In this document: positions 1-64,000 of the stretch, piece by piece
Numbering within the stretch: the first letter of the stretch is position 1
Layout: each line of letters begins with the position of its first letter
NCBI RefSeq assembly: GCF_000429025.1
Contig: NZ_AUBB01000041.1
Span: 1-64,000 of the forward strand
Direction: 5' to 3'
Source: Actinospineispora spinosispora DSM 44797
Lineage (GTDB): Bacteria; Actinomycetota; Actinomycetes; Mycobacteriales; Pseudonocardiaceae
Length of the DNA: 64,000 nt
Program-made: the position numbers and the translations under genes
The notes under the pieces: model-generated
Told to the model about the DNA's origin: nothing
Seen by the model: the letters and a program-made list of their open reading frames with translations, nothing else
Databases searched by the model: none

Positions 1-88
1 CCGGCCTTCGCCGGAACTCCTTCGGAGACTCGCGGAGCCGGCTTAGCTGTCGCTCGCCTTGCTGCGACCGGCTTTGCTGTGGCCGGGT
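1..88. repeat. GC-rich dispersed repeat fragment
   Basis: Non-coding left edge with short inverted and direct repeats. Bases 24-39 are an exact reverse-complement match to bases 34030-34045 in the low-complexity stretch upstream of the XRE-cupin gene, so this looks like one copy of a dispersed intergenic repeat. It lies downstream of the stop of the neighbouring phosphoesterase gene and no gene is supported here. Confidence 0.45.
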
Positions 89-100
89 GCTGTGGCTGGG

Positions 101-958
101 TTAGGACGGCAGCTGGGAGCGGAACTTTTCCACTGTGGGGGCCAGTTTCTCGGGTGGGACTTGCCACACCACGTCGACGTCGATAGGTACGTGGGTGGCT
201 ACCGCGGTGTTGGTGTAGAGGTCCAGGCGGGTCAGGCCCGGGGCCGCCAGACCACGCAGTGCGCCTCCGGGCAGCACCGGGTCCTGGATCGTCGCCAACG
301 GGCCACCCGTCCACACCGGAACACCCGCTACGACTCCGCCGCCGACCATGTGGGTGTGCCCGGCCAGCACCGCGCGGACGTCCGTGCCGGCGATGGCCGC
401 TGCCAGATCGGCCCGGTTCTGCAGCTCGATCGACGAGGTGAACGGCGCGAACGACGGCAGCGGCGGATGATGCAGCGCCACGACCGTCCCGGCGGGTGCC
501 GGTGTCGCCAGCTCCGAACGCAACCACTCCAGCTGCGCGGGCTCCAGCAGGCCATAGGCGAACCCGGGCACGGTGCTGTCCAACGCCACCACCCGCACGT
601 CACCGAACCAGCTCACCGAGTCCAGCGGCGCATCGTCCGGGGCCTGGTCGAGCAGATGCTCGCGCATCACCCCACGCACATCGTGATTGCCCGGCAGATA
701 GACCGCCGGAACGCCGATCCGCGCCAGGACCGGCCCGACCAGGTCGCGCAACCGACTGTAGGCGAGCGGGTCACCGTCGTCGGCCAGGTCGCCGGTGAAC
801 AGGACCGCCGTCGGGCGCGGCGCCAGCGCCTCGACCACCCGCAGCGCGCTGCCCAGCAGCGCGAACGTGTCCACCTGACCCGCACCCGTCGTGTCCTCGG
901 CGCGGATGTGCGAGTCGGTGATCTGGATCAGGGTGTGTCGTGGTCCCTCGGTCACCAC
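101..958 (-). CDS. Metallophosphoesterase, CpdA/3',5'-cyclic-nucleotide phosphodiesterase-like
   Basis: A 285-residue cytoplasmic calcineurin-like phosphoesterase. The metal-binding motifs appear in family order: D15-x-H17, GD57, GNHD at 90-93, a paired histidine near 165 and GHTH near 203. This set defines the binuclear-metal fold of CpdA/Icc-type cyclic AMP phosphodiesterases. Length fits that family (about 270-290). Translation probably starts at tandem GTG codons (958 or 955), preceded by AGGAGG about 9 bases upstream. No signal peptide is visible. The cyclic-nucleotide substrate is inferred from family; related enzymes act on other phosphodiesters. It stands alone, tail-to-tail with nothing visible on its left. 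Confidence 0.85.
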   Translation of the reverse strand: MVTEGPRHTLIQITDSHIRAEDTTGAGQVDTFALLGSALRVVEALAPRPTAVLFTGDLADDGDPLAYSRLRDLVGPVLARIGVPAVYLPGNHDVRGVMREHLLDQAPDDAPLDSVSWFGDVRVVALDSTVPGFAYGLLEPAQLEWLRSELATPAPAGTVVALHHPPLPSFAPFTSSIELQNRADLAAAIAGTDVRAVLAGHTHMVGGGVVAGVPVWTGGPLATIQDPVLPGGALRGLAAPGLTRLDLYTNTAVATHVPIDVDVVWQVPPEKLAPTVEKFRSQLPS

Positions 959-1022
959 CCGATCCTGCCTCCTGCGCCGCGACGGTGGAACTTTCTGAGA
1001 GGGCAGATGTGATAACGGTCTC

Positions 1023-1937
1023 TCACCGCGCGGATCGAACAGGGTCCAGCACCGGTGAGTTCCGGGCCAGGAAGTCCCACAGCCTGCTGGCGACCGGCCC
1101 GTGCGGCCGGTCCCGACGCCGGGCAGCCACCAGCTCCTCGACCACCCCGGGGAAATGCCGCCCGGTGATCGACAGCAGACGACCGTCGGTCAGCTCGGAC
1201 TCGATCATGAACCGAGGCAGGTGTCCCCACGCCATGCCACGCAGGATCAGCTCCTTCTTCATCAGGTGATCCGGCACCGAGCACTGCGGTGCACCCTCCA
1301 CGACGTAGTGGCTCGGCTCGGCCGGCTGGTGCGCCGAATCGCGGATCAGGCACTGGGTGAACGGCTGCATGTGCCTCGGCGTGACCTCGGCCGTCGGTTC
1401 GAACGGCAGAAAGCCCGGCGCCACGACCGGAACCAGCGCGACGGGCCCCAGGTCGATCCACTCCATCCGCACATCGCTCTTGGCCACCCGGTGCACGATG
1501 AGGTCCGTCTCGTCGGACAGCAACCGCTCCCACGGGCCGGTCACCGCCTCGAACTGCAGATGCAACCGGGTCTGCGGGCACCGCCCGAAGAACTCGCTCA
1601 ACAGATCCAGCACCGGCGGCAGCGGGCACAGGTCACCGAGAACCACCCGCAGCTCGGCCTCCTCGCCCATCGCCAGCTGCGTCGCGTAGGTCCCCAGCTC
1701 CTCCACCTCGTGCAGCAGCACCGAGACCCGGCGGTGAAAGACCTGACCGGCCTCGGTCAGCCGCACCCGATACCCGGACCGGTCCAGCAGCTGAAGCCCC
1801 AGCTGGTGCTCCAGCTTGGCGACCGCAGCGAACACCGACGGATGCGAACGGTGCAGCCGCTCGGCAGCGGCCTGGAAACCGCCCGCGCTCACCACCGCGT
1901 CGAAGCACTGCAACTCGTGCAGCGTGAACTGAGACAT
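1023..1937 (-). CDS. LysR-family transcriptional regulator
   Basis: A 304-residue LysR-type regulator. An N-terminal winged helix-turn-helix (about residues 4-63) is followed by a periplasmic-binding-protein-like effector domain. It is divergent from the enol-lactonase-like hydrolase starting at 2012, with about 74 bp between the two starts. That is the usual LysR arrangement, so it probably controls that gene. The intergenic region is AT-rich for this genome (around 1970-1985), consistent with overlapping divergent promoters. The effector is unknown; a beta-ketoadipate-pathway intermediate is a reasonable inference from the neighbour only. Confidence 0.85.
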   Translation of the reverse strand: MSQFTLHELQCFDAVVSAGGFQAAAERLHRSHPSVFAAVAKLEHQLGLQLLDRSGYRVRLTEAGQVFHRRVSVLLHEVEELGTYATQLAMGEEAELRVVLGDLCPLPPVLDLLSEFFGRCPQTRLHLQFEAVTGPWERLLSDETDLIVHRVAKSDVRMEWIDLGPVALVPVVAPGFLPFEPTAEVTPRHMQPFTQCLIRDSAHQPAEPSHYVVEGAPQCSVPDHLMKKELILRGMAWGHLPRFMIESELTDGRLLSITGRHFPGVVEELVAARRRDRPHGPVASRLWDFLARNSPVLDPVRSAR

Positions 1938-2011
1938 TGTCGGTTCAATCTACAAGGCCTGTCCGAACTCTGTAATTTAAAATCTGCCTTGCGGTGCACA
2001 GGATGAAGGAC

Positions 2012-2800
2012 ATGACCACCTCATTCACCACCGGCGACGGTGTCCGCATCGCCTACCGGCTCGACGGCGACGCGAGCAAGCCGGTGCTGCTGCTGTCCAA
2101 CTCGATCGCCACCGACCTGCACATGTGGGACACCAACGTCGTGGCCCTCACCGAGCACTTCCGCCTCCTGCGCTACGACTTCCGAGGGCACGGTGGCTCC
2201 GAGACGCCCGAGGGTGCCTACTCGCTCGACCGGTTCGGGCGTGACGTCCTCGAGCTGCTGGACACGCTGGACCTGCCGAGGGTGCACGTGCTGGGTCTGT
2301 CGCTCGGCGGGTACGTCGCGCAGTGGCTGGCCATCCACGCCCCGGAGCGCGTCGACCGGCTCGTGCTCGCCAACACCGCCGCCCATCTCGGTCCGGCCCC
2401 GCAGTGGGACGCCGCGATCGCCGAGCTGCTGCGTGCCCCCGACATGCGCGAGACCGCCGACAGGTTCCTGCACAACTGGTTCCCGGCCGAGCTGCTGGAG
2501 TCCGACACGGTCGAACCGTTCCGCCGGACGCTGCTGACCACCTCACGCGAAGGCGTCGCGGCCGCCTGGGCCATCGTGCGCGACTCCGACCAGCGGCGCA
2601 CCGTCTCGCTGATCTCCCGCCCGACCCTGGTCATCGCGGGCCGCGACGACACCGTCACCTCCGAGGCGCACGGCAAGGAGCTGGCCGAGACGATCCCCGG
2701 CGCCCGCTTCGAGGTCCTGCCCGCGGTGCACCTGTCCAACGTCGAACAGTCGTCGGCTTTCGAGGATGCCGTCGTCACTTTCCTGCGGCAGCAGCCCTGA
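2012..2800 (+). CDS. pcaD: Alpha/beta hydrolase, 3-oxoadipate enol-lactonase (PcaD)-like
   Basis: A 262-residue alpha/beta hydrolase. The nucleophile elbow GLSLGG puts Ser at 97. The acid is in the GRDD segment near 212 and the histidine in HLSNVEQ near 240; that last segment is characteristic of PcaD enol-lactonases, which open 3-oxoadipate enol-lactone to 3-oxoadipate in protocatechuate/catechol degradation. The RFRGHG-type oxyanion segment is near 58-62. ATG 2012 is chosen over GTG 1994 and ATG 2003 because AGGA lies 8 bases upstream. No other pca genes are adjacent, so the exact lactone substrate is inferred. The divergent LysR gene is its probable regulator. Confidence 0.75.
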   Translation: MTTSFTTGDGVRIAYRLDGDASKPVLLLSNSIATDLHMWDTNVVALTEHFRLLRYDFRGHGGSETPEGAYSLDRFGRDVLELLDTLDLPRVHVLGLSLGGYVAQWLAIHAPERVDRLVLANTAAHLGPAPQWDAAIAELLRAPDMRETADRFLHNWFPAELLESDTVEPFRRTLLTTSREGVAAAWAIVRDSDQRRTVSLISRPTLVIAGRDDTVTSEAHGKELAETIPGARFEVLPAVHLSNVEQSSAFEDAVVTFLRQQP

Positions 2801-2843
2801 CCTCGGGACGTACAGGATCCACGGCGCCGTCCGGGAGGGCCGT

Positions 2844-3650
2844 TCAGCTGAGCGTCGTCCCGGTGTCGGCCGGCAGCCAGTTGCCGTGGAAGTCGAACGG
2901 GATCACGTGCGGCAGCGGTACGCGCGCGACGGGCGGGGCGCCGAGTTCATTGCCGTCGAAGATACGCAGCTCGGTGCGGCCGTCGAGGCTCAGGACGAGA
3001 ATGAGCAGCCAGACGTCGGTGTCTGCGGTCGCGCCGGGTTTCGGGACCGGGATGGGCTCGCCGGCGTGCTCGCCGGACCTGTGCCACAACGTGGTGACCG
3101 ACCCGGTCTCGGTGTCGAGTGTGACGGGTTGCCCCATGTAGCCGGTGACGCCGTAGATGTGGCGATGTTCCGACAGCCACGAACCGGGCGCGACGCGGGG
3201 AACTCGAACGCGATGTCGGCCAGCCGTCGACGGCGTACCTGGCCGCTGTCGGTGAGGCGGAGCCGTTCAGGCCATCCGTGGCGGACCTCCGGCCAGGTTC
3301 CGGCCAGCGGCTCCTGGAAGAGCTTGAAGATCGAGTCGTCCGGATAGGCGCACAGGTCGAGCACCACGTCGTTGCCGTCGTCGAACGCATTGGCGGTGTG
3401 GTGCAGCAGGAACGCCTCGGTGCTGTACCGGCACACCTCGCCGTTGATGCGGTCGATGACCAGGATGCGGGGTGTCGAGCTCAGGATTCCACCGGAACAC
3501 GTCGTGCACGGTCCTGGATTTCGTGAGCAGTCCGAGTGGGAACCGAGGCATGGTCAGTGGATGCACCACGATGATCGCCTTGGTGCGCGTCAGCGCGAAG
3601 TCGTCGCTCCGGGATCAGATACCGAGAATGGATGTTGTCCTGGCTCTCCG
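2844..3650 (-). pseudogene. Carotenoid/stilbene oxygenase remnant (RPE65 family)
   Basis: Degraded C-terminal part of a carotenoid cleavage oxygenase. Family segments are recognisable but lie in three reading frames: a HDFALT-like stretch near 3600, VHPLTMPRFPLG and FRWNPE near 3480-3560, LLHHTANAF and VVLDLC near 3360-3430, and the closing PHVIPFDFHGNW segment near 2860-2900. At least three frame changes (near 3600, 3480 and 3190) separate them, and the N-terminal half is absent. An intact member would be about 450-480 residues. Several independent shifts argue for true decay rather than a single sequencing error. Confidence 0.75.
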
Positions 3651-3757
3651 GGCTCCCGTGGTCAGCCGAACGCCGGATCGGTGACGACTGACAGCCCGGC
3701 GGGCTCGGCTTGCGGGATCGGGGCGCTGGGGTTGACTGGGCTACCGGGAGGTACTCC

Positions 3758-5404
3758 ATGACCGTCACCGACGCCGCTGACTTCACCCGGCAGCGCCCGA
3801 TCCCGGACAACCTGATCCCGGATCTCAACCACGTCAACGCCTTCACCCGCGACAAGGTCGCCGCCGCCGTCGTCCGGCGCCACGCCCCGTGGGCCTGGGA
3901 CCGGGCGGAGGCGCTGGGCTCGCGGGTGTGGGACCCCCTGGTGCTCAAGGCCGCGCGCGACGCCCAGCGCCACACCCCTGAGCTGCGCACCCTCGACCGT
4001 CTCGGCAACGAGGTCTACGACGTCGAGTTCCACCCGGCCTACCACGAGCTGATGTCGCTGGGCTTCGGTTCCGGCGTGCACTCGCTGGCCTGGACCTCCG
4101 ACGAACCCGGCGCGCACTCGGCCCGCGCGGTGCTGTCCTACCTGTGGAACCAGATCGACGGCTCGACCGCGTGCCCGATCGGCATGGCGTACGCCTCGAT
4201 CCCGGTGCTGCGCAGCCAGCCCGAGCTCGCGCCGTGGGCCGAGGCGATCGCGGCGGAGGGCTACGACCCGGCGGACGTCGCGATCGGACGCAAGTCGGCG
4301 GGCACGATCGGCTACTTCATGACCGAGAAGCACGGCGGCTCCGACCTGCGGGCCAACGTCACCGTCGCCCGCCCGGTCGGCAAACGGGGCCCCGGGGAGA
4401 CCTACCTGGTCAACGGGCACAAATGGTTCGCCTCGGTGCCCATGTCCGACGCCTACCTGACCGTCGCGCACACCGAGGGCGGCGTGTCCTGCCTGCTGGT
4501 GCCGCGCCGCGTCCCGGACGGTGAGCTCAACGGCATCCGGATCAACCGGCTGAAGGACAAGCTGGGCAACCGCGCCAACGCCTCGTCGGAGATCGAGTAC
4601 CACGACGCGCGGGCTTTCCTCGTCGGCGAGGAGGGCAAGGGGGTGCGGACGATCCTGTCCTCGGCCGAGTACACCCGCCTCGACTTCGCCATCGGCTCCG
4701 CCGGTCTGATGCGCGCGGCGCTGTCCCAGGGGCTGCACTACAACGACCAGCGCACGGCGTTCGGCGCGCCGCTGTCCCAGCTGCCGATCCAGGCGCCCGT
4801 GCTGGCCGACCTGGCGCTGGAATGGGCCGGCGCCGCGCACCTCGGGTTCCGGGTCGCGCACGCCGAGGACCACCAGGACGACGTGTCGGAGAAGCTGCTC
4901 AGCCGGCTGCTCACCCCGGTGGCGAAGTTCTGGAACTGCCGGCGCGTGTCGAGCGTGACCGAGGAGGTCATCCAGTCGATCGGCGGCAACGCCTACATCG
5001 AGGAACACCCGTGCCCGCGCTACTACCGGGAGGCGCCGCTCAACGCGATCTGGGAGGGCACCTCGAACATGATGGTGATGGACGTCGGCCGCGTCCTGGA
5101 GCGCGAGCCGAAGGCGATCGAACCGGTACTCGACGAGATCCGCCCCGCCGCCGGGGAACACCCGCTCCTGGCCGGGGCGCTCACCGAGATCGAGGAGCTC
5201 GTCATGGCTCCGGAGGACACCACCCGCTACCTGGTCACCCGGCTGGCGCTGGCGGTGCAGGCGTCCCTGCTGGTCCAGCACGCCCCCACGGTCGTGTCCG
5301 ACGCCTTCGTGGCTTCCCGCCTGGGCACCACCTGGGGCCCCACCTACGGCACGCTGCGCAACCTCGACTTCACCGCGATCACCGACTACGCCCGCCTCGA
5401 CTAA
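3758..5404 (+). CDS. Acyl-CoA dehydrogenase, AidB-like
   Basis: A 548-residue flavoprotein of the acyl-CoA dehydrogenase superfamily, long form as in AidB. Supporting segments are STACPIGMAYASIPVL, the FAD-contacting TEKHGGSDLRAN, the QSIGGNAY block and the IWEGTSNMM motif near the C-terminal third. Long AidB-type members are implicated in alkylation protection or branched acyl-CoA oxidation; which applies here cannot be read from sequence. ATG 3758 has GGGAGG 5' of it and gives the usual N-terminus; an in-frame ATG-like start 16 codons upstream lacks a good ribosome site. It ends just before a strong hairpin, so it looks monocistronic. Confidence 0.82.
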   Translation: MTVTDAADFTRQRPIPDNLIPDLNHVNAFTRDKVAAAVVRRHAPWAWDRAEALGSRVWDPLVLKAARDAQRHTPELRTLDRLGNEVYDVEFHPAYHELMSLGFGSGVHSLAWTSDEPGAHSARAVLSYLWNQIDGSTACPIGMAYASIPVLRSQPELAPWAEAIAAEGYDPADVAIGRKSAGTIGYFMTEKHGGSDLRANVTVARPVGKRGPGETYLVNGHKWFASVPMSDAYLTVAHTEGGVSCLLVPRRVPDGELNGIRINRLKDKLGNRANASSEIEYHDARAFLVGEEGKGVRTILSSAEYTRLDFAIGSAGLMRAALSQGLHYNDQRTAFGAPLSQLPIQAPVLADLALEWAGAAHLGFRVAHAEDHQDDVSEKLLSRLLTPVAKFWNCRRVSSVTEEVIQSIGGNAYIEEHPCPRYYREAPLNAIWEGTSNMMVMDVGRVLEREPKAIEPVLDEIRPAAGEHPLLAGALTEIEELVMAPEDTTRYLVTRLALAVQASLLVQHAPTVVSDAFVASRLGTTWGPTYGTLRNLDFTAITDYARLD

Positions 5405-5439
5405 CGCCGCACCCCGCCCCACCTGCCCCACCCCACCGG

Positions 5440-5488
5440 CACGAATGTGGCTTTAGGGACGTTGAACGTCCCTAAAGCCACATTCGTG
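5440..5488. terminator. Long near-perfect hairpin between convergent genes
   Basis: Arms of about 23 bases (starting CACGAATGTGGCTTTAGGGA) pair almost perfectly around a short loop at 5463-5465. The element lies between the acyl-CoA dehydrogenase and the convergent flavin hydroxylase and probably ends transcription from both sides. A near-identical copy sits at 33897-33945. Confidence 0.7.
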
Positions 5489-5536
5489 TCATCGGGGGAG
5501 GAGGTGATCACCGGGAGGCGGGCTGGTGGCGGGGGG

Positions 5537-6670
5537 TTAGCGGCGGGTGGACAGTTCGGAGAGGGTCATCGCCAGGGTGTGGCGGAACGGGGGGACGTGG
5601 GAGAGGGTGCGCAGGGTGGTGTTGCGGAGCGTGCGCACCAAGGGGCTGTGGGTCGTGGCCGCTCGGGTCATGCGGTCGGTCATCGACAGGACGCCTGCCG
5701 CGACCGGGCGGCGGATCGACTCGTAGCGGGCCTCGGCGCCGGTGTGCAGCAGGGTCGCCAGCTCGACCGCGTCCTGGATGCCGGTGTTCATGCCCTGACC
5801 GCCCGCCGGTGAGTGCACGTGCGCGGCGTCGCCCGCCAGGAAGACCCGGCCGGTGCGGTAGCGGCTGGCCAGCCTGTGGTGGACGCGGAACCGGGAGCTC
5901 CAGACCACCTCGTCGACCCGCGCGGGATCGGTGACCGGACCCCTGGTGTCCAGCAGGCGCTGGATGTCGGGCAGCTCGGGATGTTCGGGGGCGTGGTCGA
6001 GGGTGGCGACGATGCGGTGCCGGTCACCGGGCAGCGGCGCGACGACGACGAGACCGGCGGGGGAGAAGAACAGCTGCACCTCGTCGGCCGGCAGTGCCCA
6101 GCCCATCCGAACGTCGGCGAGGACGAAGGACTGCTCGTAGGCGCTGCCGGTGAAACCGATGCCGGCGAGGCCCCGGACCGCGCTGTGCATGCCGTCCGCA
6201 CCGATGAGATAGCGCGCCCGGATGCTGGTGGTGCCACCCTCGTCGGTGGTGTGCACGGTGACCCCGTCGGCGTCCTGGTCCAGGCCGACCACCTCGGTGG
6301 GCCGCTGGACCTTGCCGCCCAGCTCCCGCAACCGGTTGAGCAGGACCTCCTCGGTGGTGCTCTGCGGGACCATCAGCGTGAACGGGTACGGCGTCGGCAG
6401 GTCGGAGAAGTCGAGGCTCAGCAGGGTGCGGTCGCGGTCCCGGAGGGTGAACGAGGGGACCACGACACCTCGGGTGACCAGCTCGCGGGCCACGCCGAGG
6501 TCGCGCAGGACCTCCAGGGTGCGAGCATGGACGACCGCCGCGCGCGAGGTGTTCGCGCCCTCCGGGTTCTTGTCCAGAACCACCACGTCCATGCCCTTGT
6601 CGATCAACGAGGCGCCGAGCGTGAGCCCGGTCGGGCCGGCACCGACGACCACCACATCCGTGTTCCGCAT
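5537..6670 (-). CDS. FAD-dependent aromatic hydroxylase/monooxygenase (PheA/TfdB family)
   Basis: A 377-residue class A flavoprotein monooxygenase. The N-terminal Rossmann motif VVVGAGPTGLTLG binds the ADP of FAD; the middle DG-type segment IGADGMHSAVR (about 160-170) and the GDAAHVHSPAGGQGMN segment near 275-290 are the two other FAD signatures of the family. Substrates of relatives are phenols, polyketide quinones or antibiotics; the substrate here is unknown. At 377 residues it lacks the extra C-terminal thioredoxin-like domain of phenol hydroxylases. ATG 6670 is chosen because AAGGA lies 8 bases upstream; an upstream ATG at 6691 has none. It is divergent from the atypical response regulator. 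Confidence 0.85.
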   Translation of the reverse strand: MRNTDVVVVGAGPTGLTLGASLIDKGMDVVVLDKNPEGANTSRAAVVHARTLEVLRDLGVARELVTRGVVVPSFTLRDRDRTLLSLDFSDLPTPYPFTLMVPQSTTEEVLLNRLRELGGKVQRPTEVVGLDQDADGVTVHTTDEGGTTSIRARYLIGADGMHSAVRGLAGIGFTGSAYEQSFVLADVRMGWALPADEVQLFFSPAGLVVVAPLPGDRHRIVATLDHAPEHPELPDIQRLLDTRGPVTDPARVDEVVWSSRFRVHHRLASRYRTGRVFLAGDAAHVHSPAGGQGMNTGIQDAVELATLLHTGAEARYESIRRPVAAGVLSMTDRMTRAATTHSPLVRTLRNTTLRTLSHVPPFRHTLAMTLSELSTRR

Positions 6671-6824
6671 GGCAGTAATCCTTTTCTTCAACGCCTATGT
6701 CAACGCTTGTTGGCAACACGACTGTAGCGCGGCGGGGCAGGATTGACAACAAATGTTGGTCAACATACGATGACCAACGTTGTTGGGGAGCTAGTACGCA
6801 CCCCTCTCAGGGAAGGTCGATGAG

Positions 6825-7523
6825 CTGCGTATCTTGCTGATCGAATCCGACGACCGGGTGGCCGCCGCCCTGCGGAGCGCGTTGCACGGTCACGACATCG
6901 CCACGGACCGGTTGCGGGCCGAGGGTCCGGAGGTGCTGGACCACCTCGACGATGTCGACGTGGTGGTGCACAGCCTCGGTCTCGGTGACATCGCCGGCAC
7001 GTCGATCTGTCAGCTCGTCCGTGAGGTGAGCGACGTGCCGCTCATCCTGCTCGCCGCGCGGTTCCGGCTGAGTGACTGCGTACTGGGACTTTATCTGGGC
7101 GCGGACGACTACGTCGTCGAGCCGGTCGATTCAGGTGAACTGGCCGCCCGGATCTCCGCGGTGGACCGGCGGCGGCGCCGGGGTGCGCGAGTCCGGCATT
7201 CGCAGAATTCTCCGCTCGACCTGGCCGAGGGGTGCGGCGCCGGATCACGTCGCGTGGTGCGGGTCGACGGGCGGCCGGTGAAACTGACACCCAAGGAATT
7301 CCGCCTGCTCAGCGTGCTGAATCGGGCGAACGGTTCGGTGTGCACCCGCAACCATCTGATGGTGGAGGTCTGGGGCCGGCCATTGCCCGCGTCGAGTCGT
7401 TCGCTGGATGTGCACGTGGCCACCCTGCGTACGAAACTCGGACGTTCGGACCTGGTCCAGACGGTGCACGGCGTCGGTTATCGACTGGTGGCCCAACGAG
7501 CCGCGCTCCGTTACGCGGGATAA
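6825..7523 (+). CDS. Atypical OmpR-family response regulator lacking the phospho-acceptor
   Basis: About 232 residues: a receiver-like domain (1-120) and an OmpR/PhoB winged-helix DNA-binding domain (about 140-225, ending in HGVGYRLV). The receiver is degenerate. The aspartate of the usual VLLDLxLP segment is serine (about S50), the conserved lysine before proline is glutamate (about E99), and the Thr/Ser switch residue is alanine (about A77). Control by phosphorylation is therefore unlikely, and no histidine kinase is adjacent. Start is uncertain: TTG 6834 trims the first strand, while CTG 6825 restores it and has GGGAAGG 8 bases upstream. No in-frame ATG or GTG is nearby. Confidence 0.8.
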   Translation: MRILLIESDDRVAAALRSALHGHDIATDRLRAEGPEVLDHLDDVDVVVHSLGLGDIAGTSICQLVREVSDVPLILLAARFRLSDCVLGLYLGADDYVVEPVDSGELAARISAVDRRRRRGARVRHSQNSPLDLAEGCGAGSRRVVRVDGRPVKLTPKEFRLLSVLNRANGSVCTRNHLMVEVWGRPLPASSRSLDVHVATLRTKLGRSDLVQTVHGVGYRLVAQRAALRYAG

Positions 7524-7573
7524 AGCCGTGAGTGGCGAGTGGTCCTATAGGACCACTCGCCACTCACGGCTTT
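7522..7573. terminator. 52-bp perfect palindrome, bidirectional terminator
   Basis: A perfect palindrome centred between 7547 and 7548 (central TCCTATAGGA), bounded by AAA and TTT so it can act as an intrinsic terminator on both strands. It overlaps the stop codons of the response regulator and of the convergent transporter. The same core recurs at 58590-58635. Confidence 0.8.
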
Positions 7574-9003
7574 TAGCGTAGTTCGCGTGCCTCCTCCTCC
7601 GTGGTTACCGCCGGGTGGCAGCCGGGCAGTGGTTTACCGGCGGTCTCCTTCATCAGGTACGCGCAGATCGCGCCGAGGACACCCGCGCCGATCAGGTAGT
7701 AGCCGGGGAAGTCCAGGTTCCCGGTCGCCAGTACCAGGCCGCTGACCACGATCGCCGTGGTGCCGCCGAATGCCGAGACGAAGATGTTGAACGTGACCGA
7801 CAGCCCGCCGTAGCGGATGTGGGTCGGGAACATCGCCGGCAGCGTCGAGGGTGCGACCGCGGAGAAGCAGACCAGCGACAGACCCATGACCATCAGGCCG
7901 ATGAACGTCGTGGCGATACCGCCGGACCGCAGCAGCAGCACCGAGGGCAGACCGAGCACGATGAGCCCCGCGCACCCGACCAGCAGCACCCGGCGGCGGC
8001 CGAACCGGTCGCTGAGCGTGCCCAGGAAGGTGATCACCACCATCAGCAGGAGCAGCACCACGATCTGCAGCAGGTTCGAGGCCTCCTCGCTGATCCCGGC
8101 ATGGCCGCTGGCCGGCAGGGTGGTCGTCAGATAGGTGGGCACATAGCTGGTGAGCAGGTAGTTCGTGACGTTCCAGGCGATGATGATGCCGCCGGCCAGC
8201 AGCATCGTGCGCCAGTGATCGGCGAACAGCTGCCGCAGGCCCTCACCGGCCGAGGTGCCCTCGCGGGCCTCGGACTCGGCGAGCATGGTCTTGAACGCCG
8301 GGGTCTCCTCCAGCTTGAGTCGCAGGTAGAGCCCGGCGATGCCGAGCGGCAGCGACAGCAGGAACGGCAGGCGCCAGCCCCAGGACAGCATCGCCTCGTG
8401 GGGCAGTGCGATGGTCAGGATGGTGACCAGGCTGGCGCCCATCGCGTAGCCGGTGAGTGTGCCGAACTCCAGCCAGCTGCCGAAGAACCCGCGCCTGCGG
8501 TCGGAGCTGTACTCGGCGATGAACGTCATCGCGCCGCCGTACTCGCCACCGGTGGACAGTCCCTGGATGATCCGCACGAAGATCACCAGCAGCGGCGCGG
8601 AGATGCCGATCGCCGCGTAGCTGGGCAGCAGCCCGAGGACGAACGTCCCGGCCGCCATCAGGATGACCGTCATCGACAGCACCTTGGTGCGCCCGATCCG
8701 GTCGCCCAACGTGCCGAAGATGAGCCCGCCGATCGGGCGGACCAGGAATGACACGGCGAACGTCGCGAATGCGTAGAGAACCGCGACCGACTGGGGTAGG
8801 TCGGAGAAGAAGACGTGCGTGATGACCGGCACCAGGTAGGCGTAGACGCCGAAGTCGTACCATTCAGTGACATTGCCGATAGCGGCTGCCGCGACCGCGC
8901 GCCGAACCGTCTTCTCGTCGGTGACCGTCACCCCGGCCACCTCAGTGGATCCTGATGAACTGCCTGGTAGCGGCGCCGGTACCTCGCCGATATGTTCGCT
9001 CAC
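7573..9003 (-). CDS. MFS transporter, metabolite:H+ symporter (MHS) family
   Basis: A 476-residue inner-membrane permease with 12 predicted membrane spans. It carries the MHS hallmarks: EWYDFGVYAYL in helix 1, RPIGGLIFG and GDRIGR in the first cytoplasmic loop, and QGLSTGGEYGG in helix 4. MHS members import organic acids or osmolytes such as betaine, proline, citrate or shikimate. It lies last in line behind the Rieske ferredoxin, reductase and oxygenase genes on the same strand, so it is a candidate importer for their substrate, although a 209-bp gap separates it from the oxygenase gene. Substrate is unknown. Confidence 0.85.
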   Translation of the reverse strand: MSEHIGEVPAPLPGSSSGSTEVAGVTVTDEKTVRRAVAAAAIGNVTEWYDFGVYAYLVPVITHVFFSDLPQSVAVLYAFATFAVSFLVRPIGGLIFGTLGDRIGRTKVLSMTVILMAAGTFVLGLLPSYAAIGISAPLLVIFVRIIQGLSTGGEYGGAMTFIAEYSSDRRRGFFGSWLEFGTLTGYAMGASLVTILTIALPHEAMLSWGWRLPFLLSLPLGIAGLYLRLKLEETPAFKTMLAESEAREGTSAGEGLRQLFADHWRTMLLAGGIIIAWNVTNYLLTSYVPTYLTTTLPASGHAGISEEASNLLQIVVLLLLMVVITFLGTLSDRFGRRRVLLVGCAGLIVLGLPSVLLLRSGGIATTFIGLMVMGLSLVCFSAVAPSTLPAMFPTHIRYGGLSVTFNIFVSAFGGTTAIVVSGLVLATGNLDFPGYYLIGAGVLGAICAYLMKETAGKPLPGCHPAVTTEEEARELR

Positions 9004-9212
9004 GGGTTGCGTTTCCCTCCGTGCATACGCCTCGGTGCGTATTATGCAACAGGATTTATGTGACGCAACTATCGTTGTCCGTCAGGAATGGTCATGTCAA
9101 GCGGAGGCAGATACTTAACATTATCCTAATAATTGAATCAATAGCCGATTCATGGCATGCCAGAAAGCCTGTGCGGGTTAGTCACAGGCTTTGTGGAGAA
9201 GTAGGAACGAAT

Positions 9213-10388
9213 TTACATGACGGTGTCGAACTGTGCTCCTTCGGTGAGCTCGTCCGGCCAGAGCTGAGTGCGGACCCACTCGTGGAACGCCCCGATGTGG
9301 TGCTCGCTGGGCACCAGCACCCCACCGTCGCGGTAGGACCGCGACAGGGTCGCGCGCTGGCAGCGTTCGCACGCGTCGAAGTCCTGCTGGTTGACCCGGT
9401 GGAACAGCTCGACGGACTTGGTCAGGTCCTGCCCGCTGGCGACGACCTCCGGGGCGTAGAGCCAGTCGCACTCGACGATCGTGCGGTCCGCCGCCACCGG
9501 GTACATCCGGTGCAGGATGACGTGATCGGGAACCAGGTTGATGAAGACCTGCGGGTTGACCGTGATCGCGTAGTAGCGGCGGTCGTGCTCGTCGGTGACG
9601 GTCTCCAGCTTCGGCGCGCCGGCACCGCCGTCGACGGTGAACCCCTGGACGTCCTCACCGAACGCCGCACCGTGCCCGACGAAGTACTGCGCGGCGAAAC
9701 CGTCGGCGAACTCCGGCAGCACCTCGGTCAGCTCGGGGTGGATCGTCGCGCAGTGGTAGCACTCCATGAAGTTCTCGATGATGAGCTTCCAGTTCGCCTT
9801 CACCTCGTAGGTGATGCGCTTGCCGAGCTCCAGCTTGTCGATCTGCCAGGCGTCGATGATCTCCGCGTCGCCCAGGCGGGCGGTCACCGCGCCGATCACC
9901 GTCTCGGAGAAAGAGGGCGGCTCGTCGGCCAGGCACACCCACGCCACACCGAGCCATTCCCGCAGCGCGACCTTGTTGAGCCCGTAGGCGCTCCGGTCGA
10001 CGTCCGGCATGGTTTCCAGGTTCGGCGCGGCGATCAGCTTGCCGTCCAGCCCGTAGGTCCACGCGTGGTACGGGCAGCGCACCGCGTTGCGCAGCGAACC
10101 GGTCGGCTCCGCGCACAGCTGCGCGCCCCGGTGGCGGCACACGTTCAGGAACGCGCCCAGGTTGCCCTTGCGGTCCCGCACGACCAGCACGCTCTCCCGG
10201 CCGACCTGCACCGTGCGGAAGTTGCCGGCGGCGGGCAGATCCGCGGTGCGCACGGCGGCGAACCAGTACTTCTCGAAGATCCTGGCCTGTTCACTGGCGA
10301 AGATCTCCGGGTCGGCGTAGTGGTGCCCCGGCAACGTGGGCATCAGGCTCTCGGACAGCTGGGTACGGGGCTGGGTGCCGGTCTCCAT
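9213..10388 (-). CDS. Rieske non-heme iron oxygenase, alpha subunit
   Basis: A 391-residue oxygenase. The N-terminal Rieske centre is CRH...CPYH (CRHRGAQLC then VRCPYHAWTYG), binding a 2Fe-2S cluster. The C-terminal catalytic domain has the mononuclear iron site in ENFMECYHCATIHPE (two His) with the distal Asp in NQQDFDACE. No beta subunit gene is present, so it belongs to the alpha-only group that includes quaternary-amine demethylases and some aromatic hydroxylases. Electrons should come from the ferredoxin and reductase encoded upstream. ATG 10388 has AAGGAG close upstream. A betaine-like substrate is only suggested by the MHS transporter alongside. Confidence 0.88.
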   Translation of the reverse strand: METGTQPRTQLSESLMPTLPGHHYADPEIFASEQARIFEKYWFAAVRTADLPAAGNFRTVQVGRESVLVVRDRKGNLGAFLNVCRHRGAQLCAEPTGSLRNAVRCPYHAWTYGLDGKLIAAPNLETMPDVDRSAYGLNKVALREWLGVAWVCLADEPPSFSETVIGAVTARLGDAEIIDAWQIDKLELGKRITYEVKANWKLIIENFMECYHCATIHPELTEVLPEFADGFAAQYFVGHGAAFGEDVQGFTVDGGAGAPKLETVTDEHDRRYYAITVNPQVFINLVPDHVILHRMYPVAADRTIVECDWLYAPEVVASGQDLTKSVELFHRVNQQDFDACERCQRATLSRSYRDGGVLVPSEHHIGAFHEWVRTQLWPDELTEGAQFDTVM

Positions 10389-10444
10389 GAGGCTCCTTCG
10401 CAGAGCAACGATCGGATCGGGGTGGGGGAGGTGCGTCAGGAATG

Positions 10445-11626
10445 TCAGGCGTGCGCGGTCGCGCGGGTGGCGAGCTCGCGGCGCAGACGGTTGAACGGCT
10501 TGGGGCGGTTCAGCGCGAACACCGCGACCGGTTCGCCCGCGCTGCGGTAGACGGCGAGGAAGCTGCGCTCCTCGGCGCTGCCCTCGGTGATCTCCACCTC
10601 GGCGCCGGCGGTGCGGTGACCGGCGAACTGCAGCCGGGAACCGTGCTGGTCGGACCAGAAGTACGGGACGTCCGGCTTGGGCGCGGGCAGGCCGAGCAGG
10701 GTCGCGGCGGCGGCGGCCGGTTGCTTGACCGCGTTCGTCCAGTGCTCCAGCCGCAGTGTCGCGCCGGTGAAGTGGCGATAGGACGACGCACAGTCGCCGA
10801 CCGCGACGATGCCCGGGATGTCGGTCGCGCAGCCTGCGTCGGTGATGATGCCCCCGTCGACGGCCAGTCCCGAACCGGCGAGCCACTCGGTGTTGGGGAT
10901 CGCGCCGATCCCCACGACCACGACGTCGGCGGGCAGCTCCCGGCCGTCGGTGAGGCGCACCGCGCGCACCGCGTCGAGCGCGCCGTCCTCGTGTGAGACG
11001 AGCTCGGCGACCCCGACCCCGGTGAGCAGGGTGACACCGTTGTCGGCGTGCAGCGCGGTGCACGCCGAAGCGACCTCGTCACCCAGCTGGACGGCGAGCG
11101 GCGTGGCCACGGCCTCGACGATCGTGACGCCCGCGCCCAGCTGCGCGGCGGTGGAGGCGATCTCGGCGCCGATGAAGCCGCCGCCGATCAGCACCACGCG
11201 TGCGCCGGGGCGCAGCTCGGCGCGCAGCGCGGTGGCGTCCTCCAGGGTGCGCACGGTGTGCACACCCGCGGGTCGGGGCCCCGGCAGCTGCCGGGCCCTG
11301 GCGCCGGTGGCCAGTACGACCGCGTCGGAGACGATCCGCTGCCCGTCGTCGAGGACCACCGCCATGGTCGACGGGTCCAGCGCGGTGGCGGTCCGCCCGA
11401 GCAGCCAGTCGACCCGCAGGGACTGCTCGTCCTCGCCGCTCAGCAGGCTCAGCTCGTCGGCGGACATGCTGCCGGCGAGGAACTCCTTGGACAGCGGCGG
11501 CCGGTCGTATGGCAGGTGGGTCTCGGCCCCGATCGCGGTGATCCGGCCGTCGAAGCCCTGCTCACGCAGTGCGCGAATGGTCGAGGAGCCGGCCAGTGAT
11601 GCCCCGACGACGGTGACCGAACGCAT
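10445..11626 (-). CDS. Ferredoxin reductase (FAD/NAD-binding)
   Basis: A 393-residue pyridine-nucleotide oxidoreductase of the ferredoxin/rubredoxin reductase type. It shows the FAD motif VTVVGASLAGSS at the N-terminus, PYDRPPLSKE, the NAD(P)-binding VVLIGGGFIGAEIAS near 140-155, and the second FAD motif GIVAVGDCA near 270. It should pass electrons from NAD(P)H to the Rieske ferredoxin encoded immediately upstream. Its ATG overlaps the ferredoxin stop codon (TGATG), a sign of translational coupling. The gap to the oxygenase gene is 56 bp. Confidence 0.9.
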   Translation of the reverse strand: MRSVTVVGASLAGSSTIRALREQGFDGRITAIGAETHLPYDRPPLSKEFLAGSMSADELSLLSGEDEQSLRVDWLLGRTATALDPSTMAVVLDDGQRIVSDAVVLATGARARQLPGPRPAGVHTVRTLEDATALRAELRPGARVVLIGGGFIGAEIASTAAQLGAGVTIVEAVATPLAVQLGDEVASACTALHADNGVTLLTGVGVAELVSHEDGALDAVRAVRLTDGRELPADVVVVGIGAIPNTEWLAGSGLAVDGGIITDAGCATDIPGIVAVGDCASSYRHFTGATLRLEHWTNAVKQPAAAAATLLGLPAPKPDVPYFWSDQHGSRLQFAGHRTAGAEVEITEGSAEERSFLAVYRSAGEPVAVFALNRPKPFNRLRRELATRATAHA

Positions 11627-11982
11627 CAGGCAGCGCTGATGTCCGCGACGAGCGTGGCCGGCACGGTGGGCACCGAGGGCTCGACGATCGGGTTCACGAA
11701 GGCGACGCCGTCGGTGACGACCACCGGGTAGGTGCGCACGGCCATCTTGGCCGGCGGGCCGCTGGGCATCCCGGTGCGCAGGTCGAAGCAGGCGGCGTGC
11801 AGCGGGCACTCGACCTTGCAGTCCTCGACCCACCCTTCGGACAGGGAGGCCTTCTGGTGGCTGCAGGTGTCGTCGATGGCGAACAGCTCGCCGTCGACGT
11901 GGAACACCGCGATCGGCACCTCGCCCTGGACAACAACCGCTTCGCCGTCCGGGATGTCGGCGACCGCGCCCACTCGGATCAT
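11626..11982 (-). CDS. Rieske-type 2Fe-2S ferredoxin
   Basis: A 118-residue soluble Rieske ferredoxin, the electron carrier between reductase and oxygenase. The cluster ligands are CSH near 40-42 and CPLH near 59-62. Length matches the non-heme dioxygenase ferredoxin subunits, with about 15 extra residues at the C-terminus. ATG 11982 has AGGAG 5 bases upstream. It is the first gene of the ferredoxin-reductase-oxygenase unit and is divergent from the IclR regulator, 122 bp away. Confidence 0.92.
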   Translation of the reverse strand: MIRVGAVADIPDGEAVVVQGEVPIAVFHVDGELFAIDDTCSHQKASLSEGWVEDCKVECPLHAACFDLRTGMPSGPPAKMAVRTYPVVVTDGVAFVNPIVEPSVPTVPATLVADISAA

Positions 11983-12040
11983 TGCAGCTCCTGGGTTTCG
12001 TGATAAGCAACAGCATGTGCTATACGGAACAGAGTGCCAA

Positions 12041-12069
12041 TCGGATCCGGGTCGAGTCAACGGATCCGA
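12041..12069. promoter_or_regulatory. Inverted repeat in the IclR/ferredoxin divergent promoter
   Basis: TCGGATCCG (12041-12049) and CGGATCCGA (12061-12069) form an inverted repeat with a 10-bp spacer between the divergent starts at 11982 and 12105. It is a candidate IclR operator. A second weaker dyad, TGTGCTATACGGAACA around 12015-12031, also lies here. Confidence 0.45.
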
Positions 12070-12104
12070 GCAAATTGGTTGCGTAAGCTGAGAAGGGTTC
12101 CTCA

Positions 12105-12875
12105 ATGAGCAACAAACTGGTTGACGGTCCGGTGTCTCCCGTGCAGTCGGTGGACCGGGCGCTGGCGATCCTGGAGTACCTGGCCGAGCACGGACAGGCG
12201 GGCATCACCGAGATCGCGCGGCACCTCGGGGTGCACAAGTCGACGGCGTTCCGGCTGACCGCGTCACTGGAGCACCGACGCATGGTCGAGCAGCTGGAGG
12301 ACCGGGGCCAGTACCGGCTGGGCTTCGGCGTCATCCGCCTGGCCGCCGCGACCAGCTCCCAGCTCGACCTGACCCGCGACGGGCGCCCCATGTGCGTGCG
12401 GCTGGCCGGCGACATCGGCGAGACGGTCAACATCGCGATCCGCGACTCGGCCGCCGCGGTCAACATCACCCAGGAGCACGGCTCGACCATGGTCGCCACC
12501 CGCAACTGGGTCGGCAAACGCACCCCGCTGCACGCCACCGCGAGCGGCAAGGTCCTGCTGGCCTGGGCGGAGGAGGACGCGCTCGGCGAGCTGTTGCGTT
12601 CCGGGCTGGAGCAGTTCACCGAACGCACCATCGTCGACGAGGCGCGACTGCGGGAGGAGCTGGCCGAGGTCCGGTCCAGGGGCTGGGCCCGCAGCGGCGA
12701 GGAGCTGGAGCTGGGCCTCAACTCGGTCGCCGCCCCGATCTTCGGCTCGGACGGAGCGGTGACGGCCGCGGTCAGCGTCTCCGGCCCGTCCTACCGCCTG
12801 ACCCCGGCGGACTTCGCCGACGCCGCGGTGAAACTCCGCTCGGAAGCCGCCGACCTGAGCCTCCCGGCAGCCTGA
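12105..12875 (+). CDS. IclR-family transcriptional regulator
   Basis: A 256-residue IclR regulator. The winged helix-turn-helix spans about residues 10-70 (SVDRALAILEYL, then HKSTAFRLTASL) and the IclR effector domain follows, including the THATASGKVLLAW-like segment (here HATASGKVLLAW). It is divergent from the Rieske ferredoxin/reductase/oxygenase unit and probably regulates it. IclR members on catabolic operons can be activators or repressors; direction is not readable here. It ends one base before a long hairpin. Confidence 0.9.
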   Translation: MSNKLVDGPVSPVQSVDRALAILEYLAEHGQAGITEIARHLGVHKSTAFRLTASLEHRRMVEQLEDRGQYRLGFGVIRLAAATSSQLDLTRDGRPMCVRLAGDIGETVNIAIRDSAAAVNITQEHGSTMVATRNWVGKRTPLHATASGKVLLAWAEEDALGELLRSGLEQFTERTIVDEARLREELAEVRSRGWARSGEELELGLNSVAAPIFGSDGAVTAAVSVSGPSYRLTPADFADAAVKLRSEAADLSLPAA

Positions 12876-12953
12876 GCCGACTTTGCACACCCACGTGCCG
12901 CGTCGCACACGTCCGGACATGTGCGACACAGCACGTGGATGTGCAAAGTCGGC
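12876..12953. terminator. Long hairpin between convergent IclR and TetR genes
   Basis: Outer arms GCCGACTTTGCAC and GTGCAAAGTCGGC pair perfectly, with an inner CACGTG-containing set of pairings. It begins directly after the IclR stop and precedes the TetR stop at 12978, so it probably terminates both. Confidence 0.65.
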
Positions 12954-12977
12954 CGCGACGGGATCGCCGACGCGCTG

Positions 12978-13571
12978 TCAGCGGCGGGTTGATGCCAGGC
13001 GGCGGGCGGACTCGACCACGAAGGCTCGCCTGCGTGCGCGCTCGGCCGGGTCGTCGCCGCTGGCGCCGGTGATCATCTCCGCGAGCTGGGGGACCGTCTG
13101 CCACCACGCGGCGAGCGCGATGAGCGCGAACACCAGGTGCGCGGGATCGAGAGCGGCGTCGAGCACGCCGTCGCGCTGGGCCTCGGCGAAGCGGTCGACC
13201 TTCTCCCGGTAGTGCGCCGAGCGCCGCGCGACGTCGGCAGCGGGTCCTCGGGACAGGCCCTCCCACTGCAGCAGGCGCCCCAGCTCCGGGTGCGCGGCGT
13301 GGTAGTCGTACGTCGCGCCGGCGAAGTCGCCGATGTCGTCCAGCCCGGTGCCGGTGAGCGCGATCGCCGCCGCGAGCCGGTCCAGCTCGTCGGTGAGCAC
13401 CACTTCCCACAGCGCGTTCTTGTCGCCGTAGTAGCTGTACAGCCGCTCCTTGTTGATCCCGGCACGGCCGGCGATGCGAGTCATCGACGTGCCGTCGAGC
13501 CCACGTTCGGCGAACTCGGCGGTCGCGGCCTCCTTGAGCCGGCGCCGCGTCCCTTCGGTGTCCCAGGCCAT
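12978..13571 (-). CDS. TetR-family regulator
   Basis: A 197-residue TetR regulator. The N-terminal helix-turn-helix reads TSMTRIAGRAGINKERLYSYYGDK (about residues 26-50), followed by a variable ligand domain containing several Trp and Tyr residues. ATG 13571 gives the standard start just before the first helix. It is divergent from the SDR gene at 13660. Two perfect palindromes between them are its probable operators, so it most likely represses itself and the SDR gene until a ligand binds. Confidence 0.9.
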   Translation of the reverse strand: MAWDTEGTRRRLKEAATAEFAERGLDGTSMTRIAGRAGINKERLYSYYGDKNALWEVVLTDELDRLAAAIALTGTGLDDIGDFAGATYDYHAAHPELGRLLQWEGLSRGPAADVARRSAHYREKVDRFAEAQRDGVLDAALDPAHLVFALIALAAWWQTVPQLAEMITGASGDDPAERARRRAFVVESARRLASTRR

Positions 13572-13582
13572 CGGCCCAGCGT

Positions 13583-13606
13583 ATCTCCAACGCAGGCGTT
13601 GGAGAT
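13583..13606. promoter_or_regulatory. TetR operator copy 1
   Basis: Perfect 24-bp palindrome ATCTCCAACG-CAGG-CGTTGGAGAT-type (arms 13583-13592 and 13597-13606). It shares the CTCCAACG-4 bp-CGTTGGAG core with the copy at 13621-13644; centres are 38 bp apart. It lies 12 bp in front of the TetR start. Confidence 0.85.
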
Positions 13607-13620
13607 GAGTGCTACCGTCA

Positions 13621-13644
13621 AACTCCAACGGTAGCGTTGGAGTT
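13621..13644. promoter_or_regulatory. TetR operator copy 2
   Basis: Perfect arms AACTCCAACG and CGTTGGAGTT around GTAG, immediately upstream of the SDR ribosome-binding site (GGGAGGAG). Same core as copy 1. Binding here would block SDR transcription. Confidence 0.85.
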
Positions 13645-13659
13645 TGGGAGGAGTCGGTC

Positions 13660-14373
13660 ATGCACGGTCGAACAGCACTGGTCACCGGGGCGAACAGCGG
13701 AATCGGCAAGGAGATCGCCCGCCAGCTGCTGGGCGCCGGGCTGACCGTCCACGTCGGGGCGCGCGACCGTGCGCGCGGTCAGGCAGCCGTGGACGAGCTG
13801 GGGGAGGGCGCCCACCTGCTGCCGCTCGACGTGACCGACGAGCAGTCCATCGCCGCCGCGGCGGCCCAGGTCCCCGAACTGGACGTCCTGGTCAACAACG
13901 CCGGGGTCTCCGACGCCGGCCAGGCCCCGACCGAGACCGACCTGCACATGCTGCGCCGGGTCTACGAGACGAACGTGTTCGCCGTCGTCGCCGTGACCAA
14001 CGCCTTCCTGCCCGCCCTGCGGCGCTCGGCGAGCCCGCGCATCGTCACCATCTCCAGCGGCACCGGGTCGCTGGGCTGGAGCACCGGCCCCAACCCGCAG
14101 TTCGACCACCGGACCGGCGGTCGCGCCGCCGCCTACCGGTCCTCGAAGACCGCGCTCAACGCGCTCACCGTGTTCTACGCGCAGACCCTCGACGGCTTCA
14201 AGGTCAACGCCGTCGCGCCCGGGTTGCGCGCCACCAACCTCAACCCCCGGGCCGCCGAGTCCGGCGGGGACCCGGCGGAGGCAGCGGCGCAGGCCGTGCG
14301 GCTGGCGCTGCTGCCCGACGACGGCCCCACCGCCGGATTCTTCTCCTGGGACGGCACCCTCGCCCCGTGGTGA
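13660..14373 (+). CDS. Short-chain dehydrogenase/reductase (SDR)
   Basis: A 237-residue classical SDR. The cofactor motif TGANSGIG is at about 7-14, NNAG at about 84-87, the catalytic Ser in ISSGTGS and the catalytic YRSSK (Tyr/Lys) near 155-159. NAD(P)-dependent oxidation or reduction of a carbonyl/alcohol is expected; the substrate is unknown. ATG 13660 follows GGGAGGAG by 6 bases. It is the sole structural gene controlled by the divergent TetR and twin operators, which suggests a detoxification or xenobiotic-response role (inference). Confidence 0.9.
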   Translation: MHGRTALVTGANSGIGKEIARQLLGAGLTVHVGARDRARGQAAVDELGEGAHLLPLDVTDEQSIAAAAAQVPELDVLVNNAGVSDAGQAPTETDLHMLRRVYETNVFAVVAVTNAFLPALRRSASPRIVTISSGTGSLGWSTGPNPQFDHRTGGRAAAYRSSKTALNALTVFYAQTLDGFKVNAVAPGLRATNLNPRAAESGGDPAEAAAQAVRLALLPDDGPTAGFFSWDGTLAPW

Positions 14374-14381
14374 CAGCTCCC

Positions 14382-14451
14382 GCACCGCGCACCATGTGGT
14401 CACACCGCGCTATGTGCACATGGCGCGGTGTGGACTCACGGTGCGCGGTGC
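14382..14451. terminator. Nested hairpin after the SDR gene
   Basis: Outer arms GCACCGCGCACC (14382-14393) and GGTGCGCGGTGC (14440-14451), inner arms CACACCGCGC (14401-14410) and GCGCGGTGTG (14423-14432). It lies between the convergent SDR and tautomerase genes. Confidence 0.6.
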
Positions 14452-14481
14452 CGCGTGCGAAGATGACCCGCACGGCGCTGC

Positions 14482-14886
14482 CTAGGCGACGGGGTGGCGC
14501 TCGCTGCCCGTCCAGTCCTTGTTGAAACCGCCGAGGTGCGGGTGGTACATCTCGTCGCCGGCGTGCTGGGTGAACTCGACCTTCATCCACAGCGCGTCCA
14601 GGTCGAGCAGTTCCGTGCAGGCGTCGATCAAGGCCTGGGCCAGCCTGGCCCGGGTCTCGACGGGGCGACCGGCCCGGATGTCACACATGATCAGCGCCGA
14701 CGGGGTCGGCGGGCCGGACTCGTGGCAGCGCCACACACCGCCCTCGCCGACGTCGTGGATCGACACGGTGAGCAGGTCAGCGCCGACCTGCATGATCTCC
14801 GCGTAGATCTCGCCGAACCGCTGGGCGAGCGCCTGTTTCGTGGCGGCGGGGACGGTCAGTGGCAGGTCGATCTGAATGGACGGCAT
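14482..14886 (-). CDS. Tautomerase-superfamily protein with N-terminal proline
   Basis: A 134-residue protein starting Met-Pro-Ser-Ile-Gln; removal of Met exposes the Pro-1 catalytic base of the 4-oxalocrotonate tautomerase/MIF superfamily. The length is that of two fused beta-alpha-beta units, as in cis-CaaD or malonate-semialdehyde decarboxylase-like members, rather than the 62-residue 4-OT. AAGGGA lies 8 bases upstream. It is the last gene of the nitrilase-membrane protein-amidase unit (26-bp gap after the amidase), so it may tautomerise or decarboxylate an unsaturated acid released by those hydrolases; this is inference. Confidence 0.75.
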   Translation of the reverse strand: MPSIQIDLPLTVPAATKQALAQRFGEIYAEIMQVGADLLTVSIHDVGEGGVWRCHESGPPTPSALIMCDIRAGRPVETRARLAQALIDACTELLDLDALWMKVEFTQHAGDEMYHPHLGGFNKDWTGSERHPVA

Positions 14887-14912
14887 CGAGAGGTTCCCTT
14901 CGGGTGAGGTGG

Positions 14913-16226
14913 TCAGCGCGCGGCCTGCAGCGCCAGCGCCGCCGCGAACAGGAGGTGTTCGTTGCCGGGAGCGGCGACCAGCTGGACCGCCGTGGGTAGT
15001 CCGTCGAGGAGCCCGGCCGGGACGCTGATCGCCGGGTCGCCGGTCAGGTTCCACGGGCTGGTGAGCGACAGCAGAGCCGAACGGACCTCCAGCTCGGTGC
15101 CGTCCACCCGCACACTCCGGGTGCCGATCGGCGGCGCCACGATCGGCACCGTCGGCAGAGCCAGCAGGTCATGGGTCCCCAGCAGCTCACGCACCGTCGC
15201 GCGCAGCTCCTCGCGCGCCTCGGCGGCGGCCGCGTGGTCCGCCGCGGAGACCCGGCCACCGTGCTCCAGCCGGGCCAGGACCTCCGGGTCGATCAGGTCG
15301 AGGTCGGCGTCGAGGTGGTGGCGGTGCACCTCGAACGCCTCCCTGCTCTGCAGGGTCGTGACCACGTCGAACATGTCCCGGTCCCAGCCGGGGAACCCGT
15401 CCACCCGGGACGGGGTGAACCCGGCGCGGGCCAGCAGCGCGGAGGTCAGCTCCTCGATCCGGGGGTCGACCGTCGCGAAGTCGCTCGCCCGAACCCAGCC
15501 GACGGTGAGCGACCGGGGATCGCGCGACAGCGGGTCGGGTGCGGTGTCGGCGAGCGCGGCGTAGCCGAGCAGGACGTCCTCGACCGACCAGGCGAACAGG
15601 CCGACGTGGTCGAGCGAGGGTGCCAGCGCGTACACCCCCGAGCTCGGGACGGCGTCGAACGCGGGTTTGAAGCCGACCGCCCCGCACAATGCCGCCGGCC
15701 CGCGCACCGAGCCGACAGTGTCGGTGCCCAGCGACAGCGGGACCACGCCGGAGGCCACCGCCACCGCGCTGCCCCCGCTGCTGCCACCGGAGATCCGGCT
15801 CGGATCGTGCGGGTTGCGGGACGGGCCGTGCACCGAGCGGTCCCCGGTCGAACCGTAGGCGAACTCGTGCAGCGTGGTCTTCCCGATGATCACCGCGCCG
15901 TGGTCGCGCAGCCGGGTCACGACCTCGGCGTCACGTGACGCGGTGGTGCCGAACGAGGTCGCCGATCCGCAGGTCGTGGGCAGGCCGGCCATGTCGATGA
16001 TGTCCTTGACCGCGACCGGGATGCCGTGCAGCGGACCCCGGTCACCGCCCTCGGCCAGTTCCCGATCGGCGCGTGCGGCGGCCTCGCGGGCGCCCGCCTC
16101 GTCCACCAGGGCGAACGCGTTGAACGTCGGGTCCTTGGCGTCGCGCAGGGCGTCCTCGGTCAGTTGCCGGGCCGAGGTCTCCCGGCGACGCAGAGCCTTG
16201 CCCAGGTCGGCGATCGTGCGTGTCAT
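14913..16226 (-). CDS. Amidase-signature hydrolase
   Basis: A 437-residue amidase-signature enzyme. The Ser-cisSer-Lys triad is present: Lys in VAVKDIID (about 75), cis-Ser in the GGSSGGSA loop and nucleophile Ser in GTDTVGSVRGPA. A Val replaces the usual second Gly of GTDTGGS, a mild departure. It hydrolyses an amide or related bond to acid and ammonia/amine; the substrate is unknown. Its ATG overlaps the stop of the upstream membrane-protein gene (ATGA). A paralogous membrane protein/amidase pair is at 38135-40660. Confidence 0.88.
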   Translation of the reverse strand: MTRTIADLGKALRRRETSARQLTEDALRDAKDPTFNAFALVDEAGAREAAARADRELAEGGDRGPLHGIPVAVKDIIDMAGLPTTCGSATSFGTTASRDAEVVTRLRDHGAVIIGKTTLHEFAYGSTGDRSVHGPSRNPHDPSRISGGSSGGSAVAVASGVVPLSLGTDTVGSVRGPAALCGAVGFKPAFDAVPSSGVYALAPSLDHVGLFAWSVEDVLLGYAALADTAPDPLSRDPRSLTVGWVRASDFATVDPRIEELTSALLARAGFTPSRVDGFPGWDRDMFDVVTTLQSREAFEVHRHHLDADLDLIDPEVLARLEHGGRVSAADHAAAAEAREELRATVRELLGTHDLLALPTVPIVAPPIGTRSVRVDGTELEVRSALLSLTSPWNLTGDPAISVPAGLLDGLPTAVQLVAAPGNEHLLFAAALALQAAR

Positions 16227-17368
16227 ACCGAGACTCCAGGGATGTGGGTGAGGATCGGCACGATCGTCGCGGCCGAGAGGCTCATCGAGGCGACGTTGCC
16301 GACGAACGGATGGATGTAGCCGGGCAGACGCCGGGAGATCGCGGCCGCGAGAGGTGGGGCGACGAGCGCACCGGCGAGCGCGCCGAGGACCACCGACGCC
16401 GCGGTGCCGCCGCAGGCCAGCACGGCCGCCGGCGCGACCGACACCACCGGCACGAACGTCGGGTAGAAGCCCCGCGCGCGCCACTGACGTCGCCAGATCA
16501 GCACCCCGGCGAGTGCCGTGACGGCCTGGGCGGCGAGCACGGCGAGGAACAGCCCGCTGCCGTACGCGAGCTGCGCCGGGCTGGTGAGATACGCCAGCGT
16601 CGCGCCGAGCAGCATGGCCGCGCTCGCCCACTCGTTGCCGAAGAACTGCGCCTCGCTGAAGTCGGCCAGCGCCCGGCGCGCGACCCAGAGCGGCCCGGTC
16701 ACCGGTGGCGCACCCGCCGGGGCGTCCCGCCAGGCGCCGGGCGCCGGCATCCACGGCAGGAACCGGCACAGCCAGAACGCCACGAGCGCACTGGTCCACA
16801 TGCCTGTCGTGGCGCCGACGACCGGCGGCAGGTGCCAGGGCGTGCAGAGGTAGGTGACCGCCAGGATCGACGCCGGGGGAGTCAGTAGCGCCCCGGAGAC
16901 CGCCGCGGTCACACACGTCCTCAGGTTCGGGCCGTAGAGGACGACCATGGCCGGTGCCACCGCGACCAGCGGTGCGAACAGCGGCTGCCACGGGCCGTAC
17001 CGCAGGGTCCAGCCCCACAGCAGGACCCCTGCGACGAAGCTGGTCAGCGCGCTGGCCACGACCCACGGCCAGATGCCGGAGCCGCAGGCCTGCACGAACC
17101 CCGCCCAGCGCCGAGGCGCCAGGTGGGCGAACAGACCACCGAGGAGCAGACCGGCGCCCGCCGCGGTGACCACGTAGTACTGCGGCTCACTGACCGCCGC
17201 CAGCAGCCAGGAGATCAGACCTCGTACATCGGCATAGTCGCCGTTCCATGCCTGCCCGCCGGTGGAGGCCGTGCCCACCGCCCAGACCGTGAGTGCCACG
17301 AGTGCGGCGCAGCTCGCCGCCACCGCGACGCGCGCGGCGATGCGCGCAGTCGCGTGAGTGGTCGTCAT
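16223..17368 (-). CDS. Polytopic membrane protein with two-fold internal repeat, transporter-like
   Basis: A 381-residue integral membrane protein with about 8-10 hydrophobic spans and no named family that I recognise. The sequence is internally duplicated: SEPQYY at 60-65 matches SEAQFF at 238-243, and FAPLVAVAPA at 131-140 matches FVPVVSVAPA at 305-314, an offset of about 175 residues. Such two-fold repeats are typical of secondary transporters. It sits 5 bp after the nitrilase and overlaps the amidase by ATGA, so it is co-translated with hydrolases and probably moves their substrate or product. A clear paralogue is at 38135-39340. Confidence 0.7.
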   Translation of the reverse strand: MTTTHATARIAARVAVAASCAALVALTVWAVGTASTGGQAWNGDYADVRGLISWLLAAVSEPQYYVVTAAGAGLLLGGLFAHLAPRRWAGFVQACGSGIWPWVVASALTSFVAGVLLWGWTLRYGPWQPLFAPLVAVAPAMVVLYGPNLRTCVTAAVSGALLTPPASILAVTYLCTPWHLPPVVGATTGMWTSALVAFWLCRFLPWMPAPGAWRDAPAGAPPVTGPLWVARRALADFSEAQFFGNEWASAAMLLGATLAYLTSPAQLAYGSGLFLAVLAAQAVTALAGVLIWRRQWRARGFYPTFVPVVSVAPAAVLACGGTAASVVLGALAGALVAPPLAAAISRRLPGYIHPFVGNVASMSLSAATIVPILTHIPGVSV

Positions 17369-17373
17369 GGCGT

Positions 17374-18264
17374 CTACCGGGGCAGCGGGGTGCCGTGGTA
17401 GCCGAGCATCTGGTCGTAGAGATCGGTGCGCCGATCCCGGTGCAGGTCGTTGTTCTGGTTCCAGATCGGAGCCGTCCGTGCCTCGGTCAGGTCGACGTCG
17501 GCGTAGAGGATGGTGTCCTCGTCCGGGCCCGCGATCCGGTCGATCGGCCAGCCGGTCGTACCGGCGATGAGCGAGTTGCCCATGAAACCGGCGCCGCGCT
17601 CCACCCCGATCCGGTCGGCGGTCGCGATGAACACGTTGTTCGCGTGCGCCGCGGTGATCGTCAGGTGCGCCGCCATGCACACCCCGCTCGCGTCGTAGAG
17701 CGGCGGCGGGGTCCACACCCAGCCGGTCGGGATGCAGATGATGTCCGCGCCGAGCTGGGTCACGATCCGGGCCGTCTCCGGGAACCAGATGTCCCAGCAG
17801 ACCAGCAGCCCGATCCGGCCGATCGGGGTGTCGTACACCGAGAACCCCTCGTCACCCGGGGTGAACCACAGCTTCTCGGTGTTCCACAGGTGCGTCTTGC
17901 GGTACCGGCCGATGTAGCCGTCGGGCCCGACCAGGATCGCGGTGTCGAACAGCTTCGCGCCCGCCCGCTCGGCCACGCAGCCCACGATGTACACGCCGTG
18001 CTCGGCGGCCAGCCGGGCGAAGGACTGCACAGTGGGGCCGTCCGGCACGGCCTCGGCGTGCGCGAACGCCTCCTCGCGGGTCTCGAACACGTAGCCCGTC
18101 GTGGCCAGCTCGGGCAGCACGATCAGCCCGGCCCCCGCCTCGGCGGCCTCGGTGATCCGCTTCTCCACGGCCAGCGCGTTGGCCTTCAGGTTCTCGACAC
18201 CCACGTGCGGCTCGAACTGGACCACCGCGACCCGGACCGGGCTGACCCGCTTGTCCTCGCTCAT
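17374..18264 (-). CDS. Nitrilase-superfamily carbon-nitrogen hydrolase
   Basis: A 296-residue member of the nitrilase superfamily. The Glu-Lys-Cys triad is in LPELATTGY, YRKTHLW and VCWDIWFPE. These enzymes hydrolyse nitriles, amides or N-carbamoyl compounds; the exact branch is not clear. ATG 18264 has GAGGAG 5 bases upstream. It is the first gene of a four-gene unit (nitrilase, membrane protein, amidase, tautomerase) and is divergent from the HxlR regulator across a large dyad, which probably controls the whole unit. Confidence 0.88.
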   Translation of the reverse strand: MSEDKRVSPVRVAVVQFEPHVGVENLKANALAVEKRITEAAEAGAGLIVLPELATTGYVFETREEAFAHAEAVPDGPTVQSFARLAAEHGVYIVGCVAERAGAKLFDTAILVGPDGYIGRYRKTHLWNTEKLWFTPGDEGFSVYDTPIGRIGLLVCWDIWFPETARIVTQLGADIICIPTGWVWTPPPLYDASGVCMAAHLTITAAHANNVFIATADRIGVERGAGFMGNSLIAGTTGWPIDRIAGPDEDTILYADVDLTEARTAPIWNQNNDLHRDRRTDLYDQMLGYHGTPLPR

Positions 18265-18276
18265 CACTGCTCCTCT

Positions 18277-18332
18277 GGTTGCATTTTTAAACCAGGTGGG
18301 ACTGTAAGGCATTCTGGTTTAAACTTGCAACC
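18277..18332. promoter_or_regulatory. Large dyad between nitrilase and HxlR genes
   Basis: Nested inverted repeats: GGTTGCA (18277-18283) pairs with TGCAACC (18326-18332) and TTTAAACCAG (18286-18295) with CTGGTTTAAA (18314-18323). It covers the divergent promoter region and is a strong candidate for the HxlR operator. Confidence 0.7.
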
Positions 18333-18354
18333 ACTAAGTCGGACAGGAGGGGTG

Positions 18355-18807
18355 ATGAGTGAGCGGGGCGTGAGTCACCGGCGGGCGGAATGTCCGGTCG
18401 CCAGGACCGTGGACGTGATCGGGGACCGCTGGTCCCTGCTGATCGTCCGGGACGTCCTCGACGGCATCGGCAGGTTCAGCGAGCTGCAGCGCAGCCTCGG
18501 ACTGGCCAAGAACATCCTGGCCACCCGGCTGCGCGACCTCGTCGCACAGGACATCCTGGAGCTGGTCCCCGCCGCCGACGGCACCGCCTACCAGGCGTAC
18601 GCGCTGACCAGGAAGGGCCGCGACCTGTTCGCCGTCATGGTGGCGCTGCGGCAATGGGGTGAGACCTACCTGTTCGACGAGGACGAGCCGCACTCGGTGC
18701 TGCTGGACAACGCGACCCAGCGCCCGGTGAAACTCCACGTGACCGACGCCCACGACCGCCCCATCACGGCCGACGACGCGTTCGTCCGCAAGGTCCCCAC
18801 AAGCTGA
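18355..18807 (+). CDS. HxlR-family winged-helix regulator
   Basis: A 150-residue HxlR regulator. The family signature runs from Cys13 (RAECPVART) through DRWSLLIVRD and the recognition segment FSELQRSLGLAKNILATRLRDL in blocks, with the wing after it. Cys13 is the position that serves as an electrophile or redox sensor in several HxlR proteins (HypR, QorR). ATG 18355 follows AGGAGGGG. It is divergent from the nitrilase-amidase unit. The C-terminal extension past residue 115 is longer than in minimal HxlR proteins. Confidence 0.88.
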   Translation: MSERGVSHRRAECPVARTVDVIGDRWSLLIVRDVLDGIGRFSELQRSLGLAKNILATRLRDLVAQDILELVPAADGTAYQAYALTRKGRDLFAVMVALRQWGETYLFDEDEPHSVLLDNATQRPVKLHVTDAHDRPITADDAFVRKVPTS

Positions 18808-18885
18808 CCGGTGCTACTTTCCGACAGTTGGATTTTCTTCGCCCGAGGCATCATGATGGGTGGGTAGTGATCGGAGGGCGGACCA

Positions 18886-19200
18886 ATGGGTGACAGTGAG
18901 CCGTCTCAGTCGGCCGAGGTGGTCGAGCGTGTCCAGCTACGCAGAAAAGGTCAGCTCACCGTGCCTCCGCAGGTGCGCCGTGCGCTGCATCTCGCTGAGG
19001 GGGACGAGGTCGAGTTCACCGTTCACGCCGACGGTGAGGTGACTCTGCGCGGAATGACCGTCATTCCCACCGACCAGCGATGGTTCTGGACCGAGGAATG
19101 GCAAGCCGGGGAACGCGAGGCCAGTGCCGAGATCGCCCGGGGCAACCTGGCGGTCTACGACGACATGGCAGAGTTGTTCGACGACATCGACCGAACCTGA
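18886..19200 (+). CDS. AbrB/MazE-type antitoxin
   Basis: A 104-residue protein. The N-terminal half (about 14-58) is an AbrB/SpoVT swapped-hairpin DNA-binding domain (LRRKGQLTVPPQVRRALHL, then GDEVEF). The acidic C-terminal tail is the part that would wrap the toxin. CGGAGGG precedes ATG 18886. Its stop is 3 bp before the toxin gene start, the normal antitoxin-first order. Expected to repress its own promoter, more so in complex with the toxin. Confidence 0.82.
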   Translation: MGDSEPSQSAEVVERVQLRRKGQLTVPPQVRRALHLAEGDEVEFTVHADGEVTLRGMTVIPTDQRWFWTEEWQAGEREASAEIARGNLAVYDDMAELFDDIDRT

Positions 19201-19203
19201 ACC

Positions 19204-19497
19204 ATGCCCACGTTCGCCCGAGCGGCCAGGTTTCTGGCCGACCTGAAGAAACTCACCCCACAACAGCGGCAACGGTTCATGGCCACTGTGCTCACCGAGT
19301 TCGTGATCGACCTGAAAGCCGGCGGTTTCCGTCCCGGTCTGCGGGTCAAACGAGTCATGGGTACGTCAGCGGTGTGGGAGATGACCTGGGCGCCGGACGG
19401 GCGGGCGACGTTCGAATACGGTGATGAGCAACGTCCGGGCGAGACTCACGTGGTGTGGCGCCGCGTCGGCACACACGACATCTTTCGTAACCCCTGA
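19204..19497 (+). CDS. RelE/ParE-fold toxin
   Basis: A 97-residue basic protein with the end pattern of RelE/ParE-like toxins (VWEMTWAPDGRATFEYG, then VVWRRVGTHDIFRNP). It follows the AbrB-type antitoxin by 3 bp. AbrB-type antitoxins are more often linked to MazF or VapC than to a RelE-fold toxin, so this pairing is slightly unusual. Target (mRNA on ribosome or gyrase) cannot be decided from sequence. Confidence 0.72.
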   Translation: MPTFARAARFLADLKKLTPQQRQRFMATVLTEFVIDLKAGGFRPGLRVKRVMGTSAVWEMTWAPDGRATFEYGDEQRPGETHVVWRRVGTHDIFRNP

Positions 19498-19505
19498 TCC
19501 GGGGT

Positions 19506-20285
19506 TCACGCCTGGTGGGGTGGGCGTTGAGTGAGGACCAGGGGGCCGTCCTCGGTGATCGCGATCGTGTGCTCGGAGTGGGCGGTGCGTGAGCCGTCGG
19601 CCGAGCGGATGGTCCAGCCGTCGGGGTCGAAGACGATGCGGTCGGTGGTGCGGGCGAACCACGGTTCGAGTGCCAGGGTCATGCCCGCCCGGAGGGGGAG
19701 ACCTCGGCCCGCGCGACCTTTGTTGGAGACGTGCGGGTCCTCGTGCATCGTGCGACCGAGTCCGTGGCCGCCGAACTCCGTGTTGATCGGATAGCCGTGG
19801 CCGGTGGCGACCGCCTCGATCGCCGCTGAGATGTCGCCCATCCGGCTGCCCGGCCGCGCGGCCCCGATGCCGGCGGTGAGTGCTTCCTCGGTCGCGCGCA
19901 GCAGTCGCAGGTCCTCATCGGCGGGGGTGCCCACGATGACGGTGCGGGCCGAGTCGGCGACCCAGCCGTCGATCTCGACCGCGAAGTCCATGCTCAGCAT
20001 GTCCCCGTCGCGCAGCACGTAGTCGTGGGGGAGTCCGTGCAGCACCGCGTCGTTGACCGACAGGCAGATGACGTTGCGGAACGGGCCCTTGCCGAAGGAC
20101 GGGGCGTAGTCCCAGTAGCAGGACTGCGCGCCGCGCTCACGGATGCGGCCGCGCACGTGGTGTTCGAGGTCGAGGAGGTTGACGCCCACGTCGGCCAGCT
20201 CGCCGACCTCGGACAGGACCTGGGCGACGAACTGCCCGGTGGTGTGCATCCGTTCGATCTCGGCGGGCGACTTCAACTCGATCAT
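19506..20285 (-). CDS. map: Type I methionine aminopeptidase (accessory copy)
   Basis: A 259-residue type I methionine aminopeptidase. The metal ligands are all present: Asp in MDFAVEIDG, Asp in VADSAR, His in GGHGLGRTMHEDP, Glu in LALEPW and Glu in HSEHTIAI. It removes N-terminal Met from nascent proteins. Housekeeping map genes usually sit in the ribosomal secY-adk operon; this one instead stands alone divergent from an XRE regulator, which marks it as an accessory, regulated copy. ATG 20285 has GAGGA just upstream. Confidence 0.9.
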   Translation of the reverse strand: MIELKSPAEIERMHTTGQFVAQVLSEVGELADVGVNLLDLEHHVRGRIRERGAQSCYWDYAPSFGKGPFRNVICLSVNDAVLHGLPHDYVLRDGDMLSMDFAVEIDGWVADSARTVIVGTPADEDLRLLRATEEALTAGIGAARPGSRMGDISAAIEAVATGHGYPINTEFGGHGLGRTMHEDPHVSNKGRAGRGLPLRAGMTLALEPWFARTTDRIVFDPDGWTIRSADGSRTAHSEHTIAITEDGPLVLTQRPPHQA

Positions 20286-20309
20286 GGGGGTCCTCACGCG
20301 TCGTGCATC

Positions 20310-20352
20310 GGTATAATAATACCAACGTAGCACTTGCGGGTATTTAAATACC
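20310..20352. promoter_or_regulatory. Twin XRE operators between map and the XRE gene
   Basis: Two 14-bp palindromes: GGTATAATAATACC (20310-20323) and GGTATTTAAATACC (20339-20352), centres 29 bp apart, each followed by AAC. They share GGTAT-4 bp-ATACC and lie in the divergent promoter. The second would overlap a longer reading of the XRE gene, which supports its GTG start at 20370. Confidence 0.82.
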
Positions 20353-20369
20353 AACCGTACCCTGGTGTC

Positions 20370-20636
20370 GTGGTCCGCAACCCGCTCACCCCAGAACAGA
20401 TCGAGGCTGGCCGGCGTCTCGGAAGGCTGCTGCGTGACGCGCGGGCGGAACGCGATCTCGGCGAGGTGGCGCGGGCGGCCGGCATGTCACCGGAGACGCT
20501 GCGCAAGATCGAGACCGGAAGGCTCCCGACGCCGGCGTTCGGCACGATCGCCTGCCTCAGCGAGGTGCTCGACCTGCCGATCCAGGACCTGGCCGCCGTC
20601 TGGCGCAACAGTCCGCGCCTCGAAGCGGCGTCCTGA
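20370..20636 (+). CDS. XRE-family regulator
   Basis: An 88-residue protein that is little more than a Cro/C1-type helix-turn-helix (about residues 22-75, GEVARAAGMSPETLRKIETG then FGTIACLSEVLDL). GTG 20370 is preferred over 20334 because the longer version would run through an operator. It is divergent from the methionine aminopeptidase gene and probably represses both promoters through the twin GGTAT/ATACC sites. Confidence 0.88.
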   Translation: MVRNPLTPEQIEAGRRLGRLLRDARAERDLGEVARAAGMSPETLRKIETGRLPTPAFGTIACLSEVLDLPIQDLAAVWRNSPRLEAAS

Positions 20637-20821
20637 CTCGCGGGGTATGGGTTCAGATCGGGCGGTGGTCGCCTCGCGGCGAGTGGCGCACCAGGGCTTC
20701 AGCCGAACGATCGTCCCTGGCGGCGTTTCAATTGTGAGACCCGGGGACACAGTCCGCCCGACCTGAACATCCCCTCCAACGTACGACGCCCGCCAAAGAT
20801 TCCCGGCCGTCCGATCGCGAT

Positions 20822-20838
20822 TGACTGTTTATCAGTCA
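20822..20838. promoter_or_regulatory. Dyad upstream of the VOC/FAH/TetR unit
   Basis: TGACTG-5 bp-CAGTCA, a 17-bp dyad 20 bp before the VOC start. Its geometry fits a TetR-family operator, and the third gene of the unit encodes a TetR protein. Confidence 0.55.
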
Positions 20839-20857
20839 GTATGTGAGAGTACGCACC

Positions 20858-21445
20858 ATGAGGCTCGCTCACGTCGTCTACAAGACTCCCCGGCCGAGAC
20901 GGATGATCGACTGGTACATCCAGGTGCTCGACGCGACGGTGGTCTTCGAGAACGAGCGCCTCGCGTTCCTCACCTACGACGACGAGCACCACCGCATCGC
21001 GCTGGTCACCGTGCCGGGGCTGCTCCGGGTCCCGGGAGCGGTGTGGCGGTACTACCGCAAGTTCTGGGGTGTGGACCACGTCGCGTTCACCCTCGACGAT
21101 CTCGGGACCCTGGTCGCCACCTACCGGCGCCTCGCCGACGCCGGGATCGAGCCGGTGTGGTGCATCAACCACGGCCCCACCACGTCGATGTACTACGAGG
21201 ATCCCGACGGGCACCGGATCGAGCTGCAGGTCGACAACTTCTCGACCAGCGACGAGCTGCACGGATGGTTCTCCGGCGGCGACTTCGCGCGCAACCCGAT
21301 CGGCGTCGAGTTCGACCCCGATGTCCTGGAACGCCGGCTGGCCGCCGACGTGCCGATCTCCACCCTGGTCACGCAGGGCTCGGCACCTCCCGACGATCGC
21401 CCGGCCCGCGCGGGCATGCGCACCCTGCGCTGGAAGACGCTCTAG
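20858..21445 (+). CDS. VOC-family (extradiol dioxygenase-like) protein
   Basis: A 195-residue vicinal-oxygen-chelate protein. The opening MRLAHVVYKT (His at 5) starts the first beta-alpha-beta-beta-beta module, a second metal His is in DHVAFTLDD, and DPDGHRIELQV supplies the usual Glu. This is the arrangement of type I extradiol dioxygenases and glyoxalases. GTG 20843 is an alternative start 5 codons upstream. It is followed 9 bp later by an FAH-family hydrolase and then a TetR gene, a combination seen in ring-cleavage pathways (inference for function). Confidence 0.75.
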   Translation: MRLAHVVYKTPRPRRMIDWYIQVLDATVVFENERLAFLTYDDEHHRIALVTVPGLLRVPGAVWRYYRKFWGVDHVAFTLDDLGTLVATYRRLADAGIEPVWCINHGPTTSMYYEDPDGHRIELQVDNFSTSDELHGWFSGGDFARNPIGVEFDPDVLERRLAADVPISTLVTQGSAPPDDRPARAGMRTLRWKTL

Positions 21446-21454
21446 GGGCGACCG

Positions 21455-22372
21455 GTGCGACTGACGACCTTTCACACCGGCGACGGCGGCGCTCGTCCGG
21501 GAGTGATCCTCGGCGAGGACGTCGCCGAGCTGACCGGCCCGGCGTCGATCCGCGAGCTCCTGGGGCGGCCCGACTGGGCCGCCGAGCTGCCGTCGCTGGT
21601 CACGCGGTCCCCACGCCGGCCGCTCACGGACGTGAGGCAGTGCGCTCCGGTGCCGGACCCGCCGAAATACCTTGCGATCGGGCTCAACGCGCCGGATCAC
21701 CGCAAGGACGTCACCGTGCGGTGGCTGGTGCGTGAGCCCAGGCTGCTGCGCATCGCCGCCGGTTACCTGCTGGCCCATCCTCGTCCGCGTCATCCGTTGT
21801 TCTTCGCGAAAGCCACCTCGTCGATCTGCGGACCGGATGATCCGATCGTCCTGCCCCGGGACGCCTCGAAGGTCGACTGGGAAGGCGAGCTGGCGGTGGT
21901 TGTCGGGACACGCATCCACGACGTGAGCCCGGAGACCGCGCGCCGGGCCATCGCCGGGTACCTCATCGCGAACGACGTGTCGGTGCGCGACTGGCAGACC
22001 GACAACCCCACCTCGGCGGCGATGGCGAAGGGCTACCCCAGCCACGGGCCGCTCGGGCCCTGGCTGGTCACCGCCGACCGGTTCGACCCGCGCGACAGTG
22101 AGCTGCGCACCTACCTCAACGGCGAGCTGCGTCAACGCGGCCGCATCGCCGACCTGATCCTGTCGCCCGCCGAGATCCTCAGCCGGCTCAGCGGGTTCTG
22201 TGTGCTGGAACCCGGGGACGTCATCGCCTGCGGCACGTTCTCCGGGACCGGATGGCCGGTCGGCCGATTCCTGCGGCCCGGCGACACCGTGCGCATCGAG
22301 GTGGACGGCATCGGCGAGCTGACCAACCCGGTCAGCGCCCGTCCGGCCGTGACGCCGACGCCGTCCGGGTAG
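21455..22372 (+). CDS. Fumarylacetoacetate hydrolase-family protein
   Basis: A 305-residue FAH-family enzyme. The metal site is visible as the DWEGELAVVVG block with a preceding PRDASKV segment, and the family end pattern GDVIACGTFSGTG follows. Family reactions are hydrolysis of C-C bonds in beta-diketo acids, hydration/decarboxylation of hydroxymuconate-type acids, or isomerisation. With the VOC dioxygenase-like gene upstream, processing of a ring-cleavage product is plausible. GTG start at 21455; the stop is 10 bp before the TetR start. Confidence 0.85.
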   Translation: MRLTTFHTGDGGARPGVILGEDVAELTGPASIRELLGRPDWAAELPSLVTRSPRRPLTDVRQCAPVPDPPKYLAIGLNAPDHRKDVTVRWLVREPRLLRIAAGYLLAHPRPRHPLFFAKATSSICGPDDPIVLPRDASKVDWEGELAVVVGTRIHDVSPETARRAIAGYLIANDVSVRDWQTDNPTSAAMAKGYPSHGPLGPWLVTADRFDPRDSELRTYLNGELRQRGRIADLILSPAEILSRLSGFCVLEPGDVIACGTFSGTGWPVGRFLRPGDTVRIEVDGIGELTNPVSARPAVTPTPSG

Positions 22373-22382
22373 ATTCACCGTG

Positions 22383-23057
22383 ATGGCGCCCAGGCAGACG
22401 ACCCGAGCCCGCAAGGTCGTCGGCGAAGGACGCCGGGCACTCGTCGACGCGGCCAGGTCGCTGTTCACCACTCGCCCCTACGACCAGGTCACCACCGCCC
22501 AGATCGCGGAGAAGGCCGACGTGGCGTACGGGCTGATCACCCACCATTTCGTCAACAAGCGCGGCCTGTACCAGGCCGTGCTCGACGAGATCGCGGCGGA
22601 GATCGCCCAGCACCAGCTCGCGCCGGCACCTCAGGGCGCCTCACTCGTCGACCGGCTCCGGCACAGCATGCGCAGCCACATCACCCACGTCGACGGCTAC
22701 GCCGACAGTTTCGTCGCGTTCGTGCGCGGCAACATCGGCGTGGACCCCGATCAGCAGTCCGCGCTCGACACGTTGCGATGGCAGGGCGCGCAATGGCTCC
22801 TGCTGATGGTCGGCATCACCGAGCCGCTGCCGCCCGCGTTGCGTGCCGGGATGCACGGCTGGGTCGGTCACCTCGACGAGCTGATGATCGACCGCATCAC
22901 CCACGGTGACCTCGACATCGACACCATCGTCGAGCTCGCCACCGCCGCACTGGTCACGACCCTGCGCACCGCGGCACGACTGGACCCGTCGATCACCTTC
23001 GCGCCGGAGGTCCTGCGCGAACTCGACGCGTTCGACGTCGCCACGCGCCCGAGGTGA
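22383..23057 (+). CDS. TetR-family regulator
   Basis: A 224-residue TetR regulator. N-terminal helix-turn-helix at about 30-55 (TTAQIAEKADVAYGLITHHF then VNKRGLYQAV). It is third in the VOC-FAH unit and probably acts on the dyad at 20822-20838. ATG 22383 directly follows a GTG at 22380; either may be used. Confidence 0.88.
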   Translation: MAPRQTTRARKVVGEGRRALVDAARSLFTTRPYDQVTTAQIAEKADVAYGLITHHFVNKRGLYQAVLDEIAAEIAQHQLAPAPQGASLVDRLRHSMRSHITHVDGYADSFVAFVRGNIGVDPDQQSALDTLRWQGAQWLLLMVGITEPLPPALRAGMHGWVGHLDELMIDRITHGDLDIDTIVELATAALVTTLRTAARLDPSITFAPEVLRELDAFDVATRPR

Positions 23058-23067
23058 GCGGACAGGG

Positions 23068-23484
23068 TCACTCGCCGAAGATCGCGCGATGCCCGGCCGC
23101 CGTATCCATGTACTCGCGGACGTGGCAGATCAGCCCGTCTCGCACGGTGAAGACAAAGCAGTAGTCGTTGGTATAGGCGTGACCGTTCGCCAGGGTCGCG
23201 CGCATCGTCTCCTCCACGACGACCCGGTCACCGTCGGCGTGGAAACCGTGGAAGTCCAGCTCCACACCACTGACGAACAGCCGAGGGAAGTCGTGCGCCA
23301 GGAACCGCGCGATCGCGTCACGGCCGACCATGTGGCTGGGCACGCCGAGCGCGACAGCGGTCGCATTGCCCGCCGGGGCCAGCCATTCGGCGTCCTCGGT
23401 GAAGAGCTGGACGATCTGCTCCGCATCGTGAGTCGCGAACGCGTGCCACGCCGACTGGACGATGGTCCGATTATCCGTCTCCAT
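23068..23484 (-). CDS. SnoaL/NTF2-like protein
   Basis: A 138-residue single-domain NTF2-like protein of the SnoaL-type limonene-epoxide-hydrolase/ketosteroid-isomerase superfamily: an N-terminal helix pair (WHAFATHDAEQIVQLF), then the curved sheet with EWLAPAG and HVREYMDT near the end. Members are isomerases, cyclases, hydrolases or non-catalytic. No active-site assignment is possible from what I can see. It is convergent with the TetR gene and is followed upstream by a hairpin. Confidence 0.75.
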   Translation of the reverse strand: METDNRTIVQSAWHAFATHDAEQIVQLFTEDAEWLAPAGNATAVALGVPSHMVGRDAIARFLAHDFPRLFVSGVELDFHGFHADGDRVVVEETMRATLANGHAYTNDYCFVFTVRDGLICHVREYMDTAAGHRAIFGE

Positions 23485-23552
23485 GACAGAAGGCTAGGTA
23501 CGCACGCCCTGGGCGTGCTGGCGGAAATCGGACAAGATCACCGTCACCGCGC

Positions 23553-23626
23553 CGACACCGCGCACCGGAAGTCCACACCGCGCCCCGTGCACAGTGCGCG
23601 CTGTGACGACGCGGTGCGCGGTGTCG
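23553..23626. terminator. Hairpin, GACACCGCGCACC family
   Basis: Arms CGACACCGCGCACC (23553-23566) and GGTGCGCGGTGTCG (23613-23626), with a second inner pairing. A close copy lies at 30955-31036. Confidence 0.6.
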
Positions 23627-23731
23627 CGCATTATCGCGGACGCTGCGATGCGTGAACGGTGGCGGCTGCCAGCCGGACCCGTATCGGAGTCGGCCACTGC
23701 ACAGTTGACCGGATGCCTCCGCGGCGGGCAG

Positions 23732-23989
23732 CTAAGTCCGGTAGACCTCGCGTCGGTGGCCCACAGCGACCACGACGACAAGCAGCACGCCGTCGTCGAT
23801 CTGGTAGACGATGCGGTAGTCACCGGTACGGACTCGCCACGCTGGTCGCCCGCCAAGTGGTGTCGCCGCGGGTGGGCGAGGGTTCTCCGCAAGGAGTGCG
23901 ATGGTGCCTTGGATGCGGCGCTGGGCCTGCTTGTCCAGTTTCCGTAGTGCCTTTGCCGCCGCCGGCCGCAGCTCGATCCGGTAGGTCAC
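23732..23989 (-). CDS. relE: RelE-family mRNA interferase toxin
   Basis: An 85-residue RelE/ParE-superfamily toxin: VTYRIELRPAAAKALRKLDK at the start, then WRVRTGDYRIVYQIDD and HRREVYR at the end, the canonical RelE ending. GTG 23989 overlaps the antitoxin stop (GTGA), giving coupled translation. It would cleave mRNA on the ribosome when free of antitoxin. Confidence 0.9.
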   Translation of the reverse strand: MTYRIELRPAAAKALRKLDKQAQRRIQGTIALLAENPRPPAATPLGGRPAWRVRTGDYRIVYQIDDGVLLVVVVAVGHRREVYRT

Positions 23990-24231
23990 AGACCCAGGTC
24001 CGCCTTGACCTGGTCCCATGGGATGTTCGGCCCCTCATCGGCCATGGCTTCGTCATAGGCAGCGACATCTTCGGCGTCCTCGGCAAGAGCCAACAGTGCC
24101 TCGTAGCGGTCCGGGCTGATGATGACCGCGACCGGGCGCCCGTGGCGCTCGAGGGTGACCGCTTCAGTGTGCGCGGTCTCGATAACCTCGGGTAGCTGCC
24201 CGCGGGCATCGCTCACACTCATCGTCGACAT
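23986..24231 (-). CDS. relB: Phd/YefM-family antitoxin
   Basis: An 81-residue antitoxin: MSVSDARGQLPEVIETA followed by VTLERHGRPVAVIISPDRYEAL is the Phd/YefM DNA-binding fold, and the acidic C-terminal tail (from about 50) should bind the toxin. It precedes the RelE gene with a 4-base overlap. An inverted repeat directly upstream of the ATG is the expected autoregulatory operator. Confidence 0.9.
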   Translation of the reverse strand: MSTMSVSDARGQLPEVIETAHTEAVTLERHGRPVAVIISPDRYEALLALAEDAEDVAAYDEAMADEGPNIPWDQVKADLGL

Positions 24232-24238
24232 ACCTTAA

Positions 24239-24268
24239 TTGTACAAAATATTTGTCATTTTGTACCAA
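24239..24268. promoter_or_regulatory. Antitoxin operator
   Basis: GTACAAAAT (24241-24249) and ATTTTGTAC (24257-24265), a perfect inverted repeat with a 7-bp spacer, extending imperfectly outward. It lies within 40 bp upstream of the antitoxin ATG and is AT-rich in a GC-rich genome, as expected for a Phd/YefM autoregulatory site. Confidence 0.8.
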
Positions 24269-24548
24269 TCTGTAGTGAGTGCATCGCTGTCGCCCGGAGA
24301 GGTCATACCACTTCGGGACAGCCACACCCGGCTCGCGGTGCGAACCACGGTCTCCGGTGTAGCGAACCGGGAGAGAGACCCTCGAGCCTGCCGGTCATCC
24401 CCCTATCCAGCCAGGTCTCGAGTGCGCCAGTGTGAACGGTAGCGGCCGACACCGACATTCATCGCAGCTCGGGGCGCTGTTGCAGCCCGCGGTTGTGCGC
24501 GGCCGATACGTTCGTGTCTTGTTCATCTGCCTGTGAAAGGTTGCGCCG

Positions 24549-25262
24549 GTGGGCGATGACATCGAACAGAGCGCTGGTTCGGCGAAGCCGGAGCAGCCTT
24601 CTGCCGTCGTGCGCCCTGATGCGTTCGGTGAACCGCGCCCGCCGGCCGCGCCGCGCCGCTCAGACGCGTCCTATCGGCACCCGGCTGAGGTGATCCATCT
24701 GGATCCGCGCCAGCCGCGGCGGCGTTGGCAGATCGGTCCGGCGGAACGGCCGGCGTTGGAAGCGGTGGTGGTGTCCGGGCGGGCGCGGCTGGTGGCGGCG
24801 GCGTGGGAGTCGTCGTGGGTCGCGGCTGTTTCGGTGTTCGTGTTCGTGTTCTTCGTGGGGTTTCGCGACCTGCCTGTCAGCACTGGGCTGTGGTTGCTGG
24901 TGGTGCCTGTCGTGTTGTCGCTGTGGTGGCGGTGGCGGGCTTGCCGCAGCGAGTTCCCGCCACCGGTCGTGGCCGGTAGTGACTGGGTCGGGCCGAGACG
25001 GGGTCGCCGGTCGGGGTGGCTGCCGCTGTATGAACTGACGCTGGTCGGCGCGGCGGAGCAACGCGACAGCACCGGCGAGCCCATCCCCGGGGCGGTCGCG
25101 CTGGTTCTGATGGCTGGTGAACGGGGTGGCATGTGGCTGGAACTGGATTTGCTGCAGACCAACCCGGCGTTGTGGGACTTGGTGTATCAGGGCGTCGCCG
25201 CGTCGATCGCCGCCGGCGCGGAGGTCACCGAGGAGGGTCGGCAGGCGCTGCGCCACCTCTGA
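24549..25262 (+). CDS. Hypothetical membrane protein
   Basis: A 237-residue protein of no recognised family. Residues 1-75 are hydrophilic and rich in Pro, Arg and Glu. Two adjacent hydrophobic spans (about 88-105 and 110-125, SVFVFVFFVGF and LWLLVVPVVLSLWW) form a hairpin in the membrane. A soluble C-terminal domain of about 100 residues follows. The start is a GTG with a modest ribosome site. It is convergent with the TPR gene. Confidence 0.6.
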   Translation: MGDDIEQSAGSAKPEQPSAVVRPDAFGEPRPPAAPRRSDASYRHPAEVIHLDPRQPRRRWQIGPAERPALEAVVVSGRARLVAAAWESSWVAAVSVFVFVFFVGFRDLPVSTGLWLLVVPVVLSLWWRWRACRSEFPPPVVAGSDWVGPRRGRRSGWLPLYELTLVGAAEQRDSTGEPIPGAVALVLMAGERGGMWLELDLLQTNPALWDLVYQGVAASIAAGAEVTEEGRQALRHL

Positions 25263-25304
25263 TCATGCGCCTGGGGTGACGGCGGCCGCGCTCGGCGTGG
25301 TGGC

Positions 25305-26381
25305 TCAGCTGGGGAGCAGGAGTTTGTCGGCGCGATCGAGAGCGTCGAGGGCGTCGCGGTGGCGGCCGAGGCCCTCGAGTAGGTCGCTGCTGCGGCGTAG
25401 GGCGGTGGCGGCCAGCTCGCGGAGCCAGTCGGCGGGGGCGCCGGCGTGGCTGTTCGGGATCGTGGCGTAGGTGGCCAGTGCCTCCTCGACTCGGTCGTGT
25501 TCGGCGAAGAGATCCCCGAGGGCCAGTGCTGTCTCAAGGACGACCTGGCGTCGCTGGGAATCGATCAGGCCGGGGTGTCGAGCGCGCGGGGTGAGCACGT
25601 CGTCGTGTCGGGTCAGCAACTCCTGATAGCCGGTCACGGCTTCGGCTGTGCGACCCAAGGCGGCCAGCAGCCCGCCACGCCGCATTCGGGCCAGGGCGAG
25701 CTGCCAGTTCTCGGCTCGGTCGCCGCCGTGTTCGGCCAGCAGCTGGTCGTAGGTCTCCAACGCCTGCCGGGGGCGGCCCAGCTCGGCCAGCAGTGTGGCT
25801 GCGTCGAGTCCCGCCAGGATCAGGTGCTCCGGTTCGGGGCCTCGGTCGAACACTCCGCGTGGATGCTCGAGTACCTCGCGGTATGCGGTCAGGGCTTGGT
25901 CGGGGTGGCCGAGCGCACCGAGCATGGCGGCGTGACGCAGCTTCGCCGCCCACAGGACGTCCACCAGGGCGCCGACATGATGGCGAGTGTCCAGCTCGAT
26001 CAACCGGGCGAATCCGGCCAGTGCCTCGCTGAACTGCCCGAGACCGGCCAGCAGCTCGGCACGCTCGAAGCCGGCGGAGAAAGCGACGATGTAGAGCTCG
26101 CCGGGTTCGAGGCTGCCCGGGTCGTGGCGGGCCAGCAGCTCGTCGAATCCGGTCAAGGCCTGTTCTGGTCGGTCCAGCTCGAGGAGAACCGCGGCGCGGT
26201 CGAGGCGTACCAGCGCGTCCGCGACCGGGTTGTCCACCCCGTGGGCCAACAGCTCCTCGAGCACCGTCAGTGCCTGGTCCTGATGCCCACGCGCGCGAAG
26301 CCGCTCAGCACGAGCCATCGCCCGCCTGGTCGCGCCCAGCCTGACCGGCCCGGCGGCCCGGTCGCGCCCGAACCCGATCAC
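25305..26381 (-). CDS. Tetratricopeptide-repeat protein
   Basis: A 358-residue helical-repeat protein made almost entirely of TPR-like helix pairs (AERLRARGHQDQALTVLEEL, AGLGQFSEALAGFARLIEL and about five more). No enzyme domain is visible, so a scaffolding or partner-binding role is likely. GTG 26381 has GGAGGAG 6 bases upstream. It starts 35 bp after the stop of the decapeptide-repeat exported protein on the same strand, so the two are probably co-transcribed and may act together. Confidence 0.82.
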   Translation of the reverse strand: MIGFGRDRAAGPVRLGATRRAMARAERLRARGHQDQALTVLEELLAHGVDNPVADALVRLDRAAVLLELDRPEQALTGFDELLARHDPGSLEPGELYIVAFSAGFERAELLAGLGQFSEALAGFARLIELDTRHHVGALVDVLWAAKLRHAAMLGALGHPDQALTAYREVLEHPRGVFDRGPEPEHLILAGLDAATLLAELGRPRQALETYDQLLAEHGGDRAENWQLALARMRRGGLLAALGRTAEAVTGYQELLTRHDDVLTPRARHPGLIDSQRRQVVLETALALGDLFAEHDRVEEALATYATIPNSHAGAPADWLRELAATALRRSSDLLEGLGRHRDALDALDRADKLLLPS

Positions 26382-26416
26382 GGTGCGCTCCTCCCGCCCA
26401 GTAGTGCCCAGGCTCG

Positions 26417-29400
26417 CTAGCCGAATGCGTGCGTGACGCCGTTCCAGGCATCCACCGCCGTGTTTTTGATGCCCTCGACCGCTTCGGTGCCCTTGTCCTG
26501 TGCCCAGCCACCGAACTGGGCGGCCTTCTCCGAGCCACCCAAAGCATCCCAGGCGTAGCTGGCCCCGATGCCGACGATGATCCCGCCGGCCACCGCCCAA
26601 CCAGGCCCCGGCACGAGGGCAGAAGCGGCCGCGGTGGACAACGCCGCGGTGGCGGCACCCCCGGCGGCCGCGGAGACCACGATCCCGGCACCGGTCTTAC
26701 CGATCGCCTCGCCCGGTTTGACGCCCTGGTGGATCTGGTACGCCACATCACCGGCGCCCAGAATGAGCCCGGTGGGACCAGCGACCTTGGTCAGTGCACG
26801 TCGACCGGTCTCCAGCAGCCGTGGCCCACCGATCTCTGTCATGTTCGTGCTGACCGGCAGCCGTGGGTTCGCCTTGACCGCGGGGTTGTCGGTGATCGCC
26901 GGGTTCGTGCCCTGGGGGAAACGCGGATCGAGAGTCTTCGGGTTCGCTTTGTCGGGAGCTGGAATTCGGTTGATGCGGTCGGCTGGGGTCCAGCTGGCGC
27001 CACGCTGGACCCGTTCAGGCAGGTACCCGTGCAGGCCCTGGCCGGAAATGCCGCGCTGCACGGTCTGCGCGGGTTGTCCGGTCACCGGGCTGAGCCTCGG
27101 GGCGTACTCGCGCTTGAACATGTTCCCCGGGCGCATGCCGTCCAGGTTCTGTTTCGTGATCTGGCCGAGCCTGTCGGACTGGCTGCCGTACCACCTGGCC
27201 CGTCCTTCCCGGTACTGGCCGTACCGGTCGGCCAACCCGGCGGCGGTGTTGGTGCCGGGCAGCGTCGAGTCCCGTAGTGAGCCGGCCACGGTTCGCATCT
27301 GGTCGGAGGCGATGAGATGCCGGGTGGTCGCGTCGCGCAGGGTGCGCTGGTAGCGGTTGTACTTGCCGATGTAGTTCTGCGCCCCGGATTCAACCGACTT
27401 CAGATACGGCGAGACCAACGGCTCCACGTGGCCCGGCCCCTGCTTGTCGGCGTCGCGGTCCAGACCTTGGTAGAGGGGTGGGGGTGCGCCGAGGATGCCG
27501 CCCCGAGGTTGGTCGGGGTGCAGGACCGGGGATCGGTCTTCGGGCACGTCGAGTGGGGTGAACGCGCGGGTCTGGTTCGGGCCGACGAGGTGTTGGTTGG
27601 CGGTGTTGCCCTGTCCGGAACCGAGTTGGGTTCGGTTGTTCTCGCCGGGGCCGCTGAGGGTGGAGTTGCGGTTGCCGGGGCCGGTGCGGGTGTAGTTGTC
27701 GTTGCCGGCGCCGACCGCGGCGAGGTTGTCGTCCCCGGGGCCGGTGACGACCCGGTTGCGGTCGCCGTCTCCGGCGAGGGCGAGGTTGCGGTTTCCGGGT
27801 CCCCCGGCGGTGACCTGGTTGTCGTCGCCATGTCCGGCGGCGGCGAGGTTGTCGTTCCCGGCGCCGGTGATGACCCGGTTGTGGTTGCCGTCTCCGGTCA
27901 GGGCTGTGTTGCCCGAGCCGCGTCCGGCGGTGACCTGGTTGTTGCTGCCGTTGCCTGCTTCGGCGTGGTTGTCGTTGCCGGCTCCGGTGGTGATGCGCAG
28001 GTTGTCGCCGTCCCCACCGGCCGCGGTGTTGCCCGAGCCGCGTCCGGTGGTGGCGGTGTTGTTGTTTCCGTTTCCGACCGAGGCGAGGTTGTCGCTGCCG
28101 GCGCCGGTGAGGGCTTTGTTGTCGGTGCCGTCGCCGGTCGTGGCGGTGTTGTGTGAGCCGTAGCCGGCGGTGGCGCGGTTGGCGTTGCCGTTTCCGACGA
28201 GGGCTTGGTTGTTGTCGCCGGGTCCGGTGACGACCTGGTTGTGGTTGCCGTCGCCGGCCTGGGCGGTGTTGCCCGAGCCGCCGTCGGCGTTGATCTGGTT
28301 GTGGTCACCGTTCACGGTCACCGAACGACCGGGGTTGAGGATCCGGACGTTGTGGCCGTCGCCGCTGTAGGTCACGGCCGGGCCCTGACCCTGCTGGGCC
28401 GCGGGGGCGCCGAGGTCGACCTGGGTGTTCGAGCACTGGGTGCAGACGAACGCGTTGCCCTGCGCATCGATGATCACCGGTGCCTGCTTCTCAGGCTGGC
28501 CGGGGACGGGCGCGGTCGGTGGGGTGCCCTCGTTGTGCGCGGCCGCCGGCACCACCGTGGGAACCGGGGTGGTGGGAACCGGGGTGGCCGGGGTGTCGGG
28601 CCGGGGGGTGACCACCGGTGGGGTCGCGGCCTCATTCGAGGGGGCCACCGGTGTGGCCGTGGGAATCGGCGGGGTCGGCCCCGAGGTGGGCGGCACTACC
28701 GGCGCGGAGGGCGGGGTCGACACAGGTGCGGCGACCGGCGGCGGGGTCGGTTGCGGGGTGACGGGCGGCGCTACGGCGGCGGGTGTAGCGGGCGCGGCCG
28801 TCGGAACCGGCGGCGCGGCCGGCGCGGGCGGGGGCGGGGTTACCGGCGCCGGCGGCGGGGTCACCGGTGCCGGCGGGGTCACGGGTGCTGGCGGAGGCGT
28901 GGGTGCCGCCGGTGGCGGGGGTGTGGGTTCCGGAGTCGCCGGCGCGGCCGGCGGGGGAGTGGGAGTCGGTGGTGCCGCCGGAGCCGTAGGCCCGGGTCCC
29001 GAGGGAGCGGGGCCGGCGGGCGCGGGTCCAGCGGGGGCGGCCGGGCCGGCGGGTGCAGCGGGACCAGCTGGGGCCGGGCCGGCGGGCGCGGCGGGGCCGG
29101 CGGGTGCGGGGTCGGCGAGGACGGGGTAGGCGGTGTTCTCGTCGAACGCGACGTGCTGGGTCAGGGTGTCGCCGTGGACCTCGAACCGGGTGGGCATCGC
29201 TTGGCCGTTGGCGTCCTTGGCCCACGGGGCGGCGATGGTCTGGGTCTTGCGTCCGGCGGCGTTGATGATGTCGACCCCGCCGCGGGCGTTCGGGGTGGCT
29301 TTGCTGCCGGCGGGCATGCCGAGGTGGAAGTCGTAGGAGCCGGGTGCCTGGGCGTTCTTGGCGGTGATCAGGTACCGGCCGTTGGCCAGGTCGGGTGTGA

Positions 29401-30625
29401 CCTCGGAGTTGCGGCTACGAGTGGTCGGGGTGATGGTCAGCTCGCCGCCATCGCTGGTCGGCACGGCCATCCCGGAACCACTCAAACGCGCATGCGGTGC
29501 GTCCTGCTCGCCGGACGGCCGACCGGCAGCGTTGTCGTCGCCGGTCAGGTCGGCAGTCCTGGGTGCGGATCGATCGGTGGAGCTGTTCAGCGGAGGCAGA
29601 GCGGTCCGGTCCGGGGGACCGCGCGAGGACGTCTGCGAGTGCCCAGGGTCGGGGATGAGAAGAGCACCGGACTCGTCGGCCAACCCTGCTTCCGCCGTGG
29701 CGTGGGCCCACCGTGCGAGAGAGCCGGCCATGCCGATCAGGCCCGCGCCGCCGGTGCCGCTGCCCGGGCTACCGGCTCCGGCACTGGTGGGGATCGGTCC
29801 GGGGAGCTGGGCCGGTTGGTCAGGTGAGTTACTGCCGCGACCGGACACCGGTCCCGGCAAGAGCCCCGTCACGCGCTTCGGTGCCAGGCCCGAGCAGCCC
29901 GAACCGGAACCCAGGCACGATGCCAGAGCGCTCGAACCCGAGCTGGCGGAGCGGGGGCGAAGCGGCGGGCCCGGCCAGTCGGCCGGTGCTTGCCCCGCCA
30001 GCGGTGTGGCGTCCAGGCCCGCCCGGTATCGCTGTGCCGTCGCGGTCACCTGCTCGCCCATCGCGGCGGCGGTGGACAGGGCCTTGACCACCGTGCGTAC
30101 CGCCGTGCCCTGCTGCTCGAGTCCGGTGTTCGTGGCCATCGGTGTGGTCGAGGCTTGCGATGTCGATCGGACCGGCTGGTGCACGGTGCCGGCCTCGGTC
30201 ACGCCTCGTTGCGGTGGTGCCGCCTCGCGCTGATCGGCGCTGGCATCGGTGATCTGGGGTCTCCTCGGCGCCTGCCGCTCGCCCGCGGCGGAACCACTCG
30301 ATCCCGAACCCGAGCCACCCGAGGAGTCACTCGCCTTGTGGCCACCGGGCTTGCTGACCACGGAGTCGCCCGTGGAGGAATCCCCCGGGCCTCCCGGGCC
30401 CGCGCTCGGGCCGGCGGCCGGCATTGCGTGAACGGCCGCGGCCAAGGACACGGCCGGTGTCGCCGACGAGAGCGGCGAGGCCAGCGTGGCGATCAGCCAC
30501 ACCAACCCGGAGCCGATCAGCAGAACTGTCATCGGTCCGAGTCGCGGCAACCACCGCACGGGTGCGTCGGTGACCGGGAGCGCGCACACGCGTCCCCGAG
30601 AAACCGCCGACACCGACATGCTCAC
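26417..30625 (-). CDS. Large exported protein with decapeptide beta-solenoid repeats
   Basis: About 1402 residues. Order: a hydrophobic N-terminal signal/anchor (about 30-75), a long low-complexity Ser/Gly/Pro region, a small beta domain (about 395-500) with APWAKDANGQ and YPVLADP segments that recur in actinobacterial secreted proteins, a Pro/Ala stalk (about 500-710), about 23 tandem decapeptides of pattern xGxxNxxxxG (about 770-1010), and a C-terminal region with a Gly/Ala-rich hydrophobic stretch like those of polymorphic exported effectors. The repeats predict a regular beta-solenoid. GTG 30625 is chosen because GGAG sits 6 bases upstream; ATG 30619 is the alternative. Function is unknown; surface or secreted role inferred. 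Confidence 0.75.
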   Translation of the reverse strand: MSMSVSAVSRGRVCALPVTDAPVRWLPRLGPMTVLLIGSGLVWLIATLASPLSSATPAVSLAAAVHAMPAAGPSAGPGGPGDSSTGDSVVSKPGGHKASDSSGGSGSGSSGSAAGERQAPRRPQITDASADQREAAPPQRGVTEAGTVHQPVRSTSQASTTPMATNTGLEQQGTAVRTVVKALSTAAAMGEQVTATAQRYRAGLDATPLAGQAPADWPGPPLRPRSASSGSSALASCLGSGSGCSGLAPKRVTGLLPGPVSGRGSNSPDQPAQLPGPIPTSAGAGSPGSGTGGAGLIGMAGSLARWAHATAEAGLADESGALLIPDPGHSQTSSRGPPDRTALPPLNSSTDRSAPRTADLTGDDNAAGRPSGEQDAPHARLSGSGMAVPTSDGGELTITPTTRSRNSEVTPDLANGRYLITAKNAQAPGSYDFHLGMPAGSKATPNARGGVDIINAAGRKTQTIAAPWAKDANGQAMPTRFEVHGDTLTQHVAFDENTAYPVLADPAPAGPAAPAGPAPAGPAAPAGPAAPAGPAPAGPAPSGPGPTAPAAPPTPTPPPAAPATPEPTPPPPAAPTPPPAPVTPPAPVTPPPAPVTPPPPAPAAPPVPTAAPATPAAVAPPVTPQPTPPPVAAPVSTPPSAPVVPPTSGPTPPIPTATPVAPSNEAATPPVVTPRPDTPATPVPTTPVPTVVPAAAHNEGTPPTAPVPGQPEKQAPVIIDAQGNAFVCTQCSNTQVDLGAPAAQQGQGPAVTYSGDGHNVRILNPGRSVTVNGDHNQINADGGSGNTAQAGDGNHNQVVTGPGDNNQALVGNGNANRATAGYGSHNTATTGDGTDNKALTGAGSDNLASVGNGNNNTATTGRGSGNTAAGGDGDNLRITTGAGNDNHAEAGNGSNNQVTAGRGSGNTALTGDGNHNRVITGAGNDNLAAAGHGDDNQVTAGGPGNRNLALAGDGDRNRVVTGPGDDNLAAVGAGNDNYTRTGPGNRNSTLSGPGENNRTQLGSGQGNTANQHLVGPNQTRAFTPLDVPEDRSPVLHPDQPRGGILGAPPPLYQGLDRDADKQGPGHVEPLVSPYLKSVESGAQNYIGKYNRYQRTLRDATTRHLIASDQMRTVAGSLRDSTLPGTNTAAGLADRYGQYREGRARWYGSQSDRLGQITKQNLDGMRPGNMFKREYAPRLSPVTGQPAQTVQRGISGQGLHGYLPERVQRGASWTPADRINRIPAPDKANPKTLDPRFPQGTNPAITDNPAVKANPRLPVSTNMTEIGGPRLLETGRRALTKVAGPTGLILGAGDVAYQIHQGVKPGEAIGKTGAGIVVSAAAGGAATAALSTAAASALVPGPGWAVAGGIIVGIGASYAWDALGGSEKAAQFGGWAQDKGTEAVEGIKNTAVDAWNGVTHAFG
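27590..28330 (-). repeat. Tandem 30-bp coding repeats (decapeptide array)
   Basis: About 23 in-frame 30-bp units encode decapeptides such as DGNHNQVVTG, NGNNNTATTG and AGNDNLAAAG, with fixed Gly, Asn and final Gly positions. One unit lacks the Asn and one has an extra residue. The array is coding and internal to the large exported protein. Confidence 0.9.
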
Positions 30626-31074
30626 CACGCACTCCGAACGAGAGGGTTGACACCGCGAACGTCCCGACGGCACAACAGGGGCCACAGACCGGACGCGAGA
30701 GAGTTGCCAGATCAGCCGGGTCGATGACTTCCGGGGCTACACGGCGGCCCAGATCGACATCCCCAGCCACGGCTGAAGCGAGCTGCTGCTCTTCGCGGTA
30801 CACAACACGGAAAGAGCGGTCCCCAAGGCTCAAGGCAGCTCAGGGCACACAGTCGAACATCCACCGAAGCAGATGCCCAGCCGTCGCGGACGTTACCCAG
30901 CACCGGCAACTCACGGTCCAACATCTGGTTACGCACACAAGAACAAAGCTCGGAGGCTCGACACCGCGCACCGGACGTCCACACCGCGCCCCGTGCACAC
31001 TGCGCGGTGTGACGACGCGGTGCGCGGTGTCGAGCCGGAGCCGACCCGGTGCAGACTCGGTGCAGGATGGCGGG
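30626..31074. other. Intergenic region without supported gene
   Basis: 449 bases between the divergent exported-protein and methyltransferase genes. It holds the hairpin at 30955-31036 and presumably both promoters. Short open frames exist on the plus strand but none shows a domain, ribosome site or codon bias that I can support. Confidence 0.6.
30955..31036. terminator. Hairpin, GACACCGCGCACC family
   Basis: An 18-bp stem: GGCTCGACACCGCGCACC (30955-30972) with its complement at 31019-31036, plus inner pairings. It is a near copy of 23553-23626. Here it lies upstream of a gene rather than between convergent genes, so a terminator role is less certain. Confidence 0.5.
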
Positions 31075-31881
31075 ATGGGTGCGCTGCGGGACACGTTCGA
31101 CTCGGTGGCCGCGGTATACGAGGCGGTGCGCCCGGACTACCCGGAGCAGCTGTTCGACACCCTCGTCGACGCGGCGGGGCTGAGCGTCGGTGATCGGCTC
31201 GTCGAGATCGGGTGCGCCACCGGCAAGGCGACCGTGCCACTCGCCCGGCGCGGTTTCCGGATCACGGGCGTCGAGATCGGTCCGAGGATGGTGGCCGCGG
31301 CCAGGCGCGCCCTGGCCGGGTTCCCGGCCGTGACCATCGTCGAGAGCGCGTTCGAGGACTGGCGGCCACCGGCCGGCCACCGGTTCGATCTCGTCTTCGC
31401 GGCCACGGCCTGGCACTGGCTCGACCCGGCCACCCGCTACGGCCACGCGTTCGAGCTGCTGCGGCCAGGCGGCCACCTGGCCACGTGGAGCGCCGGCCAC
31501 GTGTTCCCGGACGGCGGCGACCCGTTCTTCGCCGACATCCAGGAGATCTACGACGAGATCGGCGAGGGCATGAAGGAGGGCGAGAAGCAGTGGCGGCCCG
31601 GCGAGCTGCCCGACGGTCGCGCCGAGGTCGAGGCGAGCGGGCTGTTCGACACCGTCACGGTCCGCCACTTCGACTGGGAGATCAGCTACACCGCCGAGGA
31701 GTACCTGAAGCTGCTCGACACGTTCTCCGGGCACATCGCGATGCGACCGTGGCAGCGCGACCGGCTCTACGGCGAGATCCGCCGACGCCTCGCGCTCCGG
31801 CCCGACGGTCGGCTGCGCAGGCACTGGGGCGCGGTGCTGCACGTCGCCAGGCGACGGAACACACCGGAAATCGGGCTTTGA
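31075..31881 (+). CDS. SAM-dependent class I methyltransferase
   Basis: A 268-residue class I methyltransferase. SAM motif I is VEIGCATGKAT (about 42-52), followed by GVEIGPRMV (acidic residue binding ribose hydroxyls) and the motif IV region FDLVFAATAWHWLDP near 100. The AWHWLDP pattern is common in ubiquinone/menaquinone-like and secondary-metabolite methyltransferases. Substrate is unknown. ATG 31075 follows AGGA by 6 bases. Confidence 0.85.
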   Translation: MGALRDTFDSVAAVYEAVRPDYPEQLFDTLVDAAGLSVGDRLVEIGCATGKATVPLARRGFRITGVEIGPRMVAAARRALAGFPAVTIVESAFEDWRPPAGHRFDLVFAATAWHWLDPATRYGHAFELLRPGGHLATWSAGHVFPDGGDPFFADIQEIYDEIGEGMKEGEKQWRPGELPDGRAEVEASGLFDTVTVRHFDWEISYTAEEYLKLLDTFSGHIAMRPWQRDRLYGEIRRRLALRPDGRLRRHWGAVLHVARRRNTPEIGL

Positions 31882-32148
31882 CTTCCGCTGCGATGATCGG
31901 CTAGGTTTTTCCAGCAGGCTCGAACGCCTCGGTGTGAACACGTCCACTGACTCGGGATGGCCCGCAACGTAGGTCTCGGTGTGAATCTGACCGCGGAGAC
32001 CAGGTGTTTTCTTCCCCTGGCTGATTGCTGCGCTCGTTTCGCACCGTTTCCGCTGCTCGTCCTCCCTCGCGTTACCGACGACGGGGTCGAGGTCGCCGCC
32101 GGTCCGGTCGCGTCCCGGGTGCATCCCGCATCTGAAACGGCTGAAACC

Positions 32149-32430
32149 ATGAATGTCTGCCTGCGCTTCATCACCGACGGAATCCGCGACACCCTCGCCC
32201 ACTACCGCCGCGACGACCTGCCGCTGCACCGGTTGTCCTGGGAGCTGCACACCAGGATCGACACCCTCGTGCCGCACGCCCCGGCCGTCTGGATCGACCA
32301 GCTGCGCGACCTGCAGCGCCGCGTCGCCGAGGTCGCTCAGGTCGCGCCGACGCTGACCGACTCCGAACACCGCACTCTCGACGAGTCGCTGACCCTGCTC
32401 GCCGACGTCCTGGAGCTCGCCCGTAGCTGA
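32149..32430 (+). CDS. Small hypothetical protein
   Basis: A 93-residue helical, soluble protein with no recognised family (DLPLHRLSWELHTRIDTL, then LRDLQRRVAEVAQ). Codon usage looks coding (G/C third positions) from about here onward, whereas the in-frame upstream extension to 31957 does not, so ATG 32149 is preferred. No clear ribosome site was seen. It is on the same strand as the methyltransferase. Confidence 0.5.
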   Translation: MNVCLRFITDGIRDTLAHYRRDDLPLHRLSWELHTRIDTLVPHAPAVWIDQLRDLQRRVAEVAQVAPTLTDSEHRTLDESLTLLADVLELARS

Positions 32431-32462
32431 ACCCGGTCTTCCGCACCGGCCAGGAGCCGTAT

Positions 32463-32689
32463 GGGCGCGAACCCCACCCGCCCGCCACGGACCGGCCACC
32501 GGGCGCGAACTCCACCTGCCCGGCCACCGTTTCACCGTGCAAGAACTGTCCGCGGCCATGGCCACGCGCGTGGCCACGGCCATGGCCACGCGAAAACACC
32601 AGGTCAGCGGCCGATTGTTCATCGTGCAACCACGGCCACGAGCCGTGTGGCCAGCCGGAGCGGCGAACTCCACCCGCCCCGGCCACCGG
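32463..32689. repeat. Short direct repeats in intergenic DNA
   Basis: Three related copies of GCGAACTCCACC-GCC-GGCCACCG (about 32463-32490, 32501-32529 and 32661-32689) and two copies of CGGCCATGGCCACGCG (32553-32568 and 32577-32592). No gene is visible in this 317-base gap. Confidence 0.6.
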
Positions 32690-32747
32690 CCGCACTAGCG
32701 TTGTCCGAGCAATGCTGGCCACGCACGGCTCGGACAGGAGCGCCACG

Positions 32748-33389
32748 ATGACCGAAGGACGACTGGTCGACAGCAACCCGCTGCCGGCCGGGATCGGTGA
32801 CCGACTGATCGCCCAGCTCGGGTTCATCATCGAGGTCGACCGGCTCAAGACGATCGCCAGGCAGTCGCCGCTCGCGGCCGTCGACCGACGGGAGAACGAC
32901 GCCGAACACTCCTGGCACCTGGCGCTGATGGTGACGCTGCTCGCCGAGTACTCCGACGAGCCGATCGACGTCGGGCGCACCGTCGCGCTCGTGCTGGTGC
33001 ACGACCTCGTCGAAATCTACGCGGGCGACACCCCGCTGTACGACGTCGCGGCCGGTCGCGACCAGGAGGAACGGGAGCAGGCCGCCGCCGACCGGCTGTT
33101 CTCGTTGCTTCCGGCCGACCAGGCGGTCGGTGTGCGCGCGCTGTGGGACGAGTTCGAGGCCAGGCAGTCCGCCGAGGCGCGGTTCGCCAAGGCGATGGAC
33201 CGGCTCCAGCCGCTGCTGCTCAACTGGATGGCGCGCGGCGGCACCTGGCGGGCGCCCGGTGTGACGGTCGCGGACATCCGTGCCCGCAAGTCGGTGATCG
33301 CGGACGCCTCGGCTTCGCTCTGGGACGCGGCACTGAACCTGATCGACGAGGGCGCTCGCCGAGGCTGGAGCCGCCCGATTGACGGCTGA
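32748..33389 (+). CDS. HD-domain phosphohydrolase
   Basis: A 213-residue HD-domain hydrolase of the YfbR/HDDC2-like type. Metal ligands are in RRENDAEHSWH (His about 45) and VLVHDLVEIYAGD (the HD pair near 75-76), with a later Asp near 140. Relatives dephosphorylate 5'-deoxynucleotides. ATG 32748 follows ACAGGAG by 7 bases. It ends 48 bp before the RidA gene; a separate promoter motif for RidA lies in that gap. Confidence 0.82.
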   Translation: MTEGRLVDSNPLPAGIGDRLIAQLGFIIEVDRLKTIARQSPLAAVDRRENDAEHSWHLALMVTLLAEYSDEPIDVGRTVALVLVHDLVEIYAGDTPLYDVAAGRDQEEREQAAADRLFSLLPADQAVGVRALWDEFEARQSAEARFAKAMDRLQPLLLNWMARGGTWRAPGVTVADIRARKSVIADASASLWDAALNLIDEGARRGWSRPIDG

Positions 33390-33400
33390 CCGACGCGCGA

Positions 33401-33435
33401 TGTAGAAAGTTCTCCTTTTGGAGAAACAGGAGAAC
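33401..33435 (+). promoter_or_regulatory. TGTAGAAANTTCTCC motif and dyad upstream of ridA
   Basis: TGTAGAAAGTTCTCC (33401-33415) is followed by GGAGAA (33420-33425), which pairs with TTCTCC, and again by GGAGAAC (33429-33435). The same 15-base motif, one base different, is upstream of the aldehyde dehydrogenase gene at 34879-34894. Candidate operator for the XRE-cupin regulator encoded between them. Confidence 0.65.
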
Positions 33436-33437
33436 TG

Positions 33438-33839
33438 ATGACTACAGCTGCACAAGGACTACCCGCGCCGGTCGGGCCCTACAGCCATGCGATGACGGCC
33501 AACGGGTTCGTGTTCTGCGCCGGACAGCTGGCCCTGGACCCGGAGACGTCCGAGCCGCTGGCATCGCTCAGCGTGCGGGAGCAGACCCGGATGGTGCTGG
33601 ACAACCTGGAGAAGACGCTGCTCAGCGAGGGTTCCTCGCTGCGGGGCGTGCTGCGCACGACGGTGTACCTGGCCAACCTCGACGACTACGCCGAGGTGAA
33701 CGAGGTCTACCGCGAGGTGTTCGGCGACCATCGCCCCGCCAGGGCCACGTTCGAGGTCAGCAGGCTGATCGGCGACCTATCGGTGGAGATCGACGCCGTG
33801 GCCGTCGTCACCCCGCAGGTGATGACACCCCGCCCCTGA
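33438..33839 (+). CDS. ridA: RidA/YjgF-family protein
   Basis: A 133-residue RidA-family protein. It begins with the family pattern PAPVGPYSHAM, has FCAGQLALDP, and ends with RPARATFEV and VEIDAVAV, which carry the Arg that binds the carboxylate of enamine/imine substrates. RidA proteins hydrolyse reactive 2-aminoacrylate-like imines to keto acids and ammonia. Next to an aldehyde dehydrogenase, amidohydrolase and amidase, a role as imine deaminase within an amine or amide pathway is plausible. A shared upstream motif links it to the aldehyde dehydrogenase gene. Confidence 0.88.
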   Translation: MTTAAQGLPAPVGPYSHAMTANGFVFCAGQLALDPETSEPLASLSVREQTRMVLDNLEKTLLSEGSSLRGVLRTTVYLANLDDYAEVNEVYREVFGDHRPARATFEVSRLIGDLSVEIDAVAVVTPQVMTPRP

Positions 33840-33896
33840 GTCCACACCCGGTCACGTCCAACCACGCCAGCACAGTCGAACCGCACCCCCCGGTGG

Positions 33897-33945
33897 CACG
33901 AATGTGGCTTTAGGGACGTCCAGCGTCCCCAAAGCCACATTCGTG
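33897..33945. terminator. Long hairpin, CACGAATGTGG family
   Basis: Second copy of the 49-bp hairpin seen at 5440-5488, with the same outer arms and a slightly different loop (near 33920). It lies after the ridA stop. Confidence 0.7.
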
Positions 33946-33965
33946 CCAAATGGGGGGAGGGTCGT

Positions 33966-34168
33966 GTGCGGGGAGGGGCAGGTGAGGGAAGGCCGGAGCG
34001 AAGCGACCGGCGAAGCCGCTGGCCGGGTTGGCTCCGCGAGTCTCCCCGCAGGGGGTTCAGGGCGGACGCCCTGCAAAGAACGCAACAGGCGGGCCAAGAA
34101 CGCAACCAGACGGCCGCGCGTCAGCGACGGCAGCGAAGCCGAAGCGAAGCGCCCGGCGAAGCAGCCGT
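33966..34168. repeat. Low-complexity GAAGC-rich intergenic repeat
   Basis: Composition is dominated by reiterated GAAGC/CGGCGAAGC words. Bases 34030-34045 match the left edge of the window in reverse complement. Although open on the plus strand in frame with the XRE-cupin gene, the reading is repetitive and unlike any domain, so it is treated as non-coding leader. Confidence 0.55.
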
Positions 34169-34227
34169 AAGTTTCCGGTTGCGGACCCCCCGAGGCGAAG
34201 CCGATGGGGGGTCCCGACCGGAAACTT
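34169..34227 (+). promoter_or_regulatory. Strong hairpin in the XRE-cupin leader
   Basis: AAGTTTCCGGT (34169-34179) pairs with ACCGGAAACTT (34217-34227) and GGACCCCCC (34183-34191) with GGGGGGTCC (34206-34214). It ends 23 bases before the ATG, overlapping the approach to the ribosome site. It may be a terminator for upstream transcription or an attenuator for the regulator gene. Confidence 0.5.
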
Positions 34228-34250
34228 GGACGCGCGAGGAGCAGGCCAAA

Positions 34251-34796
34251 ATGACAGCCAGTTTCGGAGCCCGCGTTCGTCAACGGCGGCATCAGGCCGG
34301 CCTGACCCTCGAGGCCTTCGCGGGGCGCAGCGGGGTCTCGCGGGCCGCGCTGTCCAAGATCGAGCGTGGTGAGCGTAAGCCGGGCCTCGGGGTTGCGGTG
34401 CGTATCGCCGACGCGTTGGGCACCTCGTTGTCCGAGTTGCTCGGTCAGCAGGTGGTACCGGAGGTTCAGGTGGTGCGGGGGATCAGCCCGGCCGCGTTGA
34501 CCGACGAGGACACCGGGGTCGTCCGGGAGTCGCTGTTCCCGACCATGGACGGTGTCGAGCTCGTGCGCTATACGCTGCCCGCGCGTAGTCAGGCCGGGCC
34601 GTTCCATCCGCACGACCCCGGTTCCCGCGAGGTCTTCACGATCATCGAAGGTTCGATCACGGTGCGCGCGGGCACGCACGAGGTGAGTCTGGACAAGGGC
34701 GATCTCGCGGCGCTGCCGGGCGATGTCGCGCACACCCTGACGAACGACGGCGACGCCCCCGCGAGTCTCGTCCTCGTGATCATTCGCCCGCACTAG
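34251..34796 (+). CDS. XRE-family regulator with C-terminal cupin (PuuR-like)
   Basis: A 181-residue regulator: an N-terminal XRE helix-turn-helix (about 6-60, TLEAFAGRSGVSRAALSKIE) and a C-terminal cupin ligand domain (about 105-178, GPFHPHDPGSREVFTIIEG with metal-type His/Glu and LPGDVAHTLTN). Such proteins often repress amine or amino-acid catabolism and respond to small molecules in the cupin. ATG 34251 has GAGGAG upstream. The shared TGTAGAAANTTCTCC motif upstream of ridA and of the aldehyde dehydrogenase gene, which flank it, suggests it controls both. Confidence 0.88.
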   Translation: MTASFGARVRQRRHQAGLTLEAFAGRSGVSRAALSKIERGERKPGLGVAVRIADALGTSLSELLGQQVVPEVQVVRGISPAALTDEDTGVVRESLFPTMDGVELVRYTLPARSQAGPFHPHDPGSREVFTIIEGSITVRAGTHEVSLDKGDLAALPGDVAHTLTNDGDAPASLVLVIIRPH

Positions 34797-34816
34797 GGCC
34801 TTTCCGGTCCACCTCG

Positions 34817-34845
34817 ACACCCGTGAGTGCCGCACTCACGGGTGT
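34817..34845 (+). terminator. Intrinsic terminator after XRE-cupin gene
   Basis: A 13-bp perfect stem (ACACCCGTGAGTG and its complement) with a 3-base loop followed by TTTGTG, 20 bases after the stop codon. The stem contains the CGTGAGTG word common to several hairpins in the window. Confidence 0.75.
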
Positions 34846-34877
34846 TTGTGCATGGGGGTTGACGGCCCGACGGCTCG

Positions 34878-34896
34878 CGTGTAGAAATTTCTCCAG
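34878..34896 (+). promoter_or_regulatory. TGTAGAAATTTCTCC motif upstream of aldehyde dehydrogenase
   Basis: Contains the perfect palindrome AGAAATTTCT (34883-34892) within the same 15-base motif found upstream of ridA. It lies about 60 bp before the ATG of the aldehyde dehydrogenase gene and is a candidate operator or promoter element of that unit. Confidence 0.65.
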
Positions 34897-34953
34897 CAGA
34901 AGACGGTAACGATCAGTACCGTTTTTTCCGAGCATTCCAGGCTGGAGAGTCCG

Positions 34954-36456
34954 ATGACCGGGTTACCGATGCTCAACCACTGGATCGACGGGCGGGCCTC
35001 GATCGACGCGCCGCCGAGGGCCGGTGTGCTCACCGACCCGGCGACCGGCGCGCGTACCGGTCGGGTCGCCTTCGCAGAGCCCGCTGACGTCGACCGGGCC
35101 GTCGCCTCCGCCGCGACCGCGGCGACCCGGTGGGCCAGCACCTCGCTGGCCAGACGGGCGACCGTGCTGTTCGCGTTCCGGCACCTGCTCGCCACCCGCG
35201 CGGGCGAGTTGGTCGACATCGTGGTCGCCGAGCACGGCAAGGTCGCCGACGACGCCGCCGGCGAGATCGCCCGTGCGCTGGAGAACGTCGACTACGCGTG
35301 CGGCGCCGCTGGGCTGCTGCAGGGCGGTTTCACCGAGAACGCCTCGACCGGGGTGGACGTGCACTCGATCCGCCAGCCGCTCGGCGTGGTCGGTGTCATC
35401 TCGCCGTTCAACTTCCCGGTCATGGTGCCGATGTGGTTCGTCGCCAACGCGATCGCCTGTGGGAACGCGGTGGTCCTGAAGCCCAGCGAGAAGGACCCGA
35501 CGGCGTCGAACTGGCTCGCCGCGCTGTGGCGGGAGGCGGGCCTTCCGGACGGGGTGCTGAACGTCGTGCACGGCGACAAGGTCGCGGTGGACGTGTTGCT
35601 CGAACACCCGGGCGTCGCGGCGATCTCGTTCGTCGGCTCCACCCCGATCGCGCGCTACGTCTACGAGACGGCCACCCGGCACGGCAAGCGGGTCCAGGCG
35701 CTCGGCGGGGCGAAGAACCACATGGTCGTGCTGCCCGACGCCGACCTCGACCTGGCCGCCGACGCCGCCGTGTCCGGCGGGTTCGGGTCGGCGGGGGAGC
35801 GGTGCATGGCGGTGTCGGTCGTCGTCGCGGTCGACCCGGTCGGCGACGACCTGGTGGCGAAGATCGTCGAGCGGATGGCGGGACTGGTCATGGGCGACGG
35901 CCGCGATACCGCGTCGGACCTTGGCCCGCTGGTCACCGCCGCACATCGGGACCGGGTCGCCGCTTACCTGGAGGCCGGTGTTGAGGCGGGCGCGAAGCTC
36001 GTCGTCGACGGGCGGGAGCACGCGGTCAACGGGCCGGTCGGCGGCTTCTGGCTCGGCCCGACGCTGTTCGACCAGGTCGGCACCGACATGTCGATCTACA
36101 CCGACGAGATCTTCGGCCCGGTGCTGGCGATCGTGCGGGTTCCCGACTTCGCCGCGGCGGTCGAGCTGGTCAACCGCAACCCCTACGGCAACGGCACGGC
36201 GATCTTCACCCGCGACGGTGGCGCCGCGCGTCGCTACGGCAACGAGGTCGAGGTCGGCATGGTCGGGGTCAACGTGCCGGTGCCCGTCCCGGTCGCTCAG
36301 TACTCCTTCGGCGGCTGGAAGGACTCGCTGTTCGGCGACACCCACGCCTACGGGCCGGAGGGCATCCACTTCTTCACCCGCACCAAGGTCATCACCTCAC
36401 GCTGGCCGGACTCCATCGGCGCCGGGCTCGCCATGGCCTTTCCCAGTAGCGACTGA
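34954..36456 (+). CDS. mmsA: Aldehyde dehydrogenase, methylmalonate-semialdehyde dehydrogenase (MmsA)-like
   Basis: A 500-residue aldehyde dehydrogenase of the CoA-acylating MmsA branch. Signatures are LNHWIDG at the N-terminus, ISPFNFPVMVPMWF (about 150-163), KPSEKDP, the GGAKNHMVVLPDADLD segment in place of the general ELGGK motif, the catalytic Cys in GERCMAVS (about 287) and EIFGPVL. MmsA converts malonate or methylmalonate semialdehyde to acetyl- or propionyl-CoA. No valine-pathway genes are adjacent, so the natural aldehyde may differ. It is 13 bp ahead of the amidohydrolase and under the TGTAGAAATTTCTCC motif. Confidence 0.88.
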   Translation: MTGLPMLNHWIDGRASIDAPPRAGVLTDPATGARTGRVAFAEPADVDRAVASAATAATRWASTSLARRATVLFAFRHLLATRAGELVDIVVAEHGKVADDAAGEIARALENVDYACGAAGLLQGGFTENASTGVDVHSIRQPLGVVGVISPFNFPVMVPMWFVANAIACGNAVVLKPSEKDPTASNWLAALWREAGLPDGVLNVVHGDKVAVDVLLEHPGVAAISFVGSTPIARYVYETATRHGKRVQALGGAKNHMVVLPDADLDLAADAAVSGGFGSAGERCMAVSVVVAVDPVGDDLVAKIVERMAGLVMGDGRDTASDLGPLVTAAHRDRVAAYLEAGVEAGAKLVVDGREHAVNGPVGGFWLGPTLFDQVGTDMSIYTDEIFGPVLAIVRVPDFAAAVELVNRNPYGNGTAIFTRDGGAARRYGNEVEVGMVGVNVPVPVPVAQYSFGGWKDSLFGDTHAYGPEGIHFFTRTKVITSRWPDSIGAGLAMAFPSSD

Positions 36457-36469
36457 GCGAGGAGCCGTC

Positions 36470-38071
36470 ATGCGACCCCGAATCTTCCGTGCCGCCCGCA
36501 TCGCCAGTCCGGGCGATCCGGACCTGCCCGCGTTCGCCACGCTCGGCGACCGGATCGTGGCCACCGGCGACCCCGCCGACCTGCGCTCGGCGTTCGCCGA
36601 CGCCGAGGTGATCGACCTCGACGGGGCGCTCGTCGTCCCCGGCTTCAACGACTCGCACTGCCACCCCTCGGTGACCTCGGAATCGCGGCTGCGGGTCGAC
36701 GTCTCGCACCGCGCCGCGCCGGACCTGGCCTCGGTGCGACGGATCCTCACCGACCGGGTGTCGGCCACCCCGGCCGGTGACTGGGTGTTCGCCTCCGGAT
36801 ACCACCCGACGCTCAGCGGCACCGGCGGCCGCCTGGACCGCGCCGTGCTCGACGACATCTCGACCGAGCACCCGATCGCGGTGGTCCTGTTCAACTGGCA
36901 CTGCGTCGTGGCGAACAGCAGAGCTCTGGAACTGTCCGGCCTGACCGACGACTCGACCGCGCCGGTCGGCGGCGACATCGGGCGCGACGGCGCGGGACGG
37001 CTCGACGGCTGGTTGTACGAGCAGGCCTTCCTCGAGCCGTACTGGGCAGGCAGCGGACAGCAACCGTGGGTGCCCGATCTGAGCATCGACGCGCTGGTCG
37101 ACGCGCTGGTCGAGGAGAACCGGTACCTGCACTCCACCGGCATCACCTCCTACTGCGACGCGATCGTCACGCCCCGGATCTGGCGGACCTACCAGGCCGC
37201 GCGCGACGCGGGTCGGCTCACGCCGAGGGTCGGGATGCTGCTCTGGAGCACCTACTTCGACACCGCCCGCGACTTGGGCATCGGTGCCGGGTTCGGCGAC
37301 GACCGGCTGCGGATGGTCGGGACGAAACTCATGTACGACGGGGCGCTGTTCAGCGGCACCTGCCTGTGCCGGCACCCGTACGACAGCTCGACCGACGGCG
37401 AGAACGGCATCCAGCTGGTCGACCGGCGGGACTTCGCCGGGCTGGTCGCCGAGATCCACGCCGAGGGCGGGCGGGTCGCGGTGCACGCCAACGGCGACCG
37501 GGCGGTCAGCGAGGTGCTGGACGCGATCGAGGCGGCGCAGGCGGCGGCGCCGGGCGCCGGGGTCAACCACCGGATCGAGCACTGCAGCATGGTCGACGAG
37601 ACGTTGCTGAAGCGCATTCATCGTGCCGGGGTGACGCCGGTTCCGTTCGGCGGGGCGATCCGGCAGCACGGTGAGCAGCTGGTGCGAATCTACGGTGAAC
37701 AGCGGGCCGCGCACATCGTGTCGCACCGCGCGTTCCTCGACGCGGGCATCACCGTCGGGGGCTCCTCGGACTATCCGACGACGCCGGTCGAGCCGCTGTT
37801 CGCGATCCAGTCGATGACCACCAGGGCACTGCCCGACGGTCGCACGATCGGCCCTGAGCAGCGGGTCAGCGTCGCCGAAGCACTCCAGATGTACACCGTG
37901 GGCTCGGCCCACGCGTGCGGTGAGGACGGTCGCAAGGGGCGGTTGCGTCCCGGTCAGCTGGCCGACTTCGTCGCGCTCGACACGGACATCCTCGCCGGCG
38001 ACCCCTCGTCGATCGCCGGCGGAGGCGTCCTGTCCACCTGGGTGGGTGCCGACCAGGTCTGGCACGCCTGA
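36470..38071 (+). CDS. Amidohydrolase-family protein (YtcJ-like)
   Basis: A 533-residue metal-dependent hydrolase of the amidohydrolase superfamily. Metal ligands: HCH in FNDSHCHPS near 60, a Lys or other ligand in the KLMYDG block near 290, His in VAVHANGDRA near 340, His in NHRIEHCS near 370, and Asp in GGSSDYPTTP near 425. YtcJ-type members hydrolyse amide-like bonds in small molecules; substrate unknown. ATG 36470 has GAGGAG 7 bases upstream. It forms a unit with the aldehyde dehydrogenase and is separated from the following membrane protein gene by a hairpin. Confidence 0.85.
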   Translation: MRPRIFRAARIASPGDPDLPAFATLGDRIVATGDPADLRSAFADAEVIDLDGALVVPGFNDSHCHPSVTSESRLRVDVSHRAAPDLASVRRILTDRVSATPAGDWVFASGYHPTLSGTGGRLDRAVLDDISTEHPIAVVLFNWHCVVANSRALELSGLTDDSTAPVGGDIGRDGAGRLDGWLYEQAFLEPYWAGSGQQPWVPDLSIDALVDALVEENRYLHSTGITSYCDAIVTPRIWRTYQAARDAGRLTPRVGMLLWSTYFDTARDLGIGAGFGDDRLRMVGTKLMYDGALFSGTCLCRHPYDSSTDGENGIQLVDRRDFAGLVAEIHAEGGRVAVHANGDRAVSEVLDAIEAAQAAAPGAGVNHRIEHCSMVDETLLKRIHRAGVTPVPFGGAIRQHGEQLVRIYGEQRAAHIVSHRAFLDAGITVGGSSDYPTTPVEPLFAIQSMTTRALPDGRTIGPEQRVSVAEALQMYTVGSAHACGEDGRKGRLRPGQLADFVALDTDILAGDPSSIAGGGVLSTWVGADQVWHA

Positions 38072-38075
38072 CTAC

Positions 38076-38121
38076 CTCGTGAGTGTTGGGTGTGGCTATA
38101 GCCAGACTCAGCACTCACGAG
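38076..38121. terminator. Hairpin after the amidohydrolase gene
   Basis: Arms starting CTCGTGAGTG (38076) and ending CACTCACGAG (38121), with inner GTGGC/GCCA pairing around TATA. Both neighbours are on the plus strand, so it probably separates two transcription units. Confidence 0.6.
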
Positions 38122-38134
38122 CCTTTCGCTCGAC

Positions 38135-39340
38135 GTGGAGCTGGTGAGGGTTGTGGAATCGATCGAGATCGATGTCTTGGCTCGGGCTCGGAGGCGGCGC
38201 GGGCATCGGCTGGCTCTGCTGCCGATGGCCGTGGGGTGCGCGCTCGTCGCGGTCGGGATCGGCTGGGCGATGGGCGTGGTCCAGGAGAGGATCACGCGGT
38301 CCGGGCCGGTGCCGGGCTGGGTGGAGCCGTCCGGCCGGCTGACCTGGGTGCTCGGTGACGTCACCGAGGCGCAGTTCTACGCGGTCGTCCCGGCGGGTGT
38401 CGGGCTGATCGTCGCGGCCTGGCTGGCTCATTGGGGCCGGGTCCGGTTGCGCGGGTTCCACATCTGTCACGGCAGGCTGCCGTGGCTGTTCCTCGCCGTG
38501 GCGGTCGGGCTGGGGCTCGCGCACGCGGTGTGGGGCTGGACGCGGTTCGGCGGCTGGCAACCGACGTTCGCGCCGATCGTGTCGGTGTGCCCGGCGGTCG
38601 TGATGATGTACGGCAGCGGCTGGCGGGTCTCGCTCACCGCCGGGGTGCTCGGCGGTGTGCTGAGCGCGCCGCTGGCGATGGTCGCGGTGGATCTGATGTG
38701 CCGGCCGCTGGGCGCGCCGGTGGTGTTCGGCAACGTCGGGTCGATGGTCGTCGCCGGGCTGCTCGCCTTCGCGGTGTGCCGGCGGCTGCCCTGGATGCCG
38801 GAACCGGTCGACCTGGGCGCCGGACACCTGGACGACGGCAGGCACCCGTCGCCGTGGTGGCTGCCGCGCCGCGCGCTCGCCGACTTCACCGAGGCCCAGT
38901 TCTACGGCAGCGAATGGGCCGCGCTCGGGCTGTTCGCCGGGCTGCTGGTCGGCTGGCTGGCCGACCCGCGCGCCGCGTCCTACGGCTCCGGGCTGCTGCC
39001 TCAGATCCTGACCACGCAGCTGCTGACCGCGATCGTCGCGGTCTGGTGGTACTCCGGCCGCTGGAGCGAGCACGGCTTCTACCCGACGTTCGTCTCGCTG
39101 GTCTCGCTCGCGCCGACCGCCGTGCTCACCTTCGGCGGAGGCTGGCCGACGATCACCGTCGCGGTGCTGGTCGGAGCGCTGCTGGGGCCCGCGCTCGGCT
39201 GGTGGATCGGCCGGCGCATGCCGTACGGCTTCCACCCGTTCATCGGGTTCGTCGCCTCGATGTTCGTCATCACCGCGGTCGGTCTCGGCGTTCTGAAAAC
39301 CATCCAACTGGTCGGACTCGCCTTGTCGACCCTGCACTGA
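38135..39340 (+). CDS. Polytopic membrane protein with two-fold internal repeat (paralogue)
   Basis: A 401-residue integral membrane protein, clearly paralogous to the one at 16223-17368. TEAQFY occurs at 77-82 and again at 252-257, and WQPTFAPIVSVCPA near 141-154 matches FYPTFVSLVSLAPT in the second half. About 8-10 hydrophobic spans. As at the first locus, it is directly followed by an amidase gene (12 bp). No named family was recognised; a transporter for an amide-type compound is inferred from repeat symmetry and context. Start is GTG 38135, with weak support from the ribosome site. Confidence 0.7.
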   Translation: MELVRVVESIEIDVLARARRRRGHRLALLPMAVGCALVAVGIGWAMGVVQERITRSGPVPGWVEPSGRLTWVLGDVTEAQFYAVVPAGVGLIVAAWLAHWGRVRLRGFHICHGRLPWLFLAVAVGLGLAHAVWGWTRFGGWQPTFAPIVSVCPAVVMMYGSGWRVSLTAGVLGGVLSAPLAMVAVDLMCRPLGAPVVFGNVGSMVVAGLLAFAVCRRLPWMPEPVDLGAGHLDDGRHPSPWWLPRRALADFTEAQFYGSEWAALGLFAGLLVGWLADPRAASYGSGLLPQILTTQLLTAIVAVWWYSGRWSEHGFYPTFVSLVSLAPTAVLTFGGGWPTITVAVLVGALLGPALGWWIGRRMPYGFHPFIGFVASMFVITAVGLGVLKTIQLVGLALSTLH

Positions 39341-39352
39341 GAGACGGGTTCC

Positions 39353-40660
39353 ATGTCCGAAGACACGCTGTTGCTGTCCTCCATCGGTGAGGCCCGGCGG
39401 CTGCTCGACACGGGTGAGCTGTCGCCGGTCGAGCTCACCGGCATGACGTTGGACCGCATCCAACGGTTCAACCCGGAGCTGCGGGCCTTCACCCATGTCG
39501 CCGAGGAGTCGGCCCTGGCCTCGGCGAGGGACTCCGCGCGACGGCTGGCGCGCGGCGAGCCGAGAGGTCCGCTGGACGGCATCCCGGTGTCGGTCAAGGA
39601 CATCATCGCCGTCGCCGGACTGCCGCTCGAAGCCGGTTCGCAGGTACTGCGCGGCAACGTCGAGGACCGGGACGCGACCGTCGTGCGCGCACTGCGCCGG
39701 ACCGGCGCCGTCATCGTCGGCAAGACCGCGCTCGACGAGTTCGCCCTCACCACATCGGGTCCCGCCGTCAACCCACTGGACCCGAGCCTGACCGCGGGCG
39801 GCTCCAGCTGCGGGTCCGCCTCGGCGGTCCGGGCGGGGCTGTCGTTCGCGGACGTCGCGACCGACACCGGCGGCAGTGTCCGCATCCCGGCGCATTGCTG
39901 CGGGGCCGCCGGCCTGAAACCCACCCACGGTCTGCTGCCCCTGGACGGAGTGCTGCCGTTGGCGAGCACGCTGGACCACGTCGGCACGCTGACCAGGACC
40001 GCGACCGACAGCGCCGCCTTCCTCGCCGCACTGCTACCCGGGATCGCGTCGGCCGACCGGCCCGGCGATACGGTCCGACGAGTCGGTGTTCCACGCGGCC
40101 TGACGATCCACAGCGCCGAGGTCGCCAGACGGTTCGACGCGGCGATCGCGCACATCACCTCGACGGGAGCCGAGGCCGTCGAGGTGACGCTGCCCGACCT
40201 GGACGAGGTCGCGGCGATGCACATGGCGATCCTCGGCGCCGAGATGGCGGCCTACCACCACGATCGGTTCGGTGCCGCCGAGGGCCGCTACGGCATCGCG
40301 ATGCGCACGGTCCTCGCCGCCGGCGCACAGGTCACCGGTGCCGGCTACCGCGCCGCGCTGCGCACCCGGGGCCGGATTCGTGCCGAGGTGGACCGGCTGT
40401 TCGACACCGTCGACCTGCTCGCGCTGCCGACGCTGCTGATCGACACCCCGAAGGCCGGCCAGCAGACCGTCACCGTCGACGGCACCGATCAGATCGTCAC
40501 TCCCGCGATGGTCCGGCTGACCTCGCTGTTCGACCACACCGGCCACCCCGCGATCAGCCTGTCGATCACTCCCACCGATCGGCCGGACAGCATCCAGCTG
40601 GTCGCGCCGCACTTCGCCGAGGACCGCCTGCTCACCGCCGCCGCCGCGTTCTCCCGGTGA
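39353..40660 (+). CDS. Amidase-signature hydrolase (AtzE/GatA-like)
   Basis: A 435-residue amidase-signature enzyme. Triad: Lys in VSVKDIIAVAG, cis-Ser in GGSSCGSA and nucleophile Ser in ATDTGGSVRIPA. Note GGSSCGSA with Cys where Gly is usual. Substrate unknown. It is the partner of the upstream two-repeat membrane protein, repeating the pairing at 14913-17368, but the two amidases are not close copies of each other, so the pairing has been kept while the enzymes diverged. Confidence 0.88.
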   Translation: MSEDTLLLSSIGEARRLLDTGELSPVELTGMTLDRIQRFNPELRAFTHVAEESALASARDSARRLARGEPRGPLDGIPVSVKDIIAVAGLPLEAGSQVLRGNVEDRDATVVRALRRTGAVIVGKTALDEFALTTSGPAVNPLDPSLTAGGSSCGSASAVRAGLSFADVATDTGGSVRIPAHCCGAAGLKPTHGLLPLDGVLPLASTLDHVGTLTRTATDSAAFLAALLPGIASADRPGDTVRRVGVPRGLTIHSAEVARRFDAAIAHITSTGAEAVEVTLPDLDEVAAMHMAILGAEMAAYHHDRFGAAEGRYGIAMRTVLAAGAQVTGAGYRAALRTRGRIRAEVDRLFDTVDLLALPTLLIDTPKAGQQTVTVDGTDQIVTPAMVRLTSLFDHTGHPAISLSITPTDRPDSIQLVAPHFAEDRLLTAAAAFSR

Positions 40661-40670
40661 CCTCGTGTGC

Positions 40671-41256
40671 TCAGGCGAGCGGGTTGTGCCAGGTCAGTTC
40701 GGTGAAGCGGGCGAAATCGGTGTCGGAGGAGCACAGGGTCAACCCATGCTCCAGTGCCAGCGCGGCCAGGCTGGCGTCGCTCACCAGATTTCCGGTCGGC
40801 CGGTAGCGCTCCAGGAGTGCACACCGTCGGTACGTCCAGCCAGCCGCGGATCACTCGCGCCGCGACCATCGGATCGGCCGGTGTGGACGAGACCTTCGGA
40901 TGTGTGACGATCCGCGCGAAGGCGGTCAGCGACTGCACCGGAATACCGACTCGCCGACCGGATTCGAGTGTCTCGGTCAACCAGCCCTTGGCGGACCGAT
41001 GGAACGGGCTCGTCTCGTCGACTGCGTAGATGAGGAGGTTCGCGTCGAGCAGCTCGAGCGTCTCCGCGACATTGCTGACGTCGAGCTGGATGCTCAACGC
41101 CGCGGTCTCCTGCACGAACCGGGTGCGCTGGGCCGGGACCGCGAGCCCTGAGCGGATCATTTCGTTGATCGCTTCGCCGAGCCCGAGACCACGTGGCTTG
41201 CGGAGCTCGGTAAGCGCCGCCGCGACGTCTGGGTCGTGCGGCAGGTGCCTTTGGGA
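40671..41256 (-). pseudogene. Fused and broken vapBC toxin-antitoxin remnant
   Basis: The right part (about 41256-41060) encodes a VapB-like antitoxin end (DPDVAAALTEL, GEAINEMIRSGLA, then NVAETLELL). It runs in frame straight into a VapC PIN-domain start (LLDANLLIYAVDE, then SFHRSAKGWL-type), as if a deletion joined the shared LLD codons. The PIN domain then changes frame near 40820 and loses about 15-20 codons before its end (RPTGNLVSDASLAALALEHGLTL in blocks, then SDTDFARF). No in-frame start codon with a ribosome site is seen for VapB. The acidic PIN residues are split between frames, so the toxin is probably dead. Confidence 0.7.
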
Positions 41257-41372
41257 TCGATTTCCCGAGGAAAATGCTCGGGGAATTCCGCTGAGGATCG
41301 TTCGTGTTCCACGTAAAGGGATGTAAACAAAAAATGTACCGCGCCCCGTTGGGGCTGGTTTACGGTGGCGCG

Positions 41373-43751
41373 GTGAGTGCGCGTGGTCGGGAGCAGATTG
41401 GCGACGTGCCCGTCGAACTGACCTCGTTCGTCGGGCGGACGAAGGAGATTCGGGCAGCGCACGACCTATTCACCGAGGCGAATCTGGTGACCGTGGTCGG
41501 CCCCGGCGGGGTCGGGAAAACCCGGCTGGTTATACGCGTGATCGCGGCGGTGCGAAAAACCGAACCGCACGCGGTGGTGCGCTGGGTGCGGCTGGCGGCG
41601 CTGCCGGCCACGGCCGACCACGCGACACTGGAACGTGAGCTGGCCAGGGCCGTCGGCGTGAAGGACGTCACTGACCAGGTCCTCTGGGAGGTGCTGGTCG
41701 AACACCTGCGCGACCAGGTCGCCAGGGTGGCCGGATACGTACTGGTGTTCGACAACTGCGAGCACCTGGTCGAGCAGGCCGGTGCGCTGGTGCACGATCT
41801 GCTGGACGCGGTCGCCGGAATCCGCATTCTGACCACCAGCCGGGAGGCGCTGGGGGTCCAGGGAGAACGGCTGTTTCTGGTTCCACCGTTGTCCGGCCCC
41901 GAATCCGACCGGTATTCGAACGGGCCGCGCAGTGATTCGCTGGAACTGCTGGAACAACGGGCGGCCTCGGTCGGATTCGTGATCGGCGCGCACAATCGGG
42001 CCGAGGCCGTGCGGTTGTGCCAACGGCTCGACGGGATTCCGCTGGCGATCGAACTCGCAGCCGCCGGACTGCGCAGCCAATCGCTGGAGGAGATCGCCGA
42101 CGCGCTCGGTACCGGGCACGAGGCGCGGTTCCGGCTGTTGACCGGCGGCCCCCGGCACGGCGCCAACCCGATGCACCACAGTCTGCGCGCGGCGCTGGAC
42201 TGGAGCTACCAGCTGTGTGACACCGAGGAACAGACCATGTGGGCGCGGCTGGCGGTGTTCGAGGACGGCTGGGACCTCACCGCGGCCGAAACCGTCTGCT
42301 CGGGTGCCGGAATCTCCTCCGACATGGTGCTCGACCTGCTCAGACGCCTGGTCGACAAGTCGATCGTCACCGTCGACACCAGCGGCTCCCGGGCCAGGTA
42401 CCAGCTGCTCGAGACCATCCGGCACTTCGGTCAGCTGCAGTCCTCGACGCTCGGTGAGACGGAGCTGCGTCGACGGCACCGCGACCACTACCTCGCGGTC
42501 GCCGCGGCCGCCGCCGAGGACTGGTACAGCCCACGCGAGCAGGACTGGATGAACTGGACGCGCACCGAGCTGCCGAACCTGCGGGTTGCGCTCGACTGGT
42601 GCCTGCACACCCCCGGCGAGGAGCCCGCCGGGCTGCGGATGGCGGTGCTCGTCGGACGGCTGCATGCCCAGTTCTTCGTGCTCAACCTGGGGGAGACGCT
42701 CGACTGGCTGGAGTCCGCGCTCGACCGAGCCGTCGTCGGTGACCCGGCCGCTCCCGCCGACCTCGCCGACCTGCGGATCGCCGCGATCGCGCTCGCCGGA
42801 TGGACCGCGCTGTGTCTCGGCGACGCCGGCCGGGCCAAGAACCTGCTCGACTACGGCAGAGCCGAGGCACGCGGCGCGACCTCGCCGCAGCTGGCGTTCT
42901 TCGAAGGGGTGTTCGCGTTCCTGGCGTGCGGCGAGCCGGAGTCGGTGCCGGTTCTGATGCGGGCGCTGGGCGAGTTCGACGACGCGGGCAAACGGTTCCA
43001 CGGCGACCGGTTCACCGTCCTGCTGCTGACCTCGATGGCCACCGTCTACTTCGGCGAACGACACGCCGCCCTCACGATCACCCAGCAATGCCTCGACGAG
43101 GCCGCGACGAGCGGCTCGGGCTGGGCGATCTCCAAGTCGATGTGGGTGCGTGGTCTCGCACTGGCCTGGCACGACGACAACCCGCGCCGCGCGATCACTC
43201 TGGAGCGCGAGGCGATGCGCCGCCAGCGCGACATGGGCGACCGCTGGGGGCTGATCTGGTCGACACATGCTCTGGCCTGGGCGTTCGCCGAGACGCTCCG
43301 CGTGCGCGGCGGTGAGCGGGTCGAGTACGTCGCGCGGCTGCTGGGCGCCGCGACGAGCCTGCGGGAACGGACCAGGGTCACGATCAGCGGGCTGCCCGCG
43401 TTCGCCACGGCCAACGACAACGCGGAGCGGCTGGTCAGAGGGCTGCTCGGGGCCCGGGTGTACGACGCCGAGTTCGGCGCGGGCGCCGCGCTGAGCGACG
43501 AGGAGATCTTCACGCTCGCCCTGACCGACGGGACGGTCGCCCCGTCCCAGCCCCCGCACCGGTCACGCTGGGGACAGCTGACCCAGACCGAGAAGCAGAT
43601 CGCCGTCCTGGCCGGTCAGGGACTCACGAACCACGACATAGCCCGCCGTCGCGTGTCCTCGATACGGACGGTCGAAAAACACATCGAAAACATTCGCCGG
43701 AAGCTGAACGCCGAATCGAGATCGGATATAGCAGCCTGGATCCGGGAATGA
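41373..43751 (+). CDS. ATPase-containing LuxR-family regulator (paralogue 1)
   Basis: A 792-residue regulator. N-terminal VPVELTSFVGR leads into an AAA/NB-ARC-type ATPase with Walker A GPGGVGKTR and the FDNCEHL Walker B region, the TTSREALG sensor segment and the LDGIPLAIELAA block. A helical mid-region follows, then a C-terminal LuxR/GerE helix-turn-helix (LTQTEKQIAVLAGQGLTN, then RTVEKHIENI). GTG 41373 aligns the N-terminus with the paralogue at 50750-53110; in-frame starts at 41304 and 41334 also exist. Likely a signal-responsive activator; neighbours give no clear target. Confidence 0.85.
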   Translation: MSARGREQIGDVPVELTSFVGRTKEIRAAHDLFTEANLVTVVGPGGVGKTRLVIRVIAAVRKTEPHAVVRWVRLAALPATADHATLERELARAVGVKDVTDQVLWEVLVEHLRDQVARVAGYVLVFDNCEHLVEQAGALVHDLLDAVAGIRILTTSREALGVQGERLFLVPPLSGPESDRYSNGPRSDSLELLEQRAASVGFVIGAHNRAEAVRLCQRLDGIPLAIELAAAGLRSQSLEEIADALGTGHEARFRLLTGGPRHGANPMHHSLRAALDWSYQLCDTEEQTMWARLAVFEDGWDLTAAETVCSGAGISSDMVLDLLRRLVDKSIVTVDTSGSRARYQLLETIRHFGQLQSSTLGETELRRRHRDHYLAVAAAAAEDWYSPREQDWMNWTRTELPNLRVALDWCLHTPGEEPAGLRMAVLVGRLHAQFFVLNLGETLDWLESALDRAVVGDPAAPADLADLRIAAIALAGWTALCLGDAGRAKNLLDYGRAEARGATSPQLAFFEGVFAFLACGEPESVPVLMRALGEFDDAGKRFHGDRFTVLLLTSMATVYFGERHAALTITQQCLDEAATSGSGWAISKSMWVRGLALAWHDDNPRRAITLEREAMRRQRDMGDRWGLIWSTHALAWAFAETLRVRGGERVEYVARLLGAATSLRERTRVTISGLPAFATANDNAERLVRGLLGARVYDAEFGAGAALSDEEIFTLALTDGTVAPSQPPHRSRWGQLTQTEKQIAVLAGQGLTNHDIARRRVSSIRTVEKHIENIRRKLNAESRSDIAAWIRE

Positions 43752-43755
43752 GCGC

Positions 43756-43789
43756 TACGTAGTTCAAAAGATACGTAGCCGTCTACGTA
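43756..43789. promoter_or_regulatory. Three TACGTA sites upstream of LysR gene
   Basis: TACGTA occurs at 43756-43761, 43772-43777 and 43784-43789, the first two flanked to give CTACGTAG-type palindromes. They lie 5 bases after the LuxR-ATPase stop and about 80 bases before the LysR start: candidate operator cluster. Confidence 0.5.
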
Positions 43790-43868
43790 CTTGTTCGGTG
43801 GCAGAACCGGGCCGTTTTCCGAGATTCTGTTGCGGTCGTCCGAAAACAACTTCGTCCTGACAGGCGTG

Positions 43869-44819
43869 ATGAACGTAGTCAACCTCGACCTGAATCTGCT
43901 CGTCTCGCTGGATGCGCTGCTGCGCGAACGGAGCGTGACCAGGGCGGCCGCGCGCATGGGCCTGGGGCAACCGGCGCTCAGCATGGCGCTGCGCAGGTTG
44001 CGCAGGCATTTCGGTGACGAGCTGCTGACCAGGGTCGGCAACAGTTACGAGCTGACGCCCCTGGCGTTGCGGCTGCGCGAGCCGGCCGCCGAGGCGCTGG
44101 CCGGTTTCGAGCGTGTGTTCACCTCGACCCCGGCGTTCGACCAGGCCACGACACGGCGCCGGTTCCACGTGCTGTGCTCGGACAACACGACGGCGATGCT
44201 CGGACCGCTGGTCAGCACAATTCTCGCGGAACGCGCGCCGGGTGCCAGTGTCCGGTTCAGCCAACCGGAGAATCGCCAGCCGGACAGCGGCGAAACGGAC
44301 ACCTGGGGCGAGGGCATTCTCCGGCGTCACGACGCGGTTGTCGCGCCCCACGGAGTTTTCCCGGGCCGCCCGCACCTGGAATTGTGGACCGATAGCTGGG
44401 TGGCCCTGGTGTGGAGCGGAAACACCCGGATCGGTTCGGTACTGACCTCGGAGAATCTCGCCGAGTTTCCCTGGGTCCTGTTCGACAACGACACGTTGTT
44501 GCCGCCGCCCCCGCCGAGGCACCTGCTCGACCCCCGGATTCAGGTGCTGGTCGACAGTTTCCTGGCGATGCCGTTCTACATCGTCGGGACCGACCGTCTC
44601 GCGCTGCTCCCGGCCGGGCTCGCGGCCCGCTGGAGAAGTGACACCGAGCTGCGGGTGCTGCCCTTGCCCGGCGCGCCCGCGCCGATCAACAACGCGCTGT
44701 GGTGGCACCCGACGCACACCGACGATCCCGAACACAGCTGGTTCCGCGCGGTGTTCGCCGAAGCGGGCCAACGACTGGCCAGAGCCCGCCCGGCCTCGTC
44801 GCTGCGGTCGACCGCTTGA
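43869..44819 (+). CDS. LysR-family regulator (NodD/SyrM-like)
   Basis: A 316-residue LysR regulator. It starts NLDLNLLVSLDALL, the hallmark of the NodD/LeuO-like branch, with the helix-turn-helix at about 20-45 (SVTRAAARMGLGQPALSMAL) and an effector domain after residue 90. ATG 43869 gives the usual N-terminus. Its TGA overlaps a possible TTG start of the NOS-like gene (TTGA at 44816-44819), suggesting coupled translation. TACGTA sites upstream may be its autoregulatory operators. Confidence 0.88.
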   Translation: MNVVNLDLNLLVSLDALLRERSVTRAAARMGLGQPALSMALRRLRRHFGDELLTRVGNSYELTPLALRLREPAAEALAGFERVFTSTPAFDQATTRRRFHVLCSDNTTAMLGPLVSTILAERAPGASVRFSQPENRQPDSGETDTWGEGILRRHDAVVAPHGVFPGRPHLELWTDSWVALVWSGNTRIGSVLTSENLAEFPWVLFDNDTLLPPPPPRHLLDPRIQVLVDSFLAMPFYIVGTDRLALLPAGLAARWRSDTELRVLPLPGAPAPINNALWWHPTHTDDPEHSWFRAVFAEAGQRLARARPASSLRSTA

Positions 44820-45679
44820 GCCCGTCGAGCGTGGACGGGCACACCGAAGAAGCGCTCTCCTCGGCGGCAGCCGTCGCCTGGCACCACCATGCGCGGCTCG
44901 CGGGCTGGCCGATGCAATGGCCGCTCACCGTGCACGACCGTCGCGGCTGCGCCGATACCGACGACGTGTTCGCCGCCTGCCTGGAACACCTGGCGCAGGC
45001 CACGAACGACGGCAAGGTCCGGCCGCTGATCACGGTGTTCGCGCCGCGCACCGACCGCACCCATCGAATCTGGAACTCACACCTGGTCCGGTACGGCTGC
45101 TGGGAGGGGCGCGACGGCGACCTGCTCGGTGACCCGCTCAACCTCGAGCTGACCGGCGCGATCGAGGCCCTCGGCTGGCGCCCGCGCGGCGGACCGGGCC
45201 GGTTCGTGCCACTTCCGCTGGTCATCGAACCCCCGCGCGGGCGGCCGAGGCTGTACGAGGTGCCCCGGGAGCTGATCCTCGAGGTCCCGATCACGCACCC
45301 GGAGTACGACTGGTTCGCCCGGCTGGGGTTGCGCTGGCCCGCCGTGTCACCGGTCAGCGGCATGGTCCTGCGCGCCGGGCACTCCCGCTACGCCGCGGTC
45401 TTCAACGGATGGCACGCGGGCCACGAGCTGAGTGGACGCAGCTTCGTCGAGTTCAACCGCTACAACCTGCTGCTGCGGATCGCCAGGGGGCTGATGGTCG
45501 AGTCGGACGACGACGCGCGCTGGATCGACCGGGTCGCCACGGAGCTGGCCCGCGCGGTAGACCACTCCTACCGCACGGCCGGGATCACGGTCTCCGACCA
45601 CACCGCCCTGCCCTACCCGCTCCCCCCACCCACCCACCCCACCCCCGCCTTCACCCACCAACCGTCCCCCTGGCGCTGA
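44816..45679 (+). CDS. Nitric-oxide-synthase-oxygenase-like protein lacking the heme-ligand cysteine
   Basis: A 287-residue protein that aligns along most of its length with bacterial NOS oxygenase domains: HTEEAL and VAWHHHARLAG (about 9-30), ATNDGKVRP-ITVF (62-75), RIWNSHLVRY (84-93), GDP (105-107), ELILEVPITHP (152-162), LGLRWPAVSPVSGM (170-183), FNGWHAGHEL (196-205), RYN, and ITVSDH. In NOS the first block is AWRNSxRCIGR with Cys as heme ligand; here Leu28 stands in that place. The substrate-binding Glu is kept (E204). The N-terminal hook and the C-terminal pterin/dimer segment are missing (family about 350-370). TTG 44816 overlaps the LysR stop; GTG 44831 is the alternative. NO synthesis by the known mechanism is doubtful. 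Confidence 0.75.
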   Translation: MSPSSVDGHTEEALSSAAAVAWHHHARLAGWPMQWPLTVHDRRGCADTDDVFAACLEHLAQATNDGKVRPLITVFAPRTDRTHRIWNSHLVRYGCWEGRDGDLLGDPLNLELTGAIEALGWRPRGGPGRFVPLPLVIEPPRGRPRLYEVPRELILEVPITHPEYDWFARLGLRWPAVSPVSGMVLRAGHSRYAAVFNGWHAGHELSGRSFVEFNRYNLLLRIARGLMVESDDDARWIDRVATELARAVDHSYRTAGITVSDHTALPYPLPPPTHPTPAFTHQPSPWR

Positions 45680-45689
45680 CCCCCCGGGC

Positions 45690-45761
45690 GCTCGCACAGA
45701 GCTTCTCCACGCCGCACAGAGGCTGGGGCCTCTGTGCGGCGTGCACTCGCTCTGTGCGAGC
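45690..45761. terminator. Nested hairpin between convergent genes
   Basis: Outer arms GCTCGCACAGAGC (45690-45702) and GCTCTGTGCGAGC (45749-45761); inner arms GCCGCACAGAGGC (45711-45723) and GCCTCTGTGCGGC (45728-45740). Located between the NOS-like gene and the convergent quinone reductase gene. Confidence 0.7.
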
Positions 45762-45777
45762 TGAGGACGTGCGCCGG

Positions 45778-46767
45778 TCAGACGGTGGCGACGAGCTTGC
45801 CGAACTGGGTGCCCGACTCCAGGTGCCGGTGCGCGTCGACCAGGTCGTCGAAGGCGAAGACGGTGTCCACGGTCGGGGTGAACGCGCCGCTGCGCAGGCC
45901 GGAGACGACAAACGTCTCGCCCTTGCGCAGCCGCTCCGGGTCGGTGCTCGTCTCGTACAGGACGTAGGCGCGCATCGCGCGTGAGGACATCGTGCCCATC
46001 GGCGGGAACGGCGTGTCGGCCCCGCTGAGCTGGCCGTAGACGAACAGGTCCCCGCCGGGGGCGAGCGCCGAGGCCAGCCCGACCACCCCGGGGCCGGCGA
46101 CGGCGTCGAACACGAACTCGGCGCCGCGACCACCGGTCAGTTCGAGGATTCGTTCGCTGACGTCCTCCTCGTCGGTGACGATCACCTCCGCCGCCCCCGC
46201 CTTGCGCAGCCGCTCCGCCTTGTCTCGGCTACGAGTCGTGGCGATCGGCACCGCGCCGACCCGGTGCGCGATCTGGATCGCGGCCAGGCCCACGCTGCTG
46301 GAGGCCGCGGTCAGCACGACCGTGTCGCCCGCACCCATGCCGCCCACCTCGATCAACGCCCCGTACGCCGTCAGGTACGGCATCCAGACCGCCGCGCCGG
46401 CGACGTCGTCGAGGAACTCGGGCCGGTGCAGCACCGCGGCGGCCGGCACGATCGTGCGTTCGGCGTAGACGGCGTAGTCGTTCATCGAGAACGCGGGCAC
46501 GACGCTGATCGGCTCACCGACCGCGAACCCCGTGACACCCGCGCCGACGGCCTCGACGACACCGTCGGCCTCGGCACCCAGGCCGGCGGGGAACCGCCGG
46601 ACCGCCTCGATGTACTGGCCGCTCCGGAACAACGACTCGGCGCGGTTGAGGCCGATCGCGGTGACCCGGATCCGCAGCTCGCCGGGCCCGGGCTCGCCGA
46701 CCTGCACCTCCTCGATCCGCAGGACCTCCGGTCCGCCCAGCTCGTGGAACCGCACCGCTCTCGTCAT
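45778..46767 (-). CDS. Zinc-independent quinone oxidoreductase (MDR family)
   Basis: A 329-residue medium-chain dehydrogenase/reductase of the quinone oxidoreductase type. N-terminal GroES-like fold (GPEVLRIEEV, GLNRAESLFR), then the NADPH-binding VVLTAASSSVGLAAIQIA near 150-167 in place of the GxxxGxxG of others. No catalytic-zinc Cys/His set is present. It reduces quinones or enones with NADPH. It is divergent from the ArsR-family gene at 46865, whose operator region lies between. Confidence 0.88.
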   Translation of the reverse strand: MTRAVRFHELGGPEVLRIEEVQVGEPGPGELRIRVTAIGLNRAESLFRSGQYIEAVRRFPAGLGAEADGVVEAVGAGVTGFAVGEPISVVPAFSMNDYAVYAERTIVPAAAVLHRPEFLDDVAGAAVWMPYLTAYGALIEVGGMGAGDTVVLTAASSSVGLAAIQIAHRVGAVPIATTRSRDKAERLRKAGAAEVIVTDEEDVSERILELTGGRGAEFVFDAVAGPGVVGLASALAPGGDLFVYGQLSGADTPFPPMGTMSSRAMRAYVLYETSTDPERLRKGETFVVSGLRSGAFTPTVDTVFAFDDLVDAHRHLESGTQFGKLVATV

Positions 46768-46819
46768 GACGCATCCGTTCTGTCCGCTCGAACTTTGACT
46801 CTCATCGTACTTCGACGTC

Positions 46820-46834
46820 CATCGTATTTCGATG
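46820..46834. promoter_or_regulatory. ArsR-type operator dyad
   Basis: CATCG-TATTT-CGATG (46820-46834), with a degenerate second copy TCATCGTACTTCGACG at 46802-46817 and a GTCGTAC at 46838-46844. It lies between the divergent quinone reductase and ArsR genes. Confidence 0.6.
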
Positions 46835-46864
46835 CCTGTCGTACAATTGGTCGGGGAGGACGCG

Positions 46865-47194
46865 ATGGTGACGACACGACAGGACGGGCGCGTTCCGGCT
46901 CACCCGGATCCCGCGGCGATCGACCTGCAGCAGGTGCTCGACGCGCTGGTCGACCCGGTGCGGCGGCTGATCGTCCGCGAGCTGCACGCCGCCGGTCAGG
47001 CACTCAGCTGCGGCACGATCGACCTGCCGGTGAGCAAGTCCACCGCGACCCACCACTTCCACGTGCTGCGCGAGGCCGGCCTGATCCGCCAGTACTACAT
47101 CGGCACGTCCCGGATGAACGAACTGCGCGGCGACGAGTTCGAGCAGGCCTTCCCCGGCCTCCTCCCCGCACTACGGGCGAGCGACCGCGGCTGA
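46865..47194 (+). CDS. ArsR-family winged-helix regulator
   Basis: A 109-residue ArsR-type regulator: LVDPVRRLIVRELHAAG, then SKSTATHHFHVLREAGLIRQ (recognition helix and wing) near 52-75. No metal-binding CxC motif in the recognition helix, so a non-metal ligand is likely. ATG 46865 is near GGGGAGGA. Divergent from the quinone reductase it probably represses, possibly in response to a quinone or electrophile (inference). Confidence 0.88.
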   Translation: MVTTRQDGRVPAHPDPAAIDLQQVLDALVDPVRRLIVRELHAAGQALSCGTIDLPVSKSTATHHFHVLREAGLIRQYYIGTSRMNELRGDEFEQAFPGLLPALRASDRG

Positions 47195-47256
47195 ACGAGC
47201 CCGCGCTCGCATGATCACCACCGCCTCAGGGCTGATCGGCCGCCGAAAAAGAGCCC

Positions 47257-47718
47257 TCACGCGGTGGTGATCATGAGCTGGAGGATTTGTTCGCCGGTGG
47301 GCAGTGCGGTCTCGCGGCCGGTCGGGGTGAAGCCCGCGATCTCGTACAGCCGACGGGCCGCCAGGTTGCCTCGGCCGGTCCAGAGCTGGAGGAGCCGGTA
47401 GCCGCGATCCCTCGCTGACCGGGCGGTCTCGGCCAGCAGTAGTCGACCGATGCCTCGACTCCATTGGGCCGGGTCGACGAACACCATCGACACGTGACAC
47501 AGCTCGGGCAGCGGGTCCCCGGCGCCGTCCCGGTCGCGGCCCGGTTCGGCCAGGACCATCCCGACCACGGCCTCGGATGTCCGCGCCACGACGACCAGCG
47601 CGGCGGGGTCGGCCAGCTTCGCGGCCACGCGCGCGATCCGCCGCTCGTCCGGGATCTTGCCCCTGGCGGTGTTGGCTCGCAGCCAGACCCGGTGCGCGCC
47701 CGCCAGGTCGGACGGCAC
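47257..47718 (-). CDS. GNAT-family N-acetyltransferase
   Basis: A 153-residue GNAT. The acetyl-CoA loop is QWSRGIGRLLL (about 84-94), preceded by the strand ELCHVSMVFVDP and followed by ARRLYEIAGF. N-acetylation of an amine is expected; substrate unknown. The start is a GTG at 47718 with no better upstream start in frame. It is followed 32 bp upstream by a DUF3224 gene on the same strand. Confidence 0.82.
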   Translation of the reverse strand: MPSDLAGAHRVWLRANTARGKIPDERRIARVAAKLADPAALVVVARTSEAVVGMVLAEPGRDRDGAGDPLPELCHVSMVFVDPAQWSRGIGRLLLAETARSARDRGYRLLQLWTGRGNLAARRLYEIAGFTPTGRETALPTGEQILQLMITTA

Positions 47719-47750
47719 CGCCGTCCCGACCGTGACCGGCCGATCCGCGG

Positions 47751-48146
47751 TCAGGACTCGAAGGAGTAGACGAGGGTCAGCACGCCCTGGCTGGCCTCGG
47801 TCGCGTGGCCGGACAGTCCGCTGAGCTCGCCCGTTCCCGAGTGCGGGACCACGGTGCCGAAGACGCTCTGCTCGTCGCCGTCGGCGAGGCCGCCGTGCTG
47901 GATCACGAACGTGCCGCGCTTGCCGTCGAGAGTGCCCCGGATGCGCTCCGACGCGACGTAACCGCCACCCTTACGGCCCTGCGCGGTGAGCACCTCGACG
48001 GTCCCAGTGCCCTCCAGCTCGCCCCGGTAGGTCTTGCGGATCACGACCCTGGTGAGCTTCGGCCCCTCGTCCGGCTCGTCATAGGGCACCTCGTCCCAGC
48101 TGTCGATGGAGAACTCGGCGTTGAGCGTGCGCTGTGCGTCGGTCAC
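47751..48146 (-). CDS. DUF3224-domain protein
   Basis: A 131-residue single-domain protein of the DUF3224 type: LNAEFSIDSWDE, then GTGTVEVLTA, FVIQHGGLADG and the closing GELSGLSGHA segment typical of this small beta-barrel-like family. No catalytic residues are known. GTG 48146 gives the family start; further in-frame GTGs are a few codons upstream. Confidence 0.75.
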   Translation of the reverse strand: MTDAQRTLNAEFSIDSWDEVPYDEPDEGPKLTRVVIRKTYRGELEGTGTVEVLTAQGRKGGGYVASERIRGTLDGKRGTFVIQHGGLADGDEQSVFGTVVPHSGTGELSGLSGHATEASQGVLTLVYSFES

Positions 48147-48216
48147 GACCACAGACTGCCAGCCATACCTGACAATTTGCGTCAGCATCAGCCGAGCGAG
48201 CCTCTGCGAGGTGCCC

Positions 48217-49062
48217 TCACGCGCCGAGCGCGTCTCGCGCGGTGTGTGGTTCGTGGCCCAGGAGGGTGCCGAGCAGGGGGTCGACTCCGGCGAAGAAGCC
48301 GTCCCTGGCGGCCTGGTAGATACCCAGCGTGAAGCGCGCGCTGAACTCGTCGTGTCCGGCGGCGGCCTGCGCGGCGAGCCAGTCGTCCTGGTCGATCACC
48401 GCGAACCCGATCGCGGCGCCGGTCAGTTCGGATGCCATCGCGGCAAGGTCCTGGAACGTCGGCGCGCCGGCCGCGGTGATCGTCGTGGGGCCGTCGTAGG
48501 CGCCGTCCGAGGCGAGGATGATCGCGGCGACCCTGGCCGCGTCCTCGCGCGCGGTCCAGGACACCGGCCCGTCGGCGGGCACGGTCACGACACCGCTCTC
48601 GCGCCACGGGCCCATCAACGGGTCGAGGCTGTGCGCGTAGAAGCCGTTGCGCAGTGAGGTCCACGCGACGCCGGAACCGGCGAGCAGCTGCTCGGTCGCG
48701 GCATGGACGCGCGCGGGGGCGAACGGGCTGTCGAGGGCCGCGCCCTGGTGGCTCGTGTAGAGGATGCGGCCGACCCCGGCGGTGACGGCCGCGCTGATCG
48801 CGCCGCGATGCAGATCGACCGCGTCGGCCCCCGGATCGTTGGAGGACACCAGAAGTAGCTGGTCGGCGCCGTCGAACGCGCCCGGCAGTGAGTCCGGGTC
48901 GGCGTAGTCGCCGCCTCGCACGGCCACGCCTCGATCCGCGAACCGCTGGGCCCTGGCCGGGTCGCGGACCACCACGGTGATTTCTTCGGGCGCTACGAGG
49001 TCAAGCAGGTGGTCGACGGTGGCGCCGTTGAGTGCGCCGGTCGCTCCGGTGACAGTGATCAT
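48217..49062 (-). CDS. NmrA-like NAD(P)-binding reductase (QorB-like)
   Basis: A 281-residue atypical SDR. It starts MITVTGATGALN with the NADP-binding GxxGxxG-like loop, then VVVRDPARAQ, GDYADPDSL and YTSHQGA near 102, the pattern of NmrA/QorB-type quinone reductases and sensors. It is divergent from a TetR gene (74 bp between starts) that probably regulates it. Reduction of a quinone or aldehyde is plausible. Confidence 0.85.
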   Translation of the reverse strand: MITVTGATGALNGATVDHLLDLVAPEEITVVVRDPARAQRFADRGVAVRGGDYADPDSLPGAFDGADQLLLVSSNDPGADAVDLHRGAISAAVTAGVGRILYTSHQGAALDSPFAPARVHAATEQLLAGSGVAWTSLRNGFYAHSLDPLMGPWRESGVVTVPADGPVSWTAREDAARVAAIILASDGAYDGPTTITAAGAPTFQDLAAMASELTGAAIGFAVIDQDDWLAAQAAAGHDEFSARFTLGIYQAARDGFFAGVDPLLGTLLGHEPHTARDALGA

Positions 49063-49093
49063 GAACAGCTCCTGTTAGCGATGGAATCAGTAA

Positions 49094-49135
49094 AGCGTTA
49101 TCGTTGAAAACATACGTTAACAGTGGAGCGTTATC
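49094..49135. promoter_or_regulatory. Repeated AGCGTTATC sites in the reductase/TetR promoter
   Basis: AGCGTTATC occurs at 49094-49102 and 49127-49135, with ACGTTAAC between (49114-49121) acting as a partial inverted copy. The second site abuts the first possible ATG of the TetR gene. Confidence 0.55.
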
Positions 49136-49876
49136 ATGGGAAACGTGACCGAGATGACCAGCAGCAGGAGCGATACGCGGTCGAAGATCGTCGACGCCGC
49201 TGAGCGACTGCTCCGCGAACAGGGGCCGACGGCGGTGACGACCCGCGCGGTCGCGGAAGGGGCCGGCGTACAGGCCCCGACGATCTACCGGCTGTTCGGC
49301 GACAAGGACGGTCTGCTGGACGCCGTGGCCGAACACGTGATGGCCACCTACGTGTCCGCCAAGGCCGAGATCGTGCGGGCCGCGTCGGCGGACGACGTCG
49401 ACCCGGTCGAGGACCTGCGCGCCGGATGGCGAGCGCAGATCGAGTTCGGCACGGCCAACCCGACGCTGTTCGTCCTGCTCAGTGACCCCGAGCGTGCGCG
49501 GCGCTCGCCTGCGGCGCGGACGGGTATGGACGTGCTGCGGTCGCGGGTCCACCGGGTCGCGCTGGCCGGGCGGCTGCGGGTCGGCGAAGAGCGTGCGGTC
49601 GAGCTGATCCACGCGGCTGGCACCGGGGCGGTGCTCACGCTCCTGTCGACACCGCCCTCGGACCGCGACCCCGGCCTCGCCGACGACCTGTTCGACGCCG
49701 TCCTGCGTCGCATCCTCACCGACACCGCACCGTTCGCCGAGGACGGACCACTGGCGTCAGCCGTGGCACTGCGTGCCGTCACACCGGCGCTCGACATGCT
49801 CAGCGACGCCGAACGGCAGCTGCTGACCGAATGGCTCGACCGCGCGATCAGCGCCGCATCACCCGTGACGCGATGA
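49136..49876 (+). CDS. TetR-family regulator
   Basis: A 246-residue TetR regulator with the helix-turn-helix at about 27-52 (VTTRAVAEGAGVQAPTIYRLFGDKDGLL in two blocks) and a TetR C-terminal ligand domain. ATG 49136 is adjacent to an operator-like repeat; GTG 49145 or ATG 49154 would leave room for a ribosome site and are equally plausible. Divergent from the NmrA-like reductase. Confidence 0.88.
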   Translation: MGNVTEMTSSRSDTRSKIVDAAERLLREQGPTAVTTRAVAEGAGVQAPTIYRLFGDKDGLLDAVAEHVMATYVSAKAEIVRAASADDVDPVEDLRAGWRAQIEFGTANPTLFVLLSDPERARRSPAARTGMDVLRSRVHRVALAGRLRVGEERAVELIHAAGTGAVLTLLSTPPSDRDPGLADDLFDAVLRRILTDTAPFAEDGPLASAVALRAVTPALDMLSDAERQLLTEWLDRAISAASPVTR

Positions 49877-49941
49877 GTTTCGGCCCGGCCCCAGGTCTGT
49901 TCTGGTGACCGCAGTCGACGCGAGACTCCCCGGAGGACACC

Positions 49942-50721
49942 ATGACGACCACCGCACAGCCGGGCCGCCCACCCATCGTCGACCGAGCGCGGTGGCAGGC
50001 CGCCCGGGACGAGCTGCTGGTCCGGGAGAAGGCCCACACCCGCGAGGGCGATGCGATCGCTGCGGCCCGCCGCCGGCTGCCGATGGTGGAGCTCGACGGA
50101 ACGGTCGAGGTCACCGGCCCGGACGGCCCGGTCCCGTTCCTGGCTCTGTTCGACGGCCGCGACGAGCTCGTGGTCTACAAACACATGTGGCACGACGGCG
50201 CGGGACACCACGGACAGTGCGCGGGCTGCACCACCACGGCCTGGCACATGAAGGACGCCGTCTACCTCAACGCGCGAGGCGTCTCGTTTGCCATCCTCAC
50301 CGAGGGCCCGTGGGACGAGGTCGCCTCCTACGTCGAGTTCATGGGCTACACCCAGCCCTGGTACTCGGTGCGCGACGTCGACGGGCCGATCAGCGAGGAC
50401 ATGGGTTCGGTCACCTGCTTCCTGCGCGACGGCGACCGCGTGTTCCTCACCTACAGCACGACGGCCCGGGGCAACGAGCCGGTCAACGGGTCGCTCGGGC
50501 TGCTCGACATGACCCCCTACGGCCGCCGCGAGGCGTGGGAGGACAACCCCGAGGGCTGGCCCGACGCGCCCGAGACCGACGCGCCGACCGGCTCACGCGG
50601 CGGGGGAATCTGCTGGTACTGGAGCACCGACTCCGAGGGCAACCCCACCTGGGGCCCGACCAGCCGCCCCGTCCCGCAGTGGACCCGCCCCGCCGCGACC
50701 CCCGTGGAGACCCGTGAGTGA
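49942..50721 (+). CDS. DUF899 (thioredoxin-like) protein
   Basis: A 259-residue DUF899 protein with a thioredoxin-like fold. Typical segments are ELLVREKAHTREGD, RRRLPMVEL, YKHMWHDG, CAGCTT (about 92-97, a CxxC pair), and the closing GICWYWSTD. ATG 49942 follows CGGAGGA. Reduction or isomerase activity is possible through the CxxC; the family has no assigned reaction. It ends inside a palindromic terminator shared with the convergent LuxR-ATPase gene. Confidence 0.8.
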   Translation: MTTTAQPGRPPIVDRARWQAARDELLVREKAHTREGDAIAAARRRLPMVELDGTVEVTGPDGPVPFLALFDGRDELVVYKHMWHDGAGHHGQCAGCTTTAWHMKDAVYLNARGVSFAILTEGPWDEVASYVEFMGYTQPWYSVRDVDGPISEDMGSVTCFLRDGDRVFLTYSTTARGNEPVNGSLGLLDMTPYGRREAWEDNPEGWPDAPETDAPTGSRGGGICWYWSTDSEGNPTWGPTSRPVPQWTRPAATPVETRE

Positions 50722-50757
50722 TGTGGGCTGCTCTGGCAGCCCACATCACTCACGGGT
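50710..50757. terminator. 48-bp palindrome between convergent genes
   Basis: Perfect 22-base arms starting ACCCGTGAGTGATGTGGGCT with a 4-base TCTG centre. It overlaps the 3' ends of both the DUF899 and LuxR-ATPase genes (stops at 50721 and 50750). Confidence 0.8.
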
Positions 50758-53110
50758 TCGGGAGGCGGCCGGCGATGTCGTGGCGGGACTGGACCGCGAG
50801 CTTGCGCCGGATGTGCTCCAGGTGCTTCTCCACCGTCCGCACCGAGGAGTGCCGCTGCCCGGCGACCTGCTCGTTGGTGAGACCCCGCGCGGCCAGGACC
50901 GCGATCTCCTTCTCGGTCCTGGTCAGCTCGTGCCAGCGGGAGAGCTGGTCCGGCTCAGTCGCGACCTCGACCGTGGCCAGCGCCAGCGCGATGATCTTCT
51001 CGTCGGGCAGTGCGGCACCCCGCTCGGTCGCCGCCGCATGGTCCGAGGGCCCGAGCGTGTCGAGGGCGAGAGCGTCGGCGGCCTCGGTCCGCGCGGCGAG
51101 CGGGGTGAGCCCGACGATCGACACCCGCATCCGTTCCCGGAGGCTGCGTGAACCACCGAGGACACGCGCGATGTAGGCGGCGTCGGACCGGTCACGCTCC
51201 GGGTCGGCTCCTCGGCGGGCCCGCAGGACCTCGGCGAACGCCCAGGCCACGGCATGCGTGCACCAGACCAGGCCCCACCGGTCGTCCATCTCCCGCTGCC
51301 TGCGCAGTGCCTCGCGCTCGACGAGCAGCGCCTCCGATGCCCGCCCGTGACGCATCAACGCCGCACCTCGGACCATCATCGCCCAGGACACCGCCCACTC
51401 GGCGCCGACCGCGCGGCCCTCGTCGAGGCACTGCTGGGTGAGCGCGAGCGCTTCGGGCTCGCCGGCGTAGAACGCGGTCGCCATCGCCGCGAACAGCAAC
51501 GCCATGTGCCGCTCGCCGCGCAGCTGCTCCCCACCACGGCCGAACGCCTCAGTGGCGTCCACCAGCAGCGCGACCGACGCCGGATCGCCCCGGGTGAGCA
51601 GCGCGTCGAGACCTTCGAGCAACAGCAGCGCGGGCCGGCTCGCCGGGGTCACCTCGGCCCGGCACTGCGCGAGCAGCGCGGTCGCGGTCTGGTTCGCGCC
51701 GAGGCACAGCGCGTTCCACCCGGCGATCGACATCGCCATCGGCCGCAGCTCGGCGGCCTCGGGAATCGCGGTCGTCCCGGCGAGAGCGTTCTCCAACCAT
51801 TCGAGACCCTCGCGCAGGATGCCCAGGAAGTAGTGCACCCGAAGCCGGGTCAGGCTCGTCGCGATCGCCAGCGCCTCGGTCTGCTCGCCCGGGGTGACCA
51901 GACTCCACCGCAGCGCCGCGCGCAGGTTCGACAGTTCGGCGCTCGCCCGTTCCAGCAGCTCCATCTCGCGCGGCCCGTACCAGGACCGGGCCGCGTGCTC
52001 GGCGAACGCCAGGTAGTGGTCACGGTGCCGCGCGCGCAGCTCGGCGTCCTCGCCGCGTTCGACGAGCCGGCCGTGCCCGTACTGGCGCAGTGTCTCCAGC
52101 AGCCGGTACCGCGTGCGCCTGCCCCGGTTGTCCGCGACGACGATCGACTTGCGGACCAGCCCGTCGAGCACCGGCGCGACGTCTCCGGAGTCCCCACAGA
52201 CGGCACGGGCGGCGTCGAGGTCCCAGCCGTCGGAGAACACCGACACCCGCGCCCACAACGCCTGCTCGGCGGGAGAACACAGCTGGTAGCTCCAGTCCAC
52301 GGCGGCGCGCAGGCTGTGGTGCATCGGCCGCGCGCCGTGCCGGGGACCGCCGGTCAACAGGCGGAACCGGGCATCCCCGTCGCCTTCCTTGAGTCCCTCG
52401 ACGATCTCGTCGAGGGACTGGGTGCGCAACCCGGCCGCGGCGAGCTCGATGGCCAGCGGGATGCCGTCCAGCCGCCGGCACAACAGCTCGGCCGAGGCCC
52501 GATGCCGCTCGGTGAGCGCGAGACCGGCCGCGGCGGCGCGCTCGGTGAGCAGCTCCATCACCTCGCCGGGATAGGTCAGCGGCGGCACCAGGTACAGCTG
52601 CTCGCCCACACAGCCGAGTGCCTCCCGGCTGGTCGCCAGCACCGTGATGTCGTCGACCTCGGCGAGCAGGTCGTTGACGAACGCGCCGGCCTGCTCCACG
52701 ACGTGCTCGCAGTTGTCCAGCACCAGCAGATAGCCGTCGCTCACCTGGGCGCGCAGGTGCTCGACGAGGACCTGCCACAGCGCGTGCTCGGACACGTCCG
52801 TGACCCCGACGCAGGCGGCGACCTCCCGCTCGAACGTCGCCGCGCTCGCCGAGCCGTTCATCGTCGACAGGCGAACCCAGCGCACCTGGGCCCCGCGACC
52901 GTCCCGGCGCGTCGCGGCGACGAGGCTCTGCGCCAGCCGGGTCTTCCCGACGCCGCCGGGGCCCGCCAGGGTCAACAGCCGTGCCCCGCGCAGGTGGCCG
53001 AACGCCTCCCGGATCTGGTCCGCGCGCCCGACGAACGACGTCAGCTCGACCGGCACGTCGCCGGCGTGCGACGTGCGTACGGTTCGCCGTTCAGCAGGCA
53101 TGGATCCCAT
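50750..53110 (-). CDS. ATPase-containing LuxR-family regulator (paralogue 2)
   Basis: A 786-residue homologue of the protein at 41373-43751. Same order: VPVELTSFVGR, Walker A GPGGVGKTR, LDNCEHV, ATSREALG, LDGIPLAIELAA, helical mid-region and C-terminal LuxR helix-turn-helix (LTRTEKEIAVLAARGLTN, then RTVEKHLEHI). ATG 53110 or 53101 gives the matching N-terminus. In-frame sequence upstream is repetitive and not conserved. The neighbouring dienelactone hydrolase on the same strand, ending 115 bp upstream of this start, is a possible but unproven target. Confidence 0.85.
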   Translation of the reverse strand: MGSMPAERRTVRTSHAGDVPVELTSFVGRADQIREAFGHLRGARLLTLAGPGGVGKTRLAQSLVAATRRDGRGAQVRWVRLSTMNGSASAATFEREVAACVGVTDVSEHALWQVLVEHLRAQVSDGYLLVLDNCEHVVEQAGAFVNDLLAEVDDITVLATSREALGCVGEQLYLVPPLTYPGEVMELLTERAAAAGLALTERHRASAELLCRRLDGIPLAIELAAAGLRTQSLDEIVEGLKEGDGDARFRLLTGGPRHGARPMHHSLRAAVDWSYQLCSPAEQALWARVSVFSDGWDLDAARAVCGDSGDVAPVLDGLVRKSIVVADNRGRRTRYRLLETLRQYGHGRLVERGEDAELRARHRDHYLAFAEHAARSWYGPREMELLERASAELSNLRAALRWSLVTPGEQTEALAIATSLTRLRVHYFLGILREGLEWLENALAGTTAIPEAAELRPMAMSIAGWNALCLGANQTATALLAQCRAEVTPASRPALLLLEGLDALLTRGDPASVALLVDATEAFGRGGEQLRGERHMALLFAAMATAFYAGEPEALALTQQCLDEGRAVGAEWAVSWAMMVRGAALMRHGRASEALLVEREALRRQREMDDRWGLVWCTHAVAWAFAEVLRARRGADPERDRSDAAYIARVLGGSRSLRERMRVSIVGLTPLAARTEAADALALDTLGPSDHAAATERGAALPDEKIIALALATVEVATEPDQLSRWHELTRTEKEIAVLAARGLTNEQVAGQRHSSVRTVEKHLEHIRRKLAVQSRHDIAGRLPNP

Positions 53111-53225
53111 CCGTGACGGTCCAACGGTTTGCGCCGAATCGAGGTTTCGATGAGGCAATCGTTGTCGACAGTGCTGATGGATACCACTTTCCGCAGTGCG
53201 ATGGCTAGTCGACTGCGGGAGTCGT

Positions 53226-53966
53226 TCAGTTGCGCAGGGTTGTGGCGAACAGCGCGGCGAGCGCGGACCAGTGTCGGTCGGCGGCCGCCGGGTCGTAGGT
53301 CGGGTTGTCCGGGACCGCGAAGCCGTGCGCGGCCGGGTAGGTCTCGACGGTGTGGGCGACTCCCGCCGCGGTGAGGGAACGCTCCAGCCGCTCGTGCTGC
53401 TCGGCGGGGAAGTGCTCGTCGTTCTCGGCCGATGCGACGTACACCGTGGCCGCGATCCGGTCGGCCAGCAGGTGAGGACTGTCCGGGTCGTCGTCGGCCG
53501 CGAGGTTGCCGCCGTGGAACGCCGCGGCCGCGACGATCCGGTCCGGGTGATGACCCGCGGCGATGAGCGACTCCCGCCCGCCCATGCAGTAGCCGGTCGT
53601 GCCCACGGCCGTTCCGGACACCTCGTCGCGACCGGCGAGGAAATCCAGGAAGGCACCCGCGTCCCTGGCGATGATCGGCCCGGTGACGCTGAGGTACAGC
53701 GCGTGCAGCCGCGCGGACTCGGCCGGGTCGGTGAACACCGTCTCGATGTCGAACGGGGTGTAAGGGGTCCGGTAGTAGACGTCGGGCAACAACACCGTGT
53801 ACCCGAGGCCGGCGATCCGGTCCGCCATCGCCGCGAAGGTCTCCCGGACCCCGCCCGCGTCGGCGTAGAGGATCACCCCCGGCCGGGCGCCGTCCTCGGC
53901 GGGAGTGTGCAACGAGGCGGCACACGAGCCGTCCTCGGTGGGAACGATGACCTCGAGTCGCGGCAT
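53226..53966 (-). CDS. Dienelactone hydrolase-family protein
   Basis: A 246-residue alpha/beta hydrolase of the dienelactone hydrolase type. The nucleophile is Cys in GYCMGGR (about 120), the acid is in AENDEHF and the histidine in AAHGFAVPD, the classical Cys-Asp-His set. It hydrolyses dienelactone or related cyclic esters in (chloro)aromatic breakdown; the substrate here is not known. ATG 53966 gives the normal N-terminus. It is divergent from the VOC gene at 54109. Confidence 0.88.
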   Translation of the reverse strand: MPRLEVIVPTEDGSCAASLHTPAEDGARPGVILYADAGGVRETFAAMADRIAGLGYTVLLPDVYYRTPYTPFDIETVFTDPAESARLHALYLSVTGPIIARDAGAFLDFLAGRDEVSGTAVGTTGYCMGGRESLIAAGHHPDRIVAAAAFHGGNLAADDDPDSPHLLADRIAATVYVASAENDEHFPAEQHERLERSLTAAGVAHTVETYPAAHGFAVPDNPTYDPAAADRHWSALAALFATTLRN

Positions 53967-54108
53967 GGGTCCTGTTCTACCCCCGAGGGCTCGCTTTCGG
54001 CTCCCGTTTTCCGCTCGGCGTAAACGGGATGTCGAGAACGGTCCGCCGGCTCCGTCTCCCGGACGGAAGCGGTCATCGTGGCCGCCGCAACGGAGAGGGA
54101 GAACCGCC

Positions 54109-54549
54109 ATGGCGATCCAGCGCCTGGAGCACGTGAACGTCGTCGTCACCGATCTCGACGCCGCTGTCGAGTTCTTCACCGATCTCGGCATGGAGCTCGC
54201 CGGCCGGGCGCCGATCGAGGGCGACTGGGTGGATCGGATCTGCGGGCTCGACGGCATCCGGGTCGACGTCGCGATGATGCGGACCCCGGGCGGCCACGGT
54301 GAGATCGAGCTGACCAGGTTCCACACCCCGGCGGCGATCAGCGCCGGGCCGGACGACGCACCCGCGCACACGCTGGGCCTGAGGAGCGTCATGTTCGCCG
54401 TCGACGACATCGACGCCACGGTCGAAGGCCTGAGAGCGCGCGGCACGGAGCTGGTCGGCGAGGTCGTGCGGTACCAGGACAGCTGCCGGCTCTGCTACGT
54501 GCGAGGCCCCGGAGGGATCATCGTCGCGCTGGTCGAGCAGCTCGGCTGA
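54109..54549 (+). CDS. VOC-family protein (glyoxalase/bleomycin-resistance type)
   Basis: A 146-residue VOC protein. His in RLEHVNVVVTDLD, Glu in GEIELTRFH and Glu near the end (IIVALVEQL) give the metal-binding pattern of glyoxalase I/dioxygenase relatives. It may act as isomerase, dioxygenase or sequestration protein. ATG 54109 follows GGAGAGGGAG. Convergent with the MacB-like permease gene, 8 bp between stops. Confidence 0.82.
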   Translation: MAIQRLEHVNVVVTDLDAAVEFFTDLGMELAGRAPIEGDWVDRICGLDGIRVDVAMMRTPGGHGEIELTRFHTPAAISAGPDDAPAHTLGLRSVMFAVDDIDATVEGLRARGTELVGEVVRYQDSCRLCYVRGPGGIIVALVEQLG

Positions 54550-54557
54550 GCCCCCAG

Positions 54558-56990
54558 CTACTCGAAGCGCAGCGCTTCGATGGGGCGTAGGCGTCCGGCG
54601 CGGTAGGCGGGGTAGCCGCCGGCGATGACGCCGATGAGGAGGCTCACGCAGAAGGCGACGATGACGGCGCCGGGCGACAGGATGGGGTGTGGGAAGTCGG
54701 ATTCGGGGTCGTTGGGTAGGAAGTGGCCGCCGCCGAGGGTGAGGCCGACGCCCAGGATGATGCCGATGGTGCCGCCGAGGCCGGACAGGATGACCGCTTC
54801 GGACAGGAACTGCTGCAGGACGGCGCGGCGGGTGGCGCCGACGGCTTTGCGGATGCCGATCTCGCGGGTTCGTTCGGTGACCGAGACGAGCATGATGTTG
54901 GCGACGCCGATGCCGCCGACGATCAGGGAGATGGCGGCGACGGCGACGATGAACTGGGTGAGGAAGTTGATGAACTGCATGCTCTTGTTGAGCAGTGTGG
55001 TGAAGGTGAGGATGTTGTAGTCGCGGTTCGCGGCGGCTTTGATGTTGTGGCGGTCGTCGAGGATGTGGCTGGCCTGGTTGACGGCGCGGTCGATGGTGGC
55101 GACGTCGCTGGACTTGAGGGTGATCTGGTCGACCTTGCCGGTGGCGGAGCCGACGAGGTAGGTGCGGGCGGCTTCGAACGGGGTGATGACGACGTTGTCG
55201 TTCTGGCCGTTGGAGTCGAGGATGCCGGTGATCTTGAAGCTGGAGCGGTCGACGCGCACGACTGATCCGACGACCTCGTCGGGGTTGGTGCGCGGGCCGA
55301 ACAGCAGCGCGACGGCCTGGGGGCCGAGGACGGCTTCGCGGTCCTTGCTGGTCTGCGCCCCGGAGGACAGCCAGCTGCCGGCGACGATCTTGCGGTCGGT
55401 CAGCTCGAGGTAGTTGTCGGTGGCGCCGACGAGGCTGGCGCGGTCGGTGTTCTGCCCGACGGTCAGTGTCACGGTGCCGGCGACCGAGGGGGACACCGAG
55501 GCGATGTCGGGGGCGAGTTTCTTGTCCTGCAGCGCGGTGACGTCGCGGTCGGTCAGGTCGTGGGCGACGCCGCCGCCGGGGGCGGTGCCGGTGGTGGGGG
55601 TGATGGTGATCTGGTTGGCCAGGCGGCTGAACTGTTCGTTGAAGTGGGCTTTCATGCCGTTGCCCAGCGCGACCAGGACGATGACCGCGGCGACGCCGAT
55701 GATGATGCCGGTCATGGTCAGCCAGGAGCGCAGCCGGTTGTTCGACAGGCTGTGCAGCGCCGAACGCAGCATCTCCCGCTTCAGCCCGACCAGGCGGACC
55801 TTCGGCATCAGCTGCCGGCGGGCCTTGCGCGCCTGGCGCTTCGTCGGGGGTGGTGGCTTGTCCGAGCCGCGCAGCAGCTTCGCGGCCTCGTCCATCTCCC
55901 GGCGCTGCGCCTCACGTTCCTGCTGACGCTGCCACGCCCGCAGTTCCCGCTCGGTCGGCACCCCTGAGGTGGTGATGAGCGGGGGAGTCGCGACCGGACC
56001 GGTGACGTCCTCGACCGCGCGAGGCGCGGGCGCCGGTGGCTGAGGCGGCGCGGGTTGCGGTGTTCGAGGCCGCGGGGCGGGAGCTTGGGGCACAGCCGGT
56101 TGCGTTGCCGGAGGCTTCGCCGTCGACGGTTGTGCCGAGGGAGGCTTTGTTGCCGGAGATTGCGTCGCCGGAGGCTGGGCCGCGCGAGGCTGGGGTGCCT
56201 CGACCTTCTGGGGCGGCGGGCTCGGGCGGTCGACCGGACGTGCCTGGACGCTCGGGCGGGCCGGCGTGGGCCGGCGGGGTCGCTCCGCGGTCTTCGTGCT
56301 TGCACGGTTATCTGGCATCCGGGGTGCGCGCTCGGCCCGCTGGGGACGATCGCGCCACCGCGACGCGGCGCCCTGGACAAGGGCCAGCGACCCGGTCCAC
56401 ATCAGCACCAAGAGCGTGACCAGGACCAACACGTCACGACGGACAGCCCTAGCGACCGCCCCCGCGGTGCGACGGGAGAAGTCCTGGACCTCGATCGCCA
56501 CGCCGCGCAGCTGTTCCGACGCGCGCGGTCCACTCCGGGGCGCGGCGACCCGCCGAGGCGCCGCCTCGGGCGAGGCCGCCGGGGCTGCGAGGGGAGCCGA
56601 GATGGGGGGAGCCGTGGCCACGCGCTGCGACTGCACGACGTAGGACATCGACAGCAGCTGGCGAATCCGGCGACGGCGCGTCCGGTAGCCGACGTCGGGC
56701 TCGGGGACCAGCCTGCGGTACGGCGAGATCCGGCGAGGGCGGCGGACCTTCGGCTCGGCCGGGCCTTCGATGCGCTGGGCAGGTGCCTGGGCCCGATGTT
56801 CACGTGCCGGTTTCTCGACCGGCCGCGCCGTCCTGACCGCTGATCCGTTGGTGTTGCCCTGGGTGGGCGAGGGACGCAACGCGGCCTTGCGGTGTGCCGC
56901 GCAGCAGTACTTACGGGGCGGTCGACCGGGGCGCTTCTGTGGCACGTTCTGGCAGCCAGGCAACGCGCATACCTGTACCGAACCTGTCAC
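54558..56990 (-). CDS. MacB/FtsX-type permease with Cys-rich, proline-rich N-terminal extension
   Basis: About 810 residues. The C-terminal 410 are a MacB-type ABC permease: first span with LRSWLTMTGIIIGVAAVIVL, an extracytoplasmic domain, and a last three-span FtsX block ending YPAYRAGRLRPIEALR. The N-terminal 400 are unusual: a Cys cluster CALPGC...YCCAAH (about 10-35) that resembles a small zinc ribbon, an extra membrane span (LVLVTLLVLMWTG), and a long Pro/Ala stalk. No ABC ATPase gene is adjacent, so its partner must be elsewhere. Start could be GTG 56990 or a codon at 57047; neither has a strong ribosome site. Confidence 0.78.
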   Translation of the reverse strand: MTGSVQVCALPGCQNVPQKRPGRPPRKYCCAAHRKAALRPSPTQGNTNGSAVRTARPVEKPAREHRAQAPAQRIEGPAEPKVRRPRRISPYRRLVPEPDVGYRTRRRRIRQLLSMSYVVQSQRVATAPPISAPLAAPAASPEAAPRRVAAPRSGPRASEQLRGVAIEVQDFSRRTAGAVARAVRRDVLVLVTLLVLMWTGSLALVQGAASRWRDRPQRAERAPRMPDNRASTKTAERPRRPTPARPSVQARPVDRPSPPPQKVEAPQPRAAQPPATQSPATKPPSAQPSTAKPPATQPAVPQAPAPRPRTPQPAPPQPPAPAPRAVEDVTGPVATPPLITTSGVPTERELRAWQRQQEREAQRREMDEAAKLLRGSDKPPPPTKRQARKARRQLMPKVRLVGLKREMLRSALHSLSNNRLRSWLTMTGIIIGVAAVIVLVALGNGMKAHFNEQFSRLANQITITPTTGTAPGGGVAHDLTDRDVTALQDKKLAPDIASVSPSVAGTVTLTVGQNTDRASLVGATDNYLELTDRKIVAGSWLSSGAQTSKDREAVLGPQAVALLFGPRTNPDEVVGSVVRVDRSSFKITGILDSNGQNDNVVITPFEAARTYLVGSATGKVDQITLKSSDVATIDRAVNQASHILDDRHNIKAAANRDYNILTFTTLLNKSMQFINFLTQFIVAVAAISLIVGGIGVANIMLVSVTERTREIGIRKAVGATRRAVLQQFLSEAVILSGLGGTIGIILGVGLTLGGGHFLPNDPESDFPHPILSPGAVIVAFCVSLLIGVIAGGYPAYRAGRLRPIEALRFE

Positions 56991-57259
56991 GATCCATCGG
57001 CCTCGAATCAGCGGTCTCTGGCGCTCGCACGCGCGGGACGGTGGCATTCCCGGCCTCGATTGCCGGCAAGGAAGCCAATCCTGAACGGCGATCCTGCAGT
57101 GTGGACTCCGACGGTAAACACGTCGGAGAACAGTGTCCAGTTAATAGGGTCCACATCTGTGGGCCGTCCGCAAGTCGACGGCCGTTAAGGTACGGGCCGT
57201 ACTTACGCGCGATTAATCCGGCGACGATGAATCGTCGCCGTGAGCCGGATCGAGCCGGG

Positions 57260-57367
57260 TCAGGGGAGGGTGGGCGCGACGCTCATGACCATCGCGAACA
57301 CGAGCAGCAGGCCCACCACGATTACCGTGATCCGCGTAAAACGTGCTCGGGCCCGACGCCTCACCAT
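57260..57367 (-). CDS. Possible 35-residue single-span membrane peptide
   Basis: A 36-codon reading frame: a basic start (MVRRRARARFTR) followed by one hydrophobic span (ITVIVVGLLLVFAMVMSV). GGAG lies just upstream but very close to the ATG (next GTG codon gives better spacing). Positive-inside charge and a clean span make it plausible; its small size makes it uncertain. It lies in an otherwise empty 690-base gap. Confidence 0.4.
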   Translation of the reverse strand: MVRRRARARFTRITVIVVGLLLVFAMVMSVAPTLP

Positions 57368-57739
57368 GCTCCTACGGTATCGGTGGGACCTTCACCGTGG
57401 CGCGCTTATTCACCAGGAGTTTCCCTCCGGAGTCACTGAATATCATATATCAAAATAACCTCTGAGCGGTCACGGATATGCCGACCGGCCGCTCGTCGAT
57501 AGCGCTCATCACCGACGGAGATCAGCTCGTGATTCTGTGATCACCGGGCATCGCGCGCTCGTCCGTGGCCGGTTCGCGAGCGGAACGGGCACGCTGCGTA
57601 TACGGCTGCGACCGGTGTCACCCGGACTGTTGCGCACAGGAAATGTTAACGCGACACACAGCTTGAGCGACAGAGCGGAGGACAGGACAACAGCGGGGGC
57701 TGGGAGGTCGGCGGCGCTGACCCAAGATTGGTAGGAACC
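57368..57739. other. Intergenic region, no gene supported
   Basis: 372 bases before the histidine/aspartate-rich protein gene. It includes an AT-rich patch (about 57435-57460, AATATCATATATCAAAATAA) that may be promoter DNA. No open frame with a family or ribosome site was found. Confidence 0.55.
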
Positions 57740-58588
57740 GTGGCTTTCAAGCGCAACAGATCGGCCGGTGACGAGGCGCCGTTGGCGTCGGTCCCACCCA
57801 GTCCCGAGCTGCAGTGGCTCGGTGACTCGCTGACCAGTTCCGTGGTGCTTCCGCCGGTCGACACCGTCCTGCACCGCGCCGAGATGCTGCAACGTACGAC
57901 GACGGCGGCGACCGCCGCGGTGCTGACCATCGGCGCGCTGGGTGCGGTGACGGTCGCGGCACAGTCCATGGTGTCCGGGCAGGTGCCGCTGGTCGCCCCG
58001 GCGCTGCTCGCGCCGGTGACGGCGCCGACGCCGAGCAACGCGCCGCCGCCGATCATCGCCGAGGTGCTGGAGCCCGGTAAGCGCCTGCCCGCCCGCGAGG
58101 TCAGCTACCGCCCCGGGACCGGCGGTGTCGTCGACTCCGACGACGGTGACGACAGCGACTACTACGACGACGGCGACGAGCACGACGGTCATCATCACGA
58201 CGACGATGACGACTGGCACCACCCTCGCCCGACCTGGTCGCGCCCGCCGACGAGCTCCACCCCGCCCAGCAGCTCGACCCCACCCAGCAGCTCCACGCCG
58301 CCGAGCAGCTCCACGCCGCCCAGCAGCTCGGTCCCGCCGAGTAGCTCGACCAAGCCGACCGTGCCGCCGACGAAGCCCACGGTCAAGCCGCCGGAGCCGA
58401 CTCCGAAGCCGACGCCCAAGCCCACGCCGAAACCGACGCCGAAGCCACCGGCGCCGAGCAGAACCATCGAACCGACCAAGGAGCCGAGACCGGTCCACAC
58501 GGCCCGGCCGCCGGAGGAGAAGCCGAAGCCTCCGGCGGAGAAGCCGAAGCCCGATTCCGGCGGGAACGACTCGTCGGGCGAGAACTGA
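57740..58588 (+). CDS. Membrane-anchored His/Asp-rich and proline-rich protein
   Basis: A 282-residue protein. A cytoplasmic N-terminus (about 50 residues) is followed by one membrane span (TTAATAAVLTIGALGAVTVAA), then an exterior part with an extremely acidic, His-rich stretch (DEHDGHHHDDDDDWHHP near 145-160), five TPPSSS repeats, PTPK repeats and a Pro/Lys-rich tail. The His/Asp stretch could bind divalent metal; the Pro-rich tail resembles cell-wall-spanning stalks. GTG 57740 follows TAGGAA. No enzyme domain. Confidence 0.65.
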   Translation: MAFKRNRSAGDEAPLASVPPSPELQWLGDSLTSSVVLPPVDTVLHRAEMLQRTTTAATAAVLTIGALGAVTVAAQSMVSGQVPLVAPALLAPVTAPTPSNAPPPIIAEVLEPGKRLPAREVSYRPGTGGVVDSDDGDDSDYYDDGDEHDGHHHDDDDDWHHPRPTWSRPPTSSTPPSSSTPPSSSTPPSSSTPPSSSVPPSSSTKPTVPPTKPTVKPPEPTPKPTPKPTPKPTPKPPAPSRTIEPTKEPRPVHTARPPEEKPKPPAEKPKPDSGGNDSSGEN

Positions 58589-58589
58589 C

Positions 58590-58635
58590 CCCGTGAGTGG
58601 CGAGTGGTCCTATAGGACCACTCGCCACTCACGGG
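58590..58635. terminator. 46-bp palindrome, copy of the 7522-7573 element
   Basis: Perfect palindrome with the same CCGTGAGTGGCGAGTGGTCC arm and TATA centre as 7522-7573. Lies between the His/Asp-rich protein and the convergent small secreted protein. Confidence 0.8.
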
Positions 58636-58638
58636 TCT

Positions 58639-58872
58639 TTATCCCCGGACGGGCTTGTGGTCGGACTTGCCGCCCTTGCAGGTGAAGCCCTTACCGACCT
58701 TGATGACCTTGCCGTGCGTGGCGTGGCACTGCTTCGCGGTGACCGAGTGCACGACCGGGTGGCGGACGTCCTGGACCGGGGTGCTGGCCCAGGCGGTCGC
58801 GCTGACCGCGCCGACGGTGCACACGGCGGCCGCGCTCGCGGCGACGTAGGTGAATACTCGACGTGAATTCAT
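58639..58872 (-). CDS. Small secreted protein
   Basis: A 77-residue protein with a Sec signal peptide (MNSRRVFTYVAASAAAVCTV, cleavage likely after the ATAWA segment near 29). The mature part of about 48 residues has two Cys (CHATHGKVIKVGKGFTC) that could form a disulfide, and a basic end. No family recognised. ATG 58872. It follows the lipoprotein gene by 14 bp on the same strand. Confidence 0.65.
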   Translation of the reverse strand: MNSRRVFTYVAASAAAVCTVGAVSATAWASTPVQDVRHPVVHSVTAKQCHATHGKVIKVGKGFTCKGGKSDHKPVRG

Positions 58873-58886
58873 TGCTGAGTTTCCTC

Positions 58887-59303
58887 TCACTGAGAAGCGG
58901 GTGTCGTGGTTTTCGCTGAGGAATTCCTGATGTCCGTGGCGGTCACGGTGCTCCCCGAGATGGGTCCCGAGATTCGAACGTGATCGCCGACCGGGAATTG
59001 CTGCCTGGTCGCCGGGGTCTTCTTGCTGCCGAACATCGTTCCGGTGCCGAGGGCGACCGTGTAGGTGGTCCCGTTGTCTCCCTTGACGGTCCAGCTGTCG
59101 CCGTTCTCGGCCGTGATCACGCCACTGACCTGCGGTGCGTGATGCTTCGCCGGTTTCGTGCTCGCGCCGGAGTCCGAGGCGGGGGACGACGAGGAGCAGC
59201 CGGACAACGGCACCGCGATTGTTGCCGCGGCAACCAGAGCAATCAACGAGCGGCGTCCTCGCGCATTTCTGAGAGCATTTGTCAGGATTTGTCTTCGCAC
59301 CAT
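58887..59303 (-). CDS. Lipoprotein, DUF5666-like
   Basis: A 138-residue predicted lipoprotein: basic start, hydrophobic stretch and lipobox LSGC (Cys near 36), then a Ser/Pro linker and a small beta domain (VSGVITAENGDSWTVKG, HVRISGPISGSTVTATDI) like DUF5666 OB-fold proteins. Probably attached to the outer face of the membrane. It shares a strand and a short gap with the small secreted protein. Confidence 0.7.
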   Translation of the reverse strand: MVRRQILTNALRNARGRRSLIALVAAATIAVPLSGCSSSSPASDSGASTKPAKHHAPQVSGVITAENGDSWTVKGDNGTTYTVALGTGTMFGSKKTPATRQQFPVGDHVRISGPISGSTVTATDIRNSSAKTTTPASQ

Positions 59304-59483
59304 GATTCCTTTGAGTCGGATGCCTACTTCTCGCCGGTGGTCGGATAACGAGAGCGACTCGGGATTCGGTTCGCCGAATATCGGCCGCGCTGAGAATGCG
59401 ACTCAGGGGACTTCGAACCAGATACTGAAGACATACATAATGTAGTCTTGCACAGTCACGCGGTACAGCGTATGGTCTGCCGC

Positions 59484-60266
59484 ATGGCGACTCTCGAACA
59501 GCGGTTCCTCGACGTAGACGGGGCACGGATCCAGTACTTCGAGGGCGGGACCGGTGAGGATCTCGTCTTCCTGCATGCGGTGGGCGGCGCGATCCCCGGC
59601 GCCCCGTTCCTGGAGCAACTCGCCGAGCGCTACCACGTGCTCGCACCCTCGGCCCCCGGTTTCGATGCCAGCACCGGCAGCGCGGAGAGCATCCAGGACG
59701 TCGCGGACTCCTTCGCCGCGTTCATCACCGCGACGGTCCCCGGCGGCGCGCACGTGGTCGGTGAGTCGTTCGGCGCGGTCAGCGCGCTGTGGCTGGCCAT
59801 CCGGCACCCCGAGCTGGTCAAGAACCTGGTGATCGCCGCGCCGTTCGCGTTCCTGCCCCCGGGCCCGCCGCCGGCGCTGGACCCGAAGGAGATGGCGCTG
59901 CGCAACTTCGGCCCGCGCCCGAGCGTCCCCGAGGGTTTCTTCACCCCGTCCGCCGGTCAGCAGCGCGGGAAGAACGCCGGCGTCGGCGTGCCGCTGCTGA
60001 AGGGCAACGACCAGACGGCGCTCAAGGACGGCCTGAAGGGCATCACCTCGCCGACCCTGGTGCTGTGGAGCACCGAGGACCAGCAGGTGCCGCCGAACCT
60101 CGCGACGATCTACGTCGACGCCATCCCGACGGTGCACGTGACCTACGTGCCGGACAGCGCGCACTCGCTCACCGTGTCCGCCGCCGATCGTTTCGTGAGC
60201 CTGACCAGCGACTTCCTCGCACACGGCGAGATGTTCGTGGCGAGCGTTCCCGGCGATCAGACATGA
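59484..60266 (+). CDS. Alpha/beta hydrolase
   Basis: A 260-residue alpha/beta hydrolase. HAVGG near 30 supplies the oxyanion region, the nucleophile elbow is GESFGA (Ser near 95), the acid in STEDQQVPPN and the histidine in DSAHSLTV. First gene of a four-gene unit with a luciferase-like monooxygenase (ATGA overlap), a DHA2 exporter and a flavin reductase, so it probably hydrolyses an ester or C-C bond in the same breakdown pathway. ATG 59484. Confidence 0.85.
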   Translation: MATLEQRFLDVDGARIQYFEGGTGEDLVFLHAVGGAIPGAPFLEQLAERYHVLAPSAPGFDASTGSAESIQDVADSFAAFITATVPGGAHVVGESFGAVSALWLAIRHPELVKNLVIAAPFAFLPPGPPPALDPKEMALRNFGPRPSVPEGFFTPSAGQQRGKNAGVGVPLLKGNDQTALKDGLKGITSPTLVLWSTEDQQVPPNLATIYVDAIPTVHVTYVPDSAHSLTVSAADRFVSLTSDFLAHGEMFVASVPGDQT

Positions 60267-61381
60267 AGGTCTCGTTCTTCACACTCATGCCGTACTCGCC
60301 GCTGCCGGAGTACCCGACCGGCTGGCCGACGCCGAACGGGCTGTTCGACCCGCACCGTTCGGTGCGCTGCTACCAGGAGACCCTGGACGCGGCCGAGATG
60401 GCCGACGAGCTCGGTTTCGACTGGGTGGCCTGCGCCGAGCACCACTACTCGTCGCACGCGATGTGCCCGAGCGCCTCGGTCATGGCCGCGGCGCTCGCCG
60501 GGCGCACCCGCTCGGCGCGCATCGCCATGATGGGCGCGCGGATCCCCCTGGCCAGCCCAGTACAGCTGGCCGAGGAGTACGCGATGATCGACAACCTGAG
60601 CGGCGGGCGGCTGGTCGCCGGGCTGCTGCGTGGCACCCCGTACGAATATTTGGTCTCCGGTGTCCCGCCGCGCGAGTCCCGCGCGCGGTTCGTCGAGGCC
60701 TACGACCTGATGCTGGAGACCTGGCGCAACCCCCGCCCGTTCGGCTGGGAGGGCCGCTACTACCGGCACCGCACGGTGTCGGCGTGGCCGCGTCCGGTGC
60801 AGCAGCCGCTGCCGCCGGTCTTCATCTCCGGTTCCAGCCGCGAGTCCGCCGTCTTCGCCGCTCAGCGCCGGGCCGGCATCGGTCTCGCGTTCACCACGAT
60901 CTCCGCGGCCGCCGAGTCGGCCCGGGTCTACCGCGAGGAGGCCCAGACGCTGGGCTGGGAGACGGGCCCGGACAACGTGCTCTACCAGGCCGACGTCTAC
61001 GTCTCGGACAACGACGAGAAGGCGTTCGCCGAGATCGCGCCACACTTCGACTACGCGGACAACGTGGCCCACCCGATGCTGCGGATGACCAGCCTCGCCG
61101 GCGGGCGCGGCATGTTCGGCGGCACCGGTGCGACCGCCGCCCGGTTCCGCAACATCGTCGCCGAGCGGCTCACCGAGGGGTTGCCGCAGCGTGTCGCCCT
61201 GGGCCAGATTTTCTGCGGCGGGCCGGACTCGGTCGCCGCGCAGATCCGCAAGATCCGCGACGAGGTGGGAGCCGGGATCGTCAACCTGATCTTCCAGATC
61301 GGCGACCTGCCCCACGAGCGGATGCTGCGGTCACTGCGACTGTTCTCGACCGAGGTACTTCCGCAGATCCGGGAACTGTGA
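60263..61381 (+). CDS. Luciferase-like (LLM) flavin-dependent monooxygenase
   Basis: A 372-residue LLM-class enzyme with the bacterial-luciferase TIM-barrel pattern: AEHHYSSHAMCPS near 60-72, RIAMMGARIPLASPVQLAEEYAMIDNLSGGRL in blocks (SGGR being the family phosphate-loop), and GGPDSVAAQI near the end. These enzymes use reduced FMN from a partner reductase and O2. The flavin reductase at the end of the operon is the probable partner. Its ATG overlaps the hydrolase stop. Confidence 0.88.
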   Translation: MKVSFFTLMPYSPLPEYPTGWPTPNGLFDPHRSVRCYQETLDAAEMADELGFDWVACAEHHYSSHAMCPSASVMAAALAGRTRSARIAMMGARIPLASPVQLAEEYAMIDNLSGGRLVAGLLRGTPYEYLVSGVPPRESRARFVEAYDLMLETWRNPRPFGWEGRYYRHRTVSAWPRPVQQPLPPVFISGSSRESAVFAAQRRAGIGLAFTTISAAAESARVYREEAQTLGWETGPDNVLYQADVYVSDNDEKAFAEIAPHFDYADNVAHPMLRMTSLAGGRGMFGGTGATAARFRNIVAERLTEGLPQRVALGQIFCGGPDSVAAQIRKIRDEVGAGIVNLIFQIGDLPHERMLRSLRLFSTEVLPQIREL

Positions 61382-61393
61382 CGACACGAGGAA

Positions 61394-62950
61394 GTGTCCG
61401 AGGTGCTCGACGACCCGAGTGACAAACCGCCGAGCGGGTGGTGGCCACTGGCCGCGATCTGCCTGATCGATCTGATGCTGCTGGGCGACGTCGGCCTGGT
61501 CACCGTGGCGCTGCCCCGGATCCAGGCCGACCTGCACGCGCAGCTGACCAGCCTGCAGTGGATCACCAGCATCTACTCGCTGACCCTGGCGTCGTTCCTG
61601 CTGATGGCGGGCACGCTCGCCGACCGCTGGGGCCGTAAGCAGCTGCTGCTGGCCGGTCTGCTGCTGTTCTTCCTCGCCCAGCTGGGCAACGGGCTCGCGC
61701 CCAGCATCGCGGCGCTCGTGGTCACCCGGTTCCTCGAAGGCAGCGCGGGCGCGCTGATGTACGCGGTGTCGCTGGTGGTGCTCAGCGAGACCTACCGGGG
61801 AAAAATGCGTGGCACCGCGTTCGGCGTCTGGGGTGCGTTCACCGGCGGATCGATCGCGATGGGCCCGATCGTCGGCGGTGCGCTGGTCGAGCTGACCAGC
61901 TGGCGCGCGGTGTTCCTGGTCCAGCTGCCGATCTGCGCGGCGGCGATCGCGATCACCGCGCTGAAGATCCCGAGGATGGCCCCGATCGTGGCCCGGCGCG
62001 TCGACTGGCTGGGCACCGCGCTGTTCACCCTGGGCGTGGGGCTGATCGTGCTGACCCTCATCGAGGGCCGCGCGCTGGGCTGGGGCAGTACCCCGATTCT
62101 CGTGCTCGCCGGGTCCGGCGCCCTGTTGCTGGTGGCGTTCGTGCTGGTCGAGCTACGGGTGGCGGCACCGATGCTGGACCTGGCCAGGTTCCGGTCGCCG
62201 TCGTTCGCCGGCGCCCAGCTCGCCGCGTACGCGCTGGGCGCCGGCTTCTTCGCGCTGCTGCTGTATCTGTCGCTCTACCTGCAGCGGGTCCTCGGCTACG
62301 GCCCGCTCGAGGCAGCGTTGCGGCTGCTGCCGATGAACCTGCTGACGTTCGTGGTCGCGCCGTTCGCCGGCCGGCTGGTCAGCCGCGTGTCACCGCGCTG
62401 GCCGATCGCCGCCGGTCTCCTGCTGACCGGCACCGGTGTCCTGATGCTGCGCCGCGCCGACGCGGAGTCCGCGTGGACGACGCTGCTCGCCGGTTTTGTC
62501 CTGATCGGGGTCGGCAACGGCATGTTCAACCCGATGCTCGGCGCGCTGGCGATGAGCGTGGTGCCCCGCGAACGCGCCGGTATGGGGTCCGGCATCAGCT
62601 ACACGTTCCGGCAGTTGGGCCTGGTCACCGGTGTCGCGATCAGCGGCGCGGTGTTCAGCGCGGGTATCGCGGCCGACCTGGCGCAACGCCTCCCGGAGAT
62701 GGGGCAGCAGCCGCTGGTCCGGATGACCGGCGCGGTGTCGGCGGGGGCGTTCGAGGTGATGCTGTCCTCGGTGGCAGCGGGGGACCGCGCCGAGTACGCC
62801 GAGGCCGGCCGCGCCGCGTTCGTGGCCGGTCTGGACGGGGTGTTCCTGGTCGGTGGACTGACCGCGCTGACCGGCGCGGCTCTGGTCCTGGTGCTGGTCC
62901 GGTCGAAGGAGAGGAGTCGTGATGAGCGAGCAGGCACTCGCGCCGGCTGA
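61394..62950 (+). CDS. MFS exporter, DHA2 (EmrB/QacA) family
   Basis: A 518-residue permease with 14 predicted spans. Motifs: LPRIQADL in the first loop, ADRWGRKQLLLAG (motif A), and WGAFTGGSIAMGPIVGGALV (motif C of antiporters). Drug or metabolite efflux with H+ exchange is expected. GTG 61394, 12 bp after the monooxygenase stop; its 3' end overlaps the flavin reductase gene by 29 bases. Confidence 0.88.
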   Translation: MSEVLDDPSDKPPSGWWPLAAICLIDLMLLGDVGLVTVALPRIQADLHAQLTSLQWITSIYSLTLASFLLMAGTLADRWGRKQLLLAGLLLFFLAQLGNGLAPSIAALVVTRFLEGSAGALMYAVSLVVLSETYRGKMRGTAFGVWGAFTGGSIAMGPIVGGALVELTSWRAVFLVQLPICAAAIAITALKIPRMAPIVARRVDWLGTALFTLGVGLIVLTLIEGRALGWGSTPILVLAGSGALLLVAFVLVELRVAAPMLDLARFRSPSFAGAQLAAYALGAGFFALLLYLSLYLQRVLGYGPLEAALRLLPMNLLTFVVAPFAGRLVSRVSPRWPIAAGLLLTGTGVLMLRRADAESAWTTLLAGFVLIGVGNGMFNPMLGALAMSVVPRERAGMGSGISYTFRQLGLVTGVAISGAVFSAGIAADLAQRLPEMGQQPLVRMTGAVSAGAFEVMLSSVAAGDRAEYAEAGRAAFVAGLDGVFLVGGLTALTGAALVLVLVRSKERSRDERAGTRAG

Positions 62951-63425
62951 GCTACGCTCCGTGCTCGGCCACTTCGCCTCCGGGGTCTCGGTGGTGACCG
63001 CCTCGACCGGCGCCGGCCCGGTCGGCATGACCCTCCAGTCGTTCTGCTCGCTGTCCCTCGACCCGCCGATGGTGCTCATCTGCCCAGGTCAGAGCTCCAC
63101 CAGCTGGCCGGGCATCGAAGGCGTCGGGCGGCTGTGCGTCAACGTGCTGGCCGAGGGGCAGGGCGAGGTGGCGCGCCAGTTCGCCCGGTCCGGCATCGAC
63201 CGGTATGCGGGGATCTCCTGGACACCCGCCCCGAGTACCGGTAGCCCGGTCCTGACCGGGGCGTTGGCCTGGATCGACTGCGAGATCGACTCGGTGTGGC
63301 CGGGCGGCGATCACCTGCTGGTCTGCTGCCGGGTCCTGTCCCTGGCCGCGGACCCGGACCTGAGCCCGCTGGTGTTCTTCCGCTCCGACTTCGTCCGGAC
63401 CGGCGGGAGCCGGTTCGGGGGGTAA
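62922..63425 (+). CDS. Flavin reductase (HpaC-like)
   Basis: A 167-residue FMN-binding split-barrel reductase: LRSVLGHFASGVSVVTA near the start, VGMTLQSFCSLSLDPPMVLI (flavin-binding), GRLCVNVLAEGQ and a later HLLVCCRV strand. It supplies reduced flavin to the monooxygenase at 60263. ATG 62922 (a GTG precedes it directly). The stop codon TAA lies inside the first iteron-like repeat at the right edge. Confidence 0.88.
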   Translation: MSEQALAPAELRSVLGHFASGVSVVTASTGAGPVGMTLQSFCSLSLDPPMVLICPGQSSTSWPGIEGVGRLCVNVLAEGQGEVARQFARSGIDRYAGISWTPAPSTGSPVLTGALAWIDCEIDSVWPGGDHLLVCCRVLSLAADPDLSPLVFFRSDFVRTGGSRFGG

Positions 63426-63795
63426 ATATTCGTGGGAGCGGGTGGGGTGGGGGAGTGGAGCCCGATTCGCTGGTCCGGGGGTAAATATTCGTAGGTTGAC
63501 CGGGCCGATGAGCAGTCTCGGGCCGCCGCGGGAGGTAGTTCGAGGGGTGTTCGGGGGTAAATATTCGTGGATTTCGGCCTCTGGGCCGGTACGGGCCCTC
63601 GCGGGGCACGCATAACTGCTCCCTAGATCTACAGGGGAACTACTAGGGATTGCGAAAAACCCCGTCTGAGCTGTGCGAACTCGACGTCCGACGGGGGCAG
63701 ATATTCGCGAACCCCCAGGGTGGATATTTGTGGATGGCCGCCTCAGCGGTGGCAGATATGCGCGGCCCCTCGAGGTCGGGGGTAGATATGCGTGG
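63419..63795. repeat. Iteron-like direct repeats
   Basis: Seven 17-base copies of GGGGTAAATATTCGTGG or variants: 63419-63435, 63478-63494, 63554-63570, 63694-63710, 63717-63733, 63749-63765 and 63779-63795. The first three are nearly identical; later ones drift to CAGATATTCGCGA or TAGATATGCGTGG. All are in the same orientation, with an AT core, just upstream of a probable replication initiator. This is the pattern of plasmid iterons. Confidence 0.7.
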
Positions 63796-63857
63796 ACAAC
63801 ACGCAGGTAAATGCGGGAATTTGGTGCTTGCGCGTGCTAGTGGCACGCTCTGGCACC

Positions 63858-64000
63858 ATGGCGACCGCCGGCAGGCCCAAGCGCACCCAACTCGCTGTCG
63901 CTCGCGAGGCGGCACAGCTGTGGGAACGCGAAGCGCCGGACATCGGATACCTCGCCCGGCTGTTCACCTCGACCTCGCTGCCCTACCGCGACCCCGGTGA
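63858..64000 (+). CDS. Probable plasmid-type replication initiator, N-terminal fragment
   Basis: The first 47 codons of a gene that runs off the window. After MATAGRPKRTQLAVAREAAQ comes DIGYLARLFTSTSLPYRDPG. The combination of a leading basic segment and the LFT-TSLPYRDPG block reminds me of RepA-type initiators of actinobacterial plasmids, and the iteron array upstream supports this. No strong ribosome site precedes the ATG. Only the fragment is visible, so the family call rests on a short pattern and context. Confidence 0.5.
   Translation, partial: MATAGRPKRTQLAVAREAAQLWEREAPDIGYLARLFTSTSLPYRDPG

Follow-up and report, generated by a model that had tools for sequence, protein, structure and literature searches.

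The 287-residue product of the gene described here is a real, new variant of the nitric-oxide synthase (NOS) fold, encoded next to a LysR-type regulator in a stretch of 64,000 nucleotides (the window). We give a probability of about one half to the reading that it is a maintained, strongly diverged bacterial NOS paralogue, an ex-NOS, which would hold a heme or non-heme metal through histidines, would form no NO and would be co-expressed with the regulator. The protein has kept the substrate Glu and the predicted NOS fold, but its N-terminal part is missing, as are the thiolate ligand and the segment with the pterin Trp. The open-licence literature searched contained no description of a Cys-less, truncated, paralogous or pseudo NOS. 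The locus comprises the following features:

43754..43779, + strand: inverted repeat GCTACGTA-N10-TACGTAGC, operator-like, 5' of the LysR gene
43869..44819, + strand: LysR-type regulator (PF00126, PF03466), likely ATG start at 43869, frame open from 43791
44816..45679, + strand: NOS-like gene, 287 aa, TTG start (the relative P0002, equally long, can be aligned to it from the first residue on)
44831, + strand: alternative start of the NOS-like gene, GTG, codon 6
44879..44908, + strand: codons 22-31, WHHHARLAGW replacing WRNxxRCIGR
44882-44890, + strand: HHH, residues 23-25
44897-44899, + strand: Leu28 at the heme-Cys position, by alignment
45080..45082, + strand: His89 replacing the iNOS pocket Gln257
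45413..45427, + strand: H200-A-G-H203-E204, with Tyr367 changed to His200, Thr370 to His203 and the Glu kept
45599..45661, + strand: codons 262-282, site of the loss of about 22 residues (pterin Trp segment), then the retained PP...PxF end
45690..45761, no strand assigned: 72-bp palindrome downstream of the NOS-like gene, copy of a dispersed REP-like repeat

The frame 44816-45679 was open over 287 codons and a stop, and in the tetranucleotide TTGA its TTG start overlapped the TGA with which the LysR frame stops at 44819, as the sequence-only reading of this DNA had described. The G+C contents of its codon positions (0.71/0.53/0.92) resembled those of other frames called in the window. In a profile search, residues 9-264 of the product matched positions 46-303 of the 362 in PF02898 (NO_synthase) with an E value of 4.6e-72 and 243.4 bits, far above the curated cut-off of 22.7; no NCBIfam model was matched at E 0.001. 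The sequence-only reading had named such a search as the test of NOS homology, and the bacterial NOS oxygenase blocks it quoted were all present in the translation. By homology, the protein is a member of the NOS oxygenase family (PF02898). AlphaFold, whose models do not place metals, predicted the NOS oxygenase fold with confidence for the 287-aa protein; the sequence-only reading had proposed to model the fold.

Residue equivalences were taken from the HMMER alignment to mouse iNOS, the best match in the PDB. Leu28 aligned with the heme-ligand Cys194 of iNOS, in agreement with the earlier claim that Leu had replaced the Cys, so that the proximal Cys of a functional NOS was missing from the window protein and also from P0002. 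The triplet His-His-His 23-25 replaced Arg189-Asn190-Ala191, and Trp188 was retained as Trp22. Glu204, which had been read as the substrate Glu, aligned with Glu371 and thus agreed with a functional NOS; the carboxylate-binding Tyr expected of a functional NOS was missing, with His200 at the position of Tyr367. PMC13291759 describes Cys194 as the proximal iron ligand of iNOS and likewise gives the role of Glu371; Arg375 forms a bond to the pterin, which accepts and then returns an electron during the reaction. PMC6120233 states that Tyr588 of nNOS hydrogen-bonds the substrate carboxylate and that its mutation strongly alters binding. This residue corresponds to Tyr367 of iNOS, because the numbering offset between Glu592 and Glu371 applies to it as well. 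Elsewhere in the pocket, Tyr341 was changed to Pro175 and Asp376 to Ser209, while Arg375 and Arg382 were retained as Arg208 and Arg215. His89 stood in place of Gln257, which we take to be the pocket Gln, and the residues presumed to face the heme (Trp22, Phe196 and Trp199) were all kept.

The N-terminal part, or hook, was missing, as had been read from the sequence: the PF02898 match began at profile position 46, and lengthening the frame by 57 codons upstream added nothing to it. The accompanying claim that the C-terminal pterin/dimer part was missing stood for the pterin Trp segment. It did not stand for the end of the domain, as the loss was internal and residues 269-282 aligned with the conserved VPP...TPVFH end. 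About 22 residues (counted by eye) were absent relative to the genome's other, Cys-bearing NOS, including the WSW stretch with the pterin Trp, and the segment (iNOS Trp457) was missing from both the window protein and P0002. Trp457 is a pterin-site residue according to the title of PDB 1jwj. Compared with B. subtilis NOS (PDB 1m7v; PF02898), the window protein therefore has neither the heme-ligand Cys nor the pterin Trp segment, lacks the N-terminal part and carries His at three pocket positions.

NOS chemistry would be abolished in a protein with no thiolate, no pterin Trp and no Tyr to read the alpha-carboxylate. In particular, no NO would be expected by the NOS route because the Cys and the pterin Trp segment are gone. 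Judged from the residues present, placement of arginine as in NOS is unlikely, because the positions of Tyr367, Gln257 and Asp376 have changed and His203 has been added. These changes also bear on a reading in which a His-ligated heme would still support mono-oxygenase activity of the arginine type or NO formation, for which the kept substrate Glu, Arg208, Arg215 and Trp22 might speak. The lost pterin Trp segment and the exchange of Tyr341, Gln257, Tyr367 and Asp376 for Pro, His, His and Ser make it very improbable, although the Pro and Ser weigh less since Cys-bearing relatives share them (7 and 35 of 248, respectively).

Histidine was gained at conserved columns more often than in other NOS proteins, accounting for 9 of 67 changes against 46 of 1125 in 122 others (p 0.0016, a post hoc comparison); one of the nine, His40, was absent from P0002. 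Cys95 and Cys45 were new and shared with P0002. In the ex-NOS reading, these residues suggest that the pocket might still hold a metal, either a heme held by a distal-side His or by the HHH triplet, or a non-heme ion held by His89, His200, His203 and Glu204. Cys95 and Cys45 are further candidate ligands. The protein would then act alongside the adjacent LysR or under its control, either sensing a small molecule or redox changes or catalysing an unrelated oxidation.

The Cys-heme bond is a defining feature of NOS, and we examined its persistence in a census of 252 NOS-family sequences (124 search proteins and 128 loci). The census left out L143 (weak, with two stops), L001, L140 and L144 (genes already present) and the LysR loci L085-L096. 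No two of the 252 rows are the same letter string, but some loci duplicate search proteins (L036, for example, equals P0015 over the tree columns). Cys occupied the ligand column in 248 of the 252 rows, related rows not being independent, and it persisted even in paralogues without the substrate Glu. The exceptions were the window protein and P0002 (Leu), P0006 (Gly) and P0007 (Trp). All four had His at column 200, where the 248 Cys-bearing sequences had Tyr (196), Phe (51) or Ala (1) and never His. Among the 274 columns compared, this was the sole column with a residue common to the four Cys-less sequences and absent from the other 248. Seven of the 296 genomes in a phylum sample had a NOS at E 1e-30; five loci from this sample entered the census, and none was Cys-less. 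The word-based search calls for caution, as it reached P0006 partly through the His itself: one of the nine words shared with P0006 (FNGWH) contains His200, none of the 14 shared with P0007 does, and the Cys position lies outside all shared words for both.

P0006 and P0007 resemble the window protein in the replaced Cys and in the His at the Tyr367 position. Unlike it, they have a full-length N-terminal part and lack the HHH triplet, and Gln and Thr occupy the positions of His89 and His203. P0007 showed seven rare changes at conserved columns, two of which were the Cys loss and the His gain. In the tree, P0006 and P0007 sat in two different groups that are otherwise Cys-bearing. The hypothesis that the four Cys-less sequences all share one origin was rejected (AU p 7.9e-9), as were trees holding P0006 and P0007 together (AU p 3.4e-87) or the window protein/P0002 pair and P0007 together (AU p 0.022). 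A tree holding the pair and P0006 together was not rejected (AU p 0.31). The Cys was thus lost at least twice, perhaps three times, each time with the same His gain.

Because His200 is common to all four Cys-less proteins and HHH is confined to the pair, the evidence favours a distal pocket (His200, His89 and His203) as the metal site at least as much as the HHH triplet, which the sequence-only reading had put forward as a possible source of another ligand. We tentatively propose, as a possibility that we hold at clearly less than even odds, a coupled swap in bacteria. At least twice, perhaps three times, the Cys would have been lost and the Tyr or Phe changed to His, so that iron, in heme or non-heme form, is held from the substrate side. 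The window protein would be the most advanced case, with its His89/His200/His203/Glu204 cluster, its HHH triplet and its tie to a LysR gene. If true, keeping the fold, dropping the Cys and gaining one pocket His each time would be a route for a heme-thiolate oxygenase to new metal chemistry. The protein would also offer a short, single-domain natural test of the NOS pocket without thiolate and pterin.

The residue that takes the place of the Cys varies among the Cys-less proteins (Leu, Gly or Trp), which suggests release of the position rather than its replacement. This might point to a heme-free and metal-free pseudoenzyme, in which the NOS fold is kept only for binding or docking, with the neighboring LysR as one conceivable partner. 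The retention of the fold despite the loss of the ligand, the pterin Trp and the N-terminal parts would fit such a role, as would the overlap of the gene with LysR. However, neither the excess of His with the shared His200 nor the conservation of Trp22, Phe196 and Trp199, which we assume to face the heme, would be expected of it, and we consider a pseudoenzyme rather unlikely.

Many genomes of the host's bacterial family contain a second clade of NOS paralogues (L055-L084 and most of L097-L133), in which ALRDSGWC replaces AWRNSxRC and Phe stands at Tyr367. Over the columns used, the NOS rows of two genomes of this family equal those of named Saccharopolyspora proteins, so that the family is probably Pseudonocardiaceae. 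Its divergent members L097, L105 and L107 lack the substrate Glu, yet keep the Cys. The P0007-type paralogues (L055-L084 and their kin) have, like the window protein, departed from the canonical NOS active site, with Trp changed to Leu and Tyr to Phe, and some have lost the substrate Glu. In contrast to the window protein, all of these paralogues in the census but P0007 keep the Cys and they have no HHH, and the pair is grouped apart from them. A placement of the window protein within the L055-L084 clade received no support from the tree, and that clade keeps its Cys.

The protein search returned eight proteins at E <=0.001 among 4858 candidates. The closest, P0002, belongs to a metagenome cluster of three and comes from a contig of 1812 bases; it is 287 aa long and 87% identical to the window protein over its entire length. 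It keeps WHHHARLAGW, His89, His200, His203 and Glu204, so that the Leu and the HHH triplet, whose conservation the sequence-only reading had proposed to check in homologues, are both conserved in the nearest relative. The remaining seven proteins were 42-46% identical, and the second, Cys-bearing NOS of the source genome (C6:336609) was 41% identical to the window protein. The label 'nitric-oxide synthase', carried over from the metagenome source by P0002 and P0006, can mislead on function.

The HHH form was otherwise rare. In overlapping genome sets, it was present in one of 62 genomes of the genus, one of 390 of the family (the best other match listed having 48% identity), one of 397 drawn from the order and one of 394 drawn from the class, in each case the window's own. 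A scan for two short peptides in a genome contig collection gave four distant NOS and no HHH form; plasmids (14 records, best 45%) and viral contigs also gave none. The window protein and P0002 are thus the two known members of this lineage.

The stem of the pair was 2.49 changes per column long, with a support of 100, and the tips measured 0.029 and 0.13. This was a quick tree of 79 rows, and it left the nearest branch of the pair without resolution among actinobacterial NOS. The pair differed at 12 of 150 columns conserved in at least 80% of the 77 other NOS, and at 24 of 136 other columns (Fisher p 0.019). It kept 50 of the 68 columns conserved at 97% or more; W34Q, counted among the 18 lost invariant residues, is probably an alignment slip, as Trp35 aligns with the conserved Trp. 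Stops, frameshifts and uniform change, the marks of a pseudogene, were not found, and the frames were intact in two lineages. The long stem, the short tips, the fewer changes at conserved columns and the normal codon composition speak for a protein that probably went through one episode of fast change and was conserved afterwards.

Gene decay had been one option of the sequence-only reading; here it would be the loss of an old duplicate. The very long stem, the loss of 17 or 18 residues out of 68 that are nearly invariant, the shortening of both ends and the presence in one of 62 genus genomes might all be seen as signs of it. The frame is intact with normal codon composition, however, the predicted fold is confident, changes are fewer at conserved columns, and P0002 is an intact protein of equal length with the same motif. 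A lone decayed copy is countered by this relative, and decay in general is less likely than had been supposed, to the point that we regard it as distinctly unlikely.

The inverted-repeat pattern upstream of LysR occurred at 0 or 1 mismatch at one place in the genome, and at up to two mismatches gave 10 matches, against 9 for a reversed-pattern control. The palindromic TACGTAG repeat pair at 43754-43779 is perhaps the operator of LysR itself. In a tblastn search of about 1.5 kb on each side of 12 LysR loci of the genus, a NOS was seen beside the window's own (L085) and beside none of the 11 others; for P0002, no LysR was identified among the 120 matches listed of 1046 LysR matches. The 72-bp palindrome, a candidate transcription end that may serve the NOS-like gene, gave at least 80 match rows, or about 40 places since both strands match, on 16 contigs (40 of 87 candidates scored). 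A contaminant contig was set aside as an explanation: copies of the palindrome lie on 15 further contigs of this genome, and the contig therefore fits the genome.

Upstream lie genes for a LuxR-type STAND regulator and an amidase, a 401-aa frame, and genes for an amidohydrolase and for an aldehyde dehydrogenase of the methylmalonate-semialdehyde type; a quinone-oxidoreductase-like protein is encoded downstream on the opposite strand. The genes flanking the NOS-like gene gave no hint of a substrate. The 401-aa frame (38135-39340), which matched no Pfam or NCBIfam model at E 0.001, lies between the amidohydrolase and the amidase and has a strong coding composition.
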